Part shown: positions 1-64,000 of the stretch, in pieces
How the letters are laid out: every line of letters begins with the position of its first letter
How positions within the stretch are numbered: position 1 is the first letter of the stretch
Source of the DNA: Bacteroidaceae bacterium
GTDB taxonomy: Bacteria; Bacteroidota; Bacteroidia; Bacteroidales; Bacteroidaceae
Direction of reading: 5' to 3'
Assembly: GCA_017542145.1 (NCBI GenBank)
Contig: JAFXXQ010000037.1
Span: forward strand, 1 to 64,000
Length of the DNA stretch: 64,000 nucleotides
Program-made: the position numbers and the translations under genes
The notes under the pieces: model-generated
Database searches by the model: none
Told to the model about the DNA's origin: nothing
The model's input: only the letters and a program-made list of their open reading frames with translations

Positions 1-522
1 ATATATATTATATATATAATATATTATCTAATTCTCTTTCCAATATATATACTGCGCGCGCACGCAGGAAGCCCCACATCACCACATCACCACATCACCA
101 CATCACCGCACGCAGCAAACGCGCGATATTTCGCTGGGACTGTTCTATTTATCCAAGGGGCTACGCAGTTTATCGAAGCCGAAAAACGTTATTTTTGCAA
201 AGCGGACTTTGCAAAATACGGCTCTTCCGGCGCACGGAAAGGTGCCTTCCGCACGTAAATCCGTCTTAAAAACGGGGTAGTTCCGTGTAAAAAAAAACGG
301 GGAAAAACGGCAAAAAAATGCCGTTACGTTATCCATTTCTGCCGAAAAATCCCCTTCTTCACCCCCCGAAAATCCGACAACGCTCCACGAAATCCGCATC
401 CGGCAAACGCAACGGAACGAGAAACAGGCGAGTGCAGCCTCATTTTCCGTCGTCTGCTGATGGGGCTGCGTTAAAGCATAAAGATGTAAAAGCAATCGTG
501 TTTTTCATTTTTCAGCCTTCGT
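1..522. other. Noncoding left edge with AT palindrome and 8-bp tandem repeat
   Basis: No convincing gene is seen. Bases 1-35 are an almost pure A/T stretch with self-complementary TATATA runs. Bases 75-106 are four exact copies of the octamer CACATCAC. The rest is mixed-composition DNA. Both strands stay open by chance over parts of 145-600, but these frames have no recognisable domain and conflict with the promoter at 523-553. Confidence 0.5.
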
Positions 523-553
523 TTTGCTATTTCAGAAAAAAGCGCTATATTTG
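523..553 (+). promoter_or_regulatory. Bacteroidetes-type promoter for the flippase gene
   Basis: TTTG at 523-526, a 19-bp gap, then TATATTTG at 546-553. This matches the Bacteroidetes -33/-7 consensus TTTG-N19-21-TAnnTTTG. Transcription would start near 560, leaving a leader of about 75 nt before the GTG start at 637. Confidence 0.7.
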
Positions 554-636
554 CAAGATTTTTGATGACAAGGCACTGAAACCGCCTCTGGCGGCAGTCA
601 GTCAGAAAAACAAAGAAGGAACCGGCGCAGAAAGAC

Positions 637-2130
637 GTGAAGGACGAGGGCAGAAAGAACGAATCGGGCTACGACCGCATCATCAAATATACGGGCGTGT
701 TCGGCGGCGTGCAGACGCTTGCCAACCTGATTACGGTGGTGAAAGGCAAGCTGGTGGCCCACTTCATCGGCCCTGCCGGCATGGGCATTGCCTACGCCTT
801 CAACCGCACCATCGACCTGGTGAGCAAGACCACCGACCTCGGCATCAGCTTCAGCGCCGTGAAGACCATCTCGGAGAGCACGGCCGAGGAGGCTCGCCGG
901 CGCCAGCTGCTCATCGTCCGCTCGTGGAGCCTGTGGCTGGGTATTATCGGCACCATCGCCTGTTTCCTGCTGGCACCCCTGTTCAGCCGCCTGAGCTTCG
1001 ACGGCGACTACAGCTACACGCTGTCGTTCCAGCTGCTCTCGCTGGTGGTGGGATGTACGTCCATCACCAACGGCGAGCGGGCCATCATGAAGGGAACCCA
1101 TCTGCTCAGGCAGCTGGCAGCCAACCAGGTATGGGTGGTGGTGGCTACGCTGGTGGTGGCAGCGCCCGTCTATATGTGGCTGGGGATGCGGGGCATCGTG
1201 CCCGTGCTGGTGCTGACCGCCATCAGCACGATGGCGCTCACCTGCTGGTACTCCTTCCGTGCCTGGCCCTACCGGGTGGCGCTGTTCTCGAAGTCCGTCT
1301 TCCATGAGGGCGGCTACATCGTGCGCCTGGGCATCAACTACACGATTGCCGGATTCCTCGGCACGGGCGTGCTCTTTTTCGTTTCATCCTATATGATGGA
1401 ACATGGCACGGCCGAGGACGTGGGGTTCTACAGCAATGCCATTGTCCTGTCGTCGTACCTCAGTATGCTGGTGCTATCGGCGGTGGAGACCGATTTCTTT
1501 CCCCGTCTGTCGGTGGTGAACAAGGACCGAATAGAGTCCAACCGTCTGGTGAACGAGCAGATTGAAGTGCTGGTGCTGCTGATTGCCCCGCTGATTCTGG
1601 CCTTTCTGCTCTTTCTGCCCATCATCATTCCCTTGTTGCTGAAACGCAGTTTCATGCCGATGCTCGAGGTGACGCAGTGGGCGGCATTGGCCCTGTTCTT
1701 CACGGCATTGACGAGGCCCATGTCATTCATGTCGTTGTCGAAGGGCGACTCGTTCACCTATCTCCTGCAGGAGCTGTTCTACGACCTCTTCATGGCCGCT
1801 GCCGTGGTGCTGGGCTACCGCTACGGAGGCGTTTCGTGGGCAGGTATCGGACTGTTTGCTGCGGCTGTGTTCGACTGGCTGCTCAACTACGTCATCACCT
1901 CCGTCCGCTACGGTTTCCGCACCAGCGGCAAGGTGCGGCTGTTCGCAGGGATACATCTCCTGCTGCTTGTGGCGGCGATGCTCATCTTCCGCCTCACACA
2001 GGGGTGGGTTACCTGGGTGGCAGGGACGGCCGTGATGCTGCTCTCCGCTGCCGTCTCCCTCCGTTATTTATATAAGGAGACGAACATCCTCCAGAAACTG
2101 GCTGCCAGACTCCACTTGTCGGACAAGTAG
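637..2130 (+). CDS. Wzx-like oligosaccharide flippase (O-antigen translocase)
   Basis: A polytopic inner-membrane protein of 497 residues with about 12-14 predicted hydrophobic segments, resembling the MATE/PST superfamily of lipid-linked oligosaccharide flippases (Wzx). The N-terminal stretch with VVKGKLVAHFIGPAGMGI is typical of the O-antigen translocase branch, where a lineage-wide 'GPAGvG' turn follows the first helix. Its expected job is to move undecaprenyl-diphosphate-linked glycan across the inner membrane. The start is GTG at 637: the hydrophilic head KDEGRKNESGYDR precedes helix 1, and a promoter lies 84 bp upstream. The gene stands alone, with no sugar-transfer genes beside it, and converges with the serpin gene with only 7 bp between stop codons. 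The family is clear; the transported glycan cannot be read from sequence. Confidence 0.85.
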   Translation: MKDEGRKNESGYDRIIKYTGVFGGVQTLANLITVVKGKLVAHFIGPAGMGIAYAFNRTIDLVSKTTDLGISFSAVKTISESTAEEARRRQLLIVRSWSLWLGIIGTIACFLLAPLFSRLSFDGDYSYTLSFQLLSLVVGCTSITNGERAIMKGTHLLRQLAANQVWVVVATLVVAAPVYMWLGMRGIVPVLVLTAISTMALTCWYSFRAWPYRVALFSKSVFHEGGYIVRLGINYTIAGFLGTGVLFFVSSYMMEHGTAEDVGFYSNAIVLSSYLSMLVLSAVETDFFPRLSVVNKDRIESNRLVNEQIEVLVLLIAPLILAFLLFLPIIIPLLLKRSFMPMLEVTQWAALALFFTALTRPMSFMSLSKGDSFTYLLQELFYDLFMAAAVVLGYRYGGVSWAGIGLFAAAVFDWLLNYVITSVRYGFRTSGKVRLFAGIHLLLLVAAMLIFRLTQGWVTWVAGTAVMLLSAAVSLRYLYKETNILQKLAARLHLSDK

Positions 2131-2137
2131 CCGACGG

Positions 2138-3418
2138 TCAGTCGCCCATGTACTGTCCGATGAAGAAGATGGCACCTGTCGATTGCTCGCTGATGACGTA
2201 GAGGAACGGACGGGTGGCGTGGAACGTGACGCGCTTTAGGGGCTCTGAGGGCCCCACAGCCGTTTCCCTCATTCCAATCACGGTGATGGCTGCAGCCTCC
2301 GTGCCCTCTTCGTTGAGCTTGATTTTGGCCACTTGCTTCATTATGCCGATGAAGGTGGGGACGTTGCAGAATTCGGAGAACTCAGCTGCGGAAGTGAAGG
2401 CCTTGGGCATGCCCAGTGCCGACATCACCTCCTCGAGGCCGATGTTCGTCTGCGACTCAAAGCGTGGCAGCTTCACGTCGACGATGGCGTTTTCGCCCAT
2501 CCACTGGAGCCGTTGCCACGTGTCGCCATTCAGCGTCTGCGCCACATCGTACACCGTCTTGCCCTCCTTGGGCAGAAGTATGGTCATGCGGTAGGCTTTG
2601 TTACCATAGGGCAGGCATAGGGCCTGGCAGTCGTCCGTCTCCCCGTAGCCGAACTCATGCTCCTGATGCATCATCGGCACCTTCTTCTCCTTGGCGTAGC
2701 CTTTGAACGTCTCGTCCTTCGTGTTGCTCTTGTCGAACTTCTCCGCCCAGGCACCCTTGAAGTATATGGCGTTCAGCAGGTAGCTCACCGCCGTGGGGTC
2801 GAACTCGTCCTTGCTCAGCACCTTCTCAATCATCTTCTCCGTGTGGTCGCTGCCCCACTTGTTGATGACATCGAGTGTCTTGCCGTCGGCGAAGTCGCGT
2901 GTCTCGGGTTCTGCGTCGTAGTAGGTCTTGGCCTTGTCCACGAACGCCTTCTTCAGCTCGTAGCCCTTGTTCATGTAGATGGTGTTGGCTATCATCACCT
3001 TCGTGAGCTTGTCGAGGGTGGGAGCCTCGGTGAGCATCTTGCGGCAGAAGGCGTTGATGCCGTCGGCACCCGTGTTGCCGAAGCCCAGCACCGTGTTGAT
3101 TTCCTTCTGTGTCTCACCGGTTGCCCCATTGTTCAGCATACCCAGGGCGTAGGTGATGCTGATGGGCGAGAGGATGACACTCTTCTCGGGACTTCCGTCG
3201 CGGGCAGCAGGATTACGCGGCCCGGCGATACGGAACAGATTGAAGGCAAACTCGTTGTTGCTGTTTACCAACTCCTCTTCGGCACGCGTGAGGGAGATAG
3301 CCCTCAGCTCGTTGTGGTCGTTGTTGAGCGGGTCGTCGGGAGTGAAAATCTCACCACCCGTACACCCTGTCATTGCCATCATCGTGGCGATGGCTGCCAT
3401 AAAGAGACTCTTCTTCAT
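2138..3418 (-). CDS. Serpin-family protease inhibitor, lipoprotein
   Basis: A suicide-substrate inhibitor of serine or cysteine proteases anchored in the envelope. The N-terminus MKKSLFMAAIATMMAMTGC ends in a lipobox, so Cys19 would be lipidated. The rest is a full-length serpin fold (about 380 residues). The reactive-loop hinge EEGTEAAAIT has small residues at P12-P10, the pattern of inhibitory serpins. Counting from the hinge puts the scissile bond near MRETAV, with P1 roughly Thr or Arg, which is uncertain. The C-terminus RPFLYVISEQSTGAIFFIGQ matches the conserved serpin end. The start at 3418 is preferred: an upstream TTG (3439) and ATG (3427) lie in or immediately behind the -7 box at 3437-3444. 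Gut Bacteroidetes serpins are thought to protect against host or competitor proteases; the target here is unknown. Confidence 0.93.
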   Translation of the reverse strand: MKKSLFMAAIATMMAMTGCTGGEIFTPDDPLNNDHNELRAISLTRAEEELVNSNNEFAFNLFRIAGPRNPAARDGSPEKSVILSPISITYALGMLNNGATGETQKEINTVLGFGNTGADGINAFCRKMLTEAPTLDKLTKVMIANTIYMNKGYELKKAFVDKAKTYYDAEPETRDFADGKTLDVINKWGSDHTEKMIEKVLSKDEFDPTAVSYLLNAIYFKGAWAEKFDKSNTKDETFKGYAKEKKVPMMHQEHEFGYGETDDCQALCLPYGNKAYRMTILLPKEGKTVYDVAQTLNGDTWQRLQWMGENAIVDVKLPRFESQTNIGLEEVMSALGMPKAFTSAAEFSEFCNVPTFIGIMKQVAKIKLNEEGTEAAAITVIGMRETAVGPSEPLKRVTFHATRPFLYVISEQSTGAIFFIGQYMGD

Positions 3419-3436
3419 GATTTTCATTATTTGATG

Positions 3437-3444
3437 CAAAATTA
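3437..3444 (-). promoter_or_regulatory. -7 element upstream of the serpin gene
   Basis: On the minus strand this reads TAATTTTG, a perfect TAnnTTTG box, 10-20 bp before the candidate ATG codons at 3427 and 3418. A TTTG lies at 3469-3472 but the gap of 24 bp is longer than usual. The box argues against translation from the in-frame TTG at 3439. Confidence 0.5.
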
Positions 3445-3602
3445 GAACACTTCTGTCATTATAAACAGCAAAAACCGAAAATACTGCACGCCGAAACGTT
3501 AATTTGTCTTAAATGAACGGAAAAGGAGCGGATGTCATCGGAAAAAACTTTTTTCCATACAAAAAAAGGCGGATATAGCCCTGCAAAATGCGGAAGTTTT
3601 AC

Positions 3603-3610
3603 TACCTTTG
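3603..3610 (+). promoter_or_regulatory. -7 element upstream of the M23 peptidase gene
   Basis: TACCTTTG matches TAnnTTTG. No clear -33 TTTG is seen. Transcription from here would begin near 3616, inside the first codons of the longest open frame (3608), so the true start must be downstream; ATG 3677 fits. Confidence 0.5.
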
Positions 3611-3676
3611 TCCCAAGAAATGATAACAACATCACAACAGATTTACAATCAAACTCTGAAAAGAGTGATAGATGAT

Positions 3677-5353
3677 ATGAAAAGAGCTGTCTTTACAATA
3701 GTTGCGCTGCTGACGGCGCTCTCATTCTCGGCGCAGGAGGCTGTGCGTTTCAGTTCGCCATTTGATTTCCCGCTGCTGCTGAGTGCCAACTTCGGCGAAC
3801 TGCGTGCCGGGCATTTCCACGGCGGCATCGACATCAAGACGCAGAGCACCATCGGCTGGCCCGTTCACAGCGTGGCAGACGGCTACATCAGCCGCGCTAC
3901 CGTCAGCGCCGGCGGCTACGGCAACGGCCTCTACATCACCCACCCCAACGGCTATACAACCGTCTATGGACACCTCGATGCCTTCTCAAAGGGCGTGGCT
4001 GAGCGTATCCGCCGATACCAGTACGAAAACGAAGCCTACGTCACCGACCTCAGCTTCTCACCCGACGAATTTCCGGTGAAGGAGGGCGAGGTGGTGGCGC
4101 TGAGCGGCAACACGGGATACTCCTTCGGGCCGCACCTCCACTTCGAGGTGCGCCTGACGGCAACGGATGAACCCGTTGACCCCCTGCAGTTCTATGCCGA
4201 CCGCATTACCGACGACGTGCCGCCCCGTGCCACCTCCGTCATGCTCTATCCGAAGAAGGGCAGGGGAGTGGTGAACGGCGCCGACGATAAATTCTACATG
4301 GATATCAAGAACGGCCTCGTGCAACAGCCGGCGGTCGTGAAGGCATGGGGCAAAGTGGGCACTGCCATCGCTGCACACGACTACATGACCGGCACGACGA
4401 ACTACTACGGCGTGCGCTACGTCAAGCTGTTCGTCGACGATGCCCTGGTCAGCGAGAGCGAGGTCAACCGCTTCTCCTTCGACGAGAACCCCATGCTGGA
4501 CTCGTGGACGGACTATGAGGAGCGCCTCCGCACCGGTGCCTGGTATATGCGCTCCACCTTCGCCCCGGGCAACTCGCTGCGGATGCTGAAGGCTTCTAAC
4601 GGCGACTATGGCTGGGTCACCATCAACGAGGAGCGCGACTACCGCTTCCGCTATGAGCTCACGGACTACTACGGCAACCGCGCCGTCTATCGCTTCACCG
4701 TGCGGGGCGAGCGCAACGACCTCCCTGCCGTTTTGCCCAATTACCTGTATTTCATGACTGCCGATACCCCCCACATCCTTTCGTGGCGCGACCTCACGCT
4801 GTGGCTCCCCGACGATGCCCTCTACGAGGATCTGCAGCTGGACTTCGAGGAAAAAGACGGTGTATGGCAGTTCTGCCGCGTACCTGTTCCGCTGAAAGCC
4901 AGTGCCGAACTGCGCCTGCAGGCACCCCAGCCCCTGGTGGCCGATAAATCGAAGTATTATATTGCCGAGGTCTATGACGGCAGCTCGATTTGCCGTGGCG
5001 GCACCTACGAATACGGCTGGATAAAGACGAATGTCAGTCGGCTGGGCACCTACACCGTCATGGTGGATACCATACCCCCCCGCATCGTACCCCAGCAACC
5101 CTCTCCCCAAGACTCTCCTGAGGGAAAGGGCCCGATGATTTCCTTCAAGCTGGGCGATGCCGGAAGCGGCTTTACCGACTATCGGGGTACCATCGACGGC
5201 GAGTGGCGGCTGTTCAAGTTCAGCTCGAAGGACATGCTCCTCTGGTGCAACTTGCAGGAGGAGAATGTCCCCCGCGGCCATCACACGGCCGAAATCACCG
5301 TCACCGACCTCTGTGGCAACGTCTCCACCTGCACCCTCGAGTTTGATTACTAA
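3677..5353 (+). CDS. Secreted M23-family (LytM-type) metallopeptidase
   Basis: A zinc endopeptidase of the kind that cuts peptidoglycan cross-bridges or activates amidases in the periplasm. The start at 3677 gives a clean signal peptide (MKRAVFTIVALLTALSFSAQ). The frame is open 23 codons further up, but that part overlaps the promoter. The LytM domain spans roughly residues 25-200. Its metal site is complete: H48-GGI-D52 in the HxxxD motif, H99 in YGHL, and H153/H155 in GPHLHFEV. About 360 residues follow without a recognised domain; they look beta-rich and end in an Ig-like segment near RGHHTAEITVTDLCGNVS. M23 proteins with long C-terminal beta modules are common in Bacteroidetes. The C69 peptidase starts 42 bp downstream, so the two may be co-transcribed. 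Confidence 0.9.
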   Translation: MKRAVFTIVALLTALSFSAQEAVRFSSPFDFPLLLSANFGELRAGHFHGGIDIKTQSTIGWPVHSVADGYISRATVSAGGYGNGLYITHPNGYTTVYGHLDAFSKGVAERIRRYQYENEAYVTDLSFSPDEFPVKEGEVVALSGNTGYSFGPHLHFEVRLTATDEPVDPLQFYADRITDDVPPRATSVMLYPKKGRGVVNGADDKFYMDIKNGLVQQPAVVKAWGKVGTAIAAHDYMTGTTNYYGVRYVKLFVDDALVSESEVNRFSFDENPMLDSWTDYEERLRTGAWYMRSTFAPGNSLRMLKASNGDYGWVTINEERDYRFRYELTDYYGNRAVYRFTVRGERNDLPAVLPNYLYFMTADTPHILSWRDLTLWLPDDALYEDLQLDFEEKDGVWQFCRVPVPLKASAELRLQAPQPLVADKSKYYIAEVYDGSSICRGGTYEYGWIKTNVSRLGTYTVMVDTIPPRIVPQQPSPQDSPEGKGPMISFKLGDAGSGFTDYRGTIDGEWRLFKFSSKDMLLWCNLQEENVPRGHHTAEITVTDLCGNVSTCTLEFDY

Positions 5354-5395
5354 TGATACCCCTGCATATTGTAAAATTGTAAATAGTATAATGTT

Positions 5396-7051
5396 ATGAA
5401 AAAGAGAATCCTCCTTTCCCTCGCAGCCGCGTTGCTGGCTGTCAGCGCAGGTTTTGCCTGCACAAACTTCATTGTCGGCAAAGCTGCCAGCGCCGACGGT
5501 TCCGTCATCGTCTCCTACAGCGCCGACTCCTACGGCATGTACGGCTACCTTGCCCATTTCCCTGCCGCCGTCCATCCCCAGGGTGCCATGCGCGATGTCT
5601 ATGAATGGGACACCAACAAGTACCTCGGCCAGATTCCCGAAGCCCCCGTCACCTACAATGTCGTAGGTAACATGAACGAATGGCAGGTCACCATCGGCGA
5701 GACCACCAACGGCGGACGCGAGGAGTGCTGGCATGGCCCGGGCGTCATCGACTACGGCAGCCTTATCTACATCACCCTGCAGCGTGCCCGTACTGCCCGC
5801 GAGGCTGTGGAGATCATGGGTGCGCTGGTGAAAGAGTACGGCTACGTCAGCGAAGGCGAGACCTTCAGCATCGGCGACCCCAACGAGGCATGGATTATGG
5901 AGATGATTGGCAAGGGCAAGGACGAGAAGGGTGCCGTGTGGGTAGCCCTCCGACTGCCCGACGATGTCATCTGCGCCCATGCAAACCAGGCACGTGTCCG
6001 TCAGTTCCCCCTCGACGACCCGAAAAACTGCCTCTACAGCCCCGATGTCATCACATTCGCTCGTTCGAAAGGTTGGTACAAGGGCGAGGACAAGGACTTC
6101 AGTTTCGCCGACACCTACAACCCCCTCACCTTCGACGGCCTGCGCTTCTGCGATGCCCGCGTATGGAGTTTCTTCAACCTCTATGCCGATGCCGACATGA
6201 GCCGCTGGCTGCCCAGCGCACAAGGCAACGTAAAGGCTGAGCCCATCCCCCTCTACTTCAAGCCCAAGCACAAGCTGAGCGTGGCCGACGTTGAGGCTGC
6301 CATGCGCGACCATTACGAAGGTACTCCTCTTGACATGACGGGCGACGTCGGTGCCGGCCCTTGGTCGATGCCCTATCGTCTGCGTCCGCTTTCCTACAAG
6401 GTCGATGGCAAGGAGTGCTTCAACGAGCGCACCATCAGCACCTTCCAGACGGGCTTCACCTTCGTGTCGCAGATGCGTAGCTGGCTGCCGCGCGAGATTG
6501 GCGGCATCCTATGGTTTGGCAACGACGATGCCAACACCGCCGTCTATACCCCCATGTACTGCTCCATCACCGAAGCCCCCTTCTGTTATAGCGACAAGGC
6601 TGGCGATGCCGTCACCTTCTCGTTCGAAAGTGCCTTCTGGATGTTCAACTGGGTGAGCAACATGGTTTATCCCCGCTATTCGCTGCTGATTGACGACCTG
6701 CGTAAGGTGCAGAGCGCCCTCGAAGTCAGCTTCTTCCTCGGCCAGGAAGAAGTGGAGAAGGAGGCGCAGGCTATTTACAAGGCAAGCCCCGCCAGCGCCG
6801 TCGCCTACCTGACAAAATATAGCGCCAGTACTGCCGACAAAACGATGAAAGAATGGATGCAGCTGGCGCAGAAGCTCATCGTGAAGTACAACGACTGCGT
6901 CATCAAGCCCGAGAATGAGGACGGCACCTTCCGCCGCACCCCCGAAGGACTTGGCGACCGCGTCATCACCCCAGGTTATCCCGAGGAGTTCAACCGCCGC
7001 GTCATCAAGGAAACCGGCAAACGCTACCTTGTCCCGAAGCAGAAAAAGTGA
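5396..7051 (+). CDS. C69-family dipeptidase (PepD-like Ntn hydrolase), secreted
   Basis: An N-terminal-nucleophile hydrolase that removes dipeptides or small N-terminal peptides, part of peptide uptake in asaccharolytic and gut Bacteroidetes. A signal peptide of 21 residues (MKKRILLSLAAALLAVSAGFA) precedes CTNFIVGKAAS. Signal cleavage would free Cys22 as the catalytic N-terminal residue, as known for C69/U34 peptidases. The downstream block TNGGREECWHGPGVIDYGSL and the WIMEMIGKGKDEKGAVWVA stretch are typical of the family. Length (551 residues) is usual for exported Bacteroidetes members. It follows the M23 peptidase by 42 bp, giving a small peptidase pair. Confidence 0.92.
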   Translation: MKKRILLSLAAALLAVSAGFACTNFIVGKAASADGSVIVSYSADSYGMYGYLAHFPAAVHPQGAMRDVYEWDTNKYLGQIPEAPVTYNVVGNMNEWQVTIGETTNGGREECWHGPGVIDYGSLIYITLQRARTAREAVEIMGALVKEYGYVSEGETFSIGDPNEAWIMEMIGKGKDEKGAVWVALRLPDDVICAHANQARVRQFPLDDPKNCLYSPDVITFARSKGWYKGEDKDFSFADTYNPLTFDGLRFCDARVWSFFNLYADADMSRWLPSAQGNVKAEPIPLYFKPKHKLSVADVEAAMRDHYEGTPLDMTGDVGAGPWSMPYRLRPLSYKVDGKECFNERTISTFQTGFTFVSQMRSWLPREIGGILWFGNDDANTAVYTPMYCSITEAPFCYSDKAGDAVTFSFESAFWMFNWVSNMVYPRYSLLIDDLRKVQSALEVSFFLGQEEVEKEAQAIYKASPASAVAYLTKYSASTADKTMKEWMQLAQKLIVKYNDCVIKPENEDGTFRRTPEGLGDRVITPGYPEEFNRRVIKETGKRYLVPKQKK

Positions 7052-7060
7052 GTTTTCTTT

Positions 7061-7088
7061 TTTGATTCCGTTTTTTTAGCTATCTTCG
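7061..7088 (+). promoter_or_regulatory. Possible promoter before the phosphohexomutase gene
   Basis: TTTG at 7061-7064 and TATCTTCG at 7081-7088, a TAnnTTYG variant with a short 16-bp gap. It lies 40 bp before the ATG at 7128. The deviations make this a moderate call. Confidence 0.35.
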
Positions 7089-7127
7089 CGCCGGAATAAT
7101 ACTTTAATACGAAAAACAATAACCATC

Positions 7128-8867
7128 ATGGACAACGAATTACTGAAACAAGTGCGTGAGCGTGCGGCCCAATGGCTGACACCCGCATACGATGCAGCCA
7201 CTCAGGCTGAAGTCAAGAATATGCTGGAGGCTGAGGACTCGGCGGCGCTCGTCGATGCATTCTACCGCGACCTCGAATTCGGCACGGGTGGCCTGCGCGG
7301 CATCATGGGCGCCGGCACCAACCGCATGAACATCTATACCGTGGGCATGGCTACACAGGGCCTCGCCAACTACCTCCACAAGGCTTTTCCTACGCTGAAG
7401 CAGATTAGCGTCGTCGTCTGCCACGACTGCCGCAACAACAGCCGCCTGTTTGCTGAAACGTGCGCTAACATCTTCTCCGCCAACGACATCAAGGTCTATC
7501 TCTTCGACGACCTCCGTCCGACGCCCGAGTGCTCCTTCGCCATCCGCCAACTGGGCTGCCAGAGCGGCGTCAACATCACCGCCAGCCATAACCCCCGCGA
7601 ATACAACGGCTACAAGGCCTACTGGAACGACGGCGCCCAGGTGCTTGCTCCGCACGACAAGGGCATCATCGACGAGGTGGGCAAGGTCTGTGTCGAGGAC
7701 GTGAAGTTCAAGGGCAACCCCGACCTCATCGAAATCATCGGTGGCCAGATGGACTTCGACTACATGACCGCCGTCAAGGAGGCCATGATTGACCAGGACG
7801 TCATCCTGCGCCAGAAAGACCTCAACATCGTCTATAGCGCCATGCACGGCACGGGCCGCGTCATCGTCCCCCTCTGCCTGCGCAGCTGGGGCTTCGAGAA
7901 CATCCACCTCGTGCCCGAGCAGATGGTGGTGGACGGCAATTTCCCCACCGTCGTCAGCCCCAACCCCGAGAACCCCGAGGCCATGACCCTCGGCATAAAG
8001 CTCGGCACAAAGCTCAACGCCGACCTGGTGGTAGCCACCGACCCCGACGCCGACCGTCTTGCCATCGTCTGCCGCAACAGCAAGGGCGAGTGGACCATCA
8101 TCAACGGCAACCAGACCGCCATGATGTTCTGCTACTACATCATAAAGAATAAGATTGCCCTGGGTCAGCTCAAGCCCACCGACTTCCTCGTGAAGACCAT
8201 CGTCACCACCGAGGTCATCACCCGCATGGCCGAGAAGAACAACATCGAGCTGCGCGACTGCTACACCGGCTTCAAGTGGATTGCCCGCGAGATTGCCATC
8301 AGCGAAGGCAAGCAGAAGTATATCGGCGGCGGCGAAGAGAGCTTCGGCTTCCTGCCCTTCGACAAGGTGCGCGACAAGGACGCCCCTGCCTCCATCTGCC
8401 TCATCTGCGAGATTGCAGCCTGGGCACGCGACAACGGCATGACGCTCTACGACCTCCTCATGCAAATCTATATCGAGTATGGCTTCTCGCACGAGGTGAC
8501 GGTCAACGTCGTCCGTCCGGGTAAGAGCGGAGCCGACGAAATCAAGGCCATGATGGAGAACTTCCGTGCCCATCCGCTGAAGGAACTTGCCGGAGCTCCC
8601 GTGGTGCTCACCAAGGACTTCAAGTTGCTGCAGCAGACCGATGCCGAAGGCAAGGTGACGCCCATCGACATGCCGGAGCCGTCGAACGTCCTGCAGTACT
8701 TCAACGCCAACGGCGACAAGGTCAGCGTCCGTCCCTCGGGCACCGAGCCGAAAATCAAGTTCTACATGGAGGCCAAGGGCGTGATGAAAACTCCTGCCGA
8801 CTATGAGGCTGCCGTCGATGCCGCTATGGTGAAGATTGCCGCCATGAAGAAATCGCTTGGAATCTGA
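7128..8867 (+). CDS. Phospho-sugar mutase (phosphoglucomutase/phosphomannomutase)
   Basis: A cytoplasmic alpha-D-phosphohexomutase interconverting hexose 1- and 6-phosphates, feeding glycogen and nucleotide-sugar pools. All four family loops are present: the phosphoserine loop TASHNP (Ser153), the Mg-binding loop DPDADR (Asp305, 307, 309), the sugar-specificity loop GGGEESFGF (about 400-408) and the phosphate-binding loop RPSGTEPK (535-542). Length (579 residues) fits the PGM2-like branch usual in Bacteroidetes, which mostly act on glucose and mannose phosphates; which one cannot be told here. The stop codon is 4 bp before the lepA ATG, so the two genes are probably one transcript. Confidence 0.95.
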
Positions 8868-8871
8868 TGGA

Positions 8872-10653
<1,782 letters not shown>

Positions 10654-10698
10654 GTGTAATTCTTAACTCTATCATCCATCTCCATTCTTCCATTAACC

Positions 10699-16316: not shown

Positions 16317-17963
16317 TTATGAAAAGAAAAGGGAATAGAGATTTTCAGGCATTTTCTCCTTCAAACGGGCTTTCCGCTTGCGCAAGGTGCTATCGGTGGT
16401 GTTCAAAAGTTCTGCCATTTGGGCGGTTGAGCATTGGAGGGAGGAGAGGATGCAGTACATCAGTTCCTGGTCATTGACGGCATTCGAGGCGTTCTTCACG
16501 TCGAGCATGACATCGACAAACGAGCGGGTGAGGTCGTCCATGAGCGTCTGCCTCTGCGCGGCCGTCAGCGATGCGGGCGGCACCAGCAGCAGACGGGCCG
16601 AAGGCGTCCGGCGGAACAGGTTCTGACAGGCGGCGAGCTTTTTCCGATAGAGCGCGTCCAGGTCGGCGGGCTGTTCGTCCACCTGAGCCCGCAGCACTTC
16701 CACATTGGCCTGCCGCAACTCCTCCTGCGCCTGCAAGTAACGCTTCTTGCGCTTACGGTCGATGAGCAGGAAGGTGATAGCCGTCCCTGAGAGGAGCGCG
16801 ACTGCCAAAATCCCCATCCAAAGCATAAACCGCGCATGGCGGGCTCTAAGTTGCTGGTCATGAAGTTCAATGACGTGATTATTTTCAATATCTGCAATCT
16901 CTTTCTTTCGATTGAGAGTATAGATAGAGTCAAGTAGAAGGGTGTATTGGTCAACATAGTATTTAGCAGAATCTGGCATATTAAGTAAAGAGGCAGCTTG
17001 CGCCAATCCTTTATATGCGCTGCAATGTGTATACAGGTCTATGCTGTTTTGTAATGTTTTTTTGTAATTCTCAATGGCTTTTGAGGGTTCGTTTTCTGCA
17101 ATATATATATCTGCCTTCAAAAGAAATGATGCTCCATTATGCTTATCTTCGTTATAGTAGTTATTATATTTTTCCAAGCACTTCAATGCGGACTGGGCAT
17201 CATTCCAACGATAATAATATAGCTTAGCCAAATGATGGTAGGCGATACAGCGATATTCTTCAGGGAATTTTGTATTAACAATAACACAATGAAATAAACT
17301 ATCAGCAAGAAGATCATCGCCATTATGCAAAGATGTTTCTCCCATATAATAATCTGCATATCCAATATTCACAGAATCCTCTTCACATATTGTCAAATTC
17401 CGGAATCGTCTGAAAGTTGCGATTGCTTTGTCATTCATTTCATGTCCCATGTACTTTTTCCCTAATTCAAATAGGCTATTTGCATAGTACTTGTTGGTGG
17501 TGTCGGGGAAGAGCGTGGTGGCACGGAGCAGGGCATCGATGGCATCAAGGTCGCGGCCCATGTCGCTGTAGGCGCAGCCAAGATAGTACTGCGCAAGGGC
17601 GGCACGCTGCGTCTTGCGACGGGTGCCGTAGTAGTTCGTGGCGATAAGGGGGAGGGAGTCGGAAGTAAGCCGGACACGGCATTTGTAGTCGGCCTGCGTG
17701 CGCAGGAGGGCGTAAAGGGCAGCCTCCCCCTTACCCCTCCTGAAGGAGGGGAGACCAGTGGACTCGGAAGCCCTTCCCTTTAGGGGAGGGTTGGGTGAGG
17801 CTATACTGTCCAAGATTGCGCGGGCGGCGTGGGGGTCGGATTCCATGAGGGCTTCGGCACGGACGAGGGCCTCGCGGACGCCGGCATCGCGGCACGAGCT
17901 GACGGAGAGCACTAGCAGGATGGCCGCCACAGGAAACAGGAGTATGCTACGTTTCATATCCAT
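16317..17963 (-). CDS. TPR-containing lipoprotein with membrane helix and C-terminal HTH
   Basis: A one-component regulator-like protein common in Bacteroidales. MDMKRSILLFPVAAILLVLSVSSC gives a lipobox. TPR-type helical repeats follow (YYLGCAYSDMGRDLDAIDALLRATTLF, ...LAKLYYYRWNDAQSALKCLEKY). A transmembrane helix (ARFMLWMGILAVALLSGTAITFLL) precedes a coiled coil. The C-terminus, CILSSLQCSTAQMAELLNTTDSTLRKRKARLKEK, is a LuxR/ArsR-like helix-turn-helix. A periplasmic sensor linked to a cytoplasmic DNA-binding end is likely. The start at 17963 or 17957 follows a TATCTTTG box by only about 10 bp. A palindromic repeat inserted in frame (about 17719-17806) adds about 28 residues near residue 55. 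Confidence 0.8.
   Translation of the reverse strand: MDMKRSILLFPVAAILLVLSVSSCRDAGVREALVRAEALMESDPHAARAILDSIASPNPPLKGRASESTGLPSFRRGKGEAALYALLRTQADYKCRVRLTSDSLPLIATNYYGTRRKTQRAALAQYYLGCAYSDMGRDLDAIDALLRATTLFPDTTNKYYANSLFELGKKYMGHEMNDKAIATFRRFRNLTICEEDSVNIGYADYYMGETSLHNGDDLLADSLFHCVIVNTKFPEEYRCIAYHHLAKLYYYRWNDAQSALKCLEKYNNYYNEDKHNGASFLLKADIYIAENEPSKAIENYKKTLQNSIDLYTHCSAYKGLAQAASLLNMPDSAKYYVDQYTLLLDSIYTLNRKKEIADIENNHVIELHDQQLRARHARFMLWMGILAVALLSGTAITFLLIDRKRKKRYLQAQEELRQANVEVLRAQVDEQPADLDALYRKKLAACQNLFRRTPSARLLLVPPASLTAAQRQTLMDDLTRSFVDVMLDVKNASNAVNDQELMYCILSSLQCSTAQMAELLNTTDSTLRKRKARLKEKMPENLYSLFFS
17719..17806. repeat. Palindromic repeat inserted in frame in the TPR lipoprotein gene
   Basis: Contains CCCTCC-TGAA-GGAGGG and CCCTTCCC-TTTA-GGGGAGGG hairpins. 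It has the look of a dispersed intergenic palindrome (translated as PNPPLKGR...LPSFRRGKGE). It interrupts the alignment-like flow between ARAILDSI and ALYALLRTQADYK without breaking the frame. Confidence 0.6.
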
Positions 17964-17972
17964 TTGTTTCTG

Positions 17973-17980
17973 CAAAGATA
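17973..17980 (-). promoter_or_regulatory. -7 element directly before the TPR lipoprotein start
   Basis: Minus strand TATCTTTG, ending 9 bp before ATG 17963. No TTTG at normal spacing is seen. The mRNA leader would be only a few nucleotides for ATG 17963, or about 10 nt for ATG 17957. Confidence 0.45.
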
Positions 17981-18186
17981 GTGACAAAAATGCGATTAAG
18001 CGAGAGCAAAGAGAAAAATTTTTTTGCTTTTTGCCGAACGTGAGCATTTTAGACCGAAGGTCAAGGCGAGAGATAATGAAAATTTATTTTCAATTATCCG
18101 AGCCGCAGCCTGTCTAAAAGCCCTAAAAGGGATTAAAGATAATATTTAGGGAAAGATAAAGCAAATAAATATGCTAGAAAAGTCAG

Positions 18187-19815
18187 CTATTCCTTTAGGT
18201 GGAGGCCGGCGGTGAGGTGGGTGTGGTCGATGGCGTCGGACATGCGGAGGAGGATAAGGGTGGAGCTGACGGAGCAGTTCAGCCAGAAGCTCATGGGGGA
18301 AGCGACGTTACGGCGGTTCTCCCAGGTGGTGGGGATGAGGCCGTTGTTGGCGTTCTGCACGAGGGTGATGGTGTTCGTGAGCGCGATGGCTTTGGCCAAA
18401 GCAAGACGGTCGCCTGTGCGCTGATGCTTAGCGAGGAACGCGGCGGCGACATTGGCGGCGCTGTTGTCAACGGACATCTGGTATTTGTACTGCTCGAACA
18501 CACAGGGTGTGGCGTGGGGGCGTATGCCGTCGGAACGGGGGTTGACGTCCCAATGGACGAACTGATCCTCACTGAGCCGCAGCAGGTCCTCGGCATCGCG
18601 GAGGTCGGCCTGCGTCGCTTCGGGGCGTTCGAAGAGGTAGCTGGCGTAAGGCGCTGCCGTGCAGTTGGTGAGGTTCTCGTAGGGCTGCAGGCCCAGCACG
18701 GAGCAGTCCTCGAATTGTCCGGTCATGTCGAAGCGAGGCACACAGACGTCGCTCATCCAGCGCTGGGCGCGGAGACGTCCTTCCTCGTAGGCGGTGAGGC
18801 CGAACTCGTCGTGCAGCCGCTCGAAGAACCGGAGCAGGGGATGCAGCATGGCGCAGGCATCGTTGACGGGCTCGCCGGTGGTCAGGTCGAGTTTGATGGG
18901 CAGGCTGCCGTCGGGGCGCTGGAGGCGCAGATAGGTGTCGGCGATGCCCAGCGCCCAGTCGTAGTATTCGCGCTCGCCGCTCTCGCGGTAGAGGTCGAGC
19001 AGTCCCTGGGCAACGGTGATGGCCTCCATGCACATGGTCTTGTTCTGGTTCTCGGCCAGCGAGGAGGCGATGAGTCCGCCGTAGTAGGTGGGCGGGAAGT
19101 AAGCGAGGGGCGTCCCAGGCGGTTGGCTGATGGTGCGGAGGAAGACGGCCACGTGGCGCGCCATCGTCAGGGCCTCGTCGCGCAGCTCAGGGAAGAAACG
19201 AGCCACGAGGGCTTCGTTGCGCAGCGTCGAGCCCATAATCTTGCAGGCATAGGTGTTGTGGGGATAGCCCATGTCGGGCTCGGTGTGGTCCACCCAAGCA
19301 TGGATGGCTGGCAGGAAATGGACGTAAAGCATAGCCTTGAGGGCGGCCTCCTTGTAGGGGCGGGCGGGCATGTTATAAGGGCCGCAGAAAGGGTAGTCCC
19401 TGAGAAACTGGCGGCGCCCCACGGTGTCGGCGGTCTGACGTCCCTTGGCATCGAGGGCGATGACGGTCAGCGAGATGTGGCTCCCCGCAGGCAGTTCCTT
19501 CCAGATGGGCGCAAGGTCGGCGCGCGGCGTACGGGCACGCATCTGCCACAGGCCGCCCTTGCCGTCGGAGGCCTGAAAGAGATAGCCGCCTGCGCCTGGG
19601 GCATCGGGAAAGTCAAAAGCCGGAGCAAAGAGGAACTTCGGCGCAAAGGCATTCCAGAAGGGATGACTGCCGTCGGTGCCGGGGCGGACGGGCTGCTGGT
19701 ATTCGCGCAGGGCCTGGCGGTTGACACGACAATAGGGTATGGCATCCTTGGCTCGCATTTCCGACGGGGCAAAGACTAACAGCAGCAAGAGGGGCAGGAA
19801 ACGGGTGCTTTTCAT
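18187..19815 (-). CDS. Secreted (alpha/alpha)-barrel protein, probable carbohydrate-active enzyme
   Basis: 542 residues with a signal peptide (MKSTRFLPLLLLLVFAPSEMRA). An N-terminal beta part (about 25-150, with FPDAPGAGGYLFQASDGKGGLW) precedes a helical toroid-like part. Its repeated features (GGLIASSLAENQNKTMCMEAITVAQGLLDLYRES, DWALGIADTYLRLQRPDGSLP, DACAMLHPLLRFFERL) are those of (alpha/alpha)6-barrel hydrolases, lyases and epimerases. I cannot assign a CAZy family. The ATG overlaps the TGA of the upstream esterase (ATGA), so the two are translationally coupled and probably act on the same polymer. The start at 19815 is chosen for that overlap and the signal peptide. Confidence 0.75.
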   Translation of the reverse strand: MKSTRFLPLLLLLVFAPSEMRAKDAIPYCRVNRQALREYQQPVRPGTDGSHPFWNAFAPKFLFAPAFDFPDAPGAGGYLFQASDGKGGLWQMRARTPRADLAPIWKELPAGSHISLTVIALDAKGRQTADTVGRRQFLRDYPFCGPYNMPARPYKEAALKAMLYVHFLPAIHAWVDHTEPDMGYPHNTYACKIMGSTLRNEALVARFFPELRDEALTMARHVAVFLRTISQPPGTPLAYFPPTYYGGLIASSLAENQNKTMCMEAITVAQGLLDLYRESGEREYYDWALGIADTYLRLQRPDGSLPIKLDLTTGEPVNDACAMLHPLLRFFERLHDEFGLTAYEEGRLRAQRWMSDVCVPRFDMTGQFEDCSVLGLQPYENLTNCTAAPYASYLFERPEATQADLRDAEDLLRLSEDQFVHWDVNPRSDGIRPHATPCVFEQYKYQMSVDNSAANVAAAFLAKHQRTGDRLALAKAIALTNTITLVQNANNGLIPTTWENRRNVASPMSFWLNCSVSSTLILLRMSDAIDHTHLTAGLHLKE

Positions 19816-20630
19816 CGTTTGAACTCTTCGCCATTGCAGACGGCGCGGATGCACCGCTTGACAACGCTGTGGGCAGGGGCGGCCATGGAACCGTGGTCGT
19901 AGCCGTCGAACTCGTAGAGCAGGGTGTGCTCGTTGCCCACAAGCCGCATCATGCGCCAGAAGTAAGCCTGCTCCTCGTAGCGTCCGTAGAGTTCCATCTC
20001 ACGGTCGCCCGAGAGTACCAGCATGGGCATGGGGAGGGGACGAACATGCCAGAGGGGGGCCGTTTGGTCGAGCCGAGGGGTGAGGGGGCCGACGCCCGTC
20101 TGCTTGCGGACGTTGTAGTGGGTGATGACCTGAGCGCTGTAGGGGAAGGCACCGGCTATGCTGTCGGCATCAATTCCGTAGCGGGCCAGCCAATGCTTGT
20201 CGAGCACCACCATGTCCGTCAGATAGCCTCCGGCGGAGTGGCCGGCAACGAAGATGCGACGGGGGCTTCCACCACGCTTGGCTACCTCACGGAAAGCCCA
20301 GGCAACGGCTGCTGCGGCATCGTCGATGGTCTCCTCGACCTTGGCGCGGGGCAGCAGGCGGTAGTTGACGCCGATGACGCCAATGCCGGCGTTACGCAGT
20401 TCGCGGGGAATCTCCTTGCCGCCGCCTTCAAGTCCGCCGCCGTGGAACCAGACGACGGTAGGGAAGTCGCTGATGTTTGTCGGGTAGTAGAAGTCAAGGA
20501 AGCAACGCTCGGCGGCATAGTCGCCGGCATCGGCATGGTAGGGAATGTCGCGCTCGGTGGTGTAGTCGGTCTGAGCGCTGAGGGTAACGCAGAGCGTTAG
20601 CAGTGGGAGAAGGAAGAATAGCTTTTTCAT
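19812..20630 (-). CDS. Secreted alpha/beta-hydrolase esterase (HSL-like)
   Basis: 272 residues with a signal peptide (MKKLFFLLPLLTLCVTLSAQ). The oxyanion motif HGGG (VVWFHGGGLEGG), the nucleophile elbow GHSAGG, an acid residue near LVLSGDREME and the histidine in DGYDHGSM make up a complete serine-esterase site. The HGGG form is typical of hormone-sensitive-lipase-type carboxylesterases, in Bacteroidetes often sugar deacetylases or xylan/pectin esterases. It is translationally coupled to the downstream barrel protein (ATGA), which suggests cooperation on an esterified polysaccharide. The start at 20630 is chosen for the signal peptide. Confidence 0.88.
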   Translation of the reverse strand: MKKLFFLLPLLTLCVTLSAQTDYTTERDIPYHADAGDYAAERCFLDFYYPTNISDFPTVVWFHGGGLEGGGKEIPRELRNAGIGVIGVNYRLLPRAKVEETIDDAAAAVAWAFREVAKRGGSPRRIFVAGHSAGGYLTDMVVLDKHWLARYGIDADSIAGAFPYSAQVITHYNVRKQTGVGPLTPRLDQTAPLWHVRPLPMPMLVLSGDREMELYGRYEEQAYFWRMMRLVGNEHTLLYEFDGYDHGSMAAPAHSVVKRCIRAVCNGEEFKR

Positions 20631-20646
20631 ACAAATAATGATATAA

Positions 20647-20676
20647 AAAGAAAGTGCGAAGATACGCACTTTCTTT
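20647..20676 (-). terminator. Terminator of the efflux operon, overlapping a possible -7 box
   Basis: A perfect 12-bp stem (AAAGAAAGTGCG / CGCACTTTCTTT) with a 6-nt loop. On the minus strand it is followed by T-rich sequence, behind the stop of the TolC gene. The loop region also reads TATCTTCG, a TAnnTTYG-like box placed 27 bp before the esterase ATG. Confidence 0.75.
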
Positions 20677-20706
20677 CATATTTCATACATCGGGAAGGGA
20701 AATTTT

Positions 20707-22116
20707 TCAGAAAATGATTTCGTTCCCGCGGTAAAAGTCAAGCAAGCGGGCTTGATAAAGGAATTGGTAACGTGCCTGAGCCAGGTCGGACTGTGCGCTG
20801 ACGAGACGGTTCTTGGCTTCGTTGAACTCGGTGATGCTGGCCTTGCTGTTCTCGAACTTGGCGCTCATGATTTCGAAAGCCTGCGAGGCGCTCTTTTCAG
20901 CAGCGAGGCTACCCTCGTACTTCTTGCGGGCGGTGAGGGCGTTGTAGTAAGCCTGCTGAATCTCCTTGTAGAGCGTCTTGCTGACATTCTCCAGTTGCAG
21001 TTGCTGGTTGAGGTGGGAGAGCTTCGCCGTGCGGACGTTGGTGCGCGTGGAGAAACGGTCGAAGATGGGGACAGAGAACGACAGGGAGAGTGCAGGGCTG
21101 AAGTTATCCCTCAGCTGCGTACCGAACGACGGTCCTTGGACGCCCATGATGGAGTAGTAGTTGGTGCCGACGCCCCCGTTCAGGGAGATGTTGGGGTAGT
21201 AGCCGCCACGGGCAATGTCGATGTTCTTCTCAGCAGCCTGGAGGCGCAGCTGCTCGCCACGGATGGCGGGCTTCACCTGCAGGGCTTCCTCGTAGATGAT
21301 CTCGGGCGGAGTGAGTGTTTCGTCGGGCAGGGTGCTGACGTCGGGGATGACGACATCGAACCCTTCGGGCGACGGCAGCTCGAGCAGCTGCGTCAGGTCG
21401 AGGATGGCGATGCGGAGGTTACCCTCAGCCTGAGCCATTGAGAGGCGGCTCTGGGCCAGCGTGGCTTCGGCAGCGCTCACCTCTGCCGACGACGCCTTAC
21501 CCGTGCGAAGCATGGTGGTGAGGCGTTCAACTTGCATCGAATCAACGGCAATTTGGCTCTTGGCAACGCCGAGGATCTCCTTGCTATAAAGTATCTGCAC
21601 ATACGCCTGCGCTACGCGGGTGCGGATGTCGTCGCGTGCCTTCTCCAGATCGACGGTGGCAGCTTCGAGGTTCAGACGGCTCAACTCGATGTTGTTCTTG
21701 ATGGTGAAGCCTTCGAAGATGGGCATCTGGGCGCCGACGCTGAAAGAGGTGTTTGTCGTGTTTGAGTGGTCGGCATACGTGTTGTCGGAGCGTAAGCCTC
21801 GACCGAACGAAAACGACTCGCCTGCGCTGGCGCTGACGCCCGGCAGCATGCGCGCTTTGGCTCCTGCCAGCTGCGTCTCGCGCTGCTGCACGCTAAGGTT
21901 GCTCTGCTGAAGGGTGATGTTGTGCTCAAGGGCATAGTTGGTACAGTCCTGCAACGACCACGGACCGCTATGCTCGCTCTGAGCAGCGGCAGAGAGTGAA
22001 TGAAGAAGGATAAACAGCGCCACGAGAGCGATGGAGCATGCTTGTCTTGTCAAGTCGCGTTGTATAAACATTTTGTCAATGAAATTATCAGCCTTGCTTC
22101 TCATGTCAATGCTCAT
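20707..22116 (-). CDS. TolC-family outer-membrane efflux protein
   Basis: Outer-membrane channel of a tripartite exporter. It shows the TolC/OEP internal duplication: two long coiled-coil repeats, each ending in segments like ARDDIRTRVAQAYVQILYSKE and KTLYKEIQQAYYNALTARKKYEGSL, and the conserved FNEAKNRLVSAQSDLAQARYQFLY near the C-terminus. A signal peptide is best seen from an internal ATG at 22071 (MFIQRDLTRQACSIALVALFILLHSL...AAAQ). The 22116 ATG lies 16 bp behind the adaptor gene and would add a hydrophilic head, so either could be used. It is the last gene of a five-gene operon; a strong hairpin terminator follows. Confidence 0.92.
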   Translation of the reverse strand: MSIDMRSKADNFIDKMFIQRDLTRQACSIALVALFILLHSLSAAAQSEHSGPWSLQDCTNYALEHNITLQQSNLSVQQRETQLAGAKARMLPGVSASAGESFSFGRGLRSDNTYADHSNTTNTSFSVGAQMPIFEGFTIKNNIELSRLNLEAATVDLEKARDDIRTRVAQAYVQILYSKEILGVAKSQIAVDSMQVERLTTMLRTGKASSAEVSAAEATLAQSRLSMAQAEGNLRIAILDLTQLLELPSPEGFDVVIPDVSTLPDETLTPPEIIYEEALQVKPAIRGEQLRLQAAEKNIDIARGGYYPNISLNGGVGTNYYSIMGVQGPSFGTQLRDNFSPALSLSFSVPIFDRFSTRTNVRTAKLSHLNQQLQLENVSKTLYKEIQQAYYNALTARKKYEGSLAAEKSASQAFEIMSAKFENSKASITEFNEAKNRLVSAQSDLAQARYQFLYQARLLDFYRGNEIIF

Positions 22117-22132
22117 TTCTAATTCCTAATTC

Positions 22133-23245
22133 CTAATTTTCAACAGTCTTGTCAGGAGTGTTGATAATCTTCGGGCCCCGGACGATGTCGCCCTCTTCGA
22201 TGCCGGAGAGAATCTGAATGTCCAGTCCGTTGCTGATTCCTGTGGTGACCTGACGGCGCTGGTAGGTGTTGTCGGCCATCTTGAGATAGACGAAGGTGCT
22301 GTCGCCGCTGAACTCAAGCGCGCTCTCGGGCAGGGTGATGACCTGCTTCGCTTGTTCCAGGATGATTTCGGCATTGGCGCTATAGCCCGAGCGTATCATG
22401 CGGTCCGACGTGACCTTGACGGCTGCTTTCACTTCAAACTGGTTGGCGCCGTTATTCTCTACCGCTTTGGGCGAGATGTATTCGAGCGTAGCGTCGAAGC
22501 GGTAGTCGCTGAGGGCTCCGATGGTGATGACGAGCGGCATGCCCTCGACGAGCGAGCCCACCTCGGTCTCGTCGATGTTGCCGTCGAAGATAAGGTCGTT
22601 CATGTCGGCTACGGTGGCTACCGTAGTGCCGTCGTTCATGGTGTTAGCCTGGATGACCGAGTTACCCACCTTGACGGGGACATTGAGGATGAGGCCGGTG
22701 ATGGTGGAACGTACCAGCGTGCTGGATGAGGTGGCGTTTGACTGCGACACGCCGTCGCGGATAACCTCGAGGGCATCCTGCGCCGCGGCGCGTTCCTCCT
22801 TGGCCTGGGCCAGCTTCTGCGTCACCTGGTCCATCTCCTCGGCGCTGACCAGGTTCTTGTCGAAGAGTGCCTTCTCGCGGTCGTAGTTCACCTGGGCCTG
22901 TTTGAGGTTGATTTCCGAAAGGCGCACACGGCTCTGGGCTGAGCTGAGCGAATTCATGTCGGGGATGACCTTCAGGCGGGCGATGACTTCATCCTTCTGC
23001 ACCTGCTGGCCGGCCTCCTTGAGCAGTTCGGCAATGATGCCGTTGATCTGCGGCTTGATGTTCACTTCGTTGCGCGGCGTGATCTTGCCGGTGATGACGG
23101 TTGACTTGCTGATGTCGCCGCGGACGGCTGTCAGTTCGCTGTACTGTTCCGCCTTGGGGCGGGAGTTGTTGTAGAGGAACACAAACGTTCCGATGATGAC
23201 CACTCCGATGAGGGCAAAGAGGATGTACCTGAAAAATCGTTTCAT
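22133..23245 (-). CDS. Periplasmic adaptor subunit (HlyD/MacA-type)
   Basis: It bridges the inner-membrane ABC transporter and the TolC channel. There is an N-terminal anchor helix (MKRFFRYILFALIGVVIIGTFVFLY). A split biotinyl-lipoyl domain is visible around GKITPRNEVNIKPQINGIIAELLKEAGQQVQKDEVIARL and STITGLILNVPVKVGNSV. The long helical hairpin between them (SSAQSRVRLSEINLKQAQVNYDREKALFDKNL...) reaches toward TolC. Beta-barrel and membrane-proximal domains follow. 370 residues is usual for MacA-like proteins. It lies between the TolC gene and two permease genes. Confidence 0.92.
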   Translation of the reverse strand: MKRFFRYILFALIGVVIIGTFVFLYNNSRPKAEQYSELTAVRGDISKSTVITGKITPRNEVNIKPQINGIIAELLKEAGQQVQKDEVIARLKVIPDMNSLSSAQSRVRLSEINLKQAQVNYDREKALFDKNLVSAEEMDQVTQKLAQAKEERAAAQDALEVIRDGVSQSNATSSSTLVRSTITGLILNVPVKVGNSVIQANTMNDGTTVATVADMNDLIFDGNIDETEVGSLVEGMPLVITIGALSDYRFDATLEYISPKAVENNGANQFEVKAAVKVTSDRMIRSGYSANAEIILEQAKQVITLPESALEFSGDSTFVYLKMADNTYQRRQVTTGISNGLDIQILSGIEEGDIVRGPKIINTPDKTVEN

Positions 23246-23350
23246 GTTATTGGGTGTTTATTTTGTTTCAACTGCCGAATCCTTAATTCTTGATTCTCAA
23301 TCTTTATTTTTAATTATCAATTACCAATTATCCATTATCAATTCTTAAAT

Positions 23351-24583
23351 CTACTCGTCGTGCATGGCTTCCACGGGCTTGACGTTCATGGCGCGGAGAG
23401 CGGGGGCCAGTCCGGCTATTGCTCCGAGGAACGCCAGCAGCAGGGCGGCCACGATGGCCGTGCCGAAGCCAATCTGGAAGACCGCCTCATGCTTGGTGAT
23501 GGCCTCCAGTCCGCTCAGCATCATCACGGAGAATACGATGCCGAAACTGCCGGCCAACAGGGTGAGCGAAACGCTCTCCATGAGAATCTGTGACAGTATT
23601 TCGCCGGGTAGGGCGCCTATGGCGCGGCGGATGCCGATTTCGACGGTACGCTCCTTGACGGTCACCATCATGATGTTGCTCACGCCGATGGCGCCTGCGA
23701 GCAGGGTGCCGAGGCCTACCAGCCAAATGAGGAAGTTAAGTCCGCGGAACAGGTTATCCACGATGGAGAATATCTGCTGGGTGTTCAGTATCACCATGGC
23801 CTGTTCGTCGGTAGGGTCGAAGCTGTGCTGACGTCCCATGACGGAGCGCAGGCGTCCCTCCAGCGACGTCATCTTCACGCCGCTCTTGCCCGTAATGCAG
23901 ATGATATCGACCGTGTTGCCCCGATGATAGATCTTGGATGCAACGGTGATGGGAATGGTGACCGTACGCGACGCACGACCGTTGATGCTCATGTTGCCCG
24001 AGTTGAAATCGACGCCGACGACCCGCAGGTGGATGCCTCCCACCTCGACGTAGTTGCCGCAGGGGTCGCCGCCGTCGGGGAAGAGCTCGTTGTAGATGTC
24101 CTTGCCGATGACGCAGACCTTGCGCTCCTGCTCCACGTCCATCTCGTTGATGAAGCGGCCGTATTTGATCTGACTTGTTTCCACCTTGTCGTAGTCGGCC
24201 GTTATTCCTTTGACACTTGCCGATGAGCTGTGTGAACCGTAAACCACGTTGCCGCTCCAGGCGCTGATCATCGGCGCCACCACGTCGAGCTCGGGCACCA
24301 TTTGGCGCAGACGCTCCACGTCTTTATATTCGAATCTCCAGTAGCGTCCCTCCTGCAGGCCCTTGTAGGGCTTGGAGGTGTTGGAACTGATGAGGACGAC
24401 GGTATTGTTGGCAAAGCCGGAAAAGTTCTTCGAAATCATCTCCTTCAGCCCTGCACCGCCTCCGATGAGGAAGAGCAGCATGAACAGGCCCCAGAACACG
24501 CCGAACCCCGTCAGCAAGCTGCGTCGCTTGTTGCGAACGAGCGAGTCGGCAATCTCGCGGAAAGTATCGGTATCCAGTCTCAT
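23351..24583 (-). CDS. MacB-like ABC transporter permease (second of two)
   Basis: 410 residues: one N-terminal helix after a cytoplasmic head (RRSLLTGFGVFWGLFMLLFLIGGG), a large periplasmic MacB_PCD-type domain (about 50-270), then three C-terminal FtsX helices (FLIWLVGLGTLLAGAIGVSNIMMVTVKERTVEIGIRRAIGA...). The segment VKERTVEIGIRRAIGA is the hallmark coupling region of this mechanotransmission family. Its start overlaps the stop of the paralogous permease upstream by 4 bp (ATGA), so the two subunits are probably made in equal amounts and may form a heterodimer. The substrate is unknown; family members export peptides, macrolides or lipoproteins. Confidence 0.92.
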   Translation of the reverse strand: MRLDTDTFREIADSLVRNKRRSLLTGFGVFWGLFMLLFLIGGGAGLKEMISKNFSGFANNTVVLISSNTSKPYKGLQEGRYWRFEYKDVERLRQMVPELDVVAPMISAWSGNVVYGSHSSSASVKGITADYDKVETSQIKYGRFINEMDVEQERKVCVIGKDIYNELFPDGGDPCGNYVEVGGIHLRVVGVDFNSGNMSINGRASRTVTIPITVASKIYHRGNTVDIICITGKSGVKMTSLEGRLRSVMGRQHSFDPTDEQAMVILNTQQIFSIVDNLFRGLNFLIWLVGLGTLLAGAIGVSNIMMVTVKERTVEIGIRRAIGALPGEILSQILMESVSLTLLAGSFGIVFSVMMLSGLEAITKHEAVFQIGFGTAIVAALLLAFLGAIAGLAPALRAMNVKPVEAMHDE

Positions 24584-25851
24584 TCGTCTCTCAAAGCTTC
24601 AATGGGTCGTACCTTTGCGGCCTTGCGGGCAGGAGCCATTCCTGCCAGTGTACCGGCGATAATCAACACTAATGTAGCCTCGATGGCCACGTCCATGCCC
24701 ACGGTGGGGTTCACCAGCAGGCGGATGCTTTCGCCGAACACCTCCATGCTCGACTGTCCCAGCGTCTTGTCCATCAGGAAGCACGCCAGCATCCCGAGCA
24801 CCATGCCGATATAGCCGAAGAAGGCCGTGATGGTGACGCTCTCCGCCACAATCAGCTTCATGATGCTCCAGGGCTTGGCGCCGATGGCCTTGCGGATGCC
24901 GAACTCGTGCGTGCGTTCCTTGACGGTGATGAGCATGATGTTCGACACGCCCACGATGCCTCCCAGAAGGGTGAACAGGCCGATAATCCACAACGCCGTG
25001 TGGAGAATCTTCGAGCCCTTTTCCATCTGGAGGTTCTGTGTGAAGCGGTTCCACACCCAGGTGGCGCTCGCATCGTCGGGGGCTGCGTCGTGGGCCGTGT
25101 TGATGGCGGCCTTCAGCTCTTTCTCGAAGGCGTCGTTGGCCTCCTCCGTCGGGAGCCCGTGGAACGTGAAGGTGATGTCGTCGATATGGTTGTCGAGGCC
25201 GAAGATGGTCTTGATGGTCGAGTAGGGGACGTTGAGGTCTCGGTCGTCGCGGTTCTCCTCTGCCTTGCGGATGCCTATCACCCTGAAGACAAACGGCCCC
25301 ACCTTCACCTGCTCGCCCAGCAGCCGCTCGTAGTCCGTCCCTCCCTTGAGGAGGTTCTTCGCCGTCAGATGGCCCAGAACGATGACCTTGCGTTTGTCCT
25401 GAATGTCCTTTTCGTTGATGAAGCGTCCGGCCAGCATCACGATGCGGTTCATGTCGGCATAGCCCGGGAAGGTGCCGTTGAGCGACACGTTGTTCAGGTG
25501 GGTCTTGCCGTAGGTCAGGGCGTAGCCGCTTTGCGAGTGGCTGGTGGTCACCTGGTCGATGTTTTCCGAGAAGGGCTCCTGCTTCATCAGGTCCATGTCC
25601 GACATATCCAGCCGGATGCGCCGTCCCTCCTTCAGTCCCTTGTAGGGTTTCGACGTGGAGCCTCCGCCTATCATCATGGAGTTTGAGACGAATTCGTTTC
25701 CGCCCTGGTTGAAGGCACCCATCAGTCCGTTGCCGGCGCCCAGCAGGACGATGATCATGAAGATGCCCCACGCTACGGCAAATCCCGTCAGGCAGGTGCG
25801 CAGCTTGTTGCGGCGGACGCTCTCCCAAACCTCTGTAAACAAATCATTCAT
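24580..25851 (-). CDS. MacB-like ABC transporter permease (first of two)
   Basis: 423 residues with the same topology as its downstream paralog: first helix TCLTGFAVAWGIFMIIVLLGAG, a periplasmic domain of about 220 residues, and a C-terminal FtsX unit with TVKERTHEFGIRKAIGAKPWSIM. It lies 31 bp behind the ATPase gene. Separate genes for the ATPase and for two permeases, rather than one fused MacB, is the usual Bacteroidetes arrangement. Confidence 0.92.
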   Translation of the reverse strand: MNDLFTEVWESVRRNKLRTCLTGFAVAWGIFMIIVLLGAGNGLMGAFNQGGNEFVSNSMMIGGGSTSKPYKGLKEGRRIRLDMSDMDLMKQEPFSENIDQVTTSHSQSGYALTYGKTHLNNVSLNGTFPGYADMNRIVMLAGRFINEKDIQDKRKVIVLGHLTAKNLLKGGTDYERLLGEQVKVGPFVFRVIGIRKAEENRDDRDLNVPYSTIKTIFGLDNHIDDITFTFHGLPTEEANDAFEKELKAAINTAHDAAPDDASATWVWNRFTQNLQMEKGSKILHTALWIIGLFTLLGGIVGVSNIMLITVKERTHEFGIRKAIGAKPWSIMKLIVAESVTITAFFGYIGMVLGMLACFLMDKTLGQSSMEVFGESIRLLVNPTVGMDVAIEATLVLIIAGTLAGMAPARKAAKVRPIEALRDE

Positions 25852-25882
25852 AACGCTAATCTCTAACCACTAACTTCTAACC

Positions 25883-26605
25883 TTACTTCATAATCGTCGT
25901 AGTGCCGAAGGCCGAAGCGTTATGCCGTGAGTTCTCTTCTATCTCACCAATTATGCCGTCCTTAATGTGGATGATGCGGTTCGTGCAGTTGGCCACGCCG
26001 CTCTCGTGGGTGACAACGATGATGGTCACACCCTCCTCGCGGTTCAGCTGTCCCAGCAGCTCCATCACCTCCACCGAGGTCTTCGAGTCGAGGGCACCCG
26101 TCGGTTCGTCGGCAAGGATGATCTGCGGATGGGTGATGAGCGCCCGTGCGATGGCCACGCGTTGTTTCTGTCCGCCCGACATCTCGTTGGGGTAGTGTCC
26201 GGCCCAGTCCTTCAGTCCCAGGCGGTCCAGATACTCCATGGCCAGCTCGTGCCGACGGCGACGGCTGACGCCCTGGTAGAACAGCGGGAGCTCGACGTTC
26301 TCGACGGCGGTCTTGAACGAGATGAGGTTGAACGACTGGAAGATGAAGCCGATGGTGCGGTTCCTGTAGCCCGCTGCCTGGCGTTCGCTCAGTCCCTTGA
26401 TGAGCCGCCCGTCGATGATGTACTCACCCTCGTCGTAACTGTCGAGGATGCCCAGTATATTTAATAAGGTAGATTTTCCCGACCCCGAGGCGCCCATGAT
26501 GGAGACAAACTCGCCCTTCTCGATGCTCAGGTCGATGCCTTTCAGCACGTGGAGCGGCTGAGCGCCCTCGTAGGTCTTGTGTACGTTGTGGAGTTCGATT
26601 TGCAT
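25883..26605 (-). CDS. ABC transporter ATP-binding protein (MacB/LolD family)
   Basis: Cytoplasmic ATPase driving the exporter encoded downstream. Walker A GASGSGKST, Q-loop IGFIFQSFNLI, signature SGGQKQR, Walker B IILADEPTGALD and H-loop VVTHE are all intact. 240 residues from ATG 26605 (MQIELHNVHKTYEGAQPLHV), which gives the usual N-terminal strand; 13 more upstream codons are open but unlikely. It is the first gene of the operon ATPase-permease-permease-adaptor-TolC (26605 to 20707). It is divergent from the xylanase gene, with a shared 131-bp control region. Confidence 0.95.
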   Translation of the reverse strand: MQIELHNVHKTYEGAQPLHVLKGIDLSIEKGEFVSIMGASGSGKSTLLNILGILDSYDEGEYIIDGRLIKGLSERQAAGYRNRTIGFIFQSFNLISFKTAVENVELPLFYQGVSRRRRHELAMEYLDRLGLKDWAGHYPNEMSGGQKQRVAIARALITHPQIILADEPTGALDSKTSVEVMELLGQLNREEGVTIIVVTHESGVANCTNRIIHIKDGIIGEIEENSRHNASAFGTTTIMK

Positions 26606-26673
26606 AACGCTAATTAGACGAAAAGAATTTGCAAATTGTTGCACAAAAAAGTGGAATTAACAAATTTTATATC

Positions 26674-26681
26674 TATCTTTG
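26674..26681 (+). promoter_or_regulatory. -7 element for the xylanase-esterase gene
   Basis: TATCTTTG, a perfect TAnnTTTG box, 55 bp before the ATG at 26737. No TTTG lies at the usual 19-21 bp upstream, so an activator may be needed. Confidence 0.55.
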
Positions 26682-26736
26682 CCCCCGACATTCATAAATC
26701 ATCCAAATAATCAATCAATTTCAAATCAACAGTTCT

Positions 26737-28863
26737 ATGAAACGTTCACCACATCAACTCCTTCTCTTAGCCATGTTGGTTGTGGCTACTGCCGCCTCTG
26801 CGCAGCCCAGAGCTAACACGAAACCCCTCAAGGAAGCCTACAAGGACTACTTCAAGGTAGGCGTCGCCGTTAACTTCCGGAACGTTACCGTCCCCGAGCA
26901 GCAGGCCATCATCCTGCGCGAGTTCAACAGCATCACGGCCGAAAACGACATGAAGCCCGAATCCACCGAGCCTCAGCAGGGCCAGTTCAACTGGATGAGA
27001 GCCGACAGTATTGCCGACTTCTGCCGTCGCAACGGCATCAAACTGCGTGGCCATTGCCTGATGTGGCACAGCCAGATCGGCGAGTGGATGTACAAGGACA
27101 AGAAGGGCAACCTCGTCTCCAAGGACGTGTTCTTCAAGAACATGAAGAGCCACATCCAGGCTGTCGTTGGTCGCTACAAGGACATCGTCTATTGCTGGGA
27201 TGTCGTCAACGAGGCCATCGCCGACAACCAGCGCCCGGGCGACCCCATCTATCGCCAGTCGCCCATGTACCAGATTGCCGGCGACGAATTCATCCGCAAG
27301 GCCTTCGAGTATGCCCGCGAGGCCGACCCGAACGCCCTGCTCTTCTACAACGACTATAACGAGTGCGACCCGGGTAAGCGCGAGCGCATCTGCCAGATGC
27401 TGCGCACCATGAAAGCCGATGGTGTGCCCATCGACGGCTTCGGCATGCAGGGCCACTATAACGTGTATGGTCCCAGCGAGGAGGACATCGATGCGGCCAT
27501 CACGGCCTATGCTGCCATCGTCCCCCACATCCACGTCACCGAGCTCGACGTCCGTGTGAACGAGGAGATGGGTGGCGGGCTCCGCTTCAGTCGTGGCGCA
27601 GGCAACATTGCCGACTGGCAGAAGACGCTTCTTGCAGACCAGTATAACCGCATCTTCCGCGTATTCCGTCGTCACGCCAAGGATCTGGACTGCGTCACCT
27701 TCTGGAACCTCGGCGACCGCGACTCGTGGCTCGGCGCAGCCAACTACCCCCTGCTCTTCGACTCTGAGTACAAGCCCAAGGCAGCCTACGACCGCGTTGT
27801 GAACTTCGACCCCGCTCTTGACAATGTCGTCATCAAGGAGGACTTCAAGCCCTCGGCTTACAACCAGCCCGGTCAGGAGTATCCGCAGGTTAATTCTCAG
27901 GGTTATGCCCGTTTCCGCGTCGTCGCTCCGCAGGCCAAGTCCGTCATCACCACCATCGGACGTGGCGGTACCGTCCTCCGCAAGAATGCCGATGGCGTCT
28001 GGATGGGCACCACCGCTGCACCCGAGGACCCGGGTTTCCATTACTACCACCTCATCATCGACGGTGGTAACTTCAACGACCCCGGCGCACAGAACTTCTT
28101 CGGCGGCACCCGCTGGGAGAGCGGCCTTGAAGTGCCTGCTCCCGATGAGGATTTCTATGCCTTAAAGAACGTCCCGCACGGACGTGTGCAGGAGGTCCTA
28201 TTCTGGTCCGAGAGCACACAGAGTGTCCGCACGGCATGGGTTTATACGCCTCCCACCTACGATGCGAAGGCCAAAGAGCGCTTCCCCGTCCTTTACCTCC
28301 AGCACGGATGGGGCGAGAACGAAACCTCGTGGTTCCGTCAGGGCAAGGCCGGGCTCATCATGGACAACCTCCTGGCCGAGGGCAAGACGGTACCGTTCAT
28401 CATCGTGATGACCTACGGCATGACCAACGAAACCCGCATGGGCGGCCTGCGTGGCTTCACGGCCGAGGACTTCGAGAAGGTGCTTGTTGACGAGCTCGTT
28501 CCCTACATCGACAGCCATTTCAAGACCAAAGCCGACAAGTATAACCGTGCTATGGCAGGCCTCTCGATGGGCGGCTTCGAGACACGTCTCATCACCCTTC
28601 GCCGTCCCGAGGTGTTCGGCTCCTACGGCCTCCTCTCCGGCGGCACCTACAGCCCTGCCGACATCAAGCCCGAGGCCAAGCCGCGTCTCGTCTTCATGAG
28701 CTGTGGCAGCAAGGAGAACCCCGACGGCATCAACAAGGCTACCGCCGACCTGCAGGCCGCAGGCTTCAATGCCGTGGGCTACGTCTCGCCCGGCACCGCC
28801 CACGAGTTCCTCACCTGGCGCCGCAGCCTCTACCAGATGGCTCCGCTGCTCTTCCGTAAATGA
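26737..28863 (+). CDS. Bifunctional GH10 endo-xylanase / CE1 feruloyl esterase
   Basis: A secreted enzyme (signal peptide to about residue 22, ...AASAQ) that cuts the xylan backbone and removes ester-linked side groups. The GH10 barrel covers about 30-355, with acid/base Glu159 (WDVVNEA) and nucleophile Glu269 (HVTELDVR). A beta module at about 380-475 (ARFRVVAPQAKSV...) resembles the E-set/CBM48-like domain found before CE1 esterases. The CE1 esterase covers about 480-708, with Ser610 in GLSMGG and His689 in GTAHEFLTW. The same order is known from Prevotella ruminicola Xyn10D-Fae1A, where both activities were shown. No SusCD pair or regulator is adjacent. A strong terminator follows at 28933. 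Confidence 0.95.
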   Translation: MKRSPHQLLLLAMLVVATAASAQPRANTKPLKEAYKDYFKVGVAVNFRNVTVPEQQAIILREFNSITAENDMKPESTEPQQGQFNWMRADSIADFCRRNGIKLRGHCLMWHSQIGEWMYKDKKGNLVSKDVFFKNMKSHIQAVVGRYKDIVYCWDVVNEAIADNQRPGDPIYRQSPMYQIAGDEFIRKAFEYAREADPNALLFYNDYNECDPGKRERICQMLRTMKADGVPIDGFGMQGHYNVYGPSEEDIDAAITAYAAIVPHIHVTELDVRVNEEMGGGLRFSRGAGNIADWQKTLLADQYNRIFRVFRRHAKDLDCVTFWNLGDRDSWLGAANYPLLFDSEYKPKAAYDRVVNFDPALDNVVIKEDFKPSAYNQPGQEYPQVNSQGYARFRVVAPQAKSVITTIGRGGTVLRKNADGVWMGTTAAPEDPGFHYYHLIIDGGNFNDPGAQNFFGGTRWESGLEVPAPDEDFYALKNVPHGRVQEVLFWSESTQSVRTAWVYTPPTYDAKAKERFPVLYLQHGWGENETSWFRQGKAGLIMDNLLAEGKTVPFIIVMTYGMTNETRMGGLRGFTAEDFEKVLVDELVPYIDSHFKTKADKYNRAMAGLSMGGFETRLITLRRPEVFGSYGLLSGGTYSPADIKPEAKPRLVFMSCGSKENPDGINKATADLQAAGFNAVGYVSPGTAHEFLTWRRSLYQMAPLLFRK

Positions 28864-28932
28864 GGCAGCTCGGCCTAGGCTGAGCGCAGCCCCGACAACG
28901 AAACGGGAAACCGACGAAACCATCCTCCCCTC

Positions 28933-28958
28933 AAGCGCCCCCCAACGGGGCGCTTTTT
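28933..28958 (+). terminator. Rho-independent terminator after the xylanase-esterase gene
   Basis: A perfect 9-bp stem, AAGCGCCCC (28933-28941) and GGGGCGCTT (28947-28955), with a 5-nt loop, running into a T-tract. Confidence 0.9.
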
Positions 28959-29037
28959 CTGTCCCTTTGACTCGTTTAACGAAGCAGCGCGACGAGGATC
29001 GAAGGATTAAACCTTAAGCGTTAAACGACGTCACAGC

Positions 29038-29121
29038 GTCAAACGCTACGCTGCCAGAATCAAACGCTACGCCGATAGAATCAGACGTTGTGCCGATAGC
29101 TTCAAATGCGACATTTTCGAC
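29038..29121. repeat. Decaying 21-bp tandem repeat
   Basis: Four units of 21 bp of the form (A/G)TCAAACGCTACGCYGATAGA, progressively diverged. Related CAAACG/GTTTAACG words surround it (28975-29035). No gene is seen between 28960 and 29165. Confidence 0.55.
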
Positions 29122-29167
29122 CTCGTCCGAAACCTCTGTTCCATCCATTGTGACATGATCTGAGTCT

Positions 29168-29499
29168 TTTTTGCACAAACACCCCAAACACTTACCTTTT
29201 CCGTTGCAAATGGTTTTCTATTAATGTATTAGGGCAGGTAGGTGTTTGTGGAACACTTACCTGACACCTACCTGACACCTTGAGTTGCACCCCAAAAGTT
29301 GGACAAAAAGAATGGAACTTACTCCTTTTTGTACTCTTACCGCGAAAACTTCTGCTCTATAATCTACAAAAATGAGGTGTTGAGGTAGGTGCTAGGTAAG
29401 TGTTAGGTAAGTGTTCAAGCAACACCTACCTTATTTAACGCACTATTCGCCTGTATGTTAAGAATGAAAAGGTAAGTGTTGGCCTGTTTTTGCGAAAAA
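29168..29499. repeat. Head-to-head ACACTTACC cluster with long inverted ends
   Basis: Outer arms (about 29168-29204 and 29465-29499) are imperfect inverted repeats of about 35 bp sharing CACTTACCTTTTC. Inner inverted runs are AACACTTACCTGACACC (from 29252) and AGGTAGGTGCTAGGTAAGTG (from 29380). No gene is seen. The design resembles the CCCTACAT cluster at 12592-12727, with a different word. Confidence 0.6.
29281..29308 (+). mobile_element. Solitary end of an IS3-family (IS150-like) element
   Basis: TGAGTTGCACCCCAAAAGTT followed by GGACAAAA resembles the terminal inverted repeat of IS3-family elements of the IS150 group (TGnnnTGCACCCnnAAnGTTGGAC). No transposase frame or opposite end is found nearby, so this would be a remnant. 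Confidence 0.4.
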
Positions 29500-29542
29500 C
29501 ATCGAAAAACACGAATTATGTGAAATACGCGATAACAACTCC

Positions 29543-29860
29543 TTACTTTCCATCCCCTCGTAATGTGGATTCGGTATAAAATGTGGTTTCGCATACCGCT
29601 TGTTCTATACCTATTTTCCCGTCAGATGTCTGCTTACAAACATCCGCTTTCATTATCTGGTATTCTCTGACGTAACCCTTTTGCTGAATAATGGGGAAAC
29701 CGGCATAATTTGTTTCTACCATATGTATCAAAGAGTCCAGGTCGGCCATATTCTTCCTGATACTGTCGGCATCTATTGCCCAGGCATTGGGAATGGCCAT
29801 AAAAGCAATCGTTAACGATAGTAATACTCTTCTAATCTGCGAGGTGGTTGATTTAGTCAT
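29543..29860 (-). CDS. Short exported protein, possibly the N-terminal stub of an S41-type peptidase
   Basis: 105 residues from ATG 29860, 4 bp behind the nucleotidyltransferase stop. A signal peptide (MTKSTTSQIRRVLLSLTIAFMAIPNAWA) is followed by ADLDSLIHMVETNYAGFPI. This resembles the start of the helical N-terminal domain of Bacteroidetes S41 peptidases, but the PDZ and catalytic parts are absent. The frame ends at RGDGK with no continuation in other frames. It is either a truncated relic or a genuine small secreted protein. It is close to the nucleotidyltransferase, so co-transcription from 30151-30182 is likely. Confidence 0.45.
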   Translation of the reverse strand: MTKSTTSQIRRVLLSLTIAFMAIPNAWAIDADSIRKNMADLDSLIHMVETNYAGFPIIQQKGYVREYQIMKADVCKQTSDGKIGIEQAVCETTFYTESTLRGDGK

Positions 29861-29864
29861 ACAA

Positions 29865-30131
29865 TTAAGTTTTATTCGATTGGGCTTTTGTATATGCCCG
29901 TGCGCATATATCCTTACCGTTATCCCATCCCATGTCTGTGAAAGGCCACTCGTAGTTCTCCCAGTCTTTGCGGTTGCGTTCTGGTTTGTCAAGCAAGATG
30001 AGCAAATCCCAATCAGAATCCTTGTGGAAATCGCTACGGGCACGCGAGCCGTAGAGGTGGAGCGAACTACCCTTTGGCAGTACGTTGCCGGCCACCTGCT
30101 TGATGTTTTCGATAACCTGCGCTCGTTCCAT
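29865..30131 (-). CDS. Small MNT-type nucleotidyltransferase-domain protein
   Basis: 88 residues with the minimal nucleotidyltransferase signature LYGSRARSDFHKDSDWDLLILL: GS, then D-x-D two-metal carboxylates. Such proteins occur alone or as the MNT half of HEPN/MNT toxin-antitoxin pairs, where MNT can AMPylate the partner. No HEPN gene is next to it. The C-terminus after DICARAYTKAQSNKT is about 15-20 residues shorter than I would expect for Bacteroidetes relatives, so it may be truncated. A consensus promoter lies 20 bp upstream. Confidence 0.75.
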   Translation of the reverse strand: MERAQVIENIKQVAGNVLPKGSSLHLYGSRARSDFHKDSDWDLLILLDKPERNRKDWENYEWPFTDMGWDNGKDICARAYTKAQSNKT

Positions 30132-30150
30132 TGCATTCTGTTTCTGTGTG

Positions 30151-30182
30151 CAAAGATAGGGTGATACAAACGAAAAAGCAAA
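30151..30182 (-). promoter_or_regulatory. Promoter for the nucleotidyltransferase gene
   Basis: Minus strand: TTTG (30182-30179), a 20-bp gap, TATCTTTG (30158-30151), 19 bp before the ATG at 30131. Confidence 0.75.
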
Positions 30183-30625
30183 AAAAAGGCTTTTTTTTAC
30201 TAATTACTTAGGCTTGGGCGTCTGATGGGTTTCTGACGTGTGACGGACACTACGTCCGTCTGTGGACGGACTGCTTCGTGTCCGCAACGCGGTGCACGAA
30301 GCGCTCAGAGCAAAGGGCTGGCATCACAGCGTTCGATTCTGTGGAGTTGGGAGCTCCTCACTTAGTGTTTAACGTTTAACGAACACGTCCTTAGGCTTTC
30401 CCAAGCGAGCCTCGTCAAACGTTAAACCTTAAACGTTATACGCCACCCTCTCTCAGCTTACAATTCGTAACTTCGTCCCGTTAGGACAGCAATCTATAGT
30501 GGAATCGTCCCTGCAGAACCAGTCACGCACAAAGCGGGAAGAGGCTGCGTTTACGGTTTGAATCTATCGAGGAAATACTTTGAGGTTTCCAAACTACTTT
30601 TTTGTAGGGAAGGAGAGTGATTAAT
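30183..30625. other. Intergenic palindromes, no gene
   Basis: A nested hairpin at 30244-30283: GGACAC...GTCCGTC-TGTG-GACGGAC...GTGTCC. A competing stem CTTCGTG/CACGAAG lies at 30274-30301. The 25-nt word at 30367-30391 is identical to 13481-13505 and is followed by an inverted relative (AAACGTTAAACC) near 30418. Nothing coding is seen. Confidence 0.6.
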
Positions 30626-30630
30626 GAAAA

Positions 30631-30656
30631 AAGCGGGGCATTTTGATGCTCCGCTT
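30631..30656 (-). terminator. Terminator after tRNA-His
   Basis: Arms AAGCGGGGCA (30631-30640) and TGCTCCGCTT (30647-30656). On the minus strand the stem has one A-C mismatch and is followed by a T6 tract. Confidence 0.7.
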
Positions 30657-30665
30657 CTCTTCCTT

Positions 30666-30743
30666 TGGGGTGGCTAGTGGGACTCGAACCCACGACATTC
30701 AGAACCACAATCTGACGCTCTAACCAACTGAACTATAGCCACC
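30666..30743 (-). tRNA. tRNA-His (anticodon GTG)
   Basis: Minus strand cloverleaf: acceptor GTGGCTA/TAGCCAC, D arm AGTTCAGTTGGTTAGAGC, anticodon arm TCAGA-TTGTGGT-TCTGA with anticodon GTG, T arm with GTTCGAGTC. The extra G at -1 (30743) opposite discriminator C73 (30669) is the tRNA-His identity feature. CCA is encoded (30668-30666). Confidence 0.97.
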
Positions 30744-30783
30744 ATGTATGCCTTTCTGCGAGCCTTAACTCCGAAAAGCGTTG

Positions 30784-30815
30784 CAAAAGTAGACATTTTT
30801 CCCGACCATACCAAA
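30784..30815 (-). promoter_or_regulatory. Promoter for tRNA-His
   Basis: Minus strand TTTG (30815-30812), a 20-bp gap, TACTTTTG (30791-30784). The tRNA 5' end is about 40 bp downstream. Confidence 0.7.
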
Positions 30816-30981
30816 CAAATTGCGGTTTTTTTACGTAAAAAATCTTGAAAAAACATTTTCAAAAAAAATATCGTCCGTTTATACGAAATCTAACCTCTCC
30901 TTCGTTCTTATTATGAAAATTCACGATTAACATTTGCCAAAGTACAATATCTGATTTTTAATCCCTCATTTAATCCCGCCT

Positions 30982-31113
30982 ATGCCTCAAACTTCTACTC
31001 CTTCCAATCTCCAGTTACGAACCCTCATCCGTCTTGCGCTGCGCGACTTACGTCCCATCCAGCCGTCGGCTTCCGTACTCGACGCTATTCGCGCTGCTGC
31101 AGGTGTGAATTGA
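30982..31113 (+). CDS. Small protein of 43 residues upstream of rpe
   Basis: ATG 30982 to TGA 31113: MPQTSTPSNLQLRTLIRLAL, then RDLRPIQPSASVLDAIRAAAGVN. A proline/serine head, an amphipathic basic helix and a short second helix (SVLDAIRAAAG) look protein-like rather than random. Codon use is GC-rich and Prevotella-like. It ends 16 bp before the rpe ATG, so it would be the first gene of an rpe-comEC transcript. I know no family for it. Confidence 0.45.
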   Translation: MPQTSTPSNLQLRTLIRLALRDLRPIQPSASVLDAIRAAAGVN

Positions 31114-31129
31114 GTAAAGAATCAAGATA

Positions 31130-31783
31130 ATGCTTATTGCTCCTTCGCTGCTGGCTGCCGATTTCCTCCATTTGGCCGAGGATTTGGAGATGATTAACAC
31201 TTCCTCTGCCGATTGGCTTCATCTTGATGTTATGGACGGCGTCTTCGTTCCCAATATTTCCTTCGGCTTTCCTGTCCTTGAGGCAGTGGCTGGCGCTTGT
31301 CGTAAGCCACTCGACGTTCATCTGATGATAGTTCACCCTGAACGTTACATCAAACAGGTTGCGGCGTTGGGCACTTATATGATGACGGTTCATTACGAGG
31401 CCTGCACTCATCTCCACCGCACGGTTTATGAGATTCACGAAGCCGGCATGAAGTGTGGCGTTGCACTAAATCCTTCGACTCCTGTTAGCCTTCTTGCGGA
31501 CATCATTCGCGATATTGATATGGTGCTTGTAATGACGGTCAACCCTGGCTTTGGCGGACAGCCCTTCATAGAACATTCGCTCAGTAAGGTTCGCGAGGCG
31601 CGCACGCTCATCGAATCCTCCGGATCCCGTGCTCTTGTGGAGGTCGATGGCGGTGTTACCCTTAATACAGCCCCAGGGCTCATCGCTGCTGGCGTCGATG
31701 TCCTCGTTACAGGTTCAACCGTATTCCACGCTCTCGATTCTTCCGCAATGATTTGCGAACTGAAGAATATAAGGATTTCTTGA
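31130..31783 (+). CDS. rpe: Ribulose-phosphate 3-epimerase
   Basis: Interconverts D-ribulose 5-phosphate and D-xylulose 5-phosphate in the pentose phosphate pathway. TIM-barrel motifs are all present: LIAPSLLAADF, HLDVMDGVFVPNISFG (metal His and catalytic Asp), LDVHLMI, MTVNPGFGGQPFI, ALVEVDGGVTL. 217 residues is the usual length. comEC starts 29 bp downstream, a link often seen in Bacteroidales. Confidence 0.97.
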   Translation: MLIAPSLLAADFLHLAEDLEMINTSSADWLHLDVMDGVFVPNISFGFPVLEAVAGACRKPLDVHLMIVHPERYIKQVAALGTYMMTVHYEACTHLHRTVYEIHEAGMKCGVALNPSTPVSLLADIIRDIDMVLVMTVNPGFGGQPFIEHSLSKVREARTLIESSGSRALVEVDGGVTLNTAPGLIAAGVDVLVTGSTVFHALDSSAMICELKNIRIS

Positions 31784-31812
31784 TTCTTAATTCCTAATTC
31801 CTAATTTCTCTT

Positions 31813-33438
31813 ATGTCTGCGCTCCGCAATATCCCTTTGTTGCGGGTCGCGGTTTGTTGGGTTGCGGGAATAGGCTTGGCCGATGTTCTTTGTCGCCATT
31901 CCTTGTTCCTTTCTGCAAACGGCTACCTCCTGCTTGCTGTGATCTTCCTGTTGCTCGCCGGAGGGATAGAACTTGCTGTTCATAAACCCAATTCGTTTCC
32001 TCTCCTGCAAACGAAACGCAACTACCTGCTTCGTATGCCTACGTTGGTCAGCGTGCTGTTGCTGTTCTCTGTAAGCGTGCTGGGCGCTTGGCGCTATCAA
32101 CGTGTTCGCGACAATGTGATGGCGCAGTGGCCAACAGAGGCTGTTGATTGTCGCGCTGTCGTACGCAGCAGTCCTGTGGCGCGCAATCGCTCGATACGCT
32201 ATACACTTGATGTCTCCGGGCATCGTCTCTATGGCTATGTCTTTGGCACTGAAGCGACGGCCGCGTGGGGAGATACGTTACTGCTGAAGGGCGTGGTCAT
32301 CCGCCCTCCGCAGAACTTCAGCGATTCGCTTACATTTGATTATTCGCGCGTACTCTATTGCCGTCGGATAAGCGGTACGGTGATGATTCCCGCCACAAAG
32401 GCTACGCTTTGCCCCCTCCAACTGCAGGAAGGGGTGTCTGGCCTATGGGGCAAGATGATGGGTGTGAGGATTCGGGTGGTGACTTGGCTGAGAGACTTCT
32501 ATGATGAAGCGATGCTGCCCGATGATGTGCTTGGTGTGGTGGAGGCTCTGTCTTTAGGCGACAAAAGCCGCATGAGCGACGATGTGCGCGATGCGTACAC
32601 CGATGCTGGAGCCAGTCACCTGCTTTCGCTCTCAGGACTTCACGTGGGTGTGCTCTATATGCTGCTGACGCTGACACTGGGATTGATTTTCCGCAGCAGG
32701 GTGGGGAAGCGCTTGTGTGGCCTCTTGGCAGTTGTCCTCCTGTGGGGTTTTGCGTTGCTGACAGGCTTTTCGCCATCGTTGGTGCGAGCAGTGACGATGT
32801 TTACCATCTACGCCATTGTATCGTTCTTGAGCGGCGACCAGTCACCTCTCAACGCATTGAGTCTTACGGCTTTGATAATGCTAGGTGCACAGCCTTTCAA
32901 CCTGTTCAGCGTCGGATTTCAGCTTTCCTTTGCGTCCATGCTGACCATTTTGATGCTGATGCCTAATATGGAGAAGTGGCGTTATCGCATCCACCTTTTC
33001 TCCCACTCGCGATTACTGACAGCCATCTTCGGTGTGGCAGCAATCTCGGTGGCAGCACAGGTAGGTGTCGCTCCTCTGGTGCTTCATCACTTCGGTTATT
33101 TCCCCACCTACTTTCTGGTGACGAATATTGTGGTACAGCCGTTTGTCTATGCCGTGATGGTACTGATGGTTTTGTGGATAGCTCTCTCGTGGACACCCTT
33201 TGCGCCAGCACTCGGTTGGGCACTTACCCACGCTGTACGTCTGATGAACGCCTTGCTGGCGGCTGTTGCCCATTGGCCTGGGAGTGTTATGCATGTCCAC
33301 GATTTTACCTTCCTCGATGTCGTCCTGCTGTGGATGTTGTTCTTCTTTCTCCTTCGTTATTTAATAAAGAAGCACACGCCGAGTGCGGTGTGGGCACTGG
33401 CGTGTGTGGTGGGATTGCTGCTTTTATCGGTCTTTTGA
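31813..33438 (+). CDS. ComEC/Rec2-family DNA-uptake channel, without metallo-beta-lactamase domain
   Basis: A polytopic inner-membrane protein that in competent bacteria carries single-stranded DNA into the cytoplasm. The N-terminal helices and DUF4131-like soluble part (about 90-210) are followed by the competence domain with DAGASHLLSLSGLHVGVLYML and GFSPSLVRAVTMFTIYAIVSFLSG. At 541 residues it lacks the C-terminal metallo-beta-lactamase-like domain of full ComEC, as many Bacteroidetes members do. The frame ends in a helix (VWALACVVGLLLLSVF), so the short form looks natural, not broken. Confidence 0.92.
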   Translation: MSALRNIPLLRVAVCWVAGIGLADVLCRHSLFLSANGYLLLAVIFLLLAGGIELAVHKPNSFPLLQTKRNYLLRMPTLVSVLLLFSVSVLGAWRYQRVRDNVMAQWPTEAVDCRAVVRSSPVARNRSIRYTLDVSGHRLYGYVFGTEATAAWGDTLLLKGVVIRPPQNFSDSLTFDYSRVLYCRRISGTVMIPATKATLCPLQLQEGVSGLWGKMMGVRIRVVTWLRDFYDEAMLPDDVLGVVEALSLGDKSRMSDDVRDAYTDAGASHLLSLSGLHVGVLYMLLTLTLGLIFRSRVGKRLCGLLAVVLLWGFALLTGFSPSLVRAVTMFTIYAIVSFLSGDQSPLNALSLTALIMLGAQPFNLFSVGFQLSFASMLTILMLMPNMEKWRYRIHLFSHSRLLTAIFGVAAISVAAQVGVAPLVLHHFGYFPTYFLVTNIVVQPFVYAVMVLMVLWIALSWTPFAPALGWALTHAVRLMNALLAAVAHWPGSVMHVHDFTFLDVVLLWMLFFFLLRYLIKKHTPSAVWALACVVGLLLLSVF

Positions 33439-33475
33439 GGGCGAATGTGAAATTATATTAAAAAACAAAGAAAAA

Positions 33476-33508
33476 TTTGGCTGGATAGGAACTTTTTTTG
33501 AATCTTTG
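33476..33508 (+). promoter_or_regulatory. Near-consensus promoter for the SPFH gene
   Basis: TTTG at 33476-33479, a 21-bp gap, AATCTTTG at 33501-33508 (first base off consensus). GATATC-AAAAT-GATATC at 33511-33527 lies at the expected transcription start and could be an operator. Confidence 0.45.
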
Positions 33509-33579
33509 CGATATCAAAATGATATCAAATAGAATTTATTTTAATTATCATTCAACAACCCATTAAAAACAAAAAAGTT

Positions 33580-34500
33580 ATGGAAAAGAAAGAGTTTGAT
33601 TACAAAGGATTGGTCATGAACGGTTTTGTGGCCTTGCTGCTGGGTTTGGTGCTGCTGTGCGGAGGCGCATGGTTCTTCACAATCGGTAAACATGGATTTA
33701 CGGGATTGCTCGGCGCGCTGTGTGTCCTACTGGGCTGTCTGGTGTTCGGCGGCATTTTCAAGCAGGAACCCAATGAGGCGAAAGCGATGGTGTTCTTCGG
33801 CAAGTATCGTGGTACGTTTGCTAAGGACGGATTCTTCTTCGTCAACCCCTTCATGAGCCGTAAGGCTGTGTCGCTGCGTGCGCGCAACCTTAACCCCGAA
33901 CCCATCAAGGTGAACGACAAAATGGGCAACCCCGTGCTCATCGGCATGGTGCTGGTTTGGAAGTTGGAGGACACCTACAAAGCCTTGTTTGAGATTGACT
34001 CGCAAGTGAGTTCCGTGAATGCCAACGCAAAGACGTACATCATGAATGTATTGGAAAACTTCGTGCGCGTGCAGAGTGATGCCGCCCTCCGTCAGGTGGC
34101 AGGCAACTATGCCTATGACAATGCTGCCAGCGAAGACGAGCTGACGCTGCGCTCCAATGCCGAACAAATCAATGAGGAACTGGTGGAGAAACTCAACGAG
34201 CGTCTGTCCATCGCTGGTATCCATATCATGGAGGCCCGCATCAACTACCTCGCCTACGCCCCTGAGATTGCTGCCGTCATGCTGCGCCGTCAGCAGGCCG
34301 ACGCCATCATCACCGCCCGCGAAAAGATTGTCGAAGGGGCCGTCAGCATGGTGAAAATGGCACTGGAGAAGCTGAAGTCGGAGGGTGTCGTTGACCTCGA
34401 CGAGGATAAGAAGGCCGCTATGGTGAGCAACCTGTTGGTCGTCCTCTGCGGCGACGAACCTGCCCAGCCGGTCGTAAACAGCGGAACGCTGTACAATTGA
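33580..34500 (+). CDS. SPFH/band-7 domain membrane protein
   Basis: 306 residues. Two N-terminal transmembrane helices (MNGFVALLLGLVLLCGGAWFF, GLLGALCVLLGCLVFGG) precede a band-7 (stomatin/prohibitin/flotillin) domain (about 60-250). It has EAKAMVFFGKYRGTFAKDGFFFVNPF, NPVLIGMVLVWKLEDTYKALFEID, and the helical ERLSIAGIHIMEARINYLAYAPEIAAVMLRRQQADAI. Such proteins form membrane-scaffold oligomers. The next genes are a small Arc-type regulator and an acyltransferase. Confidence 0.93.
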   Translation: MEKKEFDYKGLVMNGFVALLLGLVLLCGGAWFFTIGKHGFTGLLGALCVLLGCLVFGGIFKQEPNEAKAMVFFGKYRGTFAKDGFFFVNPFMSRKAVSLRARNLNPEPIKVNDKMGNPVLIGMVLVWKLEDTYKALFEIDSQVSSVNANAKTYIMNVLENFVRVQSDAALRQVAGNYAYDNAASEDELTLRSNAEQINEELVEKLNERLSIAGIHIMEARINYLAYAPEIAAVMLRRQQADAIITAREKIVEGAVSMVKMALEKLKSEGVVDLDEDKKAAMVSNLLVVLCGDEPAQPVVNSGTLYN

Positions 34501-34508
34501 TTTATAAT

Positions 34509-34603
34509 AATGAAAAATGAAGAATGAAAAATGAAAAATAAAATGTTCCGCATGATGTGAACCGCTCACGAAGCTATTTATTCTTCATTCTTCATTTTTC
34601 ATT
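34509..34603. repeat. Inverted AATGAAAAATGAAGAATGAA repeat
   Basis: Perfect 20-bp arms at 34509-34528 and 34584-34603, between the SPFH and Arc-like genes. The same word family encodes the signal-peptide cores at about 10709-10748 and 38387-38415. Confidence 0.75.
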
Positions 34604-34620
34604 AAAAAAGATGATTAATC

Positions 34621-34827
34621 ATGCCTGCAAAGGATACAAAAAGTTTCATTCTGCGCATTGATGCCGAGACGATGACGGCGATTGAGCAGTGGGCTGCCGA
34701 CGAGTTCCGCAGCACCAACGGCCAGTTGCAGTGGATCATCAGCGAGGCGCTGCGCAAAAGTGGACGGCTGAAAAGTCCGAAGGGCAAGAGAAAGGAGAAC
34801 GAAAATGGAGAGAAAAGTTTGGATTGA
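34621..34827 (+). CDS. Arc-like ribbon-helix-helix protein
   Basis: 68 residues. DTKSFILRIDAETMTAIEQWAADEFRSTNGQLQWIISEALRKSG fits the ribbon-helix-helix fold of Arc/MetJ repressors: one short beta strand that pairs in the dimer, then two helices with the conserved G between them. A basic tail (KSPKGKRKEN) follows. Its end overlaps the acyltransferase start by 23 bp in another frame. It probably binds DNA as a dimer; its targets are unknown. Arc-like genes often follow SPFH genes in Bacteroidales. Confidence 0.85.
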   Translation: MPAKDTKSFILRIDAETMTAIEQWAADEFRSTNGQLQWIISEALRKSGRLKSPKGKRKENENGEKSLD

Positions 34828-35953
34828 CAACCTGCGCTGGGTGACGGTGCTGCTGGTCGCGCTATACCACGTGCTCTACCTGTTCAATGCCGAGGGCACC
34901 TTCGGCGGCATAGGCAGCTTCGCCCCCGTGCAGTATCAGGACGTCGTGCTGTATGTGCTCTACCCCTGGTTCATGCTGCTGTTGTTCGTGGTGGCAGGCA
35001 TGAGCTCGCGCTATGCGCTTGAGGCGTTGGAGGCCAAGTTGCCCGACCGTCGTGCGGCACACCGTCAGTTCGTCCGTCAGCGGACGCTGAAGCTACTGGT
35101 GCCCTCGACCATCGGCCTGTTCGTCTATCACTGGATGACGGGCTACCTGAACATGGTGGCTACGGGCGGCTACATGCCCGAGGGGCTGCCTGCACTGGTG
35201 CGCTACTTCATCTTTGCCCTCACCGGCATCGGACCGCTGTGGTTCGTGCAGGACCTGTGGGTCTTCTCGCTGCTGCTTGTCGTCGTGCGTCTGCTTGACC
35301 GTAAGGACCGCGCCTACGCGCTGTGCGGACGGTTGGGAGGGCTCTCGGCCATCACGGTGACGGTGGTGCTGATGGCGCTGGCGGCGCTCTTCTGGGGCGT
35401 GGCGCAGGTGTATGTCGAGCCCGACCAGACGCAGGGCTCCCTCGCAGGGCTGCTCAACCTCTACCGTCCGCTGTTCTACCTCGTCGGGTTCCTGACGGGC
35501 TATTTCGTGCTGTCGCACGAGAAGGTCACCGACGCCCTTGCCGCCCAGCGCTGGGCACTGCTCCTCATCGGCGTCACGTGCGCGGTGGTGTTCACCGTCA
35601 CCAACTTCGGTGCCGACTATGCGATGCTCACCACCGCCCGTCTGACGAACATCTTCGCCTGGTGGGCTGTGCTGGCGATGCTGGGGTGCTTCAAAGCGTG
35701 GGCAGGCCGCATGTCGACGTTCGGCCGTTACATGACGCGCAGCTCATACGGCATCTACATCGTCCACTACTTGCCGCTGCTGTTCCTCGCCTGCACCCTG
35801 AAGAACCACACCGCGCTGCCCGCGTGGGCCGTCTATGCCGTCATGCTCGTGGCCGCATTCCCCGTCAGCGTAGCCATCTACGAAACCCTCCGCCGCATCC
35901 CCTTCGTGCGCTGGTGTGTGTTTGGAATAAAAAAGAAAAAAACTGAGAAATAA
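34805..35953 (+). CDS. Membrane acyltransferase (acyltransferase family 3)
   Basis: 382 residues with about ten transmembrane segments. The N-terminus VWIDNLRWVTVLLVALYHVLYLF carries the family-typical R/H pair (DxLRxxxxxxVxxxH). Members O-acetylate or O-acylate extracytoplasmic sugars. The C-terminal part (TRSSYGIYIVHYLPLLFLACTLK) includes the conserved YGIYIvHy block. It overlaps the Arc-like gene, and the CPBP protease starts 12 bp downstream, giving a short operon. The substrate is not evident. Confidence 0.9.
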   Translation: MERKVWIDNLRWVTVLLVALYHVLYLFNAEGTFGGIGSFAPVQYQDVVLYVLYPWFMLLLFVVAGMSSRYALEALEAKLPDRRAAHRQFVRQRTLKLLVPSTIGLFVYHWMTGYLNMVATGGYMPEGLPALVRYFIFALTGIGPLWFVQDLWVFSLLLVVVRLLDRKDRAYALCGRLGGLSAITVTVVLMALAALFWGVAQVYVEPDQTQGSLAGLLNLYRPLFYLVGFLTGYFVLSHEKVTDALAAQRWALLLIGVTCAVVFTVTNFGADYAMLTTARLTNIFAWWAVLAMLGCFKAWAGRMSTFGRYMTRSSYGIYIVHYLPLLFLACTLKNHTALPAWAVYAVMLVAAFPVSVAIYETLRRIPFVRWCVFGIKKKKTEK

Positions 35954-35965
35954 AACCGAAAAACC

Positions 35966-36835
35966 ATGTTCAAGTCAAAAACCAAGAAGCAAATCGCCCT
36001 CTTTCTTGTGCTGACGTTCGTGCTCAGCTGGGCGTTCATGTTCGTGGCTGCCATCCCAGCCATGCGTCAGGTCACCCCCGAATCCTCCAAGGTGGTGCAG
36101 GCCATAGCCGTGTCGTTATTGGCGCTGGTGATGTTCTTCCCCACGATTGGCGTGCTGCTGACGCGCCTGATAACACGCGATTGGACCGACTGCAAACTGA
36201 TGCCCCACTTCAAGGGTAATGCTGCGCCCTATCTCATCGGGTGGTTTGGGCCGCTGGTGCTCACCCTCATCGGCGCAGCCATTTTCTTCGCCTTCTATCC
36301 CCAGCTGTTCACGACGGCCACCTTCATGGAGAAGCCCTGGGGCGTGCTCCTTGTGCTTGTTGCCCCGCTGATGAACCTCGTCAACTGCTTCGGCGAGGAG
36401 TGGGGCTGGCGGGGATTCCTCTTCCCGAAAATGCGTGAAGGCCGCTCGTTCGTGAGCACGTCCATTCTCGTGGGCCTCATCTGGGGCCTCTGGCACGCGC
36501 CCATCATCGCCTACGGCCACAACTACGGCAAGGTCTGGGGTACCGACCCCTGGGGCGACGTGGTGCTGGCCATCGTCGGGATGTGCGTGTTCTGCGTGGT
36601 GGCGACGTTCCTGTTCGGCTACATCTCCGAGAAGGCCGACAGCGTGTGGCCTGCCGTACTCGCTCACGGCTGCGTGAACGGAGGAGCCGGTATCGGCCTG
36701 CTGTTCCTCGCCTCGCCCGACGTGGCCAACCCCTTCATCGGCCCCGCACCCGTAGGTATCATCGGAGGCATCCCCTTCATCCTCGTTGCCCTCTGGATTT
36801 CTGCCGCGATGAGGAAGCGTGAGAAGGATGGATAA
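35966..36835 (+). CDS. CPBP-family intramembrane glutamic endopeptidase
   Basis: 289 residues, about eight helices. The three active-site motifs are intact: Glu144-Glu145-xxx-Arg149 (GEEWGWRGFLFP), GLIWGLWHAPI with His177, and AHGCVNG with His234 and Asn238. Relatives include Rce1 (CAAX processing) and bacteriocin-immunity proteins. The large polar insert at 183-205 is common in bacterial members. It is the last gene of the operon; a hairpin terminator starts 25 bp after the stop. Confidence 0.93.
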   Translation: MFKSKTKKQIALFLVLTFVLSWAFMFVAAIPAMRQVTPESSKVVQAIAVSLLALVMFFPTIGVLLTRLITRDWTDCKLMPHFKGNAAPYLIGWFGPLVLTLIGAAIFFAFYPQLFTTATFMEKPWGVLLVLVAPLMNLVNCFGEEWGWRGFLFPKMREGRSFVSTSILVGLIWGLWHAPIIAYGHNYGKVWGTDPWGDVVLAIVGMCVFCVVATFLFGYISEKADSVWPAVLAHGCVNGGAGIGLLFLASPDVANPFIGPAPVGIIGGIPFILVALWISAAMRKREKDG

Positions 36836-36860
36836 GCGCGAAAAGAGTTTTATTAATAGT

Positions 36861-36892
36861 AGGGATGCGGCATGCTGCATCCCTATTTTTTG
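36861..36892 (+). terminator. Terminator after the CPBP protease gene
   Basis: Stem AGGGATGC (36861-36868) with GCATCCCT (36877-36884), followed by ATTTTTTG. Confidence 0.85.
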
Positions 36893-37012
36893 TTCCTGAC
36901 CGCACGAATATGCGCTCCGTTTTTTCCCTCCTGCGCTATCGCTTTATTCCAGTACGTTACTTTTTTCCACTATGTTTTAAAAACTCCTCAATCTTCCGAC
37001 CTTCCGAAATGC

Positions 37013-37038
37013 AAAAAGGGAGTTCCTACTCCCTTTTT
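37013..37038. terminator. Bidirectional terminator between convergent operons
   Basis: A perfect stem AAAAAGGGAGT (37013-37023), loop TCCT, ACTCCCTTTTT (37028-37038). T-tracts on both strands can end the minus-strand CotH operon and leftover plus-strand transcripts. Confidence 0.88.
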
Positions 37039-37063
37039 AACTTCTTACAGTTTCTTCCTCTCC

Positions 37064-38419
37064 TTATTTTAGGAGCACCTTCTTGCCATTGATGATGAAG
37101 ATGCCGTTCGAGGGATGACCGATGGAGCGGCGGCCGTCAAGGGCGTGGATGCTGGCCGCAGGGTCAGCCGTCACGACGTCGATGCCGTTCACTTCGAAGA
37201 CGGCGGTGATGTGGACATCGTGGTCAGGCATGGTGAAGTAGGTATAGGTGGCCTCGGGGGCATTGATGGTGATGTCGTCCTCAGCGGCCTGCCACTCCTT
37301 GAAAACCCATTCTTCGGTGGGGTTAGCGCGGAGATAGACGCGCTCGCCAGGCTTAGCTTCGGTGGTGGAGAGCTTGGCCATGCCCTCGGCGCCGACGGAG
37401 GTGAGGTAGATGTGGTTCTTATCGGGCTCGTCGGGGTCGGTGCTGACGATGGCGACTTCAACCGGAGACAGCTCGCGCTCGGTTTTGTCGAGGGTTGTCA
37501 GGCGGATGTTGGTGATGTAGAAGACATAGCGTCCGGGGGGGATGACGTTCTGCGAGGCGATGTGGATGTGGACGAGCGGGCCGTCGGTGCCGAGGATGGG
37601 ATCGAGCGCCATGGAATAGATGACCACGCGAGGGGTGTTCCAGTCGCTGAGGCCGACGGCCATCTCGTGCGAAGGCAAGCGGTCTTTATTCAATTGGAAA
37701 GAAATGTCAACGCCTTCGTTCGTGAGTCCCTCAGAGATGGGCACAATGTCCATCTGGAGGGCGGTGTAGCGGATTTCATCGTCGCTGCTCTGGAGCACGA
37801 GGTCGATGTCCCATTCCTGACCTTTCACCACCTGATTGACGTCGATGAGCAAAGTGTCGGTGTGGACGATGTCGAGGCGGTCGGCGTCGTCGACGGTGAT
37901 GGCGGCGGGAGCGACGCTCTCGTAGCGGCTGACGTAGCTGAACGAGAAGTCCTTGATGGCGCGTGGCAGGGTGACGTCGATGTAGTGTGGGCCGGTGCTG
38001 TCGTCGCGGTACGACCAGAGGGAGTGGAAGTAGGTGCCGACGTTGTTGTCGCAGATATTCTTCATCGGGCCTTCGGTGGGTTCCTGGGCGTTGGTACTGA
38101 AGTTGCGGGTGGAGAGGTTGACCTTTTTGCCATTGCCGTCGTAAAGGTAGAACTCAGCGAGGGCGAAGCAGGGATAGCCGCCTCCGGCATCGCCCGAAGT
38201 GGTCTCGGTGACGATGAAGCGGAGCCGCTTGACCTCCTTTTCAAGGTGATAGGTGGGCGAGTCGTAGTAGTAGTGGAGCTTCCAGTCGTCGTAGGAGAAA
38301 TCGAGCTTGTCGCAGAGGCCGTCGGCGCGCGTCAGCGTGATAGGCAGCGTGTCGGCAGCCGATGCCGGCAGGACGAACAGGAGTAATGAAAAATGAAAAA
38401 TGAAGAATAAAGAATACAT
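37064..38419 (-). CDS. Secreted multidomain protein with discoidin-like and Ig/InlB-like regions
   Basis: About 451 residues. The signal peptide (MYSLFFIFHFSLLLFVLPASAAD) is encoded partly by a dispersed repeat. A discoidin-like (F5/8C) region follows (about 15-170), with the tell-tale KNICDNNVGTYFHSLWSYRDDSTGPHYIDVTLP. A middle beta domain comes next. Near 345-400 is an InlB B-repeat-like stretch (EAKPGERVYLRANPTEEWVFKEWQ...). The C-terminus IFIINGKKVLLK has the strand-plus-lysine pattern of type IX secretion or surface-sorted tails. It is probably co-expressed with the two CotH proteins upstream. The start at 38419 excludes an upstream hairpin repeat (about 38427-38482). Confidence 0.75.
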   Translation of the reverse strand: MYSLFFIFHFSLLLFVLPASAADTLPITLTRADGLCDKLDFSYDDWKLHYYYDSPTYHLEKEVKRLRFIVTETTSGDAGGGYPCFALAEFYLYDGNGKKVNLSTRNFSTNAQEPTEGPMKNICDNNVGTYFHSLWSYRDDSTGPHYIDVTLPRAIKDFSFSYVSRYESVAPAAITVDDADRLDIVHTDTLLIDVNQVVKGQEWDIDLVLQSSDDEIRYTALQMDIVPISEGLTNEGVDISFQLNKDRLPSHEMAVGLSDWNTPRVVIYSMALDPILGTDGPLVHIHIASQNVIPPGRYVFYITNIRLTTLDKTERELSPVEVAIVSTDPDEPDKNHIYLTSVGAEGMAKLSTTEAKPGERVYLRANPTEEWVFKEWQAAEDDITINAPEATYTYFTMPDHDVHITAVFEVNGIDVVTADPAASIHALDGRRSIGHPSNGIFIINGKKVLLK

Positions 38420-38531
38420 AGAACGCAGCGCTGTAGAACGGCCTGCGGCCTGTAGGACGGAGGCTTTGCCTCCTGTAGAACGTTGGGATGTGAAATTCTG
38501 CATTTTTTCTTAACTCTTAATTCATAACTCT

Positions 38532-41500
38532 CTAGAAGATTACTACTTTCGTGCTATTGACGATGTAGATGCCGGCAGGAAGTTCTACGGTGGTGGTGCC
38601 TGCCGTCACATCGAATGTGCGAACGAGGCGGCCGTCGGTGGTGTATATGCTGATGGTCGTTGTCTCGAGGGCGGTGATGGTGAGCACGCGTCCGCCTTCG
38701 ATGCTGGCGGCGGTAAGGCGGCTGTCGATGCCAGTGCCGAGGTGGAAGGCTGCCGAGCAACTGTGGACATTGTGCTCATCGCCGTCAGGCGTTGCGATGC
38801 GGGCGTCGCTGAGGGCTATGCAGCGGTCTTTTTCCTTGATGACGGCATCGGGACGGACGGTGAGGCGGAGCATGTTGCCGGCGGTAAGCGAACGGTTGTC
38901 GTCGGAATAGATGAGGACGCGCGTGCGGCGTTCGTCGAGCGGATGGGTGGCAACGGTATGCGAGAGGACGTTACCCGTGAGGGCGGCCTTCTCGAACGTC
39001 ATCCCCTCGGGCAGTGTGAGCACGAACTCCATGGCGGTGTATGCTACCTCCTCGTCGGCCTCCTCAACGGGCATCAGACGGATGTCCACATCCGTAGGTT
39101 CGCCCGTGCGGGCATCGAAGCCGTCAATGGCGAACTGCACCTCGGCAGGTGTCTGGCGGTGGTTGGCCTGTGTCTTGTTCTCGGCCTTCATCACATAGTC
39201 GATGACGCAGACGAGGTCGGTCACGGTAATCATGCCATTCTTGTCAACGTCCGCCTGACGGAAGTTGAACTCCTCGGGCTTCTCGCCCAGCATGAAGGAG
39301 AGCAGGCAGACGACGTCGGAGACGGAGTAGATGCCGTCGTAGTTAACATCGCCGATGGCGATGTAGGGTGTATCGTCGTCGAGGTCAAAGACTTCGATGT
39401 TGTCCATAATCCAGGTGGTGCGGTCGTCGAACCACTTCTTGATCTGCGGCAGCTGGCTGGCGTAGTTGCGGCCGTCGCCCCAGAGGTCGGCGTTGGTGAG
39501 GTAGGAGCTGTTGGCGTAGTTGAGGTAGTCCTCGGGGTACTCGAGGAACTCTTCGTAGTAGTTCCGCATGAACTCCACCCACGAGCGGAAGTGAGCCTTG
39601 CGCACCTCGGCGCTGTTGTCGAGAAGGGCCATGAAAAAGTTGTTGCCTGGCTGACCGGTCATCTTGCTGAAGATGGAAGTCTTCGCATCGCGCACAAAGT
39701 ATTGCTGGCTGTTCTCGTAGCCGTACGCCCAGTCGAGATCCCACACGGGGCCGAAGACGAACTTCGAGTCAGGGTCTTCATAGTTTTCGCGATAGAGGAA
39801 CGTACTCTTCGGGTGACCAAGCTCCATGTTGTTAATGAGATTGTTGACCATGAAGAAGCGACCGAAGGCATCGAGGTCCATCATCTCCTCGTAGCCGTCC
39901 TGATTCATCAGCGCCGAAGTGAAGGCGTTGAACTGATCCTGTATCGTCTGGAAACGTTCGTCGGCATCTTCCCAGAAGATTTCCTCGGTGAGGTCAGGGT
40001 CTTTGACGTTAACCGGCAGCGAGTAGGGGAGGGAACGGAAGCGGTAGTCTTCGTCGTAGTACTCGTCGAGTTCCAGCATATAGCTGGTCATCTCGTCGAC
40101 ATCGACGCTATTGTTGCGGAGGCCGACTTTCTCGGTGAAGGTGTAGCTGCCGCGATACTCGCCGTTGATGTAGAGGTCAACGGGTATGACGTGGTTGGCG
40201 CCGGCGGTGCCCATCATACGGGCAGCCTTCATGCCGATGGCGTTCACCATCATCGAGCCGCGCTGGGCATTGGCGATGAGGCACCAGCTCTTGCCCTTCG
40301 TGAGGCCGAAGGGCTTCACCTTCTCGTTGAACTTGATGTTGTAAGGGCTTTTGCCCCAGATGCCTGCCCAACTGCTGTTGCCGCGGCCTTTAATCCAGAT
40401 GCTGTCCTCCATGTTGTCGAAGACGCCGTTGCCGTCGAGGCGGAAGTTGGCGTGCAAGTAATAGTCCTTGCTACTGACCATGCGCCCTTCATCGATGTCG
40501 ATATCGATGCGGGGCACGCCGGGAGCGCGGTCAGTGAGCCAGTCGACGCGCACGGTATAGTCGTGGCCGAAAGGCCGCATGCCGTACCACCACTCCGCCG
40601 GATGTATCAGCTCAGAGGGTTTGATGAGGACGCGCTCGTCGCCGTTCACCTTATAGAGGCGGAACTCTGCCAGCGAGAGGTAGGAGAGGACGAAACCGTC
40701 GGGCAACTGCTTGGTGTGCTCAGCTTCGGTGAGCTCGAAACGCAAGTGGCTGTAAGTGCCGTCGAGGGTGAGGGTGGGCGAGGTGTACTCGCTGTTGCCA
40801 TAGTTGGTGGGCATACCGTCCTCGACGCCGATTTTCCGTTGTGCTTTCCATACACCATCGTCGCCCGCTGCCCAGATGGTGAAGGCAAGGGGGTTGTAGC
40901 TGTCGTAGTTACGGGTGCAGTAGTAGAACTGGAAAACGCTGATGGGTTCATCGAGGGCAATGTCGAGGCAGACGTTCTCGCTTTTCTGCGAGTAATAGCC
41001 GTTTGAGCCCCAGGTGGATTGGTGGTAGGTGCTCCAATCGCCGTCGAGCATCATCTCCAGGCCTTCACTCTCGGGGTAGTTCGAGGGCTGGTTGGTGCTG
41101 AGCATGTCAGCGCGCAGGGGAATCTCCTCAATGGGCTCGCTCCATACTTCCTCGCTCCACTCCTCGTCGCTGATTTTCTCCATCGCAAAGATGCTGTCGC
41201 CGGGGAGGGAGACGGTGTAGGTGATATCGTGGTCGAAACGGGGACGCGAGATTTTCGACTGTTGCTCCACGGTGCCGATGAAAACGCGGGCATTGTCATC
41301 GCTCAACTGGAATGAGGGGGTGAGTCGCTTGCCGATGGCAGGGACACTGAGCACCATCGTGTCGGTAATCTCGGCGGCCTCGACGTCAACGGGGAGGTTC
41401 TCGTTGAACTTGTTGTTGAACTTGAACGAGGTGAACGCCGGCAGCTCAGGGCCGAAGTAACTGACGGAGTCGATGTCGTTCTTGAAGTACGAGACGGTGC

Positions 41501-41693
41501 TGTCGTTAATGAGCGTCAGCCGGACGAACGAACGAAGGTCGAGATTCACCTCCTTCACATACTCAGACGGGAAAGCCTTGATGCTGCTGTCGGTGAAGTA
41601 GATGAACAGCGTGCTTTGGGGCTTCTCTTGCGCGAGAGCCGGAAAAGCCAATAGGCAGAGCGCTGCAAGTAAAACTCTATTTTTCATTTTCAT
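38532..41693 (-). CDS. Secreted CotH-kinase protein with discoidin-like and dockerin-like parts
   Basis: 1053 residues, signal peptide MKMKNRVLLAALCLLAFPALA. A beta N-terminal part leads to a discoidin-like region (about 215-345). The CotH kinase-like domain (about 385-720) shows WIKGRGNSSW, NHVIPVDLYINGEYRGSYTFTEKVG and GPVWDLDWAYGYEN. A dockerin type I-like pair of Ca-binding loops lies at about 778-840 (DVNYDGIYSVSD, DVDKNGMITVTD). A beta domain and a sorting-type tail (GIYIVNSTKVVIF) end the protein. CotH proteins in spores are protein kinases; in Bacteroidetes the substrates are unknown. Spacing of about 105 bp of repeats separates it from the related gene upstream. Confidence 0.88.
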   Translation of the reverse strand: MKMKNRVLLAALCLLAFPALAQEKPQSTLFIYFTDSSIKAFPSEYVKEVNLDLRSFVRLTLINDSTVSYFKNDIDSVSYFGPELPAFTSFKFNNKFNENLPVDVEAAEITDTMVLSVPAIGKRLTPSFQLSDDNARVFIGTVEQQSKISRPRFDHDITYTVSLPGDSIFAMEKISDEEWSEEVWSEPIEEIPLRADMLSTNQPSNYPESEGLEMMLDGDWSTYHQSTWGSNGYYSQKSENVCLDIALDEPISVFQFYYCTRNYDSYNPLAFTIWAAGDDGVWKAQRKIGVEDGMPTNYGNSEYTSPTLTLDGTYSHLRFELTEAEHTKQLPDGFVLSYLSLAEFRLYKVNGDERVLIKPSELIHPAEWWYGMRPFGHDYTVRVDWLTDRAPGVPRIDIDIDEGRMVSSKDYYLHANFRLDGNGVFDNMEDSIWIKGRGNSSWAGIWGKSPYNIKFNEKVKPFGLTKGKSWCLIANAQRGSMMVNAIGMKAARMMGTAGANHVIPVDLYINGEYRGSYTFTEKVGLRNNSVDVDEMTSYMLELDEYYDEDYRFRSLPYSLPVNVKDPDLTEEIFWEDADERFQTIQDQFNAFTSALMNQDGYEEMMDLDAFGRFFMVNNLINNMELGHPKSTFLYRENYEDPDSKFVFGPVWDLDWAYGYENSQQYFVRDAKTSIFSKMTGQPGNNFFMALLDNSAEVRKAHFRSWVEFMRNYYEEFLEYPEDYLNYANSSYLTNADLWGDGRNYASQLPQIKKWFDDRTTWIMDNIEVFDLDDDTPYIAIGDVNYDGIYSVSDVVCLLSFMLGEKPEEFNFRQADVDKNGMITVTDLVCVIDYVMKAENKTQANHRQTPAEVQFAIDGFDARTGEPTDVDIRLMPVEEADEEVAYTAMEFVLTLPEGMTFEKAALTGNVLSHTVATHPLDERRTRVLIYSDDNRSLTAGNMLRLTVRPDAVIKEKDRCIALSDARIATPDGDEHNVHSCSAAFHLGTGIDSRLTAASIEGGRVLTITALETTTISIYTTDGRLVRTFDVTAGTTTVELPAGIYIVNSTKVVIF

Positions 41694-41704
41694 ATTATAT
41701 TTCT

Positions 41705-41798
41705 CTAACTTATAACCATTAACCTCTAACCACTAACCGTTAACCTCTAACTACTAACCATTAACCATTAACCATTAACCTCTAACCGCTAACCCCTA
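41705..41798. repeat. TAACC-type simple repeat between the two CotH genes
   Basis: About a dozen degenerate units of (C/A)CATTAAC, CTCTAAC and CACTAAC, related to the run at 13565-13608. There is no gene in it. Confidence 0.7.
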
Positions 41799-43787
41799 TC
41801 ACCTCACAACGAATTTTTTATTATTAATAAGGTAAATACCGGGTTCGAGCTGGACGGCGGTCGTCCCTGCCTCCACATCGAGGCTCAGGATCAGGATGCC
41901 TCCAGCGTTGCGGATGTCGATGTGCTGGGGGACGGGGGCGAAGATGCTCAGCACCTCACCGCCGATGATGATGCACTCCTCGGGATTGCTGTAGACCTCC
42001 TGCACATCGTCGTAGGGTTGCGGCTCCGGCTCGGAGAGGTCATACACCTCAATGTGGTTCATAATCCACGTCGTGCGCTCCTCCAGCCAGCTGCGGATGT
42101 CTTCCAAGTAGTACTCATAATAGTAGCCTTCCTGCCATAGCTCGGCGTTGCTGAGGAACGATGGATTGGCGTAGTCGAAGTAATCCTGGACGTAGTCAAT
42201 CAGCTCCTGATAGCTGTCCTGCATGAAGTAGTACCACACACGGTAGTAGGCCTTCTTCGTCAGATCGCTATTGTAGAGCAGGTTGCGGAAGAAACGCGTG
42301 CCGTTTCCGAAATTGCTGTCCTTGCTGAAGAGCGAGGTGGTGCTGCCGCCCAGATAGTAGCGGCCGTAGTTCTCGTAGCCGTACGCCCAGTCGAGGTCCC
42401 ACACAGGGCCGAAAACCCACTTCGATGTGATGTCACCGATGTTCTCGTTGTAAAGGTAGGTGCTCTTGGGATGACCCAGTTCAAAGTTGAGTATGAGGTC
42501 GTTGACCATCATGAAGCGGGCGAAGGCATCCACGTCCATCTTGTATTCATACCCGGTCTTCTTGTTGACAGAGATGCAGAAGGAGTTGAAGTTGCTCTTG
42601 ATGGCTTTCAGACGTTCCGTCGCATCGGCTTTGAAGGGTTCCTCAGAGAGGTCTGGGTCTTTGACGTTTGTAGGCAGGTAGTAGATGTCGGAGTAGAACT
42701 TGTAGGTCTCGTCGTAATATTGGTCGAGCTCGAGCAGTACGCCGCCGTTCTCCTCGTCGATGTCGATGCTGTTGTTGGCGATACCCACTTTCTCGGTGAA
42801 ATTGTAACTTCCGCGATACTGACCGTTCAGGTAGAGGTCAACGGGAATGATGTGGTTGGCACCTTTTGTTCCCACCAGACGGGCGGCTTTCATGCCGATG
42901 GCGTTGGTCATCATGGAGTTCGTCTGGTAGTTCGACAGCAGCACCCAGCTCTTGCCCTTCTTCAGGCCAAATGGGCTGACCTTTTCGTCGAACTTCAGGC
43001 GGTAGGGTTTCTTAGGCCAGCCCCAGCTGCTGTTGCCGCGTCCCTTTATCCATACGCTGTCCTCCATATCCTCATAGACGCCGTTGCCGTAGAGGTAGAA
43101 CTTCGCGTGGCGATAAGTGCTGCGGCTGGTGATGTCCCGTCCGTCATCCACGTCAATCTCTATGCGGGGTACGTCCGTCGTCCTCTCTGTCATGAAGTCA
43201 ACGCTGACGGTGTAATCCCTTCCGTAGTGTCCCATCACGCATACGCTGTCCTTCGTCATCCGCGCCAGGCGGCAACCGGGTAGCGATGTGGTATAGACGA
43301 TGTCCTCTGTGAAGCGATGACGGCTCACCTTCGACTCCTGCACCTCGTCGCCGACATACACCACAGCATCCTCTGGGTTCGTCTTAAACGAGGGGGTGAG
43401 GTATTTGGTGATGGAGGGAACGTCGAGGGAGATGCGTTGGTTCATCGCGTCGTCGGCTCTGAACAAGGCTTCCACGTCCCACGGCATCTCATCGTTGAAC
43501 TTATTGTTGAACTTGAACGATGCCAGTCGCGGTAGCGCTGGTCCTGTGTAGCCGACGGAGTCATATTCCTCCTTATTATATATAATCTCCGAGCTGTCGG
43601 CCAACGTCAGCGTCAGCGTACCCTTAGCATCCGTTTTCTCGCTGACAACAAGGCTTCGAGGGAACGCGTCAAAGCACCCTTCGTCCACATGAACGAAAAG
43701 CGTATCAGCATCTTGTGCCAGCAGCGCAAGGCAACCCGCCTTCGCTAACAGCACCCCCACAAAGAGATATAAAATAATCTTTTTCAT
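41799..43787 (-). CDS. Secreted CotH-kinase family protein
   Basis: 662 residues, signal peptide MKKIILYLFVGVLLAKAGCLALLAQ. It has the same N-terminal beta part as the larger paralog (LPRLASFKFNNKFNDEMPWDVEA) and a CotH domain (about 190-580) with WIKGRGNSSWGW, NHIIPVDLYLNGQYRGSYNF and GPVWDLDWAYGYENYG. The discoidin and dockerin parts are missing; the protein ends directly in the sorting-type tail GIYLINNKKFVVR. It is the first gene of the minus-strand operon, behind a consensus promoter. Confidence 0.9.
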   Translation of the reverse strand: MKKIILYLFVGVLLAKAGCLALLAQDADTLFVHVDEGCFDAFPRSLVVSEKTDAKGTLTLTLADSSEIIYNKEEYDSVGYTGPALPRLASFKFNNKFNDEMPWDVEALFRADDAMNQRISLDVPSITKYLTPSFKTNPEDAVVYVGDEVQESKVSRHRFTEDIVYTTSLPGCRLARMTKDSVCVMGHYGRDYTVSVDFMTERTTDVPRIEIDVDDGRDITSRSTYRHAKFYLYGNGVYEDMEDSVWIKGRGNSSWGWPKKPYRLKFDEKVSPFGLKKGKSWVLLSNYQTNSMMTNAIGMKAARLVGTKGANHIIPVDLYLNGQYRGSYNFTEKVGIANNSIDIDEENGGVLLELDQYYDETYKFYSDIYYLPTNVKDPDLSEEPFKADATERLKAIKSNFNSFCISVNKKTGYEYKMDVDAFARFMMVNDLILNFELGHPKSTYLYNENIGDITSKWVFGPVWDLDWAYGYENYGRYYLGGSTTSLFSKDSNFGNGTRFFRNLLYNSDLTKKAYYRVWYYFMQDSYQELIDYVQDYFDYANPSFLSNAELWQEGYYYEYYLEDIRSWLEERTTWIMNHIEVYDLSEPEPQPYDDVQEVYSNPEECIIIGGEVLSIFAPVPQHIDIRNAGGILILSLDVEAGTTAVQLEPGIYLINNKKFVVR

Positions 43788-43841
43788 TCAACTCAACTAT
43801 CAACTATCAATTTTCAATTGATCTCAGATTAATAAATCGGA

Positions 43842-43873
43842 CAAAGATACCGCTTTATTCCCTTCCCACCAAA
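43842..43873 (-). promoter_or_regulatory. Promoter of the CotH operon
   Basis: Minus strand TTTG (43873-43870), a 20-bp gap, TATCTTTG (43849-43842), about 55 bp before the ATG at 43787. Confidence 0.78.
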
Positions 43874-44009
43874 TATCTCTCCCCTTTTAACTATTTCTCG
43901 CCCATCTTGAAGGGGTATGAGCGATTGCTTTGGGGCTTTTTGGAGCTCGTTTCGGTGCCTCACATAATCTTTGTAAAAGTAGGCTTACCCCAAAAATAAT
44001 ATCACTTAA

Positions 44010-44041
44010 TTTGTACAATTGGAAAAATGCTCGTATCTTTG
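44010..44041 (+). promoter_or_regulatory. Promoter of the polysaccharide locus
   Basis: TTTG (44010-44013), a 20-bp gap, TATCTTTG (44034-44041), full consensus. The leader to rfbA is about 110 nt and contains an 8-bp inverted repeat, TGTGTTTA (44054-44061) with TAAACACA (44094-44101). Confidence 0.8.
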
Positions 44042-44157
44042 CAACCGTAAAACTGTGTTTACACTCATTTTGAGGCAGTATTCTATTGAATGTTAAACAC
44101 AAAATGGAACCAAATTGCTCGATTGTCCCTGTGACAACCGACCGCGAAGCGTTGTAA

Positions 44158-45069
44158 ATGAAGGGAATTGTTCTCGCCGGAGGATCCGGCACACGATTAT
44201 ATCCGATCACGAAGGGAGTGAGCAAGCAGCTCCTTCCCATCTATGACAAACCGATGGTCTATTATCCCATTTCCGCACTGATGTTGGCGGGGATTCGGGA
44301 TATTCTTCTTATATCTACGCCGCAGGACCTTCCGGGGTTTAAGCGTCTCTTGGGTGACGGCTCCGACTTTGGCATTCGTTTCACTTATGCCGAACAGCCT
44401 TCCCCCGACGGCTTGGCTCAGGCTTTTATCATTGGAGAAGAGTTCATCGGCAACGATTGTGTCTGCATGGTACTTGGTGACAATATCTTCTATGGTGCTG
44501 GATTCACGTCGTTGTTGCACAATGCCGTAAAAGCCGCCGAAGAAGAAAACAAGGCCACCGTCTTTGGCTATTGGGTAAACGACCCGGAACGCTATGGTGT
44601 GGCAGAGTTTGACCAGAACGGCAACTGCCTCTCCATCGAAGAGAAACCTCAGAAGCCGAAAAGCAACTACGCTGTGGTTGGCCTCTACTTCTATCCCAAC
44701 AAAGTCGTTGATATCGCCAAACATATCAAACCCAGCGCCCGCGGTGAATTGGAGATTACGACCGTCAATCAGGAATTCCTGAAGGATGGCGAACTGAAGG
44801 TCCAAACCCTCGACCGCGGCTTTGCCTGGTTAGATACGGGTACCCACGACAGCCTCTCCGAAGCCAGCACCTTTGTTGAAGTCATCGAGAAACGCCAAGG
44901 TCTCAAAATTGCTTGTCTCGAGGATATTGCCTATCGTAAAGGTTGGATAACAGCGACTAAGATGCGTGAACTCGCTCAACCCATGCTGAAGAACCAGTAT
45001 GGCCAGTATCTTCTGAAGGTCATCGACGAAATGAAAGAATCCGTCTGTTCCGAAACCTTCTGTAAGTAG
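44158..45069 (+). CDS. rfbA: Glucose-1-phosphate thymidylyltransferase
   Basis: Makes dTDP-glucose from glucose 1-phosphate and dTTP, the entry to dTDP-rhamnose and related sugars. [20 protein letters not shown] carries the nucleotide loop, followed by [27 protein letters not shown] (metal Asp), [21 protein letters not shown] and [12 protein letters not shown]. 303 residues is the normal RmlA length. rfbB, rfbC and rfbD are not in this window, so they lie elsewhere or downstream. It is the first gene after the locus promoter. Confidence 0.97.
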
Positions 45070-45136
45070 TTTAACGATTACAAAAAAAGTCGTTGTATTC
45101 GTTCCACCATACAGAAGCGACAAGTCACCCGACTCA

Positions 45137-46180
45137 ATGAAATATTCCCGCAACAGGATAAATATCGCTGGCAAGTCCTTATTAGCCGGTCCGGAAACAG
45201 GATTTCCCTATACTGATGCTAGCCTTGTTGTTGATGACTGGCGGAGGCTACATATGGCTCCGCTGGAAGAACTGGTCGGGGAGGTTACCCGTCTGCTCGC
45301 GCAAGCGGGAGTAGCGGCGGCGTTTTCTTCGCATAGACTTAAGCGAATGACGTCAATTGTTGCAAAGCTGCGCCACAATCCTGGTATGGGCTTAGGTGGA
45401 CTTCAGGATATTGGGGGAGCACGTTTTGTTTTTGAAGATACCCGTTCTCTTTTGATAGCGCAACAGGTTATTGCGAATGCTAGTTTCGAGCATTTCGTTG
45501 CTGATCGCGATCCGTATAACTACGTTGCACAACCCAAAGAGAGTGGATATCGGAGCATACATTTCGTTTACAAATATGTCAGCGATAATGCTGATTATGA
45601 TGGATTAAGAGTAGAACTCCAGATTCGGACCCGTTTGCAACATGACTGGGCGATGGCCGTCGAAACTGCCGAGCTTATTTCAAAGTCCTCGCTGAAGGCG
45701 AGTCTTGGAGACGAGAATTGGCTGGAGTTCTTTAAATTATGCAGTGCTATTTTCGCTCAAAAAGAGGGAATGCCAGTTGCATATCGATTTAAAGACTATA
45801 CTGAAAAAGACTATTGCATCCAATATGCTCAACTGAATCTTCAGTATAAGTTTTTAGAACAGTTGCAGGCGTTGGTGAGTGCCGTTAAGATTACGGAAGA
45901 ACATACCTTGAAGGAAGGATATGCCGTTCTCCTGATTCAGTTTGCTGAGAAACGAGTTCAGTTAAGGCATTTCTTGTCAAAGGAACTCGACGACGCGACG
46001 AAGTACTATTCAGAAGTGGAGAAATCGATTGACAATGCGAATTCTGCCGTTGTTCTTGTCGCAGTATCCGATATGAAAGAACTTCAGGAGGCCTATCCCA
46101 GCTATTTCTTGAATGCCAGCGAGTTCATCCAGTCCCTTCAGGACTTTAACGACACCTGCAAGGCAAAACACTATATATAA
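45137..46180 (+). CDS. RelA/SpoT-type synthetase-domain protein
   Basis: 347 residues, no hydrolase domain. The synthetase fold covers about 30-180: HRLKRMTSIVAKL (Arg/Lys for ATP), GGLQDIGGARFVF (the motif with catalytic Asp91), KESGYRSIHFVYKY and LRVELQIRTRLQHDWA. The C-terminal 165 residues are helical and unassigned (EEHTLKEGYAVLLIQFAEKRVQLRHF...). Small alarmone synthetases make (p)ppGpp; related toxSAS proteins make ppApp or pyrophosphorylate tRNA. A housekeeping role or a defence/toxin role cannot be decided from sequence. It lies in the polysaccharide locus between rfbA and a broken gene, 67 bp after rfbA. Confidence 0.85.
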   Translation: MKYSRNRINIAGKSLLAGPETGFPYTDASLVVDDWRRLHMAPLEELVGEVTRLLAQAGVAAAFSSHRLKRMTSIVAKLRHNPGMGLGGLQDIGGARFVFEDTRSLLIAQQVIANASFEHFVADRDPYNYVAQPKESGYRSIHFVYKYVSDNADYDGLRVELQIRTRLQHDWAMAVETAELISKSSLKASLGDENWLEFFKLCSAIFAQKEGMPVAYRFKDYTEKDYCIQYAQLNLQYKFLEQLQALVSAVKITEEHTLKEGYAVLLIQFAEKRVQLRHFLSKELDDATKYYSEVEKSIDNANSAVVLVAVSDMKELQEAYPSYFLNASEFIQSLQDFNDTCKAKHYI

Positions 46181-46189
46181 GGCTTTGTT

Positions 46190-46632
46190 ATGGCCAGAGC
46201 ATATAAGAAGACATATCTAAGCAATGCCATGCGCAACCTTGCTGTGATGATGGATTGCGGCGTGCGTAAGTACGGCTATTCCATCGAGGAGTTCTACGAC
46301 AAGTTCCTTGCGTGCGATGTGTCGCGTCAGTTCTCGAAGGGCAATCCCCGCTACCTAGTGGGTTTTCTGGGGCTGAATTGGCAGATATGGTGGTGGAAGC
46401 CTCCGGTGGCACCGTCCTGAGCGAGAACGACGGCACCTATACCGTGGGTCCTGAGTATTGGACTGGCTGGGTGCTGGCTTACTACCAATGGCTTTCGCGT
46501 CGCAGTTTTGCATGCATACATCAAAAGGGGTTGGGTGTCAATAAAATAATGGGAATGTATCATCCATTGCACGAGGCCGACCTCTCCAAGTTTGCCGATG
46601 TGGCCGATGGCATAGTGCGAGGCAGAGCGTAG
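46190..46632 (+). pseudogene. Frameshifted gene of a small conserved family (MARAYxKTYLSNAMRNL)
   Basis: Frame 1 from ATG 46190 reads MARAYKKTYLSNAMRNLAVM...SRQFSKGNPRYLVGF. It then drifts into LGLNWQIWWWKP, while frame 2 continues naturally with SGAELADMVVEASGG... to a stop at 46632. Adding one T in the run 46363-46366 restores a single protein of about 147 residues with the motifs GPEYWTGWVLAYYQWLS and MYHPLHEADLSKF. From memory this family commonly sits beside DUF3791/DUF3990 genes in gut bacteria, in toxin-antitoxin-like clusters; those genes are absent here. It is either a decayed gene or, less likely, a slippage site or sequencing error. Confidence 0.7.
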
Positions 46633-46778
46633 TACGCTCCTATGAGGCATAATAAAATATGAAGACCTCATCTTTTATTCCAATCAGCTTTGCCAGATAC
46701 TGGCGGGACTAAATACTCAGAAGATGCGAGTTGAAAGAGAGAGTTTTATCAATATATTAATTAACAATAAATTTTATT

Positions 46779-47009
46779 ATGGAAATTAATGATTTTATCA
46801 AATGTGTAGCAGAACAGTATGAAGAAGTAGATGCTCAAGAATTTACTCCTGAAACAAAGTTTAAGATGTTTGAAGAGTGGTCATCACTTACGTCTCTTTC
46901 TATCATTGCAGCCGTGGATGACGAATTTGGTATCACTTTGAAGGGTGATGACATCCGCAATGCTACGACTATTCAGGATTTGTTTGAAGCTGCAGAGGCA
47001 AAGGCATAA
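46779..47009 (+). CDS. Acyl carrier protein (first of two)
   Basis: 76 residues, acidic, four-helix ACP pattern. Aligned with the second ACP of the locus, EEWSSLTSLSIIAAVDDEFGI places the phosphopantetheine serine at Ser36 (W-S-S-L for the usual W-D-S-L). The missing Asp is seen in other dedicated ACPs. It opens the acyl module that continues with two SDRs, split transketolase, a second ACP, an AMP ligase and KAS III. It probably carries the acyl chain built by this module rather than serving fatty-acid synthesis. Confidence 0.9.
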   Translation: MEINDFIKCVAEQYEEVDAQEFTPETKFKMFEEWSSLTSLSIIAAVDDEFGITLKGDDIRNATTIQDLFEAAEAKA

Positions 47010-47073
47010 TGTTTTTTTGAGGATTTAAGTTTTTCGTTACAGTATTGCTTGCCAGAAAAAATTGAGTTAGATA

Positions 47074-47826
47074 ATGTACAATCCGTTTTCAATTTCAGGA
47101 AAGACGATACTCATCACTGGGGCGGGCAGTGGAATAGGACGTTCTACGGCAATAATTGCGTCGCAAATGGGAGCTACGGTAATACTTGTTGATATTAACG
47201 AGGAAGGTATAAAAGAGACGCTTTCGAGGATTGACGAACACAAGGCTGGTCATAGTTATTATGTTGTAGACTTGATGGATTCCAAAGAAGTAGAATCTCT
47301 TGTTGAAGATGTTGTTTGCTTAGATGGTCTTGTTAATAATGTTGGAATTTCAAACACTCGACCTCTTCATTTGATACGAGAGGAAGATTTCAATCTCGTT
47401 GTAGGGCTGAATACCAAAGCTCCAATGATATTAACGAATTTATTATATAAAAAGAAGAAATTCAATAAGGGGGCGTCTATTGTTTTCACTTCCTCGTTGG
47501 CTGGTTTATACACTTTTACTCCAGCAAATGGATTGTATTCTCTTTCAAAAAGTGCATTAACTTCGTATGCTAAAAGTTGTGCTGTTGAATTTGCTGTACG
47601 GGAAATCCGTTCAAATTGTGTCAACCCGTCAATGGTAAACACTCATTTAAAAGAAAGTCTTTCTTTCTCAGAGGATGAGTATAAGAAAGATGTTGAAAAA
47701 TATCCGTTGAAACGTTATGCAGAGCCAGAGGAAGTGGCAAAAGCCATAGTTTTCCTTCTCTCTGATGCTTCGTCATATATAACAGGTCATACTTTGCTTG
47801 TAGATGGAGGCCGGTCGTTGAAATAA
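47074..47826 (+). CDS. SDR-family oxidoreductase (FabG-like), first
   Basis: 250 residues, classical short-chain dehydrogenase. Cofactor loop TGAGSGIGRS, NNVGIS, catalytic Ser in FTSSLAG, YSLSK (Tyr and Lys of YxxxK), and C-terminal ITGHTLLVDGG. FabG-type enzymes reduce 3-oxoacyl-ACP; the location between ACP genes supports an acyl-ACP or ketose-like substrate. The coding sequence is more AT-rich than the left arm of the window. Confidence 0.93.
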   Translation: MYNPFSISGKTILITGAGSGIGRSTAIIASQMGATVILVDINEEGIKETLSRIDEHKAGHSYYVVDLMDSKEVESLVEDVVCLDGLVNNVGISNTRPLHLIREEDFNLVVGLNTKAPMILTNLLYKKKKFNKGASIVFTSSLAGLYTFTPANGLYSLSKSALTSYAKSCAVEFAVREIRSNCVNPSMVNTHLKESLSFSEDEYKKDVEKYPLKRYAEPEEVAKAIVFLLSDASSYITGHTLLVDGGRSLK

Positions 47827-47835
47827 CGTATCAAA

Positions 47836-48561
47836 ATGAATGTTATCATTACAGGTTGCAACCGAGGAATAGGCAAGGCAATGGTTGAAGTGTTTGCCAG
47901 TGCAGGGTATAACATTTGGGCTTGTGCCAGAAAAGCAACTCTTGAATACGAAGTCTGGCTGAAAGATACGGCAGAAGAAGCAGGCGTTTGGATTAAGCCC
48001 ATCTATTTCGAGTTGACGGATACAGAAGCCATCAATGCGGGCATTCAGACTATCATTGACGAGGGACAGTCTATTGATGTATTAGTCAACAATGCAGGAA
48101 TCTCAACCGTTGGTCTGCTGAGCATGAGCAAGGTGGAAGATATTGAACATCTGTTTGCCGTGAACTATTTCGCCATGCTTCGCATCATCCAAAAAGTGTC
48201 CAAAAAGATGGCCCGCCAACGGAAAGGTTGCATAATCAATATGGGATCGATAGCAGGTATTGAGCCACAGCCAGGAAAGATTGCATACGGCAGTAGCAAG
48301 GCTGCTGTGATGATGATGACGAAATGCTTGGCCAAGGAATTGGGGCCTATGGGGATTCGTGTAAATGCCATCGCTCCTGGTCCTATAGAGACAGAGATGA
48401 TTCATCAGTATAAGGATGATATGCTTGAGAAATTGGCATCTGAATCATCATTGAGACGACTGGGAAAGAAAGAGGAAATAGCCCAAGTGGCCTTATTCTT
48501 GGCCTCGGAACAAGCCTCCTATATCAATGGTGAAATCATCAAAGTGGATGGGGGACGATGA
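47836..48561 (+). CDS. SDR-family oxidoreductase (FabG-like), second
   Basis: 241 residues. TGCNRGIGKA, NNAGIS, NMGSIAG (Ser), YGSSK (Tyr/Lys), VNAIAPGPIET and YINGEIIKVDGG make a complete classical SDR. It follows the first SDR by 9 bp but differs clearly in sequence, so the two may do successive steps (for example, ketone reduction and a second hydroxyl adjustment) on the same ACP-bound chain. Confidence 0.93.
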   Translation: MNVIITGCNRGIGKAMVEVFASAGYNIWACARKATLEYEVWLKDTAEEAGVWIKPIYFELTDTEAINAGIQTIIDEGQSIDVLVNNAGISTVGLLSMSKVEDIEHLFAVNYFAMLRIIQKVSKKMARQRKGCIINMGSIAGIEPQPGKIAYGSSKAAVMMMTKCLAKELGPMGIRVNAIAPGPIETEMIHQYKDDMLEKLASESSLRRLGKKEEIAQVALFLASEQASYINGEIIKVDGGR

Positions 48562-48569
48562 CAATTTAT

Positions 48570-48604
48570 AGTTCATAGTTCATAGTTCATAATTCATAGT
48601 TCAT
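48570..48604. repeat. 7-bp tandem repeat directly before the transketolase start
   Basis: Five units of AGTTCAT (one reads AATTCAT), followed by AGTT and the ATG at 48609. It occupies the ribosome-binding region of the gene. Confidence 0.85.
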
Positions 48605-48608
48605 AGTT

Positions 48609-49436
48609 ATGAATAGAAGGATTTTGTCAGAGGAAGAAATAAAGGCACTGTGCAAGCGGATGCGGCTTCATGCGATGGATATGGCTCTTGCTGCTGGCAA
48701 TAGAGGAGCTCACATCAGTGGTAGTTTGTCTTGTATAGAGATTTATGCCGTCCTTTATGGAGCTATCCTGAACTATGATCTTGACAACCCTTTATGGAAC
48801 GAGCGTGACCGCTTTATTGCCGGTAAGGAACATGCCCGTTTAGCTGAATATCCTGCCCGTGCTGAAATGGGCTTCTATCCAACGGATGTGCTGAATAGCT
48901 ATGAGCAGAACGATGGCCTACTGGTAGGTCATCAATTGAAGAAAGAGTTAGGTGTGGAGTATGGTTCTATGAGTCTGGGCATGGAGATGTCGTTTGCTGT
49001 GGGTAAGGCCATTTTGGCTAAACAAACTCAACAGAGCTATCGTATCTATTGCTTATTGGGAGACGCAGAGTGTGAGGAGGGCCCTGTCTGGGAAGCTTTC
49101 ATCCCTGCATCTCATTATAAATTGGATAACTTGACCGTTATTATCGATCGTAACTATATGTCGGTGGATGGCAATACGGAAGAATTGATGGCCCAGCTTG
49201 ACATGCAGAAAAAGATGGAAGCCTTTGGTTGGGAATCCGTTACCGTAGATGGCCATGATATCCATCAACTTATCAATGCTTTATCTTATAGACCTATTGG
49301 TAAACCATATGCCATTATTGCTACGACTATAAAAGGCAAAGGAGTTTCTTTTATTGAAAACAATAAATCGTGGCATCAGGCTGTACTGAGTGAAGCACAG
49401 TATCAACAAGCCATTGAAGAAATACAAAAAAGCTGA
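48609..49436 (+). CDS. Transketolase N-terminal subunit (ThDP-binding)
   Basis: 275 residues, the PP half of a two-subunit transketolase. The ThDP motif is LLGDAECEEGPVWEAF...DNLTVIIDRN (about 150-182). GNRGAHISGSLSCIEIYAVLYG is the conserved opening, with GAHISGS. Transketolases move C2 ketol units; split forms in biosynthetic loci often act on carrier-bound or unusual acceptors. The partner subunit begins 3 bp after the stop. A 7-bp tandem repeat covers the translation start region. Confidence 0.94.
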   Translation: MNRRILSEEEIKALCKRMRLHAMDMALAAGNRGAHISGSLSCIEIYAVLYGAILNYDLDNPLWNERDRFIAGKEHARLAEYPARAEMGFYPTDVLNSYEQNDGLLVGHQLKKELGVEYGSMSLGMEMSFAVGKAILAKQTQQSYRIYCLLGDAECEEGPVWEAFIPASHYKLDNLTVIIDRNYMSVDGNTEELMAQLDMQKKMEAFGWESVTVDGHDIHQLINALSYRPIGKPYAIIATTIKGKGVSFIENNKSWHQAVLSEAQYQQAIEEIQKS

Positions 49437-49439
49437 AGA

Positions 49440-50420
49440 ATGGCCCTTAATCCTGCTTTGATAAAAGCCTACGCCCGAATGGGGCAGAAAGGTGCCGCTG
49501 CTGGTATCGGAATGATGGAGTTGGCCAAGAACGATTCCGATATGTGGGTTGTGGTGGCTGATAGTGTGGCCATTGCAAGCCTTGACCGTTTCTATAATAG
49601 TTATCCTGAGCGTGTCATTAATGCAGGCATCTCGGAACAGAGCATGATTGGCATTGCTGCGGGTCTTTCGTCTGAGGATGGGCGAGTCGTTTATGCCTGC
49701 ACCTACGCAGCATTTGTTTTGGTGAAGGCTATAGAGTTTGTGCGGCATAACTTGGCTTACCATCAGTTCAACGTGAAGCTGGTGGGCAACTCTGCTGGTT
49801 TTGCAATGGAAACTCTTTCCATATCCCATTGGGCTACGGAAGACATTGCTATGGCAAGAGCTCTCCCCAATTTGACCATCCTTTCAGCTGCAGATAGTCT
49901 GGAGGCTATAAAGATTGTCAAAGCAGCACACGATAGAAAAGGACCTGTTTATGTACGTTTATCGGGCCTTTTGAATTGTCCGATAGTCTATGAAAAGGAC
50001 TTTGAGTATCAAATAGGAAAAGCGAACAAGCTCCGTGAGGGTGAAGATGTGACATTAATTGCCACAGGAATGATGGTGCGTGAAACCCTTGATGCGGCCG
50101 AACTGCTTTCGGCCAAGGGCATTCATTGCAACGTCATCGATATGCACACGATAAAGCCATTGGATACAGAATGTCTGGATGAAGTTTTTGTGGATTCAAA
50201 ATTGATTGCTACCGTGGAGGAACATAGCATCATAGGTGGCTTGGGTGGTGCTGTAGCAGAATATCTTTCAGAAAAAGAGAATACACCTCGCCTTATCCGG
50301 ATTGGAATAAAAGACCAGTTTGGAAAATTGGGCGATTTACGTTATTGCTGGGAGCAACACGGTTTGACTGCGCCACAAATTGCTGATCGGATCCAATCAG
50401 AATTAAATAGGAATAATTAA
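49440..50420 (+). CDS. Transketolase C-terminal subunit
   Basis: 326 residues: pyrimidine-binding domain with the catalytic glutamate Glu66 in INAGISEQSMIGIAAGL, then the transketolase C-terminal domain (about 190-320, EGEDVTLIATGMMVRETLDAAELL). The pair 48609/49440 makes one full enzyme. It is sandwiched between ACP genes, which resembles the NapB/NapD-type enzymes of naphthyridinomycin biosynthesis that load a two-carbon glycolyl unit on an ACP. That parallel is an inference from gene context. Confidence 0.94.
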   Translation: MALNPALIKAYARMGQKGAAAGIGMMELAKNDSDMWVVVADSVAIASLDRFYNSYPERVINAGISEQSMIGIAAGLSSEDGRVVYACTYAAFVLVKAIEFVRHNLAYHQFNVKLVGNSAGFAMETLSISHWATEDIAMARALPNLTILSAADSLEAIKIVKAAHDRKGPVYVRLSGLLNCPIVYEKDFEYQIGKANKLREGEDVTLIATGMMVRETLDAAELLSAKGIHCNVIDMHTIKPLDTECLDEVFVDSKLIATVEEHSIIGGLGGAVAEYLSEKENTPRLIRIGIKDQFGKLGDLRYCWEQHGLTAPQIADRIQSELNRNN

Positions 50421-50451
50421 ATAGAAAACAAATAGTAAATTATAAATAAAC

Positions 50452-50688
50452 ATGTCAAATCTTGAAAAGTATAAGAATGCCTTTGTAGAAGGCCTTGAAG
50501 TCGATCTGAATGAAGTAGAGGGCTTGTCCATGGAAAAGTGTGACAAGTGGGATTCCATTGGTCAGATGAGCTTGATTGCCGTCCTGGAGGATGCATTTGA
50601 AATAGAGTTGGAACCAGAAGAAGTTATGGCATTTACTTCTTATGAGGCTGGCATGGAGATATTGAAGAATCACCAGATTGAACTTTGA
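50452..50688 (+). CDS. Acyl carrier protein (second of two)
   Basis: 78 residues with WDSIGQMSLIAVLEDAFEIELEPEEV; Ser35 in DSIG is the 4'-phosphopantetheine site. The stop codon overlaps the start of the AMP ligase gene (ATGA), so the two are translationally coupled and the ligase probably loads this carrier. Confidence 0.93.
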   Translation: MSNLEKYKNAFVEGLEVDLNEVEGLSMEKCDKWDSIGQMSLIAVLEDAFEIELEPEEVMAFTSYEAGMEILKNHQIEL

Positions 50689-52082
50689 TGCTTTTTGATA
50701 TTGATAAAAAGCCATCAGAGCATTTTGCTGCCATTGATGATAATGGTGGACAGTTGACTTACGGTGAGCTGGTATGGTTGCGCGGAGAACTTGCTTCCGT
50801 GTTGCCGGAGCGCGAGTTAGTGTTCTGCCTTTGTGAAAACAGAGTAGGAGCATTGGCTGGCTTTTTGTCGTTGTATGACTGCAAGGATGTCTGCCTGCTA
50901 CTTAGTGCCCATATTGATAATGCATTATTGCAGGTGCTTGATGAAACCTACGGCCCTTCCTATTACTGGATGCCGGAGCCGATGGCAACAGAAAGCGGTT
51001 TTGAAAGAATATATACATACAAAGGCTATATTCTTTGTAAAACCGGCAAGACTTCTCCATCTTTGCATTCCGATCTTTCCATGCTAATGACCACTTCCGG
51101 CACTACGGGAAGTCCCAAATTGGTTAGGCATAAATATGGCAATATCGAAAGTAATGCCCGTAATGTCGCAAAGGTCTTTGGTTGGACGGCAGAAGAGCGG
51201 GGTATCATAGATTTGCCCATGCAATATACGATGGGTTTGAATGTCATCAATAGTCATCTTTATGCCGGAGCAACTATTTTGTTGGTTGAGGCCAATCTGA
51301 TGAGCCCGCTTTTCTGGAAATTCATCAAGGAGAATAAAGGAACGAACTTTACTGGTGTCCCATTCAGTTATGAAGTTCTGAACCGACTTCGTTTCACCCG
51401 CATGGATTTACCTTATCTGACCACATTGGCAGAGGGTGGTGGTAAACTGTCTGACACCCTGTTCAAGACCTTTGCCGATTATGCTGCTGAAAAAGGCAAG
51501 CGTTTTTTTGCTACCTTTGGCACCACTGAGACTTCTGCTCGTTTAGCTTTTCTTCCTCCTGAAGAAGCCACCACGCATATTGGTAGCATTGGCCATGCCA
51601 TTCCCGAAGGCCGGCTGATTCTCATGGATGAGAACGGTCAAGAGATAACGGAGTCCGATGTCGAAGGAGAACTCCATTACGAGGGTCCCAATGTCACCAT
51701 GGGCTACGGTACTTGCATCGAAGACCTGATGCAGGGTGATGAATTCTGTGGCGTGTATGCGACAGGTGACTTGGCTAAGAAGGATAGAGACGGCTATTAC
51801 TATATTGTAGGCCGTAAGAAACGCTTTTTAAAACTGTTTGGCCTTCGTGTCAGCCTTGACCAGAGTGAGAAAATTATCAAAGAGCATTTTGGGATAGATT
51901 GTGCCTGCACGGGCGATGATTCCAAAATGCGCATCTATATCACCGATGATAGCCTCAAAGAAGACGTGAAGCATCTTATCTCAGAAAAGACGGGATTGAT
52001 ATCCACCTCGTTCGAGGTGAAGGTGTTAGATGCCATTCCCCGTTTTGAATCTGGAAAAATCAACTATAGACAATTAGGTTAA
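50685..52082 (+). CDS. AMP-binding acyl ligase (ANL superfamily)
   Basis: 465 residues, shorter than typical acyl-CoA synthetases. Motifs: MTTSGTTGSPK (about 135-145, ATP loop), FATFGTTETSARLAFL, YATGDLAKKDRDGYYYIVGRKKRFLKLFG, and a C-terminal PRFESGKINYRQ with the catalytic lysine. The start overlaps the ACP gene. The expected reaction is adenylation of a carboxylic (or amino) acid and transfer to the ACP thiol. Its downstream neighbour is KAS III, 4 bp away. Confidence 0.93.
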   Translation: MMLFDIDKKPSEHFAAIDDNGGQLTYGELVWLRGELASVLPERELVFCLCENRVGALAGFLSLYDCKDVCLLLSAHIDNALLQVLDETYGPSYYWMPEPMATESGFERIYTYKGYILCKTGKTSPSLHSDLSMLMTTSGTTGSPKLVRHKYGNIESNARNVAKVFGWTAEERGIIDLPMQYTMGLNVINSHLYAGATILLVEANLMSPLFWKFIKENKGTNFTGVPFSYEVLNRLRFTRMDLPYLTTLAEGGGKLSDTLFKTFADYAAEKGKRFFATFGTTETSARLAFLPPEEATTHIGSIGHAIPEGRLILMDENGQEITESDVEGELHYEGPNVTMGYGTCIEDLMQGDEFCGVYATGDLAKKDRDGYYYIVGRKKRFLKLFGLRVSLDQSEKIIKEHFGIDCACTGDDSKMRIYITDDSLKEDVKHLISEKTGLISTSFEVKVLDAIPRFESGKINYRQLG

Positions 52083-52086
52083 TCGT

Positions 52087-53145
52087 ATGGCTTTCTTAAG
52101 AATTGAGAATGTTAATATAGCAGGTATTGCAGCATGTGTGCCCCCAAAGAGGGTTGACAACATGGAGTCAGACCTTGTGGAAGACAAGCATGAGCTGGAA
52201 AAATATATAGAGACAACAGGTGTTCGTTACCGTTATGTGGCAGAGGATGGCATTTGTTCTTCGGACCTATGCAAGGCTGCTGCTGAAAAGCTGATAGAGG
52301 AAATGGGTGTTGATAAATCGGAAATAGATTGTCTGATTATGGTTACACAGACTCCTGATTACATCTTCCCCGCTACAGCCTGTATCTTGCAAGACCGCCT
52401 TGGATTGCCTACTGACTGTTTGAGTTTCGACATCACGATGAGCTGTCCGGGATGGATTTATGGCCTTTCGGTGATGTCGTCTATTCTTAGTGCAGGAAAG
52501 ATGAAGAAGGGACTTCTATTAGTAGGTGAAACCTCTACGAAAGCAAAATCTCCCTATGATCGTGTGAATCTGCTTGCCGGCGATGCTGGCACGGCAACCA
52601 TTCTTGAATACAAGGAAGGAACGAGCCCTTTGCTGTTCAGTATGCATACCGATGGAAGCAACTATCGTTCGCTCATTATTCCTGACGGTGGCTATCGCAA
52701 TCCTGTTACCCCCGAATCATTCGTGTATCATGAATGCAAGGATGGAATGTTGCGCAATCGTTTGAACGCAAATATGGAGGGTGAAGACATACTCTCTTTT
52801 GCCATGCATACTGCACCGAAGTGCATCAAAGGCTTGTTGGAGCATTTCGAGATTCCAAAAGAGAATATTGATTTCTTTTTGATACATCAAGCCAATCAAA
52901 TGATTAATAAACTCATTCAGAAACGATTAAAGGTAGATGATGAGCATTGCCCATATAATATTGCTGAATTTGGTAACTCTTCCTCTACGACAATTCCTTT
53001 AATGATAGTTAATAAGTTAAAGGATTCTTTGGGTGGCAAGAAGGTTGTTGCCTGTGGGTTTGGTACAGGCTTGGCATGGGGCGCAATGTTCTTTGAACCG
53101 GATGTCGATATTTGGATAAATGAGATAGTTCATTACCAGGCATAA
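52087..53145 (+). CDS. 3-oxoacyl-ACP synthase III-like ketosynthase
   Basis: 352 residues, thiolase fold. The catalytic triad is Cys120 (ITMSCPGWIYG), His267 (FFLIHQAN) and Asn297 (FGNSSSTTIPLM). KAS III enzymes condense an acyl-CoA with malonyl-ACP; relatives in biosynthetic loci also form esters or amides by acyl transfer. Divergence from housekeeping FabH (MSCPGW instead of AACAGF-type) suggests a dedicated substrate. It is the last gene of the acyl module, 15 bp before wzx. Confidence 0.93.
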   Translation: MAFLRIENVNIAGIAACVPPKRVDNMESDLVEDKHELEKYIETTGVRYRYVAEDGICSSDLCKAAAEKLIEEMGVDKSEIDCLIMVTQTPDYIFPATACILQDRLGLPTDCLSFDITMSCPGWIYGLSVMSSILSAGKMKKGLLLVGETSTKAKSPYDRVNLLAGDAGTATILEYKEGTSPLLFSMHTDGSNYRSLIIPDGGYRNPVTPESFVYHECKDGMLRNRLNANMEGEDILSFAMHTAPKCIKGLLEHFEIPKENIDFFLIHQANQMINKLIQKRLKVDDEHCPYNIAEFGNSSSTTIPLMIVNKLKDSLGGKKVVACGFGTGLAWGAMFFEPDVDIWINEIVHYQA

Positions 53146-53160
53146 AATCATTTTGCTTGT

Positions 53161-54693
53161 ATGGCTGAATTTAAGCAGAATACCAAGTTGATGGCCCAAA
53201 ACTCGGCCTTTATGTATATCCAGATGGGTGTGAAGATGCTCATCGGGTTATATACGGTGCGTGTTATCCTGCATGCATTGGGGACTGAGGATTATGGTAT
53301 TTACAATGTGGTTGGTGGATTCGTGTCAATGTTTTCATTTATTACGAGTACATTGGTATCGGCCTCTCAACGTTTTTTCGCCTATTCTATCGGAAGAGGT
53401 GAAAAAGAATTGTTGAACAGGTATTTCAATGCCTCATTGTTGAGCTTTCTGATACTCAGTCTGGTATTATTTTTGCTTATTGAAGGTATTGGCTATTGGT
53501 TCGTCAACTACAAGATGGTCGTGCCGTCCAATCGTTTGGAGGCTGCCAACTGGGTGTTTCAATTCGCAGTTTTTGCCTTTATTGTGCGGATTATGAGTGT
53601 GCCTTTTAGGGCAATGGTGGTTTCGCACGAGAAAATGATTATTTTCGCTTTAATCAGTGTTTTAGATTCATTGTTGATATTGGGCATTGCCTTTTTGCTG
53701 CAATCTATATCTCTCGATAAGCTTAAAGTATATGCTGTTTGTATGTTTGGCGTAGCTGTCTTTTCCACTTTACTATATATTGTTTTGTGTGAAAAGAGTT
53801 TTCGGGAAGATTCTAGAATTAGGATAAAGTGGGAGGGATCTTTGATGAAAGAAATGTTATCTTATTGCGGGTGGTACATGTTTGGAACGATGGCTCTGAT
53901 GTTACGCAGTCAGGGTATCAATATGATTCTTAACATTTTTTTTGGACCAGTAGTGAATGCTGCACGTGGCATCGCTTACCAGATTAACAATGCACTCAAT
54001 CAGTTCGTGAATAGTTTCTATAATGCTGTTCGTCCACAAATAACAAAATTGACGGCAGCAGATGAAAGGGAGAAGATGCTTTCTTTGGTCTATAATTCCT
54101 CTGTTATCAGTTTTTTGCTGAAATGTTTAATAACGATTCCTCTACTGTTGGAAATGCCATATGTCCTCTCCCTTTGGCTTGGTGAGGTTCCTGAATATAC
54201 TGTGATTTTTTCGAGATTAGTCGTTATTACTGCAATGATTGACGCATTGGGACATCCTTTAGCGACGGCTGTAAATGCCACTGGTAATATACGTGAATTT
54301 AAGGTGGTTACGGGACTGCTGTTAATCTTGAATCTCCCTGTTTCATATTTTCTTTTGAAGATTTGGCCATATCCTTATGTAGCTTTCTACGTCTCTATAG
54401 TCTTGTCTCTTATAGTGCAATTGGTGAGGATTGTTTTCATGAAAAAGATGTTTGGAATGCCTGTTAATGAGTATTTCCGAAATGTTGTGGTTAAGGTTCT
54501 GGTAGTTGCGTTCTTATCGTTTCTGATAGGATTTTTATTACGGATGTATTTAGGAGATTCTACGTGGGCTCACCTGATAGTTATTCTTTTATCTGTAGGA
54601 ATGGTTTTGATGTTGTCTTGGAGTTATGGGATAAAGAAGTCTCAAAGAGAATTTATCTTGAGATTGATTGTAAAGAGAATTAGAGAGAATTAA
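53161..54693 (+). CDS. Polysaccharide flippase (Wzx-like)
   Basis: 510 residues with about 14 transmembrane segments. NSAFMYIQMGVKMLIGLYTVRVILHALGTEDYGIYNVVGGFVSMFSF is typical of the Bacteroidetes branch of Wzx/MATE-like translocases ('lG..dyGiYnvvgG'). It moves the lipid-linked repeat unit to the periplasm. It is immediately followed by the polymerase-like gene with no gap. The sequence is clearly different from the flippase at 637, which suggests a separate polysaccharide. Confidence 0.92.
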   Translation: MAEFKQNTKLMAQNSAFMYIQMGVKMLIGLYTVRVILHALGTEDYGIYNVVGGFVSMFSFITSTLVSASQRFFAYSIGRGEKELLNRYFNASLLSFLILSLVLFLLIEGIGYWFVNYKMVVPSNRLEAANWVFQFAVFAFIVRIMSVPFRAMVVSHEKMIIFALISVLDSLLILGIAFLLQSISLDKLKVYAVCMFGVAVFSTLLYIVLCEKSFREDSRIRIKWEGSLMKEMLSYCGWYMFGTMALMLRSQGINMILNIFFGPVVNAARGIAYQINNALNQFVNSFYNAVRPQITKLTAADEREKMLSLVYNSSVISFLLKCLITIPLLLEMPYVLSLWLGEVPEYTVIFSRLVVITAMIDALGHPLATAVNATGNIREFKVVTGLLLILNLPVSYFLLKIWPYPYVAFYVSIVLSLIVQLVRIVFMKKMFGMPVNEYFRNVVVKVLVVAFLSFLIGFLLRMYLGDSTWAHLIVILLSVGMVLMLSWSYGIKKSQREFILRLIVKRIREN

Positions 54694-55965
54694 ATGGTTA
54701 TAACACTTACGACATCGTCAGTAATGAAAAAAGATTTTTTTTGGTATATATATTGTGGATGTATGATTCTGTATATATATGCTAGAGCAAATATCTTATG
54801 GTTAGAACGACTTCCTCTCTCGGCAATATGTTTGCTTACAATAATTGTCTCTTCTATAAAAATATTCCAATTGAAAGATTCAATTAAACAGCAACAGTTT
54901 CTTCTTTGTAGTTGTTTTTTTCTTTATTTTGTCCTTTCTTTCTTTTTCTGGGACTGGGGAGGTAACTTTTTTTTTCTGACTGTTCCTGCTCTCTTTTTGT
55001 TTGCCGTTTCGGTTGTTTTGTTGCCTGTTAATGAGAAGAAACTGTTACTCAGTGCTATTTCAAAGTGCATGGTTTTTATTATCATCATCTCTGTTCCTGC
55101 ATGGCTTCTTTTTCTTGCTGGCGTTGATTTTCCTCATTCTGATGTTATATTCCATCCCAATGGCTTTCATGAATATTATGATTATCGTTTTTTTAGATTA
55201 AGTGCTAAGGGAAATGTATTTGATTTGATACTTCCTCGTTTTTCCAGTGTTTTTTTGGAACCTGGTCAGTTTGCTACACCATGCGTTTTCTTGTTTTTCT
55301 TGAATGGAGCAAAGTTTAATCGAAAGAATATACCTTTTATAGTTGCAATTATCTTGTCTTTTTCTTTGGTGGGATTGGCTTTGTTTTTGGGTGGTATAAT
55401 GGCTCGTAAAATCATTGTAAAGGAAAAACACCTTTTAATTCAGTTTTTTTTGATTGCAGCTGTCTTGGGTGGGGTAGGTTATTATTATACTGAGTACGTT
55501 GAACAAGATGATCCAGTTAATATGTATGTTTTCTCTCGGCTTCAATATGACGAAGACAAAGGCCTTTCGGGGAATAATAGAACATCATCTTACTTTGACA
55601 AAAAATATCAAATATTTCTTCAGTCTTCAGATCGATATCTTGGAATGGGTCAACAACTAAAAGAAGGTTATGACTGGACATACAACTGCTCGGGATACAA
55701 AAAGTTTATTGTAAGGCATGGTCTAATTGGTTTTGGCGTGTTTATGTCCTTTATTTTTCTTTTGTTCTTTTTTAATAGGAGCAAACCAAATTTGTTCTTT
55801 CTTGTTATTGTTGTTACTGCCTTTTTTGTCAGAGATTTGCTTCAGGCTCCTCTATGGCTTTCTATTACCATAATAGGGTTCAAAATTCTAAGTAGAAAGT
55901 CAAGAGATTCTGTTTTCATAAGAAATAGTTACAATCTTGAGAGAAGGAATAATTGTTCATCATGA
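54694..55965 (+). CDS. Wzy-like O-antigen polymerase
   Basis: 423 residues, about ten to twelve hydrophobic segments (WYIYCGCMILYIYARANILWL, FLLCSCFFLYFVLSFFFW...), and a large periplasmic loop after helix 5 or 6 (HPNGFHEYYDYRFFRLSAKGNVFDL). That is the Wzy/WaaL topology. The gene starts one base after the wzx stop. Sequence conservation in Wzy is low, so the call rests on topology, length and position. An internal ATG at 54724 (MKKDFFWYIYCG) may be the true start. Base composition is very AT-rich. Confidence 0.75.
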   Translation: MVITLTTSSVMKKDFFWYIYCGCMILYIYARANILWLERLPLSAICLLTIIVSSIKIFQLKDSIKQQQFLLCSCFFLYFVLSFFFWDWGGNFFFLTVPALFLFAVSVVLLPVNEKKLLLSAISKCMVFIIIISVPAWLLFLAGVDFPHSDVIFHPNGFHEYYDYRFFRLSAKGNVFDLILPRFSSVFLEPGQFATPCVFLFFLNGAKFNRKNIPFIVAIILSFSLVGLALFLGGIMARKIIVKEKHLLIQFFLIAAVLGGVGYYYTEYVEQDDPVNMYVFSRLQYDEDKGLSGNNRTSSYFDKKYQIFLQSSDRYLGMGQQLKEGYDWTYNCSGYKKFIVRHGLIGFGVFMSFIFLLFFFNRSKPNLFFLVIVVTAFFVRDLLQAPLWLSITIIGFKILSRKSRDSVFIRNSYNLERRNNCSS

Positions 55966-55969
55966 GCTA

Positions 55970-56000
55970 TTTGTTTATTGTTTGATTTAATGTATTTTTG
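55970..56000 (+). promoter_or_regulatory. Internal promoter in the polysaccharide locus
   Basis: TTTG (55970-55973), a 19-bp gap, TATTTTTG (55993-56000). It lies right behind wzy and ahead of a 46-codon ORF, so the second half of the locus can be expressed separately. Confidence 0.7.
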
Positions 56001-56053
56001 CACAAGTCGTCTCTCTAATATTCCGATTGACGATTAAAAAGCACACATTTTCC

Positions 56054-56194
56054 ATGGCTTTCTATATCAATCGTAGTAAGAAGCATCCGAGTTCTGAAGC
56101 CTTTGGTGGCGAAGACGTTCTTGACGGAATGAACATTGTTCTACATGCCCTGACCATCTGTTCGTTCCTTTACCACGTCATTGATGATCGCTAA
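56054..56194 (+). CDS. Small ORF of 46 codons of unknown nature
   Basis: ATG 56054 to TAA 56194: MAFYINRSKKHPSSEAFGGE, then DVLDGMNIVLHALTICSFLYHVIDDR. It is GC-richer than its AT-rich surroundings and begins 54 bp behind a consensus promoter. It has a basic head and one amphipathic or hydrophobic helix. It could be a leader peptide, a small protein or a fragment of a mobile-element gene. I do not recognise it. Confidence 0.35.
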   Translation: MAFYINRSKKHPSSEAFGGEDVLDGMNIVLHALTICSFLYHVIDDR

Positions 56195-56221
56195 TAGATT
56201 TATTTATAAGCGCTTAGTTGA

Positions 56222-57031
56222 ATGAATAAAAAACCCAAACATAATAATACTCGAGAATTAATAAAAAAAATAACGTTCTGCAGATTTTTTGAGATGGAAA
56301 AAATAACATATATGCCTAAGCCAGAATGGGTGAAAGGGGATGCAATTAAGGAGTGCCTAATAAAAGCTCACGAACCTAATAGAGCAAAAGGGATTGTGAT
56401 GCAGAATCAGTTTATGAGCGCAGAAGAGTTTGATGTATACTTGAAGAACGCTTATTGCTTTGTTGCATTAAAAGACAATCAGGTGATAGGTACAATGGTC
56501 TTTAAAATTTTAAAGTGCAACAAATGGTGGGCAAAAGGTCAAGATGTCATCTATAATTGTATGGATGCTATCTGTCCTGAATATCAAGGAACCGATGTGT
56601 ATTTAGAATTGCGAAGCTTACGTGAAAAGTATATAAAAAAAACAGGATTGAGGATAATACAATCCCTAACAGCGGAGAATAATTATTTAATACAGAAAAT
56701 CTCTGCCAAGATGGGTGGAAAACTTGTAAGATTTGTTGCTTCTTCAGAGACAGACTATTATTCTGTGGTGATGGTGAGGTGGCTTGATGGTTGTCCCTTT
56801 AGTGACAGATATTGTAACTTCCGATATAAATTATCCGAATTCATTGTGAAGACAATTTGGAAGCCAGGTCGGATTATAAGATTTTTACCACTTAGAGATG
56901 GTGATTATAAAAAGCTTTTTGATCATTATCAAATGCAATCTGATTTGGTTAGGGCAGAGGATTATTGTAAAAAAATGGGTGTCAATTATAAACGTTTTAT
57001 CAAATGGGGAAAAAAACATAACAAGTTATAA
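56222..57031 (+). CDS. GNAT-like N-acyltransferase
   Basis: 269 residues. The middle part (about 75-165: AYCFVALKDNQVIGTMVFKILKCN..., CPEYQGTDVYLELRSLREKYIKKTGLRIIQSLTAENN) has the strand-strand-helix order of GNAT folds: a 'VIGTMvf' strand 4, an 'yqGtDVylel' pyrophosphate-loop-like turn and a 'TAENN' region. The remainder is unassigned. The substrate may be the amine made by neighbouring PLP or dehydrogenase enzymes. A downstream ATG at 56294 (MEKITYMPKPEW) is an alternative start. Confidence 0.6.
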   Translation: MNKKPKHNNTRELIKKITFCRFFEMEKITYMPKPEWVKGDAIKECLIKAHEPNRAKGIVMQNQFMSAEEFDVYLKNAYCFVALKDNQVIGTMVFKILKCNKWWAKGQDVIYNCMDAICPEYQGTDVYLELRSLREKYIKKTGLRIIQSLTAENNYLIQKISAKMGGKLVRFVASSETDYYSVVMVRWLDGCPFSDRYCNFRYKLSEFIVKTIWKPGRIIRFLPLRDGDYKKLFDHYQMQSDLVRAEDYCKKMGVNYKRFIKWGKKHNKL

Positions 57032-57060
57032 GTAATCAATTATAAAAATACGCGAGTGAA

Positions 57061-57657
57061 ATGAAATTTTTATTTGATTTAGATGGTACTGTAACTTCGC
57101 AGGAGACGCTTCCTGTCATTGCTAATCATTTTGGGATTAGTAAGGAAATGGAAGAGCTGACGAAGCAGACAGTTCAAGGCAATATTCCATTTGTGGAAAG
57201 TTTTATTCGTAGGGTTAATATATTAGGGGATCTACCTGTTTCTGAAGTGGATAATCTTTTGGGCCAAGTCCCTTTGTACCCTTTGTTACATCAGTTTATT
57301 CAAGAACATCTAGAGAATTGTGCTGTAATTACAGGTAACCTGGACTGTTGGTGCAAACAGCTAAATGCCAAGGTTGGATGTCAGGCCTTTTGTTCACATG
57401 CCATTGTTGAAGATGATAGGGTAGTAAAGCTAGAGAAAATACTTCGTAAAGAAGTAGTGGTGGATCATTTCAGATCTTTAGGAGAGACAGTGGTTTTTGT
57501 GGGAGATGGCAACAATGATTTGGAGGCAATGCGTCATGCTAATTTCTCCATTGCTGTGGGCTTGACACATAATCCCGCCAAAAGTTTGTTGTCAATAGTT
57601 GATTATATTTTTTATAACGAGAAAGCATTATGTCGCCAGCTAAGTCAGTTGTTATAA
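57061..57657 (+). CDS. HAD-superfamily phosphatase (SerB-like)
   Basis: 198 residues. Motif I FDLDGTVTSQET (nucleophile Asp in DxDGT), motif II in VITGNLD, Lys near LEKILRKE, motif IV VFVGDGNNDLEAM. The compact cap is HAD-IB type, as in phosphoserine phosphatase. It could dephosphorylate an amino-alcohol or sugar phosphate. The 3' end overlaps the next gene by 28 bp. Confidence 0.88.
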   Translation: MKFLFDLDGTVTSQETLPVIANHFGISKEMEELTKQTVQGNIPFVESFIRRVNILGDLPVSEVDNLLGQVPLYPLLHQFIQEHLENCAVITGNLDCWCKQLNAKVGCQAFCSHAIVEDDRVVKLEKILRKEVVVDHFRSLGETVVFVGDGNNDLEAMRHANFSIAVGLTHNPAKSLLSIVDYIFYNEKALCRQLSQLL

Positions 57658-58262
57658 GTTGCGCGGGTATCGGTTCCCGTCTGGGCCTTGGTCTAACGAA
57701 AGCTTTAGTCCAGATAAATGGTCGGTCTTTAATTTCATGGCAACTGGAGTTGTTTAAAGATGTTGAAGACCTTAGAATCGTTATTGGTTTTCAAGCTAAT
57801 GATATCATAGAAGAAGTAAGAAAATATCGTGATGATGTTACTTTTGTTTTTAATCATCGATATTTTGAAACAAAGACAGGTGCCAGTTTTTTCTTAGGTG
57901 CCCGTCATGCCAATGAATTTGTTTTAGAATGGGATGGTGACTTGCTTGTTCATCCTGATGATGTAAAGATGATTTTGGCAACGGAGGGTGAGTTCCTCTG
58001 TTATTCAGAAAAGACTTCAGACGATGCCGTTTTTGTGAAAGTCGATGAAGAGGATAATGTGTTGAGTTTTTCGCGTGAATATGGGGACTACGAATGGACA
58101 GGTCCAGCTTGTATGTGCAAAAAGCACCTTACATATAGTTCCCAGAATGTTTTCAATATGTTTGAGCCTCTCCTTCCTATGAAAGGTATAAAAGTGAGAG
58201 CTTATGATATTGATACTTATGATGATTACCAACGAGTGTCTAGTATTGTAAAAGACTGGTAA
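57630..58262 (+). CDS. Nucleotidyltransferase (LicC/sugar-nucleotidyltransferase-like)
   Basis: 210 residues. The N-terminal SVVISCAGIGSRLGLGLTKALVQINGRSLI is a GxGxR(x)nPK-type NTP loop with Lys in TKAL. FVLEWDGDLLVHPDD provides the metal-binding Asp pair. Size and motif order fit cytidylyltransferases of the LicC/IspD-like group. It overlaps the phosphatase gene and precedes the nucleotidyltransferase-PLP fusion, so two distinct nucleotide-activated groups may be made here. Confidence 0.85.
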   Translation: MSPAKSVVISCAGIGSRLGLGLTKALVQINGRSLISWQLELFKDVEDLRIVIGFQANDIIEEVRKYRDDVTFVFNHRYFETKTGASFFLGARHANEFVLEWDGDLLVHPDDVKMILATEGEFLCYSEKTSDDAVFVKVDEEDNVLSFSREYGDYEWTGPACMCKKHLTYSSQNVFNMFEPLLPMKGIKVRAYDIDTYDDYQRVSSIVKDW

Positions 58263-58353
58263 ATTTATTTTACTAATTGTAATTGCAATTTGTTTTGATA
58301 CTTATCGCAAATAAGAATAAAAAAAAGTATTATAGTATTAATTGTTATTATAT

Positions 58354-60168
58354 ATGCAAGCCATTATTTTAGCTGCAGGTATGGGAAAACGACTTGGTGA
58401 ATATACCAAAAACAATACCAAATGTATGGTGAAAGTTAATGGTACATCACTGATTGATCGCGTAATGAGACAACTTTCTGTATTGCCTCTGAAGCGAGTT
58501 GTGATAGTCGTTGGATATGAAGGTAAGAAACTCATGAGTTATTTGGGAAAAAAACAAAATGGATTAATGATTGAATATATCAATAACCCCATTTATGATA
58601 AGACTAATAATATTTATTCATTATTCTTAGCAAAAGAAAAATTGCAAGAAGACGATACGATTCTTATGGAGAGTGATCTTATCTTTGAGGAGGGGATGTT
58701 GAACCTTTTAATCAATAACCCCAATCCCAATATTGCTCTTGTGGCCAAATACGAAAGTTGGATGGATGGCACAATGGTTCGTCTTGATGAAGAGAACAAC
58801 ATACTGAATTTCATACCTAAGAAGGCATTTAAATATGACGATGCGAAAGATTACTATAAAACGGTGAACATTTATAAGTTGAGTAAGGAGTTCTTAAGAG
58901 ACAAATATGTTCCTTTTTTAGAGGCTTATAGTAAAGCAGAAGGCAATAATGAGTATTATGAGAATGTGTTGCGTATCATCTCCTTTCTGAATAGTCATGA
59001 GTTGAGAGCTCTGCCTATAGGAGATATGAAATGGTACGAAATTGATGATAAGCAGGATTTGGACATAGCAGAAGCTATATTTGCTGAAGATAAAGATTTA
59101 TTAACGAAATACTATGGTCGTTATGGTGGTTTCTGGCGTTTCCCTCAAATGCTTGATTTCTGTTATTTGGTCAATCCTTTTTTTCCTTCTCAGAAACTAC
59201 TTGATGAGATGCAGGCGAACTTTAGAACTCTTTTGACAGAATATCCTTCAGGCTTGAAAGTCAATTCTTTGCTTGCTAGTAAATGTTGGGGGATTAGAGA
59301 AGAGTATATTATTCCAGGAAATGGAGCTGCAGAATTAATTAAAGCACTAATGGAGAATTTAGAGGGGAAGTTGGGAATAATAAGACCAACTTTTGAGGAG
59401 TATCCTAATAGGCTTCCTCAAGACAGATTGGTTGCTTTTATTCCGCAAAATGAGGATTTCCGATATGGGATAGATGATCTTATTTCCTTTTTTGAAGACA
59501 AAGAAATAGCCACATTGTTGTTGATTAATCCAGATAATCCTTCTGGCAACTTCATTGAAAAAGAAGATGTGCTGAAGTTGGCTCATTGGTCAGAAAAGAA
59601 AGGTCTCTGTTTGATAGTAGATGAAAGTTTCGTTGATTTTAGTAAAGGATGGAATCATAGTTCATTGCTTGACGATAGTATTCTGAAAGCATATCCTCAT
59701 CTTGTCGTAATGAAGTCAATAAGCAAAAGCTATGGAGTTCCAGGTCTTCGTTTGGGTATTATGGCATCTTCAGATAAGGACTTGATAATGAAGATGAAGA
59801 AACGGGTTAGCATTTGGAATCTAAATTCGTTTGCAGAGTTTTTCATGCAAATATATGAAAAACACGAGAATGACTATAAAAAGGCTTGTGAAAAATTTCA
59901 GGAGGTTCGTTCTTTGTTTGAGAAAGGACTCAATTCTATTCCATATTTGCATGTCATGCCTTCTCAAGCAAATTTCTTTTTCTGTAAAGTTTTACCCCCA
60001 TATACAGCCAAAGAAATTGTAATGCAAATGTTAAAGCATCATAATATATTGATGAGTGCATGTATTGCGAAGAAGGGTATAGAGGAGAATCGCTATATGA
60101 GAATTGCTGTTCGAAGTAGGGCTGACAATGATAGATTGTTAGAGGCATTAAGGACAATAATCATTTAA
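58354..60168 (+). CDS. Fusion of LicC-type nucleotidyltransferase and class I/II PLP aminotransferase
   Basis: 604 residues from ATG 58354 (an in-frame TTG at 58342 adds four codons). Residues 1-235: MQAIILAAGMGKRLGEYTKNNTKCMVKVNG, the LicC-like NTP loop, and a metal site in ILMESDLIF. Residues about 255-604: a HisC/CobD-like PLP fold with the cofactor region GNGAAELIKAL, NPDNPSG, DESFVDFS, and Schiff-base lysine in KSISKSYGVPGLRLG. A nucleotidyltransferase-aminotransferase fusion is known in phosphonate tailoring (PntC), but no PEP mutase is here. A CDP-ethanolamine-, serinol- or related amino-alcohol route is more likely. That product is inferred. Confidence 0.88.
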   Translation: MQAIILAAGMGKRLGEYTKNNTKCMVKVNGTSLIDRVMRQLSVLPLKRVVIVVGYEGKKLMSYLGKKQNGLMIEYINNPIYDKTNNIYSLFLAKEKLQEDDTILMESDLIFEEGMLNLLINNPNPNIALVAKYESWMDGTMVRLDEENNILNFIPKKAFKYDDAKDYYKTVNIYKLSKEFLRDKYVPFLEAYSKAEGNNEYYENVLRIISFLNSHELRALPIGDMKWYEIDDKQDLDIAEAIFAEDKDLLTKYYGRYGGFWRFPQMLDFCYLVNPFFPSQKLLDEMQANFRTLLTEYPSGLKVNSLLASKCWGIREEYIIPGNGAAELIKALMENLEGKLGIIRPTFEEYPNRLPQDRLVAFIPQNEDFRYGIDDLISFFEDKEIATLLLINPDNPSGNFIEKEDVLKLAHWSEKKGLCLIVDESFVDFSKGWNHSSLLDDSILKAYPHLVVMKSISKSYGVPGLRLGIMASSDKDLIMKMKKRVSIWNLNSFAEFFMQIYEKHENDYKKACEKFQEVRSLFEKGLNSIPYLHVMPSQANFFFCKVLPPYTAKEIVMQMLKHHNILMSACIAKKGIEENRYMRIAVRSRADNDRLLEALRTIII

Positions 60169-60179
60169 TAAGTAGAAAA

Positions 60180-61301
60180 ATGAAAGTATGTATAGTAGGC
60201 GGTGGTCATATTGGAACCACGTTGACTTGTTACATCAAGAAAACCCATCCTCAGTATCAAGTTTGTTTGTATACAAGAAGACCTCAAAACTTTTTGGATG
60301 AAATTAAATGTAATGATATAGAGAGCAATGAGTCTTACATAGTTAGGCCAGATGTTATCTCTGATAATCCTTCGTTTTCGGCCAAGGATGCTGACATAGT
60401 GTTCATTGCTTTGCCTCATTTTGCAGTAGAAAAGGCTTTTTCGGACATTGCTCCTTTTGTCTCTTCTAATGCAATGATAGGTGTAATTCCAGGTGGTGGT
60501 GGATGTGAGTTCTTTTTCAAGAAATATTTTTCGGACAAGCAAACGCTTTTTGGATTCCAACGTGTTCCCTTTACTGCCAAACTTCATGAATATGGAAAAG
60601 AGACTAACCTTAAAAGTTGGAAGCCATTTAGCGTAGTTGGTACTCTTCAAAATGGACGAATAGACAAAGTCTGTGAGATGATAGAATCATGTGGGCTGAA
60701 AACCAGGCAAGCAACAAATTATCTGGAGATTGCGCTTACACCAACGAATCCTATATTGCATACTTCAAGGACATTTGAATTATTTGGTTCATACAAACGA
60801 GATCACAAGTTCAAGGAGAAATCGAAATTTTATGTGGGTTGGTCTGACAAGGCATCAAAAACGATGCTTTCAATGGACATGGAACTCCATTGTTTGTTGG
60901 ATGCTATTAGTGGCTTAGACACTTCGGCTATCCGTCCCCTATCAGAGCATTATGAATCACCTACTGTTGAGGCCATGACAGCAAAGATTAATACTATTGC
61001 AACATTCCAAAGTGTATATGCTCCTATGAAGCAAATCGAAGATTACTATGTTGCCGATACCTCTTCTAGAATGTTCACAGAAGATTTTCCATGGGGATTA
61101 GCTGTTATTCGTTCTTATTTTGACTATTTTGATATCCCTGCCCCTACTATGGATATTGTTCTTAGTTGGTTTGCTAATTATATGGGGCTGGAGTGGTATA
61201 AGGATGGCCATTTCATTGGTTCTGATTTGAAAAAGACTGGTGTCATACAAAATTATGGTATTTCTACTGTAAAAGAATTGTTGTCGGTTTACAACCAATA
61301 A
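60180..61301 (+). CDS. Opine/octopine-dehydrogenase family oxidoreductase
   Basis: 373 residues. Rossmann start MKVCIVGGGHIGTTLTCYI (GxGxxG). The C-terminal octopine/nopaline dehydrogenase domain has NPILHTSRTFELF, where the conserved histidine of this family lies in 'hp(t/s)'. Such enzymes join a 2-oxo acid to the amino group of an amino acid by NAD(P)H-dependent reduction. Next to an alanine/saccharopine-dehydrogenase-like enzyme, it suggests an opine such as an N-(carboxyalkyl) amino acid as a polysaccharide substituent. It lies 11 bp behind the fusion gene. Confidence 0.87.
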   Translation: MKVCIVGGGHIGTTLTCYIKKTHPQYQVCLYTRRPQNFLDEIKCNDIESNESYIVRPDVISDNPSFSAKDADIVFIALPHFAVEKAFSDIAPFVSSNAMIGVIPGGGGCEFFFKKYFSDKQTLFGFQRVPFTAKLHEYGKETNLKSWKPFSVVGTLQNGRIDKVCEMIESCGLKTRQATNYLEIALTPTNPILHTSRTFELFGSYKRDHKFKEKSKFYVGWSDKASKTMLSMDMELHCLLDAISGLDTSAIRPLSEHYESPTVEAMTAKINTIATFQSVYAPMKQIEDYYVADTSSRMFTEDFPWGLAVIRSYFDYFDIPAPTMDIVLSWFANYMGLEWYKDGHFIGSDLKKTGVIQNYGISTVKELLSVYNQ

Positions 61302-61325
61302 AACTCATTTTAATATCATTGAAAA

Positions 61326-62543
61326 ATGATTATTGGACTTATAAAAGAGACAAAGATACCTGAAGACAACAGGGTGGCTTTGTCACCAACCCAGGTGGCA
61401 AAACTAAATGCGGAGTTCCCTGAGTCAGAGATTGTAGTTCAGAGTAGTGAGATAAGGGCCTTTACGGATGATGAGTATAGGCAGGCTGGAGTCAAGGTAG
61501 TTGATGATTTGTCCGACTGCGATGTGCTGTTTGGTATTAAAGAAGCCCAAATAGATTCGTTAATACCCAACAAGCATTATTTCTTCTTTGCGCACATTGC
61601 TAAAAAGCAGGAGTACAACCGCCCGTTGTTGCAGGCGATGCTTGCCAAGAACCTGACATTCTCAGACTATGAATACTTGGTTGATGAAAATGGTGAGCGT
61701 GTTTGTGCATTTGGTTGGTGGGCTGGTGTCGTAGGAGTCTACTATACCTTGCGTGGATATATGCTGAAGATGGGACAAAATACCTTGCCAAAGCCCGAGC
61801 GCACGTTTACGCTCGCTGAGATGCGCGCCATACTTGATACTGTACAATTGCCCAAGGTGAAAGTATTAATTACTGGGAAAGGAAGGGTTGCACAGGGAGC
61901 TCTTTACACTATGCATGAATGCGGTGCCCAGGAGCTAACTTTGGAGGAGTTCTTGAGTGATGAGCCTGTGGAAATGCTCTCCTTCTATCGTGCCTGTGTC
62001 AATGAGTTGGTGAAAAGAAAGGACGGGAAAGCTTTCGACCGTAAAGATTTCCGTAACAATCCTGAAGCCTACGAAAGTGATTTTATAAAGTATGCTAAGC
62101 ACACCGATATCTTTATTCCCTGTCATTTCTGGGATCCTCATGCACCCGTATATCTTGAACAAGAGGATTTTGTAAAGTATCATTTGCCTATTAAGATGAT
62201 AGGAGACATTACATGTGATATCTGCGGTAGCGTCAAGTCGACCGTGAGACCCGCTACACATGCAGAGCCTTATTACGACTTCAATCGTGTGATATGTCGT
62301 GAAGAGGCTCCCTTCTCTTCGCAAGATAATATCACAGTTATGGCTGTGGATACCTGCCCGAATGCATTGGCTCTCGATGCCAGTGAGTATTTTGGCGACA
62401 TGCTTACAGAGTATGTATTCAGACCTTTGCTGAGGGGCGAAGGTGATACATCAGATATCATTAGAAAAGCCACAATTGTTCATAACGGGAAGTTGACAGA
62501 GAAGTTCTCATATTTGGAAGGGTTTTCGAAAGGAGAAGAATAA
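61326..62543 (+). CDS. Alanine-dehydrogenase/saccharopine-dehydrogenase-like oxidoreductase
   Basis: 405 residues. MIIGLIKETKIPEDNRVALSPTQV is the AlaDH/PNT/Lys1 N-terminal signature; LPKVKVLITGKGRVAQGALYTM is the NAD-binding loop; HAEPYYDFN and DNITVMAVDTCPNALALDASEYFG belong to the catalytic part. Members catalyse reversible reductive amination or opine-type condensation with lysine. It is 24 bp behind the opine-dehydrogenase-like gene, and the two may act in sequence. Confidence 0.85.
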   Translation: MIIGLIKETKIPEDNRVALSPTQVAKLNAEFPESEIVVQSSEIRAFTDDEYRQAGVKVVDDLSDCDVLFGIKEAQIDSLIPNKHYFFFAHIAKKQEYNRPLLQAMLAKNLTFSDYEYLVDENGERVCAFGWWAGVVGVYYTLRGYMLKMGQNTLPKPERTFTLAEMRAILDTVQLPKVKVLITGKGRVAQGALYTMHECGAQELTLEEFLSDEPVEMLSFYRACVNELVKRKDGKAFDRKDFRNNPEAYESDFIKYAKHTDIFIPCHFWDPHAPVYLEQEDFVKYHLPIKMIGDITCDICGSVKSTVRPATHAEPYYDFNRVICREEAPFSSQDNITVMAVDTCPNALALDASEYFGDMLTEYVFRPLLRGEGDTSDIIRKATIVHNGKLTEKFSYLEGFSKGEE

Positions 62544-62555
62544 AAGTTTTCTGTT

Positions 62556-63347
62556 ATGACAAAAGTGATTCTAAACGCTGATGATTTTGGAAAGAGTTTA
62601 TCTCGTAACCGAGCTATCAACGATTCCTTTAAACAGGGCCTTATCTATTCTGCTGGATTAATCGTTACTGGAAAACATCTTCAAAATGCTATCGATTACA
62701 TGATGGAGGGTAAATATGTGGAGAGCACTCATCTTCATGTCAATTTATCAGCAAACTTATTACAAGAAGATTCTGAGGACGCTCCACTTACTGATGCGAT
62801 GAGGAAAGATCCCTTTTTTTGTAAAGACGGAAAATTCAAAAAATATAAAGGATTGCCACATCGCATTTCTGACATCAGGAAATGGAAGATTGTTTATGAA
62901 GAAATAGTGGCTCAGTATAATAAATTTTTCGAAGAAACCCAAGGACGAGGAAATATTGAGCATGTCGATTTTCACTTATGGTATAATTTGACATTTCCTG
63001 TTGCTTTAGCACTTAACTTTTTTACATGGAAATATAAGATAAAATCTGTTCGATATATAGGAATTCACCAAAAGTCCATAAAATTTAAATTATTCCGTTG
63101 GTTAAGTTGGAATCCACGTGTAAAATCTATTCCTGCAACAAACATAGACTATTATCTTTCGAAACGTAGGTCTCTTGCTCAAGAACCTATTATAGAATTA
63201 TATTGCCATCCTAATTATAAAGAAGAGGTGTTCCTTGATGACAGCCCTTCGTATTTAAAGCATGAAAGACAACCTATGCAGAAACAAATACAGATGCTGA
63301 AAGAATTAGATAGCGTTGAATTCATTTCATGGGAAAGTATCAAATAA
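62556..63347 (+). CDS. ChbG/HpnK (YdjC)-family carbohydrate deacetylase
   Basis: 263 residues. VILNADDFGKSLSRNRAI carries the metal-binding Asp pair (DD), with further ligands in STHLHVNLS and VEHVDFHLW. YdjC-like enzymes remove N-acetyl groups from diacetylchitobiose, hopanoid-linked GlcNAc and other amino sugars. In this locus it may deacetylate a carrier-linked sugar to expose an amine for acylation. Its stop codon directly abuts the next ATG. Confidence 0.88.
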   Translation: MTKVILNADDFGKSLSRNRAINDSFKQGLIYSAGLIVTGKHLQNAIDYMMEGKYVESTHLHVNLSANLLQEDSEDAPLTDAMRKDPFFCKDGKFKKYKGLPHRISDIRKWKIVYEEIVAQYNKFFEETQGRGNIEHVDFHLWYNLTFPVALALNFFTWKYKIKSVRYIGIHQKSIKFKLFRWLSWNPRVKSIPATNIDYYLSKRRSLAQEPIIELYCHPNYKEEVFLDDSPSYLKHERQPMQKQIQMLKELDSVEFISWESIK

Positions 63348-64000
63348 ATGAGTAATATTGTCGTTTTTTTTGCCGGAGACTTTTGCTCTAAACCATCCAC
63401 TTCAAAGATTTCCGTATCAGACGAATTGAAAAAACTGATACAATCGTGTGATTTGAGAGTGGTGAATTTTGAGGTACCGTTGAGACCAGAGGCACAATTG
63501 CCACCCCAAAAAAGGGAACGTTTCTTTCAAAATGATGACGCCCCTGCTTTTCTTCAGGAGTTAGGCTTCAACCTTTTTTCACAGGCCAATAACCATGCCT
63601 TTGACTGGGGGGATGAAGGCTTTTTAAAAACAGAGGCGGCTTTGGGCGATGCAGCTTTTGGCGCCGGTACGTACGATGAGGCCTATAGGGTGAAAGTGGT
63701 TGATGTGAAAGGAAAAAAAATAGGCTTTTATGCACTTTCCTTTGCAGCCTATACAGGTGTGTTTGATGACGTCACACACCGTGACGGATTGGGCTGCGCT
63801 TACATCAATGACCTGCGTGTGAATCATGATATAATAGAGGCTAAGAAACATGTGGACTACCTTTTTGTGTTGCCACATGATGGAATTGAATATATTGATA
63901 TACCTACACCAGAGACCATCGCTCGCTATCGAGATTTTATAGACTATGGTGCCGATGGAGTAATTGCTTCCCATCCTCATTGCCCGCAAGGATGGGAGGA
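63348..64000 (+). CDS. CapA-like metallophosphatase-fold protein, partial
   Basis: It starts at ATG 63348, immediately after the previous stop, and runs off the right edge (217 codons seen). MSNIVVFFAGDFCSK, VVNFEVPL, FSQANNHAFDWGDEGF, LFVLPHDGIEYIDIP and ASHPHCPQGWE follow the PGA_cap (CapA) family order of AGD, NLE, ANNH(xxD), HWG and HPH. The usual HWG reads HDG. CapA-type proteins take part in poly-gamma-glutamate synthesis or amino-acid decoration of capsules, which fits the amino-acid chemistry of the preceding genes. No signal peptide is visible. Confidence 0.85.
   Translation, partial: MSNIVVFFAGDFCSKPSTSKISVSDELKKLIQSCDLRVVNFEVPLRPEAQLPPQKRERFFQNDDAPAFLQELGFNLFSQANNHAFDWGDEGFLKTEAALGDAAFGAGTYDEAYRVKVVDVKGKKIGFYALSFAAYTGVFDDVTHRDGLGCAYINDLRVNHDIIEAKKHVDYLFVLPHDGIEYIDIPTPETIARYRDFIDYGADGVIASHPHCPQGWE

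Follow-up and report, generated by a model that had tools for sequence, protein, structure and literature searches.

A split-transketolase add-on to ACP/AMP-ligase cassettes of glycan loci and its composite form in a Bacteroidaceae bacterium

The new piece in a polysaccharide locus of a Bacteroidaceae bacterium is an SDR-TKN-TKC add-on, i.e., an SDR together with the two subunits of a split transketolase, which sits on a known and common ACP/AMP-ligase cassette. We found the locus in a 64,000-nucleotide stretch of contig JAFXXQ010000037.1 (the window), and the add-on in at least 19 loci from several phyla. Judged from sequence, the cassette transketolases are a distinct transketolase subfamily. 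With some reserve, we favor the reading that the window encodes a composite acyl-ACP line, which may supply a surface polysaccharide with an unusual acyl substituent, short and hydroxylated, and in which the transketolase would add two carbons.

The first-pass annotation had described an ACP-SDR-SDR-split transketolase-ACP-AMP ligase-KAS III module, and its genes and their order proved to be real: the eight open reading frames all lie on the plus strand, and the families named in Table 1 were matched above the Pfam cut-offs. A sister genome of the same genus (G016) has SDR2-TKN-TKC-ACP2-AMPL-KAS in identical order and at 85–97% identity, hence the module is no assembly accident. This conserved order, together with the cassettes in several phyla, also ruled out a chance cluster. 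In the alignments, the serines of ACP1 (WSSL; aligned with 16 other ACP1-type proteins) and ACP2 (WDSI) were present, with the WDS motif common to ACP2-type proteins of many loci. The Cys-His-Asn of KAS III was kept in the window and in 20 further rows (21/21). The locus has in this way both the KAS residues and the ACP serine of a KAS III/ACP/ketoreductase hydroxyacyl line. The AMPL frame starts with TTG, which overlaps the ACP2 stop, and an ATG follows immediately. A repeat search gave nothing notable.

Table 1 Features of the module and its surroundings, in positions of the window.
Feature	Description	Position	Strand	Match or remark
Thymidylyltransferase-like gene		44158-45069		named from its own sequence
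ACP1	acyl carrier protein of the KAS/SDR1 side	46779..47009	+	PF00550, 24.9 bits (cut-off 20.8); Ser in WSSL motif
SDR1	ketoreductase-type SDR of Bacteroidales KAS-type cassette	47074..47826	+	PF13561
SDR2	transketolase-partner SDR	47836..48561	+	PF13561
TKN	N-terminal (ThDP) subunit of split transketolase	48609..49436	+	PF00456
TKC	C-terminal subunit of split transketolase, sugar-phosphate site altered	49440..50420	+	PF02779/PF02780
ACP2	carrier protein adjoining AMP ligase	50452..50688	+	PF00550, 21.5 bits (cut-off 20.8)
AMPL	AMP-forming acid:ACP ligase	50685..52082	+	PF00501
KAS III	FabH-like condensing enzyme	52087..53145	+	PF08545/PF08541
Polysacc_synt gene	flippase-type	starts 53161		follows KAS III

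A complete acyl-assembly line with two ACPs and a two-subunit transketolase had been called unusual for a glycan locus, but its ACP-SDR-AMP-ligase set is not rare: glycan loci often have such cassettes, and in many phyla. We scanned for such loci with the AMP ligase and, among 488 confirmed stretches, retained the 80 best, of which 13 had a transketolase pair adjoining the ACP and AMP ligase. Transketolase-based retrievals gave further cassettes, i.e., L138, L221, and the Rhizobium plasmids L212 and L218. The L221 cassette shares its contig with the L066 cassette; L026 was moved from the controls to the cassettes after its neighborhood (L138) had been examined, and L090, with transketolase matches of 21–26%, was left out of the cassette count. 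Six of the 80 scan loci (L054, L075, L086, L109, L113, L118) span less than 6 kb and further ones are truncated, so that gene absences in these incomplete loci mean little.

LuxE/LuxC-type acyl-reductase genes stood alongside 17 of the 19 transketolase cassettes, in L138 as one fused frame. Among the best 80 of 488 scan stretches, LuxE and/or LuxC was found in 13/13 transketolase loci versus 17/67 others (Fisher 3.8e-7, with loci counted as independent and relatedness and cut loci ignored), and a hexapeptide acyltransferase (NAT/PglD) was near 7 of these 13 cassettes. L057 combines a dehydratase with two transketolase pairs in one locus. The window and G016 are without LuxE/LuxC and have KAS III after the ligase. 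No functional study of the transketolase cassette was found in the open-licence literature, and an E. coli locus with known O-antigen gave no match to the Dickeya SDR-transketolase-ligase DNA at the sensitivity of our search.

The best PDB match of TKN was 6yak, a split transketolase, and that of TKC was 6yaj, by sequence and by fold. A DXS-type enzyme was rejected for both subunits: TKN reached 203 bits with the split transketolase compared with 30–35 bits with DXS chains, and TKC 224 bits compared with up to 97. In the window TKN, the active-site His, Asp, and Asn columns are all occupied, with GDG changed to GDA. Over 16 cassette rows, the His of the SGH, KGH, and WHG columns and the Asn were invariant (16/16) and the Asp was found in 15 (Asn in L112); the His110 column held His in 12, including the window, and differed in L061, L066, L080, and L087. 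The catalytic Glu366 of TKC was present in all 19 cassette proteins, window included, and in all 61 controls.

The sugar-phosphate site was different. His416, Asp424, and Arg474 were each absent from 19/19 cassette TKCs, compared with presence in 36, 21, and 58 of the 61 controls, respectively; the window has S/L/L at these columns, and two of the 19 have Lys in place of the Arg. Arg474 carries most of the contrast, because many controls likewise lack His416 and Asp424. An excerpt of PMC8016368 places these residues in the modelled human X5P site. The split transketolase of Carboxydothermus hydrogenoformans (6yaj/6yak) shares subunit split, fold, and catalytic residues with the cassette proteins but has the His/Asp/Arg that they lack. 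The window pair hence combines the ThDP and catalytic residues of a sugar-phosphate transketolase with loss of His416, Asp424, and Arg474. Three proteins stand outside these counts: L176 (the L221 cassette) is without all three residues, L180 has all three, and the Dickeya pair L177/L222 is without all three, yet lies outside any cassette. In three cases the residue pattern had been noticed before the neighborhood, and two of them turned out to be cassettes (L026 as L138, L176 as L221) and one not (L177). A phylum search for more cassette transketolases matched 304/395 genomes with a profile that does not separate the kinds; the 29 best other loci were H/D/R in 28 cases and S/L/R in one. In the TKC tree, the 16 cassette TKCs then known formed one clade with L026 (100/99); L212, L218, and L221 are absent from the trees.

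We regard it as unlikely that the glycan receives a free ketose or sugar (phosphate) precursor from the transketolase, whose place in an acyl operon would then reflect only operon packing. The closest solved structure is indeed a split transketolase, and an excerpt of the Dickeya study terms TktA/TktB 'sugar biosynthetic proteins' (PMC7575072). Moreover, a basic residue shifted by one position from Arg318 (16/19 cassette TKCs) and Ser345 (9/19) partly remain, so sugar-phosphate binding is altered rather than demonstrably abolished. However, the loss of Arg474, His416, and Asp424 appears to speak against an enzyme that acts only on free sugar phosphates, as does the company of ACP and AMP ligase in several phyla, with LuxE/LuxC in 17/19 loci. 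The genome also has other full-length transketolase-C-type frames: two (643 and 674 aa) exceed the cut-off and are presumably the housekeeping enzymes, the window pair therefore being extra.

We built trees of the partner proteins. The SDR tree (60 rows; only SDRs >150 aa from transketolase, lux, or KAS loci) put SDR1 in an ACP1/KAS-associated set of 11 rows (100/99), and SDR2 in a 22-member clade (100/100) to which transketolase loci contributed 21 SDRs. The recognized gene directly upstream of TKN was an SDR in 15/16 cases, and all 15 fell into one clade. In the AMPL tree (53 rows; frames <300 aa and loci from L093 upward without lux genes omitted), the window ligase belonged to a set of 14 (100/99) with 10 from KAS-type loci. 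The transketolase trait required nine changes on this tree, six of which well-supported branches forced. The window KAS III grouped weakly (93/90) with ACP1-linked KAS, apart from the ACP2-linked KAS of transketolase-less loci. From the nine changes and the grouping of AMPL with KAS-type ligases but of SDR2 with transketolase SDRs, we conclude that the transketolase set is a movable add-on. By its sequence affinities, the window is a composite of Bacteroidales-type ACP1, SDR1, and AMPL with KAS III and the transketolase triad.

Such a composite could also be a conventional KAS III/ketoreductase line for making a 3-hydroxyacyl group, with the transketolase captured as a passenger by recombination. 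The grouping of AMPL and SDR1 with those of transketolase-less KAS-type loci would fit, as would the missing LuxE/LuxC and a plain set in the same locus, i.e., PglD-ACP-SDR-KAS III about 19 kb downstream, beyond the window (contig C36:72230-74872). We nevertheless find this rather improbable: TKN and TKC are open and 95–97% identical to G016, at least the likeness of their neighbors (85–95%), and SDR2 is of the transketolase type and hence arrived with the pair or was exchanged along with it.

In the acyl-line reading that we favor, AMPL would adenylate a small acid and load it onto ACP2, as its family and gene pairing suggest. The split ThDP transketolase, which keeps its catalytic residues and has lost those of the sugar-phosphate site, would then transfer a C2 ketol, with an aldehyde intermediate of the line as acceptor in place of a sugar phosphate. 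In most relatives, LuxE/LuxC would produce the aldehyde by reducing a carboxyl group, on the pattern of the V. cholerae O1 tetronate genes. SDR2, by co-occurrence and clade the transketolase partner, would reduce the new ketone. KAS III, ACP1, and SDR1, with the families and active sites of such enzymes, may add or tailor a further C2 unit by ordinary Claisen condensation and ketoreduction, and a hexapeptide N-acyltransferase may finally put the acyl group on an amino sugar. Transfer to the sugar by KAS III itself, as had been suggested, is less likely, because the condensing-enzyme Cys-His-Asn is kept and hexapeptide acyltransferases lie near 7/13 cassettes.

The aldehyde step is missing in the window itself, since neither its final 20 kb nor C36:60001-80000 contained LuxE/LuxC. 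Across the genome (88.8% complete), LuxC had no match and LuxE a single one, below cut-off and on another contig. No acyltransferase was recognized within the module; the nearest hexapeptide N-acyltransferase candidate found was the PglD that adjoins another ACP some 19 kb downstream.

In naphthyridinomycin biosynthesis, transketolase chemistry by NapB/NapD, with a lipoyl domain, feeds a carrier protein. By this analogy the transketolase had been suggested to place C2 on an ACP. That idea finds partial support, the tie to ACP, AMP ligase, and SDR standing genetically in several phyla. Loading as glycolyl-ACP with subsequent transfer to the sugar we consider very unlikely; ACP and transketolase are adjacent and the sugar-phosphate site is altered, but Pfam found a lipoyl domain in neither TKN nor TKC, so that the analogy is weak and membership in this type was rejected. 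LuxE/LuxC acyl reductases with 17/19 cassettes suggest reduction to aldehydes and hence C2 addition onto an aldehyde. PDH/TK-like enzymes have been proposed for C2 branching in some antibiotic sugars, and C2 transfer onto a nucleotide keto-sugar to build a two-carbon branched sugar could suit the altered phosphate site and the thymidylyltransferase-like gene upstream, but is most improbable given that the recurring cassette partners are acyl enzymes.

Excerpts on V. cholerae O1 offer WbeL/RfbL and tetronate as precedent (PMC3441752; PMC12208996) and a LuxE domain in RfbN (PMC4772473). The rfbK-rfbL-rfbM-rfbN-rfbO genes (wbeK-O) use a carrier protein and an AMP ligase to bring a short hydroxyacyl group onto an amino sugar, and the base cassette resembles them. 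RfbM is an alcohol dehydrogenase and RfbO an acyltransferase. By description, the LuxE/LuxC-type reductase is shared with most relatives of the window cassette, and the excerpted description names no transketolase. The window has the ACP and AMP ligase of the rfbKLMNO type, but lacks LuxE/LuxC and has KAS III, a second ACP, and SDRs.

As a precedent for C2 addition onto an aldehyde, an excerpt on azinomycin describes how the two-protein transketolase AziC5/C6, in a route AziC3-AziC4-AziC5/C6, extends a semialdehyde from carboxyl reduction by two carbons (PMC9570651). The likeness to the window is by description; the azinomycin route uses a kinase and reductase, not LuxE/LuxC, and involves no glycan. 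The window has the two-protein transketolase but not the aldehyde makers, as searched with LuxE/LuxC. When we sought AziC5/C6 in 295 Streptomyces-genus genomes, 87 matched; the 30 loci examined had no ArgC motif in the examined flanks, and Arg474 in 29 and Lys in one.

The published Dickeya TktA/TktB cassette is, as far as the excerpts describe it, the same transketolase-ligase-SDR-ACP cassette (PMC7575072, PMC4522980), although with LuxE/LuxC and without KAS III, unlike the window. The published gene order is that of L067 (Dickeya oryzae) and almost that of L068-L069 (Pantoea, Erwinia). The authors of these excerpts put forward a lipid-sugar component, with no mechanism offered for the transketolases (PMC7575072, PMC4522980).

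Aeromonas group II flagellin islands (acp-fabG-AMP ligase-luxE-luxC) represent the base cassette, with neither transketolase nor KAS III in the excerpted description (PMC7874193). There, the flagellin of Aeromonas piscicola AH-3 is reported with an unexplained 102 Da moiety and a 376.14 Da pseudaminic acid derivative (PMC7874193). By arithmetic only, and with other compositions fitting as well, a dihydroxybutyryl residue (102.032) would account for the former and pseudaminic acid bearing one acetyl plus one dihydroxybutyryl (376.148) for the latter; dihydroxybutyryl is what the tetronate-like base cassette of the AH-3 island would make.

SDR-TKN-TKC on an ACP/AMP-ligase cassette is a defined, testable gene set with what sequence marks as a distinct transketolase subfamily. 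It points to candidate acyl substituents of the surface glycans made by Bacteroidales, Clostridia, rhizobia, and plant-associated enterobacteria. More speculatively, and as a possibility we would not yet count on, ketol C2 units may be attached to ACP-linked aldehydes, with reduction by a dedicated SDR, alongside or in place of malonyl Claisen condensation, to give polyhydroxylated acyl glycans; if true, L057 would exemplify a third way of building chains on ACPs, next to those of fatty acids and polyketides. Should the C2 extension hold, it would connect carrier-protein biosynthesis with transketolase chemistry and bioluminescence-type reductases, and would help to infer glycan structures from genomes.

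The first-pass annotation had described eight genes in the acyl module, ACP1-SDR1-SDR2-TKN-TKC-ACP2-AMPL-KAS III, where TKN and TKC are the N-terminal (ThDP) and C-terminal subunits of a split transketolase and AMPL is an AMP-forming acid:ACP ligase. ORF reading and Pfam matches bore out all of them in coordinates and family, and the module is real and well defined. The window comprises the first 64,000 nt of the 213-kb contig C36 of an incomplete genome. Its GC content is about 58% near 38 kb and drops to 36–44% from 44 kb onward, as in horizontally exchanged glycan loci. Past the end of the window the locus continues and includes three LicD genes, another PglD-ACP-SDR-KAS III set and a gene for a bacterial sugar transferase.

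Location of the acyl module, of other genes in the same locus and of a clostridial cassette
Position	Position on C36	Content	Reading
Window 45137-46180		RelA/SpoT-domain protein, between thymidylyltransferase-like gene and acyl module	
Window 46190-46632		Pair of short frames (76 and 106 aa) overlapping each other, immediately 5' of module; first frame without NCBIfam match at 1e-10	May be one frameshifted gene
Window 46779-53145 (+)		Eight-gene acyl module	
Window 57061-60168		HAD (SerB-like), nucleotidyltransferase, nucleotidyltransferase fused to CobD/HisC-like PLP enzyme	Could supply downstream LicD transferases with a CDP-activated amine resembling ethanolamine or aminopropanol
Window 60180-62543		Octopine-dehydrogenase-type beside alanine-dehydrogenase-type protein, within glycan locus	Perhaps an opine-like or carboxyalkyl amino substituent
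L006:5642-10646	65642-70646	Three LicD genes around PhnW/AepZ-like aminotransferase and TagD-like cytidylyltransferase/Gfo/Idh-type fusion	By gene content, a putative second set for phospho-linked substituents of the same locus
L006:12230-14872	72230-74872	PglD-ACP-SDR-KAS III, minimal set	Fits 3-hydroxybutyryl-type N-acylation
L007:2-1489	80002-81489	DUF559 nuclease-like domain in middle of DegT aminotransferase frame	
L057:865-5738 (Clostridiaceae)		Two transketolase pairs, FabA-like dehydratase, AMP ligase, LuxE/LuxC	

The nearest cassettes occur in the window's own genus and family, as well as in Bacteroidales-, Bacteroidia- and Muribaculaceae-titled records, which marks the window as Bacteroidales-like. 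An AMPL search of 150 relatives matched eight genomes, the window's own included; the match in G097 was only partial (34%), and in G037 the contig ends within the ligase gene. G016, a second genome of the genus, has SDR2-TKN-TKC-ACP2-AMPL-KAS in identical order at 85–97% identity and differs by an additional KAS and SDR between ACP1 and SDR1. Four further relatives (G011, G048, G090 and G019) carry ACP1-(KAS)-SDR1-SDR2-AMPL-ACP2-KAS without a transketolase. Parabacteroides distasonis has two KAS-type cassettes, both likewise devoid of a transketolase.

We then scanned the genome collection with seven aligned AMP ligases and examined the best 80 of 488 confirmed stretches. A transketolase pair was present in 13 of these 80 loci (L057, L059, L061, L066-L069, L077, L080, L083, L087, L088 and L112), from five Clostridia-type hosts, among which L077 (Selenomonadaceae) was tallied, and from Dickeya, Erwinia, Pantoea, Brevinematales, Bryobacterales, 'Deltaproteobacteria', Aeromonadales and Planctomycetia. 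In Dickeya oryzae the two genes 3' of the ligase are LuxE and LuxC by Pfam. LuxE and/or LuxC accompanied all 13 transketolase loci compared with 17 of the other 67 among the best 80 of 488. Transketolase-based searches yielded four more cassettes. L138, from a genome of the window's order, reads ACP1-KAS-SDR1-KAS-SDR2-TKN-TKC-ACP2-AMPL plus a LuxE-LuxC fusion frame; L221 reads PglD-ACP2-AMPL-luxE-luxC-TKN-TKC-SDR-SDR, with weak ACP and ligase matches; the other two lie on Rhizobium plasmids. Among the resulting 19 cassette loci (window, G016, the 13 from the best 80 of 488, and these four), LuxE/LuxC were absent only at the window and G016. LuxC had no match in either genome, both less than 90% complete, and LuxE had no match over the cut-off in the window's genome, likewise below 90%.

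TKN and TKC have their best solved relatives in the two chains of the split transketolase from C. hydrogenoformans, which was also the best fold match of the predicted TKC model (mean pLDDT 88.2). The least certain block of this model, residues 121-130, includes the column of Asp424 and lies next to that of His416 (human transketolase numbering). In the human enzyme the modelled X5P site includes His37, His110, Arg318, Ser345, Glu366, His416, Asp424, Gln428 and Arg474, according to PMC8016368. We compared 19 cassette TKCs from 18 loci with 61 controls, i.e., 27 from the window's order, 30 from the genus Streptomyces and one each from Listeria, Sinorhizobium, Pantoea and an annotated apulose-4-phosphate transketolase. 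Glu366 and Gln or His at position 428 were invariant in both sets (19/19 and 61/61), and Ser345 occurred in 9/19 cassette proteins versus 38/61 controls. His416 and Asp424 were found in none of the 19, compared with 36 and 21 of the 61 controls, respectively. Arg474 was likewise absent from all cassette TKCs (Lys in two) but present in 58/61 controls, the remaining three having Lys. As His416 and Asp424 vary in the controls as well, Arg474 alone cleanly splits cassette from control. One position away from Arg318, 16/19 cassette TKCs retained a basic residue. Of the cassette TKN rows, 16/16 kept the His of the SGH, KGH and WHG columns and 12/16 that of the His110 column.

The 16 cassette TKCs then known formed one clade with L026 (100/99, 17 rows). 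For L026, L176 and L177 the residue pattern was noted ahead of reading the neighbourhood. Those of L026 (L138) and L176 (L221, on the same contig as the L066 cassette) were cassettes; that of L177 (L222, Dickeya) was an SDR-transketolase pair without ACP or ligase, despite the pattern. Judged by sequence, the cassette transketolase is a distinct subfamily. The window's order also holds a second divergent split-transketolase clade of seven rows without His416/Asp424 and with Arg (6) or Lys (1) at position 474; no cassette genes were recognised in the three neighbourhoods read for it (L139, L140 and L141, of TKC rows L044, L036 and L033).

In the scan-plus-window set (scan, best 80 of 488), 15 of 16 TKN genes had an SDR as their immediate upstream neighbour among the recognised genes, as did that of L138; the Rhizobium loci have the SDR elsewhere and L221 has its SDRs downstream of TKC. 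All 15 TKN-adjacent SDRs fell into one 22-row clade (100/100) of the 60-row SDR tree, of which 21 came from transketolase loci and one (L072) did not. Six other SDRs from transketolase loci lay outside, including window SDR1, which belonged to the ACP1/KAS-linked set. In the 53-row AMPL tree the window ligase was placed in a 14-row set (100/99) with its sister, ten KAS-type and two unclassed ligases. The transketolase trait required nine changes on this tree, six of them forced by well-supported branches. The window KAS III grouped with ACP1-linked KAS proteins at moderate support (93/90) and not with the KAS following ACP2 in transketolase-less loci. Because SDR2 lies with transketolase-type SDRs and SDR1 and AMPL with KAS-type proteins, the window module is a composite, formed when SDR-TKN-TKC joined a Bacteroidales KAS-type cassette.

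LuxE/LuxC produce aldehydes, as established in bioluminescence. ACP-SDR-AMP ligase-LuxE-LuxC, the base cassette, is similar to the tetronate genes of V. cholerae O1. There, perosamine carries tetronate acylation and RfbL/WbeL is assigned to activating 2,4-dihydroxybutanoate, putatively for the carrier RfbK (PMC12208996 and PMC3441752); RfbN contains a LuxE domain (PMC4772473). For azinomycin, PMC9570651 describes a two-protein transketolase adding two carbons to such an aldehyde. Taken together, these points make it most likely that the cassette transketolase lengthens an aldehyde on the acyl line by a ketol unit and that the partner SDR then reduces the resulting ketone. The L221 order ligase-LuxE-LuxC-TKN-TKC-SDR parallels this proposed reaction order. 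In the window, the KAS side (KAS III, ACP1 and SDR1) probably adds a malonyl-derived unit; L138 has both KAS and LuxE/LuxC, showing that one locus can combine the two sides. The nearest solved relatives of AMPL, oxalate-CoA ligase (92 bits) and malonate-CoA ligase (74 bits), fit a small acid as substrate. Also, hexapeptide acyltransferases in 7/13 and DegT aminotransferases in 5/13 scan transketolase loci (stretches examined, best 80 of 488) fit acyl transfer to an amino sugar. C2 extension is the best reading, a proposal of which the window has the least complete version; there the LuxE/LuxC step is missing.

The Dickeya cassette including tktA-tktB has been described (PMC4522980, PMC7575072), as have Enterobacteriaceae and Aeromonas islands with fatty-acid-like genes (PMC4875605, PMC7874193); in these papers the genes are explained as a possible lipid-sugar part. 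We found no account of the role of the cassette transketolase in the open-licence literature searched. Tetronate-type and KAS-type glycan acyl lines are already known; new is the transketolase add-on of a distinct subfamily.
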